From Verrucomicrobiia bacterium (lineage in GTDB: Bacteria; Verrucomicrobiota; Verrucomicrobiia; Limisphaerales; UBA8199), in assembly GCA_035946615.1 (NCBI GenBank), contig DASYZB010000118.1, forward strand, positions 1-32,446: a DNA stretch of 32,446 bases. The letters are read 5' to 3'. This document shows positions 1-32,446 of the stretch, piece after piece; position 1 is the stretch's first letter, and the number at the start of each line of letters is the position of its first letter. Position numbers and translations under genes: made by a program. A model generated the notes under the pieces. The model did no database searches. It saw only the letters and a program-made list of their open reading frames with translations, and had not been told where the DNA came from.

Positions 1-231
1 AAGTTAGCAGACACCGGGGATCAACTCTGCCCCGTAATCGCTTTTACCGGTCCCGCCTCCGCTCATGCGGAACTCATTCAGGAGGCTCTATCTGAACGCT
101 ACGGCATAAACATCTCCTTCGGCACAAGCTCCACATTCGGCGAGCTCACCGGCTTTGCCTCGATGAAAAAGTACACCAAACACGTCGATGAAGACACCGA
201 CCTCTGTCGCGTCATCACCCCAACGCCATGA
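1..231 (+). CDS. C-terminal 76 residues of an unrecognised protein (5' end outside window)
   Basis: Frame 1 is open from the first base to a TGA at 229-231. The visible part is a soluble alpha/beta-looking stretch containing CPVIAFTGPASAH, then SFGTSSTFGELTGFASMKKY, ending VITPTP. There is no signal peptide, membrane segment or known motif in this fragment and I do not recognise the family. It is convergent with the next minus-strand gene. As written, that gene's open frame runs 133 bp into this one, but if its C-tract has lost a base it would stop at 268 and the two genes would be separated by about 36 bp. Reading frame is clear, function unknown. Confidence 0.5.
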   Translation, partial: KLADTGDQLCPVIAFTGPASAHAELIQEALSERYGINISFGTSSTFGELTGFASMKKYTKHVDEDTDLCRVITPTP

Positions 232-1718
232 AAGCCATATTCTGGCCGCCAGCGTACCCCTTTGCTTTTATGGGCACCAGGATAGTGCCTGGGGGGGGTG
301 TACGTAAAGGTGCCTGGGGGCGACTTTGCGGAGGGTGTAGTGAGGTGGTTTTGGAGGTGGAGCGCGAATGGGCGCATGGCAGGGTGGGTGGTGCCGGTGT
401 GGCCTATCGCGATCTGCAGGCGGTGGAGGAGTCGGCCGATGGCCTGGCGAACGTTTCTGGCGGCTTTTTGGGCGGCGTCGTGGGTTCGGGTGGTGTGATG
501 TTTTTGGTAATCGTAGATGGCTTCCAATTCGCGGAGGGCTTCTGCTTTTTCGGGTTCGGAGGCGTCGTCGGAGTCGAGGATGGCCTCGAGTTCCTTTTGT
601 TTTTTGTAGAGGCGGCGCATGGACTCGCGGTCGTCGAGTGCGAGGCTACGTTCCTGGATGCGGGCTTGGCTTTCGAGGGTGACAGTTTTGCCGGTGGACG
701 GATCGGTGAGCGGGGCCAGGCCGAGTTGCTCACGGTAGATTTCGGGGATTTTGGCCATGAGGTCGAGGGCGTGGATGGGGGTTTGGTCCGGGTGGTAGAG
801 GAGCCAGGCGACGTAGAAGAGGCCTTTTTCGTGGCGGATGTCGGCTTCTTTGCCATCGAAAATCAGGTGCCAGACGCCGAGGCCTTTGCGGAGGGCGTAC
901 CGGGGCTTGTGGATAGTGGTTGACGGGGATTTGTCCCTCTCGGGGGTGAAGCGGATGAACATGCGTTCGGGTGGTTGCCGCGGGGTAAGGTTGCCTTGGG
1001 CGTCGAGGGTAACGGTTGCGTCGAGGGGAAAGAAACCGGCACCGTAGTTTTGGAGGATGGTTTGGGAGGGTGCATCGAGGAGATCGCTCGTCGGGGCGAA
1101 GAGGAGGAAGGGCCGCCGGAGGAGGGCTGCGACCTGGGCGACTGAGCTGCGGAATTCGGAGAGGGAGTTCTGGATGGTGAGGATGGCGGGGACAGCGTCC
1201 GAGGACCAAGCGCCGAATTGGACGGTTTCAGGGGGTTGCAGCCTGGCAAATTTATTATTTAATCCGAGGGCTTTGCAGAGGGCGCGCCCAAGCCTGGTCC
1301 AACTGACTTCAAGCGGGGTAATTTGTTCTTTGGTTAGTTCGATGTCTGGGCAGGGGGAGGTTTGGGAGGTTGAAACGGCGATAGCGCCGGAGCCGTCGTA
1401 GCGCAGGATGATTTGGTGGTTGCGTCCGCAGCTTTGGCAGAGGTGGAGTGTGGGGCGCCATTGGCTTGGCTGGAGGCAGAGGGCCTCCAGTGGGACTGGA
1501 TCGCCGCCTATGCGTTTGCGCCATTGGTGGCGAAAGGCGGAGAGGGTGGGGATTTCCTCCAGGGCGTGCCAAGGGTTTAGGGGCATGGCGTGGATGGGGT
1601 TAATGGCCGTGAGGGATGGGGCTTCGGAAGGGGAGAGGGAGGATGAGCTGTCGGGGGGTGGTTCAGCATGGAAGGAACTGGGAGTGCCGGTGGTCGTCCG
1701 GCGGGTCATCGTCGTCAT
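99..1718 (-). CDS. Hypothetical protein with the C-terminal domain of predicted ATPase/TPR proteins
   Basis: The 539-residue frame has no signal peptide. Residues 94-97 form a CxxC pair (CQSC). Residues about 283-476 look like a C-terminal domain I associate with large predicted ATPase/TPR regulators: a wHTH-like part (KGLFYVAWLLYHPDQTPIHA), then a charged helical hairpin (about 362-405), a helix with AARNVRQAIGRLLHRL, and an end of the form PPGTFTYTPP. No ATPase domain is present, so this is a stand-alone version; role unknown. The frame runs into an 8-C tract (plus-strand G at 291-298) and then over 60 residues unlike the family. One extra C would end the protein ten residues later at 268-270, so the true end is probably 268. 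Start at 1718 overlaps the upstream gene by 56 bp; ATG 1586 is an alternative. Confidence 0.6.
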   Translation of the reverse strand: MTTMTRRTTTGTPSSFHAEPPPDSSSSLSPSEAPSLTAINPIHAMPLNPWHALEEIPTLSAFRHQWRKRIGGDPVPLEALCLQPSQWRPTLHLCQSCGRNHQIILRYDGSGAIAVSTSQTSPCPDIELTKEQITPLEVSWTRLGRALCKALGLNNKFARLQPPETVQFGAWSSDAVPAILTIQNSLSEFRSSVAQVAALLRRPFLLFAPTSDLLDAPSQTILQNYGAGFFPLDATVTLDAQGNLTPRQPPERMFIRFTPERDKSPSTTIHKPRYALRKGLGVWHLIFDGKEADIRHEKGLFYVAWLLYHPDQTPIHALDLMAKIPEIYREQLGLAPLTDPSTGKTVTLESQARIQERSLALDDRESMRRLYKKQKELEAILDSDDASEPEKAEALRELEAIYDYQKHHTTRTHDAAQKAARNVRQAIGRLLHRLQIAIGHTGTTHPAMRPFALHLQNHLTTPSAKSPPGTFTYTPPRHYPGAHKSKGVRWRPEYGFHGVGVMTRQRSVSSSTCLVYFFIEAKPVSSPNVELVPKEMFMP

Positions 1719-2193
1719 CGTCCGTATCGGGCCAGGGGGAGATAGCGGCGGCGGTTGCCAGGGCTATAAAGAGGGCGGCGAGGGCGGGGGGCAGTGTGAA
1801 GTGGTGGTTTTGGAGCCAGCGGCAAAGGGTTTTTGTATCGGTTGCCGGCCGGGTGGAAATTGTGTGGGGTGGGCGAATTTTGGCGATGAAGGATTGGGCG
1901 ACGTCCTTTGATTGGAAATGGATTGAGGCTGAGGTGAGGTTTGCTCCCTTGGGGATGCGGCCTGGAGGCATGCCGTGTGGGTGGAACAGGTCATTTGCTT
2001 GTTTGGTGGTGACTTGGGAGAGGCTGTTGTCCCAGTACATTTCCAGTTCGCAGAGTTTGGCTGCCGCGAAGGGGTCGGCGGGGAGCATTGCGAGCGCGTC
2101 GGAGCCCTGGTTATGGAGTGGGTCGAGTGTGAGAGTGAGGTTTGCGCAGGGGTATGCCGGGTTGGTTCCCTGGTCTGAATCGTGAGCGATCAT
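1663..2193 (-). CDS. Hypothetical protein with C-terminal membrane anchor
   Basis: A 176-residue protein that I do not recognise. It has no signal peptide. The N-terminal 130 residues look soluble and folded. Residues about 134-151 (LPPALAALFIALATAAAIS) form one hydrophobic segment, followed by a strongly acidic tail with six consecutive Asp and then His-rich residues, so a tail-anchored topology with a cytoplasmic body is possible. It overlaps the start of the downstream minus-strand frame by 56 bp, which suggests translational coupling or that the downstream gene starts later (ATG 1586). The region before ATG 2193 reads AGCGAG, a weak ribosome site. Function unknown. Confidence 0.5.
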   Translation of the reverse strand: MIAHDSDQGTNPAYPCANLTLTLDPLHNQGSDALAMLPADPFAAAKLCELEMYWDNSLSQVTTKQANDLFHPHGMPPGRIPKGANLTSASIHFQSKDVAQSFIAKIRPPHTISTRPATDTKTLCRWLQNHHFTLPPALAALFIALATAAAISPWPDTDDDDDDPPDDHRHSQFLPC

Positions 2194-2571
2194 AAAACTC
2201 GCTTTCTAAGTTTAACTTCATTTGCAGTTTGCGCGGACAAGACCGGCTGAATTTCTCGCAAACGCATCTTGCCCGCGCTGCCCTACTGTTCTGGGATCGG
2301 ACGTCCCTGAACCATGGAATTATGTCAAAGCGTAACTTGTGCCAAGGAGACCGTACTGTCCCTGGGTGCTTGGGTACGGGGCTTGCTGATTATGGGGGTT
2401 GGGGGAGTGTCTCAGGGTGGGGCAGTGGTGTGGGGAAAGTGGACGGGGGGTTTGTTGGTGGGCAAGGAGTTGGTCCCGGTTGAACAATGTGGAGTCTGTG
2501 GCGATGGTTGGCGATGGTTGGCGAGACAATTGACATAAGGGCGTGTTGTTGGCTACAGATGAGGGCCGAGC
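2194..2571. other. Intergenic region between divergent genes, no gene seen
   Basis: This 378-bp stretch separates a minus-strand gene starting at 2193 and a plus-strand gene starting at 2572. Short frames here lack a protein-like composition. It is G-rich on the plus strand between 2390 and 2480. A 10-bp unit, gcgatggttg, is repeated twice at 2501-2520 and begins a third time. Promoters for both flanking genes are expected here, but I cannot assign one confidently. GAGGG at 2561-2565 is a good ribosome site for the ATG at 2572. Confidence 0.5.
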
Positions 2572-2994
2572 ATGGGCCGTTCCTATTGGTTTGAGTGCGC
2601 CAGGTGCGGTTACCGGGCCAAAGTCTCCGGCGGGTCAGACCGGGGGGCGGATTTCTTTGTGCAAACGATTGTTTGCCAGGATTGCCGCGAGCTTTATGAC
2701 GCGGTTATCCGGCTGCGAATACCCGACCTGCAACGCGGACCGGCAGGGGGCAAAAAATTGGGATTGCAGCAGAGCGCGATATTGAACCGAAACCGCCAGC
2801 CACAGAAACCACCCAGCTTCCAGGGGGCCCTCAATCGTTTGCGCCATCGGGGTCACTTCAAGTGGGCCCAATTTAAACCCCAATGCCCGGTCTCACCGTT
2901 GCATCACATCAAAAGCTGGAATGAGCCGGGCAAATGCCCCCGGTGCGGATTGTTTTTGGATAAAAATGCCCTCCCCTACCGGCTGTGGGATTAG
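2572..2994 (+). CDS. Conserved zinc-ribbon hypothetical protein
   Basis: A 140-residue cytoplasmic protein with Cys pairs at C9/C12 (CARCGY), C35/C38 (CQDC) and C122/C125 (CPRC), plus C105. The first two pairs probably make one zinc ribbon; C105 with the last pair may be part of a second site. The pattern (MGRSYWFEC..CGYRAKVSGG near the start, KCPRCGLFLDKNALPYRLW at the end) matches small conserved hypothetical proteins I have seen in several bacterial groups, without a known function. GAGGG lies six bases before the ATG. The gene downstream has an open frame reaching back to 2921, but its likely start is at 3122, so the two probably do not overlap. Confidence 0.8.
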   Translation: MGRSYWFECARCGYRAKVSGGSDRGADFFVQTIVCQDCRELYDAVIRLRIPDLQRGPAGGKKLGLQQSAILNRNRQPQKPPSFQGALNRLRHRGHFKWAQFKPQCPVSPLHHIKSWNEPGKCPRCGLFLDKNALPYRLWD

Positions 2995-3121
2995 CGCCAA
3001 GGCATTGGCTGGTCAGTGCGCGTGGCAATTAGGTCGCGCTCGGCTGTACTTGGCGCAAGTTCACGGCGGGTCTAAGCCGGCGCGTCATGAATTTTACGCG
3101 ACACCACCGCGTCTCACCAGG

Positions 3122-5716
3122 GTGCGCTTGAATCGGTCCGGTCTCCTTGGGCTGCTCCTGGCGGCAATTCCATGCCTGGCTTTGGCTGAGGTCTGCAATT
3201 TGAAAGTCATCACGGATGCTTCACCGGACTACTCGGATTTGCCGAGCATGGTCCACAGCATTACGGCCAAGTGGGCCACTCCGGAAGAAAAATGCTGGGC
3301 AATGTTCTACTGGAACCATATTGCCCGCCGCCAAACCGAGCCGATGCTTCTGCATGGCCTCGAACTCACGGACCCTATTCGTCAATTCAACGATTACGGC
3401 TACACCATGTGCAGCACCATCTCGGGCATCAATTGCGCCATCTGGCATAATATGGGGCTGCCATGCAGGTTTTGGGACATCTCGCAGCACACGGTGCCCG
3501 AGGTGTTTTACGACGGACGCTGGCACATGTACGACAACTCGATGTCGGCCCTCTACACCTTGTGCGACGGCCATACCCTCGCCGGGGTGCAAGACATCGG
3601 CAAAGAAGGGGCCTGCGCTGCATCCGGCGGGCTCATCGAGCCCGGCCACATTGCCAAGTACCACTGCCTCTACAGCACCGGCTCCAATGGATTCCTCACC
3701 GGGGCCGACACCCAGCGCTCGTTGGATGAGGAGGCCCGCTGCTTCAACCCCAATGCCCTGAAGTATCGCTATTACTATTTCAACTGGGATTATGGCCACC
3801 GCTACATCCTGAATCTTACCCCCAACCAAACCTACACCCGCTTTTACAAAAGCCAGGGGTCTTCCCCCGATTATTTTGTCCCCAATAACGGCCACGACCC
3901 GGAACAGCGTTACCGGATTCGCGGCAATGGCGTGTGGCATTTTCATCCCAGCCTGGCTGCGGCCGATTATCGGAACGAGATTCAGAGCGCGGACAACATC
4001 ACGGCGGGGCCGGACGGCTTGCGCCCGGTCAACGCCGCTCAACTGGCCGAAGTGGTGTTCAAGGTGGAAGGGGCAAATGTCATCACCAGTCAGAGGATTC
4101 GCGCGCAATTCAGACGCCGGAACGAGGCAGACCAGGCCGCCCTTTCGATCAGCGTTAACAATGGCCTGACCTGGTCTCGGGTTTGGAAGGCCGAGGCCAT
4201 CGGTGATTTGGCGCCGGACGTGAAGCTCCTGGACCAGGTCAACGGCGCTTACGAAGTCTTGCTCAAGGTGGCCTTGAGCGCGCAATCTTCTCCGGCAGAT
4301 GTCATCCTTCACGACTTCGATGTGCAAACCATCACGATGCTCAATGCCAAAACCCAGCCCAGGCTGAATCTTGGCAAAAACACAATCTATGTGGGCGCCG
4401 GTCAGCAGACCGAGTCGGTCGTTTTCTGGCCCGAGTTGGCGGCAGGCAAGTACAAGGAGCAAATTATTGAAGAGCAAAATATCGCCTCCACACCACGACA
4501 CCCTGGCTATCAGGGAACCATTTATCCCGCCAAAGCCGGCCAGGATGCCTGGCTGGTCTATCGGTTGGATGCCCCCAGAGATATCACTCGCCTCAATTTC
4601 GGCGGCCGCTTTTATAATCGCGCCCCCGGCAGCCATGCCGATTTGCTCTATTCTCTCGATGGACCCAAGAGCTGGACCAATGCCTGGTCGCTTCGGCGCA
4701 TTACTCCGCCCTGGGATGTCATCCATTACGAGACCCTCGAAATACCACCGGGACACCGCGCGGTCTGGGTAAAGTACCTCCTCAACTCAACCGAAGCATC
4801 ACCGGCAGGCTGCAGCATCTACGCGGTGCGAATGGAAGCGGATTATTTGCCTGCTGATTCGACCTTCGAGCCCGTCCAGCTCACGTTCAACTGGTCGGAA
4901 CGGCAGGCTAATCGCTCGCTCATCGAGCGGAGCCACACCCAAACAATCACCAAGCTGCCTTTTAAATACGTGATTGATGTGGGAGGCGATGATCACCCCG
5001 TCATAAATTGGCTTCGGGTCAACCTGCAAGGCAGCGTAACAACCCTGTCCTCCCCGGCGGGTTATTCGGACGGCAAAGATGAAGGCGGGCAGAAGTTCAT
5101 TTCCACCTGGCTCACCTGCGGCAGGAATCTTGCCCTGGACAAGCCGTACACGTTGTCCATCCCGTCTGCCTCAAATTGGGGAGCCGGCGACCCCGATGGG
5201 AAAAAGCTGACCTCGGGCGCAGGAGCCCCTTCCTATGCGGGTGGGACCTCTTATCGGTCCGGGGCGCTCTGGATGGCCAATGCCAATCCCGTCATCACGG
5301 TCGATTTGGGCACTGCGGCCACTTGCGCCAGCTTCGGGTTGAACTTCCATGGCTATCCCTGGTGGGATGCGCTCAAAGGCGAGGTCCAGGACAAGGTTGA
5401 AGTATTGACATCCATCGACGGCAAAGATTTTACCTCGCAAGGATTCATTAATTCGAACCTGCGCTGGCGCGATCTGCCGGCTAATTATATATGGCCCGAT
5501 GACGAGACGATCACCAGCGCCACATTCCGTTGTGCGCCCAGCCATCCGCTGACTGCCCGCTATGTAAAATTCGCGATTACGAACAAACGCGTCTTCGATT
5601 GCGCCGGAATCGAGGTGCTGGACTCATTCAAACTCGAGCCTTTCGATTTGCGCATCGCCCTGCCGGACGAAGCAGGACAACTACGCCGGCAGCGCCCCGG
5701 ACCTCGGGGCCTATGA
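3122..5716 (+). CDS. Secreted transglutaminase-like protein with C-terminal discoidin-like domain
   Basis: I start at GTG 3122 because the next residues form a signal peptide ([21 protein letters not shown], probable cut after ALA); the open frame begins at 2921 but that part overlaps the upstream gene and is not protein-like. That gives 864 residues. Residues about 80-145 look like a transglutaminase/protease core with candidate catalytic Cys97 (YTMCSTISG), His123 (ISQHTVPEV) and Asp138 (MYDNSM). A long beta-rich middle follows, and residues about 690-850 resemble a discoidin/F5-8 domain ([13 protein letters not shown], then TSIDGKDF). This suggests an exported enzyme that breaks or remodels polysaccharide-linked peptide or protein outside the cytoplasm; substrate unknown. 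The last 15 or so codons after DLRIALPDE appear to be read out of frame into another gene's remains (see 5676-5762). Confidence 0.75.
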
Positions 5717-5762
5717 ATTGGGAGCTCCCTTGCCGCATTATGGACCTCGATCAGAAAAGTGA
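5676..5762 (+). pseudogene. Orphan C-terminal scrap of another secreted protein gene
   Basis: In the frame one base off the transglutaminase-like gene, this stretch encodes DNYAGS followed by [19 protein letters not shown] and a TGA. That sequence resembles the C-terminal tail common in verrucomicrobial and planctomycete beta-helix or carbohydrate-active proteins. It has no start, and its body is missing. Either a deletion fused the end of the transglutaminase-like gene to the end of a second gene, or a frameshift separates this tail from the upstream protein. The upstream protein has a natural-looking end at DLRIALPDE, which favours the deletion. Confidence 0.45.
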
Positions 5763-5825
5763 GCTGTATGAAAACCATCCGCCCCCGTGCTGGCCGTTTT
5801 TTAGCTACAGCCTCATTTTGGGGCC

Positions 5826-5882
5826 GCTGCCGCATAAATGCGGCGTTCCGGTTGTTGCGGAACGCCGCATTTATGCGGCAGC
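5826..5882. repeat. Perfect inverted repeat, 25-bp stem and 7-base loop
   Basis: Positions 5826-5850 are the exact reverse complement of 5858-5882, with the loop gttgttg between. The stem is GC-rich at both ends and contains an AT-rich core (cataaatg). It lies between the transglutaminase-like gene with its attached scrap and the DUF1592-type gene. No T-run follows on the plus strand, so it is not a textbook terminator; it could be a REP-like mobile hairpin, a processing site or a terminator of another kind. Confidence 0.85.
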
Positions 5883-5963
5883 AGGGCTTCAAAATCTCAA
5901 AATGCGAATTGCTGTTTTAGCTATTCGCCTCTGCGTGGATTTGGGCTAGTGTACTGACACAGA

Positions 5964-8045
5964 ATGGCTTGTTCAGTCCATCATTGCGCGTTGCAAAAGG
6001 CCGTTGAATCGCTTAGACCCAGGTTGTGGCGGTGGTTGGTTTGCACCGCAGCTCCCTTGCTTTTTTGGTGGTCCGCAGCGGGCCAATCTGCCGGGGTGAT
6101 TCAATTCCACAAACAGGTGCAGCCGCTACTGGAAGAGTACTGCTATGACTGCCATGCAGATGGAGCCAATAAAGGCGGAGTCGCCTTCGATGAGTTAACC
6201 AGCGACGCGGCCATTTTGAATCGGGATTTGTGGTTCAAGGTCCTAAAGAATATCCGGGGCGGCCTTATGCCGCCCGCCCGCAAAGCGCGCCCATCGTTTG
6301 CTGGCCAGCAGACGCTCGAACGCTGGATTAAGTACGCGGCCTTCGCAATCAACGCCAAAGCCCCCGATCCGGGCCGAGTCACTCTTCGGCGCCTGAATCG
6401 AGTTGAATACCGCAACACCATTCGCGATCTCCTGGGCGTCGATTATAACACGGAACTGGAATTCCCTCCGGACGACACCGGTTACGGATTTGATGACATC
6501 GGCGATGTGCTCACCGTCTCGCCCATGTTGCTCGAGAAGTACCTGGACGCGGCCAGGACTATCATCGCCAAAGCCTTGCCGGAACATCCACATCGCTTTT
6601 TTACCAAAGGAGTGCCGCAGGACCCGACAGCGCGCCGCGCTTATGCGCGTGAATTGCTCGGCCAATTTGTTTTGAAGGCCTTTCGCCGGCCACCCGATGA
6701 ACGGACCCTCGACCGGCTGGTTGGGTTGGCGCAGGCCACTTCTCAACAACCAGGAAACACCTTCGAAACCGGTATTGCCCAGGCCCTTGTCGCGGTGCTG
6801 GCTTCGCCCCGCTTTTTGTTTCGCATTGAGCAACCCGAGAACGCGGCCCCGGCCGCCACCACGGCAAACGTGGACGAATACTCGCTGGCTTCGCGCCTCA
6901 GTTATTTTCTTTGGTCAACCATGCCGGATGATGAACTGCTGCGCCTGGCCGGGGCGGGTGAACTGCGCGCCCATTTGAAGGCGCAAGTCGCAAGGATGCT
7001 CGCGAATTCCCGCTCGAAGAATTTCATCGAGGATTTCACGGGCCAATGGCTCCGGGTGCGGGACCTGGACAGCGTTACGATCGATGCGGGAACAGTGCTG
7101 GCGCGGGACCGTGGGCAGGAACGATTGCTTCCGAAACGGGGTCGTTTAGCTCGTCCTCGATTCAACCAACCAGAGCTGGACGTCGATTTGCGCGAAGCGA
7201 TGAAGCGCGAAACCGAAATGTTCTTTGGCTATGTCGTCCATGCAGACCGTCCGGTAACGGAGTTGATTGAAAGTGATTATACCTTTCTCGACGAGAAACT
7301 GGCGAACCTGTATGGCGTCACAAATGTCTTCGGAAGCGAAATGCGGCGGGTGGCTCTGCCCGCGGGCAGTCCGCGGGGCGGGTTGCTCACCGCCGGCAGC
7401 ACGCTGGTCATCACATCGAACCCCGACCGTGCCTCGCCGGTAAAGCGGGGCCAGTTTATTCTCGAAAATTTCCTGGGCATGCCGGCGCCGCCGCCTCCTC
7501 CCAAGGTCCCCGCGCTGGAGGCAGCCGAGAAACAATTCCAGGGGCGCGAACCCACCTTGCGCGAGACGCTGCAAGCCCATCGTCAAAACCCGACGTGCGC
7601 TTCCTGCCATGATCGCATGGACCCGATTGGATTGGCTTTCGAGAATTTTAACGCCATGGGCGTGTGGCGCGAGAAGGAACGCAACCAGGCGATTGATCCC
7701 TCTGGCAAGCTGATTACCGGCGAGAGCTTTAAGAACGCTCGCGAGTTAAAGCATATCCTGGCGACGCAGTATCGCAGCCAGTTTTACCGGTGCCTTGCCG
7801 AGAAGTTGCTGACCTACGCCATAGGCCGGGGACTGAAGTGCTACGACGTCGAGACCGTCGATCAAATCGTCGAGCGCCTCAAAAATAAAAACGGGCGGTT
7901 TTCCGCCCTCCTGGACGGCGTCATCGAGTCGGCGCCCTTCCAGAGAATGCGGACGCAAGCGGCCGCGACAGCCTCCGGCTCCAACGATGAGAAGGCCAGG
8001 GGGACAGCGGCCCAACCAATCAATCAAAACCAAAGAAATTCATGA
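5964..8045 (+). CDS. Exported cytochrome-like protein, DUF1587-DUF1595-DUF1592-DUF1588-DUF1585
   Basis: This 693-residue protein has an N-terminal hydrophobic segment (about 20-43, ending SAAGQSAG) that should direct export. Residues 60-64 are a CxxCH haem site (CYDCH) of the planctomycete-type cytochrome domain, and a second CxxCH lies at 545-549 (CASCH) in DUF1588. In order: cytochrome domain (45-130), DUF1587 ([19 protein letters not shown]), DUF1595 ([10 protein letters not shown]), DUF1592 ([13 protein letters not shown]), DUF1588 and DUF1585 ([17 protein letters not shown]). The family is a hallmark of Planctomycetota and Verrucomicrobiota; its biochemical role is unproven. Many relatives are longer, with an extra sugar-binding-like module after DUF1587, which is absent here. 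A basic insert is seen at about 376-402. The stop overlaps the next start (ATGA), so the pair is translationally coupled. TTG 6021 is an alternative start. Confidence 0.88.
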
Positions 8046-9445
8046 ATATAAACGTAACGGACAGCCGGCATGTGGCCGCCGAACGGCACGCGAGCTTAAG
8101 CCGGCGCCGCTTTTTGCGCGGCCTTGGCGCCTGCATGGCGCTGCCCGCCTTTGAGTCCCTGGCTCCTCTCGATCTGTTCGCTCAACCCCCTGCCATCTCC
8201 GCCGCGCCCGGAACCTCGGCTCCGGTGCGAATGGCGATTATTTACGTTCCCAACGGGGCCATCCCCTCAGCCTGGTGGCCGGCCGGCGACGGGGGGAAAG
8301 ATTTCGCCCTTTCGCAGACGTTGCGTCCGCTCGAAAAGGTGCGCCATCAACTCCAGGTCATTTCCGGCCTGGCAGACTTGAACGCCGACGGCGGCCCGGA
8401 CGGAGGAGGCGACCATCCGCGGGCAGGCGGCTCCTTCCTGACCGGTGTGCGCATCAAAAAGACAGCCGGAGCTGACATCTATGCTGGCGTCTCAATTGAC
8501 CAGGTCGTCGCCCGCCAGATAGGGCACCTGACCCGCTTCCCTTCCCTCGAACTGACGTGCGAGGCTGTCCGCCCGGCCGGTAATTGCGATTCCGGCTATT
8601 CCTGCGCCTATGTTTATAACCTCGCCTGGTACTCGCCAACCCAGCCATTGACCCCCGAGTCCAATCCGCGCCTCGTCTTCGAGCGGCTTTTTGGCGCAGG
8701 TTCCCCGGCCGAGCGCAGGCAATCCCTCCGGCGCCGCCAGCTCCAGCAACAATCCATCCTGGATTTCGTCCTCGACGACGCCCATGCCGTTCAACGCCAA
8801 CTCGACGGACGCGACCGCCAGAAACTGGACCAGTTCCTGACCGGGGTGCGTGAAGTCGAGCAGCGGATAGAAAGGGCCGAACAGATGCCGCCGCCCGATC
8901 CAGCGGTGGACGCTCCAAGAGGGATTCCACAGAAATTCGAGGAGCACATTGCCCTCATGCTGGACATGATGAGTTTGGCATTTCAAACCGACTCCACACG
9001 CATCGCGACCCTGATGCTGGCAGCCGAGGAGAATAACCGCCCATTCCCCGAAGTAGGCCTTTCAGAAGGCCACCATAGCCTTACCCACCATCGCAACAAC
9101 CCGGAGCTGATGAACAAGGTCAAAAGAATTGATGCCTGGTATGTGCGGCAATTGGCCAGATTCCTCGAAAAAATGGACCAAACCAAGGACATGGACGGAC
9201 AATCCTTGCTCCACAACTCGATGATCGTCTATGGCTCCGGCCATTCGGATGGCAATCGCCATTCGCATTTCAATCTCCCCCTCATCCTGGCCGGCTCGGC
9301 CGGTGGCCGCCTAAAGCCCGGAAGCTACCTTAAAGCCACACCCGCCCCGCTGAGCAATCTGTTCCTTAGCATGGCGGACCGGATGGGTGTCCAGGGCATC
9401 GAGAGGCACGGAGACTCCACCGCGCGCCTGGATGGGATTGGGTGA
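8042..9445 (+). CDS. Tat-exported DUF1552 protein
   Basis: A 467-residue protein with a twin-arginine signal: SRRRFLRGLGA at 20-30, a short hydrophobic stretch and a processing region near LDLFAQ. The mature part begins with VRMAIIYVPNGAIPSAWWP and contains DHPRAGGSFLTGVRIKKT and LLHNSMIVYGSGHSDGNRHSH, which are typical of the DUF1552 family and of the alkaline-phosphatase-like fold it shares with DUF1501. Metal-binding His and Asp residues are likely in the DHPRA and GHSDGNRHSH segments. In Planctomycetota and Verrucomicrobiota this family nearly always sits beside the DUF1592-type cytochrome protein, as here with a 4-bp ATGA overlap, so the two presumably work together outside the cytoplasm. 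Tat export implies folding, probably with a cofactor, before secretion. Substrate unknown. Confidence 0.9.
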   Translation: MNINVTDSRHVAAERHASLSRRRFLRGLGACMALPAFESLAPLDLFAQPPAISAAPGTSAPVRMAIIYVPNGAIPSAWWPAGDGGKDFALSQTLRPLEKVRHQLQVISGLADLNADGGPDGGGDHPRAGGSFLTGVRIKKTAGADIYAGVSIDQVVARQIGHLTRFPSLELTCEAVRPAGNCDSGYSCAYVYNLAWYSPTQPLTPESNPRLVFERLFGAGSPAERRQSLRRRQLQQQSILDFVLDDAHAVQRQLDGRDRQKLDQFLTGVREVEQRIERAEQMPPPDPAVDAPRGIPQKFEEHIALMLDMMSLAFQTDSTRIATLMLAAEENNRPFPEVGLSEGHHSLTHHRNNPELMNKVKRIDAWYVRQLARFLEKMDQTKDMDGQSLLHNSMIVYGSGHSDGNRHSHFNLPLILAGSAGGRLKPGSYLKATPAPLSNLFLSMADRMGVQGIERHGDSTARLDGIG

Positions 9446-9738
9446 GAGCCATCCTGTCGGAATTATCCGGTGCGCTGCGCCGTTTCTGCGCCAACCATCT
9501 TGCCAGCCGTACGAAAGGGCAAAGCAACAATAATTTGTTGGCAAACTCGGGGGGGGGTACATAATTGCATAATCCGCTTGCGCAAGTCTTGCGCCCTTTT
9601 CGCTTCGACTGAGGCCTCAGGAATTCGCGGGCGAGAGTAGCGCGACATGTTGGCAGTATGAAAAGCCGTAAGATTTGGAAAAGCCGGTCCGGGAAGGCAC
9701 AAGCCGCGACGCCGCAGGAACGTTCAGAATCCTCCACT
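9446..9738. other. Intergenic region, no intact gene seen
   Basis: Together with the scrap at 9739-9855, this covers the gap between the DUF1552 gene and the convergent dehydrogenase gene. It has an 8-G run near 9550-9557. Minus-strand frames here (up to 131 codons) show no recognisable motif and look incidental. No clear terminator follows the DUF1552 gene. Confidence 0.4.
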
Positions 9739-9855
9739 ATGAAACGCGCGCGCTCCGCCATTGTTACAGTCTTTTTCGCTGCCGCAACCCTGTTGGTGGG
9801 CGCGCGAAGTGAACGTTCAGGTTTTTCAGGCCTCCTCCTGGAGGCTTTCGTTTAG
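9739..9855 (+). pseudogene. Possible truncated secreted-protein gene (signal peptide only)
   Basis: ATG 9739 opens a frame with a good signal-peptide pattern (MKRARSAIVTVFFAAATLLV then GA), but it stops after 38 codons, inside the end of the convergent dehydrogenase gene. In the next frame the DNA after the signal reads EVNVQVFQ, which looks like the start of a mature exported protein. This suggests the 5' end of a gene whose remainder was deleted. A 6-bp stem GCCTCC/GGAGGC followed by tttcgttt at 9830-9853 could act as a terminator. Low confidence. Confidence 0.3.
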
Positions 9856-12663
9856 CACCTCGGCCATGTGACGGGCGCGCACGGGGGTCAGGTGATCGAT
9901 TTGGTGCCGGCAACTTGTCCCGGAGGCGACCACGACCGTCCCGAAGGGCTGGCCGCGGACCTGCTGGGCCAGCGGCTCAGCTACTTTCAACGACAGTTCA
10001 TAATTCTCCTCGAGCGCGCCGAAGGCCCCCGCCATCCCGCAGCAACCGGTGTTCAGCAGGGAAACCTCGCGCTCGGGGAGGCGCCCGGCCAATTGCGCCA
10101 GAAAAACAGGATTTGCCAGCGCCTTTACATGACAATGCGCGTGGATAATCACCTTGGAAGCTTTAGGCCGGAACTGCAGGGCATTGGGCTCCCGGCACAA
10201 CAGGTTTTCAATAAATTGCTCGAACAAGAAGCAGCGTTTTGCGACGCGCTCAGCCCCATCGAGCTTTAATTCACGGTAATCCTCGACGAACATCGAATAA
10301 CAGGACGGCTCAAGAAAAAGTATCGGGGAGGCATCCCCCGCACCTCCCAGCAACGCAAGATTATGCGAGCCAAGACTCTTGGCTTTCTCCAGGCGCCCCT
10401 GGCTGAATGCCGGCCGCCCGCAACACCTGCGGCCTCGAGCCAAAACAACTTCGAACCCGGCAGCTTCGAGAACAGCAACGGCGGCCTTTCCAATGTGCGG
10501 CTCGTAATAGCGCACAAACGTGTCGTCCCATAGCACCACCCGCCCTCGCGGCGCGCCCGATGATGGTTTGCGGCGCGCGAACCAATGGTCGAAGCTCTGG
10601 CTGGCGAAATGCGGGAGCGGACGTTGCCAGGCAATCCCGAGAGACTTGGCCATTAAGCTTCGAACGAGCAGCGAATCCAGGATATGATTGGCCATCCAAG
10701 GCAACCGGCAACCCAGCGCTCCGAGACGTTCGACTGAGCTGAAGAGCCGTTGGCGCCAGGATAAGCCGTCGCGGATAAGCCTGGCGTGCAACAGCTCGGT
10801 CTTGAGCAGGGCCATGTTCACGTTGGATGGGCATTCGCTCGTGCAGGCCTTGCAGGACAGGCAACTGCTCAAGGCCTTTTCCAATCCCGGCCAGCGCAAC
10901 GGATCAGAGTGGTCCAGCCCCCGCCCTTCGAGTGCCGCGCGGATGGCATTGGCCCGGCCCCGGGTGCTCAGGATTTCTTCGCCAGTAACAAGAAACGTCG
11001 GACACATCGTGGGCGTTTCCTTGCGGCAACCGCCGCAGCCGTTGCATTGTTCGAGGTTCCGCGTGAACGATTCGTCCTTGGCCGCGAAAGCCAAGACCGG
11101 GCTGAAAGGCAGCTTCAATTCGTAGCCGGCGCCCAGGCGAAGGTTGGCGTCTATGCTGAAGCGGCCATCGCCGATGATCTTTCCGGGATTAAAAAGGTTA
11201 TGCGGGTCAAAGGACCTTTTGATTTGGCGCATCACACCGAACAAGGCTTCCCCAAGCTGCTCGGGAATGAACTCGGTTCGTGCGATGCCGGCGCCGTGTT
11301 CGCCGCACAGGGAGCCTTTAAACTGGCGCGCCAGGACTGCCACTTCGTCCGCAACCTGCCGGAATTTTTTCATATCCTCAGCCGAATGCAAATCGAGCAC
11401 GGGCCGGACATGCAGCAGACCGGCCGCCGCATGGCCATAGAAAGAAGCATCGAGCTTGAGCCGGCTCATGACATCCTGGAGGCCCGCCACATAGGCCGGC
11501 AACTGTGCCGGACGCACTGCCACATCTTCGATGCCAGTCACTGGCTTGGCATCTCCCTTGCACCCTGTCAGCAGCGAGAGCCCCGCCTTTCGCAGCGCCC
11601 AGACGGTGCCGGCCTGGCGGGTGTCGGTCAGAAACGTGGTGCGCATTCCCAGCTTGCGCTGGCCCAGCTCGGCTAACCGGCCCCGTGTGTCCTCAAAGAA
11701 TTCCACTGCCAGGACTGCCCGGCACGGTTTGCGGTCGAGTTGCAGCAAATCGCGAGCAGCTTGGAACTCGCGCTGGCCGCGGGTCTGGTCGAGCAGCACC
11801 TGGTCCATGTGCTCGATGGCGGCCGGCTTCAAATCGAGCAATTCGACCGTCGCCTGCATCGCTTCGGCCACAGAATCAAAAAAGATCAATGCCAGGCCCT
11901 TTTCTTTGGGTAACGGCACGATCTTCAATTCAGCGGCAGTGATTGCAGCGAGAGTCCCTTCACTGCCGCAGATCAAGTGGTTCAGGTTGTCGGGTTCCAC
12001 AACGCAGCGGTCCAGGCCGTAACCGGGCCAGTGTTTTACAAGCCCGGGCGGACAACGCTCCGCGATGGTCAGCGCGTGGAAATAGGCCAGGTTCTGAACC
12101 AGCTCGCGTTGCCGTCGCAAGGTATCGTGCCGCGGGCCAACCATCACCACCTGGCCATCCGCCAGCACAATCTCCAGCTCGCTGATGTGGTCTCGGGTCG
12201 TCCCATAAACCGCCGCGTGAGAACCGCTCGAATTATTAGCAATCATCCCTCCGAGCGTCGCCCGCGAACTGGTCGCCACGTCGGGGCCGAAACAGAACCC
12301 ATGGGGCCGCAGAAAATTGTTCAGGCTGTCCAGGATAACGCCGGGACCGACGCGCACGGTGCGCCGTTGGAGATCGAGGTCGCTAATCAGGCGGTTGTAG
12401 CGCGAAAAATCAATGACCAACCCCTCGCCGATGGCCCCCCCCACCAGGCCCGTGCCGGCGCCGCGCGGGGTCACCGCAACCCCCGCTTGCATCGCCGCCA
12501 TCACCAACGCGCTGGCCTGGCGCGTATTGCAGGGGAAAGCGACCGCGACCGGCTCGATCTGGTAGATGGAGGCATCCGTGGCGTAAAGCTGGCGCGTAGG
12601 ATTATCAAAGGCGATCGGGCAATTGGCACCGGCGAGCGCCGCTAACTGTTGTGCCGAAGTCAT
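9826..12663 (-). CDS. FAD-binding and 4Fe-4S 2-hydroxyacid dehydrogenase, YdiJ type
   Basis: A 945-residue cytoplasmic flavoprotein. Residues about 35-250 form the FAD-binding PCMH domain (TPRGAGTGLVGGAIG, then GGMIANNSSGSHAAVYGTT). Residues about 250-495 form the C-terminal FAD-oxidase domain, with GSLCGEHGAGIAR and the closing FNPGKI. Two cysteine clusters for 4Fe-4S centres follow: CNGCGGC..C (540-554) and CLSCKACTSEC (601-611). The rest has the CCG motifs of the GlpC/heterodisulfide-reductase type (CCGRP at 748, CHVK at 844, GCCGMAG at 873). This layout matches E. coli YdiJ (about 1018 residues), reported as a D-2-hydroxyglutarate dehydrogenase, and D-lactate dehydrogenase relatives. It probably oxidises a D-2-hydroxyacid and passes electrons on through Fe-S. 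It is divergent from the next gene with only 66 bp between starts. Confidence 0.92.
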   Translation of the reverse strand: MTSAQQLAALAGANCPIAFDNPTRQLYATDASIYQIEPVAVAFPCNTRQASALVMAAMQAGVAVTPRGAGTGLVGGAIGEGLVIDFSRYNRLISDLDLQRRTVRVGPGVILDSLNNFLRPHGFCFGPDVATSSRATLGGMIANNSSGSHAAVYGTTRDHISELEIVLADGQVVMVGPRHDTLRRQRELVQNLAYFHALTIAERCPPGLVKHWPGYGLDRCVVEPDNLNHLICGSEGTLAAITAAELKIVPLPKEKGLALIFFDSVAEAMQATVELLDLKPAAIEHMDQVLLDQTRGQREFQAARDLLQLDRKPCRAVLAVEFFEDTRGRLAELGQRKLGMRTTFLTDTRQAGTVWALRKAGLSLLTGCKGDAKPVTGIEDVAVRPAQLPAYVAGLQDVMSRLKLDASFYGHAAAGLLHVRPVLDLHSAEDMKKFRQVADEVAVLARQFKGSLCGEHGAGIARTEFIPEQLGEALFGVMRQIKRSFDPHNLFNPGKIIGDGRFSIDANLRLGAGYELKLPFSPVLAFAAKDESFTRNLEQCNGCGGCRKETPTMCPTFLVTGEEILSTRGRANAIRAALEGRGLDHSDPLRWPGLEKALSSCLSCKACTSECPSNVNMALLKTELLHARLIRDGLSWRQRLFSSVERLGALGCRLPWMANHILDSLLVRSLMAKSLGIAWQRPLPHFASQSFDHWFARRKPSSGAPRGRVVLWDDTFVRYYEPHIGKAAVAVLEAAGFEVVLARGRRCCGRPAFSQGRLEKAKSLGSHNLALLGGAGDASPILFLEPSCYSMFVEDYRELKLDGAERVAKRCFLFEQFIENLLCREPNALQFRPKASKVIIHAHCHVKALANPVFLAQLAGRLPEREVSLLNTGCCGMAGAFGALEENYELSLKVAEPLAQQVRGQPFGTVVVASGTSCRHQIDHLTPVRARHMAEVLNESLQEEA

Positions 12664-12729
12664 CGGGCTGAGGTAAAGTTAGCTCTAGCGGCGCCCCTTT
12701 GACAACGATGATACTATCTGGGCGCGCTC

Positions 12730-14961
12730 ATGATTACTTTTCTGCGCTGGCTGGTGCGGCTGCTCTACGGGTTCCGCTCGTACAACGAGGGCGCCCTCAA
12801 AACGCCCGGACCCGTTCTGCTGCTCTCCAACCACGTCTCCTGGTGGGATTGGATTTTTATCGGGGTCTGCTTGGAAGAGGACTGGCGCTTTGCCACATCG
12901 AGCACAACGGCCGAGCTGAGCTGGGTCCACCGCATGATCATGGTCAACCGCCGCACCTTCCCCGTGGACATGAATTCCCCCTACGCCATCAAACACATGG
13001 CCGAGTACTTGCAGCGCGGGGGCCGGTTGGTGCTGTTTCCCGAAGGCCGCCTTTCCACGACGGGCTCGCTCATGAAGCTCTTCGACGGCACGGGCTTTTT
13101 GATTTTCAAAACCCACGCCAAGGTCATCACCGCCTATATTCGTGGCGCCCAACGTCTGCCTTTCTCAAAAAATCCAAACCGCAAAAAGCTCTTCCCGCGC
13201 GTGTCGGTCCATTTCAGCGGGATTCACCCCCCGCCGGACCTTGGAGTGGTGAGCGCGACCCAAGCGAGGGGGCATTTGATTCACTGGCTGCGCGACCGGA
13301 TGGTGGAACAACAATTTGAAACCGAGATGGCCTTTGCTCCCGCCACCGTTCCGGAAGCGATCGCCCAGGCGGCGCGTCTGGAACCGGGCCGGCGCATTCT
13401 TCAGGACGCCACATTGCAAGAATTGACCTACCGGCGCCTGCTTATCGGGGCCGACGTGCTGACCGCCCAGTGGCGTCCACTCCTGGATCGAACAGTGCCG
13501 CGAGTGGGTGTGCTGCTGCCCAACATAAACGCCGCGCCCGTCGTGGTCCTCAGCTTGTGGGGGGCCAATAAAACTCCCGCTATTCTGAATTATACTACCG
13601 GACCTGCCATTCTACTGGCCTGCGCGCGCCTGGCAGGGCTGAAGCAGGTGATCACCTCCAGGAGTTTTGTCACGCGCGCCAAGCTCGATCTCGGGCCGCT
13701 CGAGGCCGCCGGCATCGAGTTGCTCTTTTTGGAAGACGTCCGCGCGCGAGTCTCGGGCGGTCAAAAGCTCCAAAGCCTCGTCAGGCATCTGTTTGGCCTG
13801 GCATCCACCTCCATCGCTCCACGCTCAGAGAATACAGCCGTGATTCTCTTCACCAGCGGGTCGGAAGGCGACCCCAAGGGAGTCGAGTTGACCCATCACA
13901 ACCTGCTGGCCAATATCCGCCAGATGCTCTCGGTAATCGATCTGATGGACACCGACCGTTTCTTCAACGCTCTCCCGCTGTTCCACAGTTTTGGTTTAAT
14001 CATCGGCCTGTTCCTTCCCTTAGTGCAGGGTGTGCCGATCTTCCTTTACCTTTCGCCTCTGCACTACCGGGTCGTGCCATCGGCTTTTTACAATCTCAAC
14101 TGCACCGTCTTTTTCGGCACCAACACTTTCCTCGCTGGCTATGCCCGCAAGGCGCACCCCTACGATTTCCGCAGCGTGCGGTATCTTTTCGCCGGCGCAG
14201 AGAAGCTTCAGGAGGGCACCAGCAAAACATGGATGGATAAGTTTGGCGTGCGCATTCTGGAGGGTTATGGGGCGACTGAATGCAGCCCATGTCTCACTGG
14301 CAACCTGCCGATGTGGCCGAAACCAGGGTCCGCTGGCCGGTTCCTGCCTCGCATCGAGTACCGACTTGAGCCCGTGGAAGGCATCTCCGAAACCCTACCA
14401 AGTAAGGATGGGGCGGCCTCTGGCGAAAAGCCAAAATCCAATGTAACCGGCGTCCCATCGCCTGCTTCGGCACCTGGCTCGACCCCTGCTGCGGGCCGGC
14501 TCTTTGTCCGCGGACCAAACATCATGCGGGGTTATTTGAATGCTGAAGCCAACGCAAAATTCAAGAGCCTGGGCGGCTGGTACGATACAGGTGACATTGC
14601 GCGTGTTGATGAGGAGGGTTTCGTTTTCATTCTGGGCCGCTTGAAACGTTTTGCCAAGGTAAGCGGTGAAATGGTGAGCCTGACCGCTGTCGAGGAGGCG
14701 CTGGCCGGCGCCTTCCCCCAATACGGTTTGAAGTTCGCCGTTGCCGTGATTGCCAAGCCCGACGAGGCCAAGGGAGAGAAACTCATTGCCGTCACCAACG
14801 AGCCGCGGCTCAAGCTTGAAGAGGTGCGCGAACGCATCCGCGCCCGCGGCCTGGGCAACCTCGCCGCCCCTCGGGAGATTAAGATCGTCCACGACATCCC
14901 CCGGCTGGGCACTGGCAAAATCAATCATCGTGAATTGGAGAGGACGCTTGCTTCTGTATAA
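12730..14961 (+). CDS. Aas-like acyltransferase/acyl-ACP synthetase fusion
   Basis: A 743-residue fusion similar in layout to E. coli Aas (719 residues). Residues 1-200 are a PlsC-type acyltransferase with the HX4D motif (NHVSWWDW, His35) and FPEGR at 103-107. Residues about 220-740 are an AMP-binding acyl-activating domain with the P-loop LFTSGSEGDPKGVE (about 373-386), EGYGATECSP (511-520), GWYDTGD (616-622) and a C-terminal lysine in GTGKINH. The Aas role is to reacylate 2-acyl-glycerophospholipids using activated fatty acids at the inner membrane. Unlike Aas, hydrophobic transporter-like domains are absent. A Pro/Ser/Gly-rich insert at 551-589 splits the region where relatives go straight into LFVRGPN. 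The downstream gene begins 25 bp after the stop. Confidence 0.88.
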   Translation: MITFLRWLVRLLYGFRSYNEGALKTPGPVLLLSNHVSWWDWIFIGVCLEEDWRFATSSTTAELSWVHRMIMVNRRTFPVDMNSPYAIKHMAEYLQRGGRLVLFPEGRLSTTGSLMKLFDGTGFLIFKTHAKVITAYIRGAQRLPFSKNPNRKKLFPRVSVHFSGIHPPPDLGVVSATQARGHLIHWLRDRMVEQQFETEMAFAPATVPEAIAQAARLEPGRRILQDATLQELTYRRLLIGADVLTAQWRPLLDRTVPRVGVLLPNINAAPVVVLSLWGANKTPAILNYTTGPAILLACARLAGLKQVITSRSFVTRAKLDLGPLEAAGIELLFLEDVRARVSGGQKLQSLVRHLFGLASTSIAPRSENTAVILFTSGSEGDPKGVELTHHNLLANIRQMLSVIDLMDTDRFFNALPLFHSFGLIIGLFLPLVQGVPIFLYLSPLHYRVVPSAFYNLNCTVFFGTNTFLAGYARKAHPYDFRSVRYLFAGAEKLQEGTSKTWMDKFGVRILEGYGATECSPCLTGNLPMWPKPGSAGRFLPRIEYRLEPVEGISETLPSKDGAASGEKPKSNVTGVPSPASAPGSTPAAGRLFVRGPNIMRGYLNAEANAKFKSLGGWYDTGDIARVDEEGFVFILGRLKRFAKVSGEMVSLTAVEEALAGAFPQYGLKFAVAVIAKPDEAKGEKLIAVTNEPRLKLEEVRERIRARGLGNLAAPREIKIVHDIPRLGTGKINHRELERTLASV

Positions 14962-14986
14962 ACTCTGTGGGCTCGCTTAGCTACTT

Positions 14987-17074
14987 ATGTGCAAAACCCT
15001 CATTGCAGCAACCCTTCTTGCTCTGGCCTGTGGCCGATCCCTCTCAGCCGAATTGTTTGTTGCCCCAGACGGTGACGACGCCAATCCCGGCACCCGCAGC
15101 AAGCCGTTGGCTTCCTTTCAGGCGGCCCAGCAACACGCCCGGGCCGAACGCAAACATCACCCCAGCCAGCCGGTGACGGTTACTTTTCGCGCCGGGGCGT
15201 ACTCACTCGAACAACCGCTGGAATTTACTCCCGAAGATTCCGGCGTGTCGGCTCAACAACCGGTCCGTTACAGGGCACATCCGGGCGAATCGGTCGTGAT
15301 TACCGCAGGCCGCTTGCTCAGCGGTTGGCAGCCGGACCCGCAACGGCCAGGGGTTTGGATGACCCGAGCGGCTGGACCCGAGGCGGCCACGAAGGCCTTG
15401 GTGCGCTTCAACCAGCTTTGGATCAATGGCCGCCGCGCGGTGCGCGCCCGCGCCCCCAACGAATTGGAATTTGGTACTTTGAACGGCTTTGCGTCGGAAC
15501 CTGAAACCAATGGCCGCTCCGGCTTCCGGCACATCTTTACTGTCAACCCTGAGCTTCTCGCCTCGTTGCCGGCGGACGCCGTCGCCCTGCACGATGTCCA
15601 GGTCGTTGTCTTTCACAAGTGGGACACCACCCGCGAGCCCATCGAATCTGTTTCCCGTGAGAAAGGCATTTTCATCACGCACAGCGAGCGGGGCGAGGGC
15701 TCGAATCCCATCGAACGCGGCTGCCAGTTTTTTCTCGAGAATTGGCTCGCGGCGCTGGATGCGCCCGGCGAATGGTTTCTTGACAGCGCCGGCTGGGTCT
15801 ATTACCGGCAACGTCCGGGTGAACTGATGCCAGTGGCTGAGGCAATCGCCCCCCAAGCTGAGCGCTTCCTGACTCTGCGCGGCAATGCAGATTCCCCAGA
15901 AGATTGGGTCCAGCATATTCGCTTCGAAGGACTCAAATTCCGTTTTGCCGCGTTCCGCATTCCCCCTGAGGGCTTGCCGCCCGAGCAGGCCTCGATGAAT
16001 GTTCAGACCGCCGCCGTCGAGCTGAACGCCGCGCGCGACATCCGGTTCCTGGATTGCGCTGTCGAGCATATCGGCGCCACCGCGTTCTGGTTTCGGCATG
16101 CCTGCCGTGATTGCCTCGTGCTGCATACCCGCATGTTCGACTTGGGCATCAGCGGCGTGCGGATCGGGGAGAAGGACATCGTCCCCGAACCGGTCCGCAC
16201 CGGACACATCACGATCGACGATTGTATCATCCAAGCGGGCGGACGCATCATGCCTCAAAGCGTTGGTGTCTGGATCGGCCAAAGCTCGGACAACTCGATT
16301 ACCCATTGCGACATCGGCGATTTCTTTTATACAGCCGTCTCGGTGGGGTGGCGCTGGGGCTACGCCGAGAGCGCCGCCAAGCGCAATCATATTGAGTTCA
16401 ATCACCTCCATCACCTGGGCTACCGCATCCTCAGCGACATGGGCGGGGTCTATACCCTCGGGCCCTCCGAAGGCGCCACCGTGCGCAACAACCTCATTCA
16501 CGATGTCTATGCTGCGCGCTACGGGGGCTGGGGCCTCTATACCGACGAAGGCAGCTCTGGCATACTTTTCGAAAACAACCTCGTCCACGATGTCCTGGAC
16601 GGCTGCATCCACCAGCATTACGGGAAGGAAAACATCTTCCGCAACAACATCTTTGCCTTCAGCCAGCAGGGCCAGATAGCTGCCACCCGCGCAGAACCGC
16701 ATCTCTCCTTCACGTTCGAACACAATATCGTTTATTGGGACAACGGTTTTCTCCTGGGCTATTCCGCATGGAAAAACGGCGTCCGGGTCATCCTGCGCGA
16801 TAATCTTTATTGGCGCGCCGGGGCCAAGCCATTCGATTTCGCCGGGAAGACCTGGCAGCAATGGCGCGCGGAAGGCAACGACGAAGGGTCGCGTATCGCA
16901 AATCCGCGTTTCTTCAATGCCAGCCACCGCGATTTCCGCCTCCACCACAACTCCCCCGCCATCAAACTCGGTTTCAAACCATTCGACCTCGCCGCACCCG
17001 GCGTTCAAGGGCACTCCTGGCGGAAACTGGCGGCGTTGCCATTTGCGCGCATCAGCGGGTCTCGGGAAGAATAA
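14987..17074 (+). CDS. Secreted right-handed beta-helix protein, GH141-like
   Basis: A 695-residue protein with a signal peptide (MCKTLIAATLLALACG then RSLSA, mature part from ELFVAPDGDDANPGT). That mature start is the usual one for right-handed beta-helix glycan-active enzymes. The middle and end carry repeated N-rich helix coils (NHIEFNHLHHLG, RNNLIHDVYAARYG, FENNLVHDVLDG, FRNNIFAF), and GGWGLYTDEGSSGILFENN at about 510-528, a segment I associate with GH141 proteins (alpha-L-fucosidase or xylanase activity known in that family). Probable role: cleaving plant or algal polysaccharide outside the cell. The family call is by recollection of motifs and is moderate; exported beta-helix is secure. 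It starts 25 bp after the Aas-like gene and its end overlaps the convergent small gene by 23 bp. Confidence 0.8.
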   Translation: MCKTLIAATLLALACGRSLSAELFVAPDGDDANPGTRSKPLASFQAAQQHARAERKHHPSQPVTVTFRAGAYSLEQPLEFTPEDSGVSAQQPVRYRAHPGESVVITAGRLLSGWQPDPQRPGVWMTRAAGPEAATKALVRFNQLWINGRRAVRARAPNELEFGTLNGFASEPETNGRSGFRHIFTVNPELLASLPADAVALHDVQVVVFHKWDTTREPIESVSREKGIFITHSERGEGSNPIERGCQFFLENWLAALDAPGEWFLDSAGWVYYRQRPGELMPVAEAIAPQAERFLTLRGNADSPEDWVQHIRFEGLKFRFAAFRIPPEGLPPEQASMNVQTAAVELNAARDIRFLDCAVEHIGATAFWFRHACRDCLVLHTRMFDLGISGVRIGEKDIVPEPVRTGHITIDDCIIQAGGRIMPQSVGVWIGQSSDNSITHCDIGDFFYTAVSVGWRWGYAESAAKRNHIEFNHLHHLGYRILSDMGGVYTLGPSEGATVRNNLIHDVYAARYGGWGLYTDEGSSGILFENNLVHDVLDGCIHQHYGKENIFRNNIFAFSQQGQIAATRAEPHLSFTFEHNIVYWDNGFLLGYSAWKNGVRVILRDNLYWRAGAKPFDFAGKTWQQWRAEGNDEGSRIANPRFFNASHRDFRLHHNSPAIKLGFKPFDLAAPGVQGHSWRKLAALPFARISGSREE

Positions 17075-17324
17075 CTTGGCCGTACGGGTAATGCCGTTGC
17101 TCTTTATACAAAATAATATGGCTCGGAAAGATGGTGGCCTGCCACCCGCGCCCCAGAGCGCTGACAAGTTGCTGGACGATGGCGCGAGCCTGTCGTGGGA
17201 CATTTCTCAGGCTGACAGGAGTGGCTGCGTCGCTCTTAGGAATGTCGAACCTGAATGTGAAGGGCAATCTTGATTTGAGCTCCGTCACCGCTCCAGGCAA
17301 ATCGAAATCAAACAATCCAAACAT
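17052..17324 (-). CDS. Small protein downstream of the DNA methyltransferase
   Basis: A 90-residue protein starting at ATG 17324, seven bases after the methyltransferase stop (17332-17334), so it is almost certainly in the same transcript. It begins MFGLFDFDLPGAVTELKSRL, contains a likely amphipathic helix (RQARAIVQQLVSALGRG), and ends in strands with ATIFPSHIILYKEQRHYPYG. No membrane segment or cysteine motif is present. I do not recognise the family. Its position suggests a partner or regulator of the methyltransferase, or a small nuclease-related protein; it is too short for most restriction endonucleases. A longer frame reaching back to 17537 overlaps the methyltransferase and is not credible. 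Its last 23 bp overlap the end of the convergent beta-helix gene. Confidence 0.55.
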   Translation of the reverse strand: MFGLFDFDLPGAVTELKSRLPFTFRFDIPKSDAATPVSLRNVPRQARAIVQQLVSALGRGWQATIFPSHIILYKEQRHYPYGQVILPETR

Positions 17325-17331
17325 GCTTAGC

Positions 17332-18774
17332 TCAGATTCGCCGTAGCACAACCGCGCTCTCGTAGAGCCTGGCCGTGCTTTTTGCTCCTTGCCGCACCGA
17401 AGAAGCGACAATGCTGGCGCCGACGCGTTTCTGGCGCACGATGTGGATATTTTCGGTGACCAGATTGTGCCGAGACGCCAGGTCGGCGAGGATGTTGTCG
17501 ATTGGGATTTCCACGCCTTGGAGTATGGAATTTCCAACGACCACCACAGCGCGGCCCTGCGGCCGGAGGACGTGCTCTGCGGCGCAACAGAATCGGTTCA
17601 TATCGTTAAAATAAGTGGCGGCATAATTCGCCCAACCGGGCCCGCCGTAGGTTCCGCGGTCTAAGCCGATTTTGCTGATTTTCTCGAGCAGGCCTTCCAG
17701 ACCAGGATGTTCGAAATCCAGCGGCACGCTTTCGAGGTCACGGACCGTTTGCCAGTACTTGCCAAAGTTCTGGTTTTCGAGGCCCTTCAGTTCACTGGCC
17801 TTCTTTATAAAACCAAGCCAGAAGAGCTGAGGCCGGGTGTTCCTCACGTAATGATAGTTGTTCAGGTACGGAGGAGAGGTGACGATCAGGTCCACCGAGC
17901 CCGCTCGCAACTGCCGCGCCCCTTTAAGGAAGCTCTCTGTAATGACCCGGCCCGTTGACCTCGGCTCAAAACGGTCCAACTCTGCCCGAAACCAGCTCAC
18001 GTCGGATTTCATCGCCAGAAGCTTGGTGAGGATTGCTTCCGCGACAGGCGCGTCATCCTGGGTCGCCTTGCCTGCCGCCGGTCGGGATGACAGGCTCGGC
18101 TCGTACGAATAATTCGACAGGCTCACCATGACAGAGCCGAATGCGAGCCAGAACAAGTCTTGAATGTTCTTGGGCTCGATGTGCTGGATAAAACCCACTG
18201 CTTTGAGCACCTTTGCTTGCGAATGGCTCCCGAAAAACGGGATTCGGCTGCGGAAATATTCCGGCACTGCTGCGGTGCCGTTGCGCCTGGCCGCCCGGCT
18301 CATGTGCTGTTGGAATTTAAGAATGACCCCACCCACCTGCTCAGGAGCGATGTCGGCCGCCTGGCACTTCGCGGTGGCCGCCAGAGCCGCGTAAGGGTTG
18401 ATCTCGAATCCCACAGCGTCATGGCCGCACCGCATGGCCTCGATGAGAGTCGTTCCGACGCCGCAGAAAGGGTCGAGAACCACAGCTCGGACGTTGGAGT
18501 TCGGCGGCAAATACCGGGCGAATGCGTCCTGCACGAACTCCGCTGAGAATCCGGCTATCCACGGCACCCAGCGATGAATTGGGCGCAATTTGTTATCGCT
18601 GAAGGCCGAATCAGCAAAGCCTCCATTAACCTTCGAAAGCCCGCTCTTCTGGGATGCATCGATTGACCAATCTGGCGGCAGCAGGATGCCTTGCGACGTT
18701 TCCTTCAGTTTTAAAGCGGCTGTTCGCCCCGAAAGCGGATAGCGCGCGGCGCGACGTTTGGTTTTTGCGGCCAC
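17332..18774 (-). CDS. Orphan amino-DNA methyltransferase (TSPPY type)
   Basis: A 480-residue protein if translation starts at GTG 18774 (MAAKTKRRAARYPLSGRTA), which I prefer because the open frame upstream to 19050 is antisense to the esterase gene and not protein-like. Residues 101-109 are the SAM-binding motif I (DPFCGVGTT) followed by GFEINPYAALAATAK, and residues 299-303 are the catalytic motif IV (TSPPY, in VTSPPYLNNYHYVRNTR). Motif I before IV and TSPPY point to an N4-cytosine or N6-adenine methyltransferase. No helicase or endonuclease is adjacent, so it is either solitary or paired with the 90-residue cistron that follows. It is on the opposite strand to its flanking metabolic genes, which fits an inserted cassette. 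Target sequence unknown. Confidence 0.85.
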   Translation of the reverse strand: MAAKTKRRAARYPLSGRTAALKLKETSQGILLPPDWSIDASQKSGLSKVNGGFADSAFSDNKLRPIHRWVPWIAGFSAEFVQDAFARYLPPNSNVRAVVLDPFCGVGTTLIEAMRCGHDAVGFEINPYAALAATAKCQAADIAPEQVGGVILKFQQHMSRAARRNGTAAVPEYFRSRIPFFGSHSQAKVLKAVGFIQHIEPKNIQDLFWLAFGSVMVSLSNYSYEPSLSSRPAAGKATQDDAPVAEAILTKLLAMKSDVSWFRAELDRFEPRSTGRVITESFLKGARQLRAGSVDLIVTSPPYLNNYHYVRNTRPQLFWLGFIKKASELKGLENQNFGKYWQTVRDLESVPLDFEHPGLEGLLEKISKIGLDRGTYGGPGWANYAATYFNDMNRFCCAAEHVLRPQGRAVVVVGNSILQGVEIPIDNILADLASRHNLVTENIHIVRQKRVGASIVASSVRQGAKSTARLYESAVVLRRI

Positions 18775-18974
18775 TTGTTTGTGCGGACCTACTATTAACG
18801 AACCCGCACCGCTACGCCAGATAATTTCACCCTCGAGCCTTGAGCTGAGCCGCCTTGCTCCTGCCCAGCCCTTGATTCCCCTTTCAGGCTCTTTTTCATT
18901 TTCCAGTTTCAGCTTGCGGTTTTTGCGCCACTCGGTTGGATTGTCCCCTGAACGCACGTCCATATTCTGCCGCG

Positions 18975-19706
18975 ATGAAAATGAAATCCTTACCAATCCA
19001 AGCGTCTCTTCTTTTTTCACTGCTGGCCTGTGCCGCTCCGGCTCAATCAACTGACTCGCCCGTCCAGCAGGAGAAGCATTTCGAAGCTAGGATCACCACA
19101 ACGGCCAAACTCAATTACTTGCTGTTTCTGCCCCAGGGTTACGAAGGCTCTAGAAAGAAATGGCCGCTCATGCTCTTTCTGCACGGCTCGGGCGAATCCG
19201 GCACGAACATCGAAAAGGTCAAGGTGCACGGGCCGCCTAAGATCGTTGAGTCCAAGCCGGACTTCCCCTTTATCCTGGTTTCACCACAAAGCCCCGGGCG
19301 CGGCTGGAACCCGGACGTCCTAAATGCCCTGCTGGACCGAATCATCTCCAAGTATCGCGTCGATAAAGACCGGGTTTATCTGACCGGTCTGAGCATGGGC
19401 GGCTTTGGGACCTGGGCCCTGGCGGCGGAGCACGCGGAGAAATTTGCCGCCATTGTGCCCATTTGCGGAGGAGGCAATCCGGCCGACGCCCCCAAACTGG
19501 CCCGCTTGCCTATCTGGGTTTTCCATGGCGCCAAAGACCCAACCGTGCCGCCGGCGCGCTCGAAGGAGATGGTCGAGGCCATCCGGGCTGCCGGAGGCAA
19601 TGTGAAGTTTACGGTCTATCCGGATGCCGGCCATGATTGTTGGACTGAGACCTACAATAATCCGGCGCTTTACGAGTGGCTGCTGGATCAGAAAAGGAAA
19701 CGATAA
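18975..19706 (+). CDS. Exported alpha/beta-hydrolase (esterase/phospholipase-like)
   Basis: A 243-residue protein beginning MKMKSLPIQASLLFSLLACA, a signal peptide with a possible but atypical lipobox (LLAC). The alpha/beta-hydrolase core is clear: oxyanion region LFLHGSGESG (67-76), nucleophile Ser140 in GLSMGG, Asp188 in GAKDPTVP and His220 in DAGHDCW. This is the layout of the prolyl-oligopeptidase/dienelactone-hydrolase-like secreted esterases often found with glycan-degrading genes; acetyl- or feruloyl-ester cleavage is plausible but not shown. ATG 18936 is open but lies before the natural signal peptide. It is divergent from the methyltransferase with 200 bp between starts. Confidence 0.85.
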   Translation: MKMKSLPIQASLLFSLLACAAPAQSTDSPVQQEKHFEARITTTAKLNYLLFLPQGYEGSRKKWPLMLFLHGSGESGTNIEKVKVHGPPKIVESKPDFPFILVSPQSPGRGWNPDVLNALLDRIISKYRVDKDRVYLTGLSMGGFGTWALAAEHAEKFAAIVPICGGGNPADAPKLARLPIWVFHGAKDPTVPPARSKEMVEAIRAAGGNVKFTVYPDAGHDCWTETYNNPALYEWLLDQKRKR

Positions 19707-19730
19707 GCCGTAAGTCAAATGGCTACGGCT
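19706..19730 (+). terminator. Weak terminator-like hairpin after the esterase gene
   Basis: AGCCGTA (19706-19712) pairs with TACGGCT (19724-19730) around an 11-base loop, starting on the last base of the esterase stop codon. No T-run follows, so it is at best a weak intrinsic terminator. Confidence 0.3.
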
Positions 19731-19852
19731 AAGCATCCGCGCAAAAGTGTCAACGCACATCCGAACCCCCATGCTTTACGCTCTCACGCTCCTGACGCTC
19801 CACGACTTGACAACTCGCGCCCTGGCACAGAGCGTAGATGCTCACGACTGCA

Positions 19853-20737
19853 ATGAAACGCAAAAGAATCAAGCGGCCAGGATGGGTGGCCATTCTCTCA
19901 TTAGCGCTTATCAGTGTCCTCCCGCTCGCCCCGGCCCAGGGTCAGAACCGCGCCAGGACCCGCTTTGGCCGCAGCTATGGGATGGATAGTCCCGAGGCTG
20001 CTCAGGAACAGCAATTGATGCAACAAGCGCTGGTCCCCGGGTTCGAGGAGGATGTCTTCACGTTCGCGCGGCTCAGATTTGATACCGATACGCGGTATGG
20101 CCTGGGCGGCGGACGCCAATGGGACGATGATACGCCCGAGGCCGATTTGAATCTGACGTACCGCCTGTTCCAGGTGACCAGCCTCACCGTCCGGCCCGGC
20201 CTGAACTTTATCGACATTACCACCAAGGACCTTGAAAAGTATCCCTTTGTGTACCTTGCCTCAGCCGGCAGGGTGGTGCTTTCTGACTCGGAGGTCCGCG
20301 ATCTACGCCGTTACCTTTTGAACGGCGGGTTCCTCATGGCCGATGATTTTTGGGGAGATGAGCAGTGGACGCATTTTTATGAGCAACTCAAGCGGGTGTT
20401 CCCCGAACGTGAGCCCGTTGAATTATCGCTCGACCATCCCATTTTTCATTGCGTGTTTAATTTCAAGAAGGAGCCTCAAATGCCAAGCGTGGGGGCCTTC
20501 TTTCGCTTCCGCACCTCGTATGATCCGGGCTGGCCTTATTACGACAAGAATCATGACCCCCATTTTTATGCGATTTACGATAACAAGAACCGCATGATGG
20601 TGATCATTTGCCATAACAATCACTTTGGCGATGGATGGGAGCACGAAAGCGACGACGAAAGTTATTTTAAGATTTTTTCCGAGCCGATGGCCTACCCCAT
20701 GTTCATTAACATCCTCGAATACGCCATGACGCACTAG
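19853..20737 (+). CDS. Exported DUF4159 protein
   Basis: A 294-residue protein from ATG 19853 (an earlier in-frame ATG at 19838 adds five residues before the basic start KRKRIKRPG). Residues about 12-32 form a signal peptide ending APAQGQ. The mature part has FTFARLRFDTD and YPFVYLASAGRVVLSDSEVRD, then GGFLMADDFWGDEQW and LDHPIFHCVF. These are hallmarks of DUF4159, which has a class I glutamine amidotransferase/Rossmann-like fold and usually follows a MoxR-DUF58 gene set in other bacteria; none is next to it here. The AGGFLMADDFWG-type region is conserved across the family, function unknown. Candidate partners are therefore elsewhere. Confidence 0.88.
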   Translation: MKRKRIKRPGWVAILSLALISVLPLAPAQGQNRARTRFGRSYGMDSPEAAQEQQLMQQALVPGFEEDVFTFARLRFDTDTRYGLGGGRQWDDDTPEADLNLTYRLFQVTSLTVRPGLNFIDITTKDLEKYPFVYLASAGRVVLSDSEVRDLRRYLLNGGFLMADDFWGDEQWTHFYEQLKRVFPEREPVELSLDHPIFHCVFNFKKEPQMPSVGAFFRFRTSYDPGWPYYDKNHDPHFYAIYDNKNRMMVIICHNNHFGDGWEHESDDESYFKIFSEPMAYPMFINILEYAMTH

Positions 20738-20974
20738 GAGCACGTTTAAAAAATAGTTTGCCGCCTTCCTCCTCGTCCTGGTCCGTAGCAGCCGACGCCA
20801 GGAGGCTCTGATCTCAGCCCTGAGTTTCACCAGGTCAAACCCGCGGCACACCAACAGAAGAAGGATCAAGCCTCCGGGCATCGACTGCTACGATCTGACC
20901 AGATCGAGGACGACCAAGAAGATGAGGACGACCTGCCCTCCATCCCTTACTCTATTCCGAAGAAAACCTGAATT
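20738..20974. other. Short intergenic region with a possible decayed small gene
   Basis: No gene with a normal start is seen. One plus-strand frame ends with an acidic, protein-like stretch (DQIEDDQEDEDDLPSIPYS, stop near 20970), but upstream it meets a TAG and has no ATG, GTG or TTG. Another frame upstream gives a hydrophobic run (FAAFLLVLV). Together they could be a small exported protein broken by frameshifts, or chance. Confidence 0.25.
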
Positions 20975-21850
20975 ATGCCTGAAACGATTGGATTTGTTGG
21001 CGTCGGCAGGATGGGTGCGAATATGGCGCGCCGCCTGAAGGACTGTGGGTACCCAATTGCAGCGGTGTTGGATTCTCATCCCGAAAGGGCACAAGCCCTG
21101 GCGCAGGAGTTGGGATGCCAGGCCGCCCAGGAGTTGAAAGAGGTCACCCGGCTCTGTGATGTCGTCTTTACGGTCGTCACAAATGACATCGCGATGAAGC
21201 AGGTTTTTAACGGCGGCCTGCTGCGACGAGCGCGGGGCAAGCTCTTTATTAACTGCGCGACGCTGACGCCCGCCGTCCACGTCTGGGCGGAAACTAAGGC
21301 CGAGAAGGCTGGGGCGCTTGGACTGGAAGCCTGCATGGCCTCGAGCATCACCCAAGCCCGCCAAGGCACTCTTTACCTCATGTGCGGCGGCACACCGGCG
21401 GCATTCGAGCGCGCCAAACCGATTCTGGAAAAAATCAGTTCATCGATCCGGCACATCGGGCCGGCAGGCAAGGCGGCGCAAGTCAAGGCGCTGGTCAATA
21501 TGGTGATGAACATCAACACGGCTGCCCTGGCAGAAGGTCTTGCTCTGGGCGATGCCCTTGGGCTTGATCTGACGCTCCTGCGCGAAGTCTTCTCCGAGAC
21601 CGGCGCCAATTCTCAGGTCCTCAAAACAGATGGCGAAGACATGCAAAACCGGGAGCACTCCTGCTTTTTTTCAGGCGAGCACGCCGCGAAGGATTCCGGC
21701 ATTGCCCTCAAATTGGCCAAAGAGCATGGGCTTAACCTGCCCCTGGCTGTGGCAACCAAAAAACAATACGAACGCCTGGTGGCTGCCGGATTCGGCGGGC
21801 TCGATAAATCAGGGATAGCCGAATTGACGTTCAAAGACCGAGGGCACTAA
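20975..21850 (+). CDS. 3-hydroxyisobutyrate dehydrogenase-family oxidoreductase
   Basis: A 291-residue NAD(P)-dependent beta-hydroxyacid dehydrogenase. The dinucleotide-binding start is GFVGVGRMGANMARRL (6-21). The catalytic KxxxN motif is present as K171-A-L-V-N175, after GPAGKAAQV. The second, all-helical domain follows, with EGLALGDALGLDL and HAAKDSGIALKLAKEHG, which closes the active site. The usual substrate-binding segment DAPVSGG is replaced here by EACMASSITQARQG, so the substrate may differ from 3-hydroxyisobutyrate or tartronate semialdehyde. Length and fold are otherwise normal for the family. It is cytoplasmic, with no strong ribosome site, and is not tightly linked to either neighbour. 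Confidence 0.88.
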   Translation: MPETIGFVGVGRMGANMARRLKDCGYPIAAVLDSHPERAQALAQELGCQAAQELKEVTRLCDVVFTVVTNDIAMKQVFNGGLLRRARGKLFINCATLTPAVHVWAETKAEKAGALGLEACMASSITQARQGTLYLMCGGTPAAFERAKPILEKISSSIRHIGPAGKAAQVKALVNMVMNINTAALAEGLALGDALGLDLTLLREVFSETGANSQVLKTDGEDMQNREHSCFFSGEHAAKDSGIALKLAKEHGLNLPLAVATKKQYERLVAAGFGGLDKSGIAELTFKDRGH

Positions 21851-22083
21851 GAGGGTGTTACCGTTGTTCCAGCCTTCAAGTTTGTCATCTTCGCGCTAGT
21901 GCTGGTGTGGAATGCGCCGCAGGCGGACAAGCGGGCGCTTAGCCATTCTCCACTCCATAATGGCTTTTGTCCACCAACTCCTCCCTCCCAGTTTGACTCC
22001 GCAATGTTACGTCCGCAATCGCCGGAGCCTGAATAGGAGCGCGTTGAGGTTGCATTTAGACTCGGCGCCATTAAGTTTGGCTT

Positions 22084-23268
22084 GTGGGTAACGAATATTC
22101 CACAGCGGCACATTGGCCGGGCGCCTTCGAGGAAGCCGGCATTCAAAAATGGGCCGAACATCTTCGCTACCAATTGACCGGGCCGGTATCACTGGGATTG
22201 GTTTTCATGACGCCCCGGTTCTTTCCCTTTGCCAGGCAAGTTCTTGAGATATTGCAGGTCCATGCCCGTATCCCGCTGCTGGCGGGCTGCTCCAGCCAGG
22301 CATTGATCGTCGGCGCGCAGGAAGTCGAACAGAACGCCGGCATCACCCTCGGCCTCTATTCCTTGCCCGGCGCAGATTTGAAAGGATTTCACTTCACCCA
22401 GGCCCAGGTCGAGCAATGCAGTGGACCGGCCTATTGGCGGTCAGAGACCGGTTTGCAGCCCGACCAGACCAATGGCTGGCTGGTCTTTATTGACCCGTTT
22501 CACCTGGATAGCGAGTCGTGGCTCAAGACCTGGAATGAAGCATACGCCCCGCGGCCAGTGCTTGGCGGTTTGGCTAGCGGTGACCTGACCGAGCAAACGA
22601 CGCAGATTTATCTTAACGGCGACGTGTTCGAAGAAGGCGGCGTGGCGCTTTCATTCGGCGGCGCGGTTGGATTGGCCGGAGTGACCTCTCAAGGCTGCAC
22701 CCCCATCGGAGAGACCTGGACGTTAACCAAGGTTGAGCAAAACATTATCCACGAGATCGGCAACCGGCCTGCCTACGAAGTGCTTGCCGAAACTTTCAAT
22801 CAACTCGCGCCCGAAGACCAAAAAAAGGCGCGCGGCAATCTCTTCATCGGGTTGGTCGTGAACGAGTACCTCGAAGACTTTCATCGCGGCGACTTCCTCA
22901 TCCGCAATTTGCTCGGGGCCGATCCGCGCTCCGGGAGCATCGCGGTGGGCGCCTTGCCGCGCCTGGGCCAAACCGTGCAGTTCCAGCGGCGCTCGGCAAC
23001 TGCGGCTACCGAGGATATGGACGAGTTGTTGACTCGCGCCCGCGCCAAGCTGGGTGCGGCCACCATTTATGGCGGTTGCCTGTGCAGTTGCAATGGGCGC
23101 GGGCAAGGCCTCTTCGGCAAGCCCAATCACGACGCCCAGATGGTCCAGCAGCGCCTGGGGCCTCTCGGTTTGTCCGGTTTCTTTTGCAATGGCGAGATTG
23201 GACCGGTCGGCCAAAAGAATTTCCTCCATGGTTACACCGCATCTCTGGCGCTGTTTATAAAGAAGTAG
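22084..23268 (+). CDS. FIST-domain sensory protein
   Basis: A 394-residue cytoplasmic protein starting at GTG 22084 (no closer ATG gives the full domain). The N-terminal half (PVSLGLVFMTPRFFPFARQVLEIL, LLAGCSSQALIVG) is the FIST N domain and the C-terminal half (YEVLAETFNQLAPEDQ, LFIGLVVNEY, GGCLCSCNGRGQGLFG, GFFCNGEIGPVGQKNFLHGYT) is the FIST C domain. FIST is a proposed small-ligand (amino acid-like) sensing module found alone or fused to signalling domains; this one has no output domain. A Cys-rich loop (GGCLCSCNGRG) near the end is conserved in the family. The neighbours do not define a pathway. Confidence 0.88.
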   Translation: MGNEYSTAAHWPGAFEEAGIQKWAEHLRYQLTGPVSLGLVFMTPRFFPFARQVLEILQVHARIPLLAGCSSQALIVGAQEVEQNAGITLGLYSLPGADLKGFHFTQAQVEQCSGPAYWRSETGLQPDQTNGWLVFIDPFHLDSESWLKTWNEAYAPRPVLGGLASGDLTEQTTQIYLNGDVFEEGGVALSFGGAVGLAGVTSQGCTPIGETWTLTKVEQNIIHEIGNRPAYEVLAETFNQLAPEDQKKARGNLFIGLVVNEYLEDFHRGDFLIRNLLGADPRSGSIAVGALPRLGQTVQFQRRSATAATEDMDELLTRARAKLGAATIYGGCLCSCNGRGQGLFGKPNHDAQMVQQRLGPLGLSGFFCNGEIGPVGQKNFLHGYTASLALFIKK

Positions 23269-23275
23269 TGCGGGT

Positions 23276-24013
23276 TCAGTTCTTCTGCGGCAAAAACAGC
23301 GTCAGGCATTTGCATGCGCCGCCGGCTTTAAGAAACTCCGTCATGGCGAGTCGATGCGTCTGATAGCCTTCCTTCTGCAAGGCCTCGCCCAGGCGCGGGC
23401 AGCTTTCCGGCAGCACCACATCTTTTTCCAGACATACCGCGTTGCAGCCGAAATGGCCCGCTTCTTCCGCCGGGGCCTCGATCAGCGGCGCCACATGCTG
23501 CCGGATGGCCCGCTGACCGTATTCATCGAATGCCGCCGGGTACCAGGCCGCGCCGCCTCGAGGCAATGGACAAAAACACGTGTCGAGATGGTAAAACCGG
23601 TCATCCACCAACTCGACCGAAACAACCAGACATTTCAACAGCTCGGCCAGGTACCGGTGTGAATGAATATCGGACCGGAACCGGTAGCCGCAGAACAGAG
23701 TGTCGCCGCAAAACAACGCATCCCCTTCTCCTTCGAAAAGCATATTCTGCGGCAGGCGCGCGATCTCATAATCATTCCGGGCGAACCATTGCTCGAAGTG
23801 TTGTTCTTCGCCACGCCGCTGAGGGAATCTGAAGTTGCTGCGGATAAACCTGTTGCCTACGACCAACCCCGCGTTGGCCGTAAACACCATGTCCGGCAGC
23901 CCCGGCTCAGGCTCAATGAGTTCGACAACGCAACCCAACGATTGCAACTGCTCCTTGAGCTGTTGCCATTGGCTCGCCGCCACGGCGCTGACAGCCTGCT
24001 GAGCGCGATGCAT
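23276..24013 (-). CDS. Dimethylargininase/arginine-deiminase-like amidinotransferase-fold enzyme
   Basis: A 245-residue protein of the guanidine-modifying (pentein) fold: DMVFTANAGLVVG (41-53), FEGEGDAL (93-100), GYRFRSDIHSH (109-119), FYHLDTCFCPL (140-150, catalytic His142 likely) and GGACKCLTLF (231-240, catalytic Cys probably C236). It would hydrolyse arginine or methylated arginine to (iso)citrulline; exact substrate open. The first ATG is at 24013, but homologous sequence continues upstream to 24076 in frame: LLLCPPEHYGIEYEINPW directly precedes this ATG. The codon where relatives have ATG is ATA at 24074-24076, with a TAG just before it, so translation must start at ATA, CTG or the internal ATG. 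Either a near-cognate start, a start-codon loss or a sequencing error is possible. Confidence 0.82.
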   Translation of the reverse strand: MHRAQQAVSAVAASQWQQLKEQLQSLGCVVELIEPEPGLPDMVFTANAGLVVGNRFIRSNFRFPQRRGEEQHFEQWFARNDYEIARLPQNMLFEGEGDALFCGDTLFCGYRFRSDIHSHRYLAELLKCLVVSVELVDDRFYHLDTCFCPLPRGGAAWYPAAFDEYGQRAIRQHVAPLIEAPAEEAGHFGCNAVCLEKDVVLPESCPRLGEALQKEGYQTHRLAMTEFLKAGGACKCLTLFLPQKN

Positions 24014-24144
24014 CCAGGGATTAATCTCGTACTCGATACCGTAATGCTCCGGCGGGCACAGCAGCAGCTTGCGTATGGCCTAATCTAACCCAAAAGTGCA
24101 GTTATACAGCGGTTTGCCATGCTTTGCGTTTGCTGCGTCTCTCT

Positions 24145-25908
24145 TCATGCCTTCCTTGGCGGCCGTTTGGCGCGCAGAGCCTTGATCAACTTGTCAAAAG
24201 GCAGTGTGTTCACCACGTCTTCCTTGGTCAGCCAGCCTTTGTGCGCAATGCCGGCGCCCAGGCGTAGAAAACCGGCGTGCTCGAAACGGTGGGCGTCGCA
24301 ATCGATGACGCATTTTACCCCTTTAGATTTCGCATAGGGCCAGAAGCGCCAGTCCATATCAAAACGGTTGGGGCTGGCATTGAGTTCTATCCAGGTGCCC
24401 GTTTCGGCGCACGCATCCACCACCGCCCGATGATCAACCTTGTAAGGCTCGCGGTCGAGCAGCAAGCGGCCAGTTAAATGACCCAGGATATGGACGTAGG
24501 GATTGCGCGCCGCGCCAATCAGCCTCTTGGTCATTTCGGTCTCTGTTTGGCTGAAGCTCTGGTGGATGCTGGCGATGACCACGTCCAGTTCCGCCAGCAG
24601 CTCATCGGGAAAATCCAGCCGGCCATCCCGCAAGATATCCACCTCGGCGCCGGTCAGCAGCCGGAATGGGATTGCCTCCTTGGCCAGGGCGGCGTTGATG
24701 GAGGCGATTTCCTTGAGTTGTTGTTTCAGCCGGGACGCATCGAGGCCATTGGCCTGAAACGAGGACTTGGAATGGTCTGTTATCCCCCAGTACGCCAACC
24801 CCAGCTCCTGCATGTCTCTGGCAATCTCTTCCGGGCGCTGGTGCCCATCGCTCCAGGTCGAGTGATTGTGCAGCGAGCCTTTCAGGTCAGTCCATTCCAA
24901 CAGCCGCGGCAGGGGGCCCTGCTCGGCCAGAGAAATCTCCCCGAGGTCCTCGCGCATCTCCGGCGGGATATAACTCAACCCGAGTGCTTGAAAGACTTCC
25001 TCCTCGGTCTTGCACGGGACGAGCAGCTTCGGGTCACGAGTTTCGCTCTTCGAGCGGAACAGGCCGTATTCGTTGAGCCGCAGCCCGCGGTCGATGGCCC
25101 GCTGGCGCATGATGATATTGTGTTCCTTGCTGCCGGTGAAATACATCAGAGCCGGGGCGTACTCGGAATCACTGACCACGCGCAGGTCCGATTGGATGCC
25201 TCCTTCCAGGAGGATGCTGGCCTTGCTGTCGCCCCGGGCCAGCACCTCGAGGATGCCCGGCTGGCGCGTAAAGAATTCCAGCACCTCTCCGGGATGTCGC
25301 GACGAGGCCAGCAAATCGATGTCGCCAATGACCTCGCGATAGCGGCGCAAACTCCCTGCCGTGCTGCACCGCAACACCTCCTCATGCGAGCGGAGCCGTT
25401 CCAACAACCTCTCGGACAGCGGCAACGTCTCGCCCAGCAGATGCCTCGAAGCATAGGCGCGGCGCCGGTGGATGCCCTCACAAATGTTGGTTTGGGTCTT
25501 TTCGCCAAAACCCTTCAGGCGCGCTACCGTGCCCTCATTGCAGGCCGCTTCGAGTTGCTCGACTGTCTCGATACCGAGTTCGTCGTGGAGGGCTTTGATC
25601 TTTTTTGGGCCCAGCCCCGGGATGTCGAGCATGGCCACCAGCCCGGGCGGCGTGGCGGCTTTGAGTTCCTCGTAATACGCCAGCCGTCCTGTTGTGATAA
25701 GTTCGCAGATTTTCTTCTGAATGGATTCGCCAATCCCTTTAACTTCTGCCAATCGCTCCTCCCCAATGACTTTGTCCAGAGGTTCGCTCATGCCTTCCAG
25801 GGCGCGCGCGGCGTTCAGATAGGCGCGCGCTTTGAACGGGTTCTCCCCCTTCAGTTCGAGCAACGTGGCGATACTGGTCAAAATGCCGGCTACCTGTTCC
25901 TTATCCAT
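24145..25908 (-). CDS. polX: DNA polymerase X family protein with PHP domain
   Basis: A 587-residue protein, close in length to B. subtilis PolX (570). Residues 1-80 are the 8-kDa-like domain (LTSIATLLELKGENPFKARAY), followed by helix-hairpin-helix MLDIPGLGPKKIKALHDELG and a second one, ARLKGFGEKT. The polymerase core has AGSLRRYREVIGDIDLL with the DxD metal pair and SDLRVV for the third carboxylate. The C-terminal PHP domain has LHNHSTWSDG, GITDHSK, LTGAEVDI, ASIHQS, HILGHLTG and DCDAH metal ligands, giving 3'-5' exonuclease and AP-endonuclease potential. Such proteins work in base-excision and double-strand-break repair gap filling. It is separated from the pentein gene by 68 bp and the start of a broken glucanase gene lies 35 bp upstream. 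Confidence 0.93.
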   Translation of the reverse strand: MDKEQVAGILTSIATLLELKGENPFKARAYLNAARALEGMSEPLDKVIGEERLAEVKGIGESIQKKICELITTGRLAYYEELKAATPPGLVAMLDIPGLGPKKIKALHDELGIETVEQLEAACNEGTVARLKGFGEKTQTNICEGIHRRRAYASRHLLGETLPLSERLLERLRSHEEVLRCSTAGSLRRYREVIGDIDLLASSRHPGEVLEFFTRQPGILEVLARGDSKASILLEGGIQSDLRVVSDSEYAPALMYFTGSKEHNIIMRQRAIDRGLRLNEYGLFRSKSETRDPKLLVPCKTEEEVFQALGLSYIPPEMREDLGEISLAEQGPLPRLLEWTDLKGSLHNHSTWSDGHQRPEEIARDMQELGLAYWGITDHSKSSFQANGLDASRLKQQLKEIASINAALAKEAIPFRLLTGAEVDILRDGRLDFPDELLAELDVVIASIHQSFSQTETEMTKRLIGAARNPYVHILGHLTGRLLLDREPYKVDHRAVVDACAETGTWIELNASPNRFDMDWRFWPYAKSKGVKCVIDCDAHRFEHAGFLRLGAGIAHKGWLTKEDVVNTLPFDKLIKALRAKRPPRKA

Positions 25909-25943
25909 GCAATGAGAGTAATCGCAGAAAGGTAAAAAGAAAA

Positions 25944-26165
25944 ATGTTCCATGATTTTGCAGTTGAGTGGTCGGCGCAGGCCATCGTGTGGTTTGTGGAT
26001 GGCGCGGAGAGGTTCCGGTCAGAGGACTCCATCCCGCACGGTAAAATGTATATGCTTGTCAACCTGGCGGTGGGCGGCGACTGGCCAGGCCCACCGGATG
26101 ACGCCACTCAATTCCCGGCGCCGTTTGACGTGAATTACGTCCGCGTTTACCAAAAGGCGCAGTAG
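25944..26165 (+). pseudogene. 3' remnant of a GH16 beta-glucanase gene
   Basis: The 73 residues from ATG 25944 match the C terminus of GH16 laminarinase-type proteins: FHDFAVEWSAQAIVWFVDG, then KMYMLVNLAVGGDWPGPPD and FDVNYVRVYQ. The catalytic EIDIxE region, which should lie well upstream, is missing; instead the PolX gene start on the opposite strand begins 35 bp away. The ATG is therefore not a true start. This is the 3' end of a gene cut by deletion or rearrangement. Confidence 0.8.
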
Positions 26166-26239
26166 TTCAGCGCCGTTTACTTCCCGGGGTCCCCTTCGCT
26201 TTCCCTTAAAGTGCGCCATGCCATCTTGCCGCTGGCGCC

Positions 26240-26854
26240 TTATTGTCGTTCAGTGATGGTTGCCAGCTTCGCAGTCGTGGCATTCGAATCCAGCACCAGC
26301 GCCTTGAAATGCCACTCCGCTCCGGGTTCAAGCACCTGTTCGTAATCCGTTGCCGTGCCGACCTTCCGATCGAATTCATCGAAGAGATTCAACTCCACCT
26401 TCACACCGAACCTCTGGCGTGAGGCCAGATTGCGAATCGTCCCCACGGCATAGATCAGCGAGGTCCCGGGGGCTTTTTCCAGTGCGATGGCTGAGGCGGA
26501 AAAGGCATTCGTAGAACTTATAGGGCCTGCCGCCCCAACTTGCCCTTCAAGATTCGTGGCCGTGTTCCCGGCCAAAGCTGCCGCTGCGGCGGCTTTCTGC
26601 CGCGCAGCCCACCTTTCCGCTCGCTTTAATGCCACTAATGCCCCGGCTAATCCCAACCCAAGTATCACCACCCCAATAACCGTCCACACAATCGCACGGG
26701 TTGGGATTGTGGGTTCCTGTACCGGGACCAACAAAAGCAGCTCAGTTTGATTGCCGCAGTGCGGGCAAGGCGCTGCTAAACCGACAGAGTCGGCAGGGAA
26801 TTCCAAGTGGCCGCCGCAGTGCTGGCATTCGCCTTTTAAGTACCTGGTAGTCAT
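26240..26854 (-). CDS. Zinc-ribbon membrane protein with C-terminal extracytoplasmic domain
   Basis: A 204-residue protein. C10/C13 and C30/C33 (CQHCGG, CPHCGN) make a cytoplasmic zinc ribbon. Residues about 54-76 form one membrane helix (AIVWTVIGVVILGLGLAGALV), then a charged Ala-rich linker. The C-terminal half (LIYAVGTIRNLASRQRFGVKVELNLFDEFDRKVG, then PGAEWHFKALVL) resembles the beta-sandwich domains such as FxLYD or DUF3426-type that follow zinc ribbons in many bacteria. Topology is N-inside. Its ATG is 75 bp from the DUF1501 start on the opposite strand, so the two genes are divergent. Function unknown. Confidence 0.75.
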   Translation of the reverse strand: MTTRYLKGECQHCGGHLEFPADSVGLAAPCPHCGNQTELLLLVPVQEPTIPTRAIVWTVIGVVILGLGLAGALVALKRAERWAARQKAAAAAALAGNTATNLEGQVGAAGPISSTNAFSASAIALEKAPGTSLIYAVGTIRNLASRQRFGVKVELNLFDEFDRKVGTATDYEQVLEPGAEWHFKALVLDSNATTAKLATITERQ

Positions 26855-26929
26855 TTCTTGGCATCAAATTTGCAATAAATGCGAAACCAGATGCCTAATC
26901 ATGGCGTCTTCTGTCATATTGATACAATT

Positions 26930-28351
26930 ATGAGCGCCGACGACAAGTTTATCCGAGAGCATTACCCGCGCATCGAGGACCTGTTCATTACCCGCCGCCA
27001 GTTTCTGCAGCGGGCGGGGATGGGATTCGGCATGCTGGGGCTCGCGGGGCTTCTCGGGCAGGAGCTGGTTTCCACCGCCCAGGCCGAGACAGTAGCGACA
27101 TTGGCCCCCCGGGACCCGCCGCTCCCGGCCAAAGCCAAACACGTCGTCCACATTTTCGCTCAAGGCGCCCCTTCGCATGTGGACACGTGGGACCCTAAAC
27201 CGGCCTTGGCGCAATATGACGGTCAAAGCATTCCCGGCAGTGATGGAGTAGCGATGGCTTCTCCTTTCAAATTTGAGAAAAAAGGCGCTTCGGGAATTGA
27301 AATCAGCGAAGTATTTCCAAAATTGGGGGAACTGGTGGATGACCTGGCGGTAGTGCGCTCGATGTACACCGATATCCCCGCGCATGAGGTGGCGACGGTG
27401 TTCATGAATACCGGCTCGACGCGCTTTTCGCGGCCAAGCCTGGGCTCGTGGGTTTTATATGGGCTTGGAACCGAGAATCAGAACATGCCGGGTTATATCT
27501 CACTGCGCCCGGGCGGCACACCGCCGGGCGGGAGTTCCAATTGGCAGGCCTCTTTTCTGCCCGGCATTTACCAGGGAGTGAGCATCAACACCCGAATCAC
27601 TTCAGTGAACCAGCTCGTCCAAAACATTCACAACCCCTACACGCCATTGAATGAACAGCGCCGCCAATTGGACCTGGTACACAAACTGAACGAATTACAC
27701 GCGCAAAACTTGCAGAAGGATTCCCAGCTCGAGGCCCGCCTGCAGGCTTTCGAGATGGCCTTCAAGATGCAAACCGAGGCCACTGACGCCTTCGATCTTG
27801 CCAAGGAGCCATCAGCCATGCGCGAGTTATATGGCCGCAGCGCCCAAGGCAACCAGCTCTTGATCGCTCGCCGGCTCATCGAGCGCGGGGTGCGGTTTGT
27901 GCAAGTCTGGGCGGGAGGCTGGGACCATCACCAGGACATCGAGGAGAAGCTCCCCGAGCGCGCCCGAGACATCGATCAGCCCTTAGCTGCCTTTATTGCA
28001 GACCTCAAGCGACGCAATCTTTTCGACAGCACCTTGATTATTTGGGGAGGCGAATTTGGCCGTAAACCGGTGCGGGACAGAAATGGCGGCGAGAATCCCG
28101 GGCGCGACCATAATGGCAAGGCGTTCACGACCGTGCTGGCTGGAGGCGGGGTGCGCGGCGGCATGGTTCACGGGGCTACTGATGAGTTTGGGGCTGCTGC
28201 CGTGGAAAATCGCGTCCACATTCACGACCTGCACGCCACGATTCTTGCCCTGCTGGGCTTCGATCACAAGAAACTCACCTATCGCTATAATGGCCGGGAT
28301 TTCCGGCTTACGGACGTCTCCGGCGAGGTCGTCAAAGCGGTGATTGCTTAG
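26930..28351 (+). CDS. DUF1501 protein with twin-arginine-like signal
   Basis: A 473-residue protein from ATG 26930 (MSADDKF); an earlier ATG at 26879 adds 17 unlikely residues. Residues 22-45 are a twin-arginine-type signal (TRRQFLQRAGMGFGML, hydrophobic stretch, cut near AQAE). The mature part contains HVVHIFAQGAPSHVDTWDPKP, MYTDIPAHEVATVFMNTG, GWDHHQDIEE and LIIWGGEFGRKP, typical of DUF1501, a sulfatase/alkaline-phosphatase-like family with likely metal-binding Asp and His residues in SHVDTWD and GGWDHHQD. In Planctomycetota and Verrucomicrobiota it normally pairs with a DUF1549-DUF1553 protein; here it precedes one, whereas the usual order I know is the reverse. The gap between them is filled by a palindromic repeat. 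Confidence 0.9.
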   Translation: MSADDKFIREHYPRIEDLFITRRQFLQRAGMGFGMLGLAGLLGQELVSTAQAETVATLAPRDPPLPAKAKHVVHIFAQGAPSHVDTWDPKPALAQYDGQSIPGSDGVAMASPFKFEKKGASGIEISEVFPKLGELVDDLAVVRSMYTDIPAHEVATVFMNTGSTRFSRPSLGSWVLYGLGTENQNMPGYISLRPGGTPPGGSSNWQASFLPGIYQGVSINTRITSVNQLVQNIHNPYTPLNEQRRQLDLVHKLNELHAQNLQKDSQLEARLQAFEMAFKMQTEATDAFDLAKEPSAMRELYGRSAQGNQLLIARRLIERGVRFVQVWAGGWDHHQDIEEKLPERARDIDQPLAAFIADLKRRNLFDSTLIIWGGEFGRKPVRDRNGGENPGRDHNGKAFTTVLAGGGVRGGMVHGATDEFGAAAVENRVHIHDLHATILALLGFDHKKLTYRYNGRDFRLTDVSGEVVKAVIA

Positions 28352-28469
28352 TCGTGAAAGAGGCTCAACTTCAACCTGGCGCGGGCGACTTGGCCAATGC
28401 CAGTAGCTCCGTGGAAATCCAGGCTGGGATTTGTGCTCCGGGTCGGATGGTCAGAACCAGTGACCTGGC

Positions 28470-28665
28470 TGTCCCGGAGGGACATCCGACAATAGCCCAA
28501 CGCTTCGGCGTTGGGGAGAGGACGTTGCAGCCCTTTAGTCCCGAAGGGACCGCTGAACCTGCACACTTGCGTCCTCTATTCAGCCGTCCCTTCGGGACTC
28601 ACGCCCCCACACCTATCCCCAACGCTGAAGCGTCGGGCTATTCTCAATCATCCCTCCGGGATGAG
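28470..28665. repeat. Composite palindromic repeat with six hairpins between DUF1501 and DUF1553 genes
   Basis: Six small hairpins sit in mirror order. H1 28471-28483 (gtccc gga gggac), H2 28496-28515 (8-bp stem cccaacgc/gcgttggg with a TTCG loop) and H3 28538-28550 (gtcccgaagggac) are followed by H4 28586-28598, the exact reverse complement of H3, H5 28618-28637, a near reverse complement of H2, and H6 28649-28663, a near reverse complement of H1. The left half (about 28471-28520) matches the reversed right half (about 28613-28665), including aatagccc. I recall such units (conserved translations like SPEGTAE and SRPFGT) scattered in verrucomicrobial genomes. It would fold into an extended structured RNA. 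Confidence 0.8.
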
Positions 28666-28734
28666 AACAAAATCCTGGTTGCATCGGCCGCCGCGCCGGC
28701 GGGTTCGGTCCGTGTCTCGCCGGTTGGAGGTGGC

Positions 28735-31134
<2,400 letters not shown>

Positions 31135-31684
31135 ACGTCGCAGCTCTGTTATGAAGAAGTCAAAAACGATCCACCAGCGAAACTCGCGCAATTGCCGCAA
31201 CCCTTCTGCCACCAATTCAGGCTGCAAGGGCCTGAATGGCGCCGAGGCGGGCGGCCGCTTGCTGCCGCTTGTTGAGGCCCAGGCCAGCTATACGGTCCGT
31301 ATTGAGGCCAACTGGTCACCTGCCCGAGCGAGAACTCGGCGGAAAGGCCGCCAATGTCCCCGCGTCAAGCGCGAAGCGGCGTTGACAACCGGGTGGTCGG
31401 CGGGGGAAAATGAGAGCGACAAAGCCGGAGCAGTCGCGCTTCTGACTCCTTTAGCAGGGCTTCGCCGGTGATCAGCGGTCGAGGTCCGAAAACCGCGAGG
31501 ACAGCACTGGATGTGGGTGGCCCGTGTGTTGAGGCCTTCGGATGAATAGAAGAGAAGGCGCACCTTCCAAGTTGCAAGGCCGCGAACTCCAAGAAGCTGC
31601 TGCGGAATCATTTCCAAAATAGGTGGCGCCTGCCATGCTATTGGTTGCGGAATTATATTTTGGAACTTGGCCCAGGGATCATTG
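31135..31684. other. 550-bp region without a recognisable gene
   Basis: Frames of 75-109 codons exist on both strands, but none has a convincing start and motif. GC content falls around 31600, marking a change from the preceding gene. A minus-strand frame (about 31617-31288) has a repetitive Arg/Ser/Ala composition that I suspect reflects a dispersed non-coding repeat, without proof. No tRNA or clear terminator was seen. Confidence 0.35.
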
Positions 31685-31861
31685 CTAAACGTAAGCGCCG
31701 CACTCGATGAAAGTAATACCAGTGAACTCGTGCTTTTTTACTGAGGCTATAAAGTTTTCGGTCGCAATAATCCTACTCCAGGAGCCAGCGAGGCTTCTTA
31801 AAATCAGCTTGTCGTTTCCCATGGAACTTGGCTTCAGGCTAGAGCCACCTTCAAAGATCAT
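31685..31861 (-). pseudogene. Possible C-terminal fragment of an immunity-like protein
   Basis: A minus-strand frame of 58 residues from ATG 31861 to TAG 31685 reads like a real protein: GSWSRIIATENFIASVKKHE followed by FTGITFIECGAY. That C-terminal pattern (a fluctuating IVATE-F..., KK..FTGI-FIE) resembles the ends of toxin-immunity families such as DUF1629/Imm11-like and the double-CxxCG group. The frame has a stop about 60 bp upstream, so the N-terminal part of such a protein is missing. Probably a remnant; the family link is tentative. Confidence 0.35.
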
Positions 31862-31990
31862 GCGAACGATTTTAGTTCTCGCCGGTAACTGTTCTTTTGA
31901 TGACTGAAAAAATCACACTCACTGGCTGTCGGTGGCAAAAACGGCAGTCAATCTCTTAACCCTGATACTGCAATGCCTGCTGATTCTTGA

Positions 31991-32020
31991 AAAACGCCTT
32001 TCGCGTGTGAAGCGAAAGCC
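31991..32020 (-). terminator. Possible intrinsic terminator on the minus strand
   Basis: CTTTCGC (31998-32004) pairs with GCGAAAG (32012-32018) around a 7-base loop. Read on the minus strand the stem is followed by ggcgttttt, a short T-run. It would end a transcript of the small minus-strand frames at 32144-32446. Confidence 0.4.
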
Positions 32021-32143
32021 AAAAAACGTTCGGCTGCCATGACGCCAGGTCCCCTCCTCACTGGCCCGGATTCTCGTGCAGGCCGGTGGCCCAGGACCCG
32101 ACCACCATGCACGGAGACCATTGTGACGGCGGGACCTTTGGCT

Positions 32144-32257
32144 CTAAGGCAGAGTTATAAGATCGCTAAGGAGCCAAGCCAGGGCAACGCCTATCAAGAT
32201 GACGAGCACCAGAAGCTGCCATAGCTTGATCCTCTTGCCTTTCTTCGGATTGCTCAT
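32144..32257 (-). CDS. Small single-pass membrane protein
   Basis: A 37-residue frame with a basic start (MSNPKKGKRIKLWQ) and one hydrophobic helix (LLVLVILIGVALAWLL), ending SDLITLP. The positive-inside pattern is what a real small membrane protein would show. Its ATG lies 18 bp after the stop of the next upstream minus-strand frame, and a candidate terminator lies about 125 bp beyond its stop, which supports a small operon. The ribosome site is weak. Function unknown; too short for a domain search by eye. Confidence 0.4.
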   Translation of the reverse strand: MSNPKKGKRIKLWQLLVLVILIGVALAWLLSDLITLP

Positions 32258-32275
32258 TTCAGCGTTTCTGTTCAG

Positions 32276-32446
32276 CTACCGTCGCCAAGCAGGGTTACTA
32301 ATGTGAAAATCCTCAAACGCAGAGATTATGTCATCAAGAAACTCGTCGTCTTTAGTCCCCGGAAAAAGTAAAGCCAAGGGGTTAAAGCCAAGTAAAGCCA
32401 AGGGGTCACATCTCAATTTTTGACAATTCATGTTCGATTTGCGCCA
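32276..32446 (-). CDS. C-terminal part of an unrecognised protein, possibly starting outside the window
   Basis: The minus-strand frame is open from the window edge to TAG 32276-32278. An ATG occurs at 32431 (giving 51 residues), but the codons before it stay open, so the start may lie beyond the window. The frame translates the local tandem repeat as PLALLGFNPLALL and then a helical acidic end, KDDEFLDDIISAFEDFHIS, with final NPAWRR. That end resembles the last helix of PLP-dependent aminotransferases, but this is only an impression. It reads into the 37-residue membrane protein 18 bp downstream. Confidence 0.35.
   Translation of the reverse strand, partial: WRKSNMNCQKLRCDPLALLGFNPLALLFPGTKDDEFLDDIISAFEDFHISNPAWRR
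32367..32406. repeat. Short direct repeat, 24-bp period
   Basis: The 16-base unit agtaaagccaaggggt occurs at 32367-32382 and again at 32391-32406, separated by taaagcca, which is itself part of the unit. The second copy runs into cacatctcaatttttgac. The repeat lies in the reading frame of the minus-strand coding stretch and adds PLALL-type repeats to it. Confidence 0.75.

What the first reader, a model, noticed from the sequence alone, without database searches (positions are those of the whole stretch)
28352..28734. Composite palindrome inserted in a DUF1501-DUF1553 operon
Six hairpins in mirror order form an inverted pair of a hairpin unit, with H3 and H4 exact reverse complements and H2 having a stable TTCG loop. 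It keeps a reading frame open (SPEGTAE, SRPFGT) from 28354 to the DUF1553 start. It may be a non-autonomous mobile element, a structured RNA or a control point that sets the ratio of the two proteins.
Basis: partly seen in the sequence, partly recalled or inferred. Interest (0 to 1): 0.65.

Follow-up and report, generated by a model that had tools for sequence, protein, structure and literature searches.

The report
Miniature transposon mistaken for an RNA
The six-hairpin palindrome between two genes is one of many copies of a small jumping-DNA remnant whose ends match a bacterial "RNA" of unknown function (Acido-Lenti-1), which suggests that this RNA family is really a DNA signal used by a transposase.

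Summary
The core is 28470-28668 (199 bp): two inverted units of about 90 nt, each with three hairpins (h1, nTAG-h2, h3), folding far below shuffles.

It is a dispersed repeat. A covariance model finds 42 matches in the host genome (39 of them strong) and matches in 31 of 58 genomes, host included. Eighteen relatives with the same gene pair lack it.

Inverted copies of the unit flank a one-gene IS200-like (HUH/Y1) transposase. Of 80 transposase loci, 66 have a unit and 37 have one on both sides in the expected orientation. The window copy is best read as a gene-less dimer (REPIN/MITE-like).

The outer two hairpins are Rfam RF01687, "Acido-Lenti-1 RNA", of unknown function. It reaches the gathering score at 44 of 80 transposase loci and 5 of 20 in nearer relatives, against 0 of 20 control loci. 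The stems covary with few G-U pairs, which favours a DNA hairpin.

The open reading frame is a by-product. Transposition, an exact empty site and expression were not shown.

The parts
28470..28558 (+). Unit A: h1 28470-28484, linker ending ATAG (28485-28495), h2 28496-28515, spacer, h3 28538-28550, tail
   Evidence: (R1 97.5 bits)
28579..28668 (-). Unit B, inverted copy: h3' 28586-28598, h2' 28618-28637, CTATT, h1' 28648-28664
   Evidence: (R1 95.0 bits, 28578-28663)
28470..28515 (-). Rfam RF01687 Acido-Lenti-1 match (h1+h2 of unit A)
   Evidence: 39.0 bits, gathering 37
28618..28663 (+). Rfam RF01687 Acido-Lenti-1 match (h2+h1 of unit B)
   Evidence: 46.3 bits, gathering 37
26879..28351 (+). 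DUF1501 gene upstream of the insertion
   Evidence: PF07394, 484 bits
28735..31134 (+). PSCyt1-DUF1549-DUF1553 gene downstream; start placed at ATG 28735

Best explanation
The palindrome is a non-autonomous mobile element: the two inverted ends, without the gene, of a small IS200-like transposon whose single gene codes for an HUH/Y1 (TnpA-Y1) transposase. Each end of about 90 nt is a compound recognition unit: outer hairpin h1, a tetranucleotide nTAG at the foot of hairpin h2, and inner hairpin h3. Inferred mechanism: when the strand is single, for example in replication, the transposase binds the folded unit, cuts near the nTAG foot as REP-type and IS200-type enzymes do, and moves the dimer as single-stranded DNA into sites between genes, so that copies spread as dimers, halves and arrays. 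The outer part (h2+h1) is what Rfam calls Acido-Lenti-1 RNA, so that family is most likely a DNA signal of mobile elements and not a separate RNA gene. Shown here: repeat status, architecture, covariation, flanking of transposase genes in fixed orientation, match to RF01687, absence at homologous junctions. Inferred: binding, cutting, the single-strand route. The nearest cognate gene in the host is frameshifted, so these copies may no longer move.
For: Dispersed copies with shared core and unrelated flanks. Absent from 18 of 18 relatives' DUF1501-DUF1553 junctions and, for another copy, between homologous genes of a congener. Composites on both sides of the C49 Y1 transposase gene in the host. 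Units (R1, E <= 0.1) at 22 of 29 transposase loci of relatives. In an independent set fetched by protein only, 66 of 80 loci have a unit; of the best 150 hits, near-upstream ones are 48 + and 10 -, near-downstream ones 54 - and 8 +; 37 of 80 loci have both ends as expected. RF01687 at 44 of 80 such loci, 61 of 95 hits within 200 nt of the gene match, against 0 of 20 control loci. Unit score follows transposase identity, Spearman 0.63, n = 80. Covariation in a MAFFT alignment of 58 units: 255 two-sided changes against at most 70 when slid. nTAG before h2 in 131 of 150 units.
Against: RF01687 reached gathering at only 5 of 20 transposase loci of nearer relatives, and not at the host's own C49 locus. 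14 of 80 loci have no R1 hit, and the model was trained partly on units with ATAG. The proteins pass the IS200 model and fail the RAYT model. No exact empty-site junction or target duplication was found. The host's cognate gene is frameshifted. The CnGA foot reported for class 3 is in a minority of units. In the host units alone some covariation measures do not exceed controls: pairs with two-sided change 4, reached by 32 of 500 shuffles and by the +1 slide; further pair types 492 of 500. No expression or biochemical data.
Confidence: 0.85

Rival explanations
1. Acido-Lenti-1 is a genuine small RNA or mRNA-borne RNA element; the window holds an inverted pair of them, and transposons merely carry the RNA at their ends (for example to control the transposase).
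For: Rfam family and strong stem covariation. The units sit next to the transposase gene, where an RNA role in expression is possible. Weinberg 2010 lists it as probable RNA (table passage).
Against: Inverted units on both sides of the gene, opposite strands in every composite, high dispersed copy numbers. From the table I count 41 G-U cells of about 2644 paired and 34 one-sided against 664 two-sided changes, unlike most RNAs (general knowledge).
Confidence: 0.1
2. An inert palindromic repeat spread by recombination or replication slippage, unrelated to the transposase genes, which are often beside it by chance.
For: Most copies are far from any transposase; the host's cognate gene is broken.
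Against: Hits crowd within 250 nt of the gene on both sides, in fixed orientation, and unit score tracks transposase identity. Control loci lack RF01687.
Confidence: 0.03
3. A translated in-frame insert (as in Rickettsia palindromic elements) giving DUF1553 a long N-terminal extension from 28354.
For: The frame 28354-31134 is open, and REPs inside genes are known (PMC3733652, passages).
Against: 126 of 2000 shuffles are open in this frame. Nine of 10 composites have an open forward frame, and copies differ by small indels that are not multiples of three. A start with GGAGG lies at 28735 and homologs begin about there.
Confidence: 0.02

Closest known systems
Acido-Lenti-1 RNA, Rfam RF01687 (Weinberg 2010, PMC2864571)
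   Same: Both units match above gathering; the model's 46 nt are h2, the CTA linker and h1.
   Different: Listed as an RNA gene of unknown function; the third hairpin, the inverted pairing and the transposase are not part of the family.
TIRtrons/TIRYT elements (Di Nocera and others 2013, PMC3733652)
   Same: Tyrosine transposase gene between long, partly self-complementary inverted repeats that also occur as dispersed dimers (section 16).
   Different: Here each repeat is a fixed three-hairpin unit; no match to RF01687 is mentioned in the passages seen.
TnpA-Y1 class 3 (Quentin and others 2018, PMC6006769)
   Same: Planctomycetes and Acidobacteria, genes flanked by several atypical structures, high copy numbers, an IS/REPtron mixture (section 27).
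   Different: The CnGA foot is found in only 38 of 150 linkers and 42 of 150 tails; the class profile was not available.
REP/BIME/REPIN with RAYT (TnpA-REP), REPtrons
   Same: Inverted pairs of hairpins, a TAG-type foot, the gene flanked by them, gene-less dimers spread between genes (for the definition).
   Different: Three hairpins per unit instead of one; nTAG rather than strict GT[AG]G (GTAG in 35 of 150); proteins fail the RAYT model.
IS200/IS605 insertion sequences
   Same: One-gene element with HUH/Y1 transposase; NF033573 passed by 6 of 6; solved relatives by sequence include ISHp608 transposase.
   Different: The ends are inverted copies of one three-hairpin unit, and gene-less dimers are far more common than gene-bearing copies in the host.

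Membership tests
Rfam RF01687 Acido-Lenti-1 | Covariance-model score above gathering (37 bits) | tested here: met
   46.3 and 39.0 bits in the window
Rfam RF01687 Acido-Lenti-1 | Is a transcribed functional RNA | not testable with these tools
   No expression data; low G-U content speaks against it
REP/REPIN with RAYT | Hairpin repeats dispersed in many copies, often as inverted pairs | tested here: met
REP/REPIN with RAYT | GT[AG]G tetranucleotide at the 5' foot of the hairpin | tested here: inconclusive
   nTAG in 131 of 150, exact GTAG in 35 of 150
REP/REPIN with RAYT | Associated protein is a RAYT | tested here: not met
   0 of 6 proteins reach the NF047646 cut-off of 80 bits
IS200/IS605 transposase family | HUH motif and catalytic Tyr in a Y1 transposase, NF033573 above cut-off | tested here: met
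   6 of 6 above cut-off; H53, H55, Y113, Q117 invariant in 16 proteins
TIRtron (TIRYT) | Tyrosine transposase gene flanked by long inverted repeats that also form a repeat family | tested here: met
   37 of 80 loci with both ends as expected; dispersed copies in the host
TnpA-Y1 class 3 | CnGA foot at the flanking structures | tested here: inconclusive
   38 of 150 linkers (expected about 20) and 42 of 150 tails (expected about 16)
TnpA-Y1 class 3 | Class 3 core domain profile | not tested
IS200/IS605 mobility | Single-strand excision and insertion at a defined target | not testable with these tools
   No assay; no exact empty site found

The most novel reading that the evidence does not exclude
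Rfam's orphan Acido-Lenti-1 'RNA' is not an RNA gene but the single-stranded-DNA recognition module of a widespread lineage of one-gene IS200-like transposons. Its complete form is a three-hairpin end (h1, nTAG-h2, h3), a compound type of transposase end not described in the passages seen, and gene-less dimers of it, like the one in the window, have been mobile in trans across Verrucomicrobiota, Planctomycetota, Acidobacteriota, Bacteroidota and others.
Probability: 0.7. Interest if true: 0.68.

Novelty: new variant of a known kind. Interest (0 to 1): 0.6.

Why it matters
Acido-Lenti-1 has been listed since 2010 as a probable RNA of unknown function and is still used that way: a 2026 paper suggests that it may regulate nearby proteases while saying that little is known of it (passage). 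If it marks transposon ends, annotation in many genomes needs correction, its patchy high copy numbers are explained, and its function becomes a simple binding-and-cutting test. The three-hairpin end, with a matching transposase in each lineage, also offers a new system for how HUH transposases recognise folded DNA.

Tried and rejected
Coding insert: rejected by the shuffle test, open frames in 9 of 10 composites, and the start at 28735.

CnGA foot as a general mark: enriched about two-fold, but in a minority of units, so not used.

Exact empty site: two G008 copies were searched in the congener G012. For one (L286) the left gene was found (query 1-570) but not a continuous right side; a short match to query 949-1077 lies on another contig. 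For the other (L288) both genes were found with a 126-nt gap instead of 304 nt and no element, but the intergenic sequence had diverged, so no junction can be read.

Archaeal SRP match to the window (28.1 bits, gathering 96.5): taken as a by-product of the long hairpin.

The second full-length Y1 transposase of the host (C46, L001) has three-hairpin inverted units of other sequence, with 13 matches in the host genome. R1 does not detect them. So the architecture is shared while the sequence differs by lineage.

Not used: structure prediction and fold search, viral and phage collections, padloc and phrogs; nothing depended on them.

Full report
OBSERVATION. The window has a DUF1501 gene (26879-28351) and a PSCyt1-DUF1549-DUF1553 gene (best start 28735) with 383 nt between them. 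Within it, 28470-28668 is a composite palindrome of six hairpins in mirror order that folds far below shuffles (RNA z -7.4; DNA z -12.3).

A REPEAT FAMILY. A search of 28400-28740 in the host genome (5.6 Mb, 161 contigs) gave 66 matches, among them about ten further composites and many half units. Eleven composites, the window's included, were aligned with flanks: they share a core with sharp ends near 28470 and 28668 and mostly unrelated flanks; in a few copies the left side extends further. GTCCCGAAGGGAC occurs 18 times in the host against 2 for the reversed control.

THE UNIT. Each half is one unit: h1 (TGTCCCGGAGGGACA), a linker ending nTAG, h2 (8-bp stem, 4-nt loop), a variable spacer, and h3 with a GGCTGAA-like tail. 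On 29 host units 96.0% of cells pair, with 21 two-sided changes against at most 5 in slid controls. Two measures did not exceed the controls: pairs with two-sided change (4; 32 of 500 shuffles and the +1 slide reach it) and further pair types (492 of 500 shuffles reach it). A covariance model, R1, was built from these units. It has 42 matches at E <= 0.1 in the host, 39 of them at E <= 1e-7; only 150 of 1669 candidates were scored, so this is a lower bound. It matches at E <= 0.01 in 31 of 58 genomes including the host.

WHERE COPIES LIE. By mechanical ORF lists, copies of the host and of G008 lie mostly between long ORFs, though ORFs of unproven reality run into several. Of eight ORFs near host copies, five have Pfam domains; one composite (L011) lies between a glycine-cleavage T protein and a flavin oxidoreductase gene.

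PRESENCE AND ABSENCE. Of 30 DUF1501 loci fetched, 19 have the DUF1553 homolog next to it, the window's own included. In a scan of 20 loci only the window's own has strong R1 hits. In 10 of the 18 relatives the junction is estimated at 42 nt or less. The closest relative (G009, 83% identical DUF1501) has an estimated 184 nt with other repeats. G048 has an estimated 839 nt with a different hairpin-rich insert (R1 19.9 bits). In a second case, a G008 copy is absent between the homologous genes of G012, without a readable junction.

THE TRANSPOSASE. Pfam Y1_Tnp has 7 matches in the host. The one on C49 has a composite on each side; its reading frame shifts before the catalytic Tyr. Its first 102 residues found 29 matches in 22 of 58 genomes, and R1 units (E <= 0.1) lie in 22 of these 29 loci. 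H53, H55, Y113 and Q117 are invariant in 16 aligned proteins. Six of six proteins pass the IS200 model and none the RAYT model. Solved relatives by sequence are transposases including that of ISHp608.

AN INDEPENDENT TEST. R1 then matched 179 times at E <= 0.05, in 66 of 80 loci. Of the best 150 hits, 58 lie within 250 nt upstream and 58 within 250 nt downstream of the gene match. Hits within 300 nt are oriented: 48 + and 10 - upstream, 54 - and 8 + downstream. Thirty-seven of 80 loci have both ends in the expected orientation and 56 at least one. Best unit score rises with transposase identity to the first protein of the alignment (Spearman 0.63, n = 80, p = 4e-10; 0.59 for the 66 with a hit; not corrected for relatedness). 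L190, a Planctomycetales contig, shows a whole element of about 680 bp: unit, gene, inverted unit.

ACIDO-LENTI-1. Rfam search of 28300-28800 gave RF01687 twice above gathering. Its 46 nt are h2, the CTA linker and h1. At E <= 0.01 it matches in 46 of 58 genomes and over the cut-off in 36; 0 of 14 control genomes exceed the cut-off. Of the first 20 transposase loci of the nearer set, 5 have RF01687 at gathering (11 hits), the host's C49 locus not among them. Of the 80 loci of the wider set, 44 have it (14, 14, 9 and 7 of 20), 95 hits in all; 61 lie within 200 nt of the gene match, with the fixed orientation in 20 of 22 upstream and 34 of 39 downstream. Twenty of the 30 DUF1501 loci, chosen without the window's own and without G048's, gave 0. 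Of eight genomes that I chose behind the 80 loci, 7 have matches over the cut-off, including one labelled Lentisphaera araneosa and the complete genome of Planctomycetes bacterium Pan216; that of L200 (Geotalea toluenoxydans) has one weak match.

RNA OR DNA. In 148 distinct units fitted to R1, all 19 pairs change on both sides in some units, 664 cells against at most 82 when slid (this alignment leans to the structure). A separate MAFFT alignment of 58 units, one per locus, gives 255 against at most 70. From the table I count 41 G-U cells of about 2644 paired, and 34 one-sided against 664 two-sided changes. Structured RNAs usually show many more G-U pairs (general knowledge), so selection on a DNA hairpin, or on both strands, fits better. 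This is an inference. The nTAG foot stands before h2 in 131 of 150 units (ATAG 58, GTAG 35, TTAG 35, CTAG 3), but R1 was trained on ATAG units and may favour it. The C46 units, outside that training, have GTAG.

LITERATURE. 'Acido-Lenti-1' was found in three papers and 'RF01687' in two, one of them the same (PMC7682815 was seen only in the listing). Weinberg 2010 has it in a table as probable RNA, not cis-regulatory (passage). A 2026 paper says little is known of its function (passage). A 2023 paper lists it (passage). None of these passages names a transposase beside it as its cause. From memory, it has been noted near group II introns; this was not checked. REPtrons, TIRtrons and class 3 TnpA-Y1 are from PMC3733652 (passages and section 16) and PMC6006769 (passages and sections 12 and 27). 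Searches brought no paper that makes the link, judged from listings. Supplements were not open to me, and most subscription papers are not in the library.

VERDICT. A gene-less dimer of a three-hairpin transposon end, mobile in origin, probably stranded in this genome. Its wider meaning is the proposed reassignment of Acido-Lenti-1 from RNA gene to transposon end.

Noticed in passing
L001:1303-1392 and about 1902-1989 (host contig C46): A second, intact Y1 transposase gene of the host lies between inverted three-hairpin units of other sequence (CACCGCGTAGCGGTG, GTAG, CCGTGGGCCTCGGCCCACGG, GCGTCGCGTAGCGACGC); the left unit has 13 matches in the host genome.
   Followed up: partly
L106:2935-3773 (G048): The same DUF1501-DUF1553 junction in another genus holds a different hairpin-rich insert with mirror-ordered hairpins, suggesting that this junction accepts such elements repeatedly.
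   Followed up: partly
L100:1560-1743 (G009): In the closest relative the junction holds tandem GGGTTACAT-like repeats and other short palindromes.
   Followed up: no
L012:1-183 (host contig C134, position 1): A host contig ends inside a composite copy, suggesting that these repeats break assemblies and are under-counted.
   Followed up: no
L211, L213, L221, L247: Some transposase loci carry tandem arrays of RF01687 matches on one side of the gene.
   Followed up: no
L007:1161-1214 (host contig C4): A long imperfect palindrome lies upstream of a partial Y1_Tnp match.
   Followed up: no
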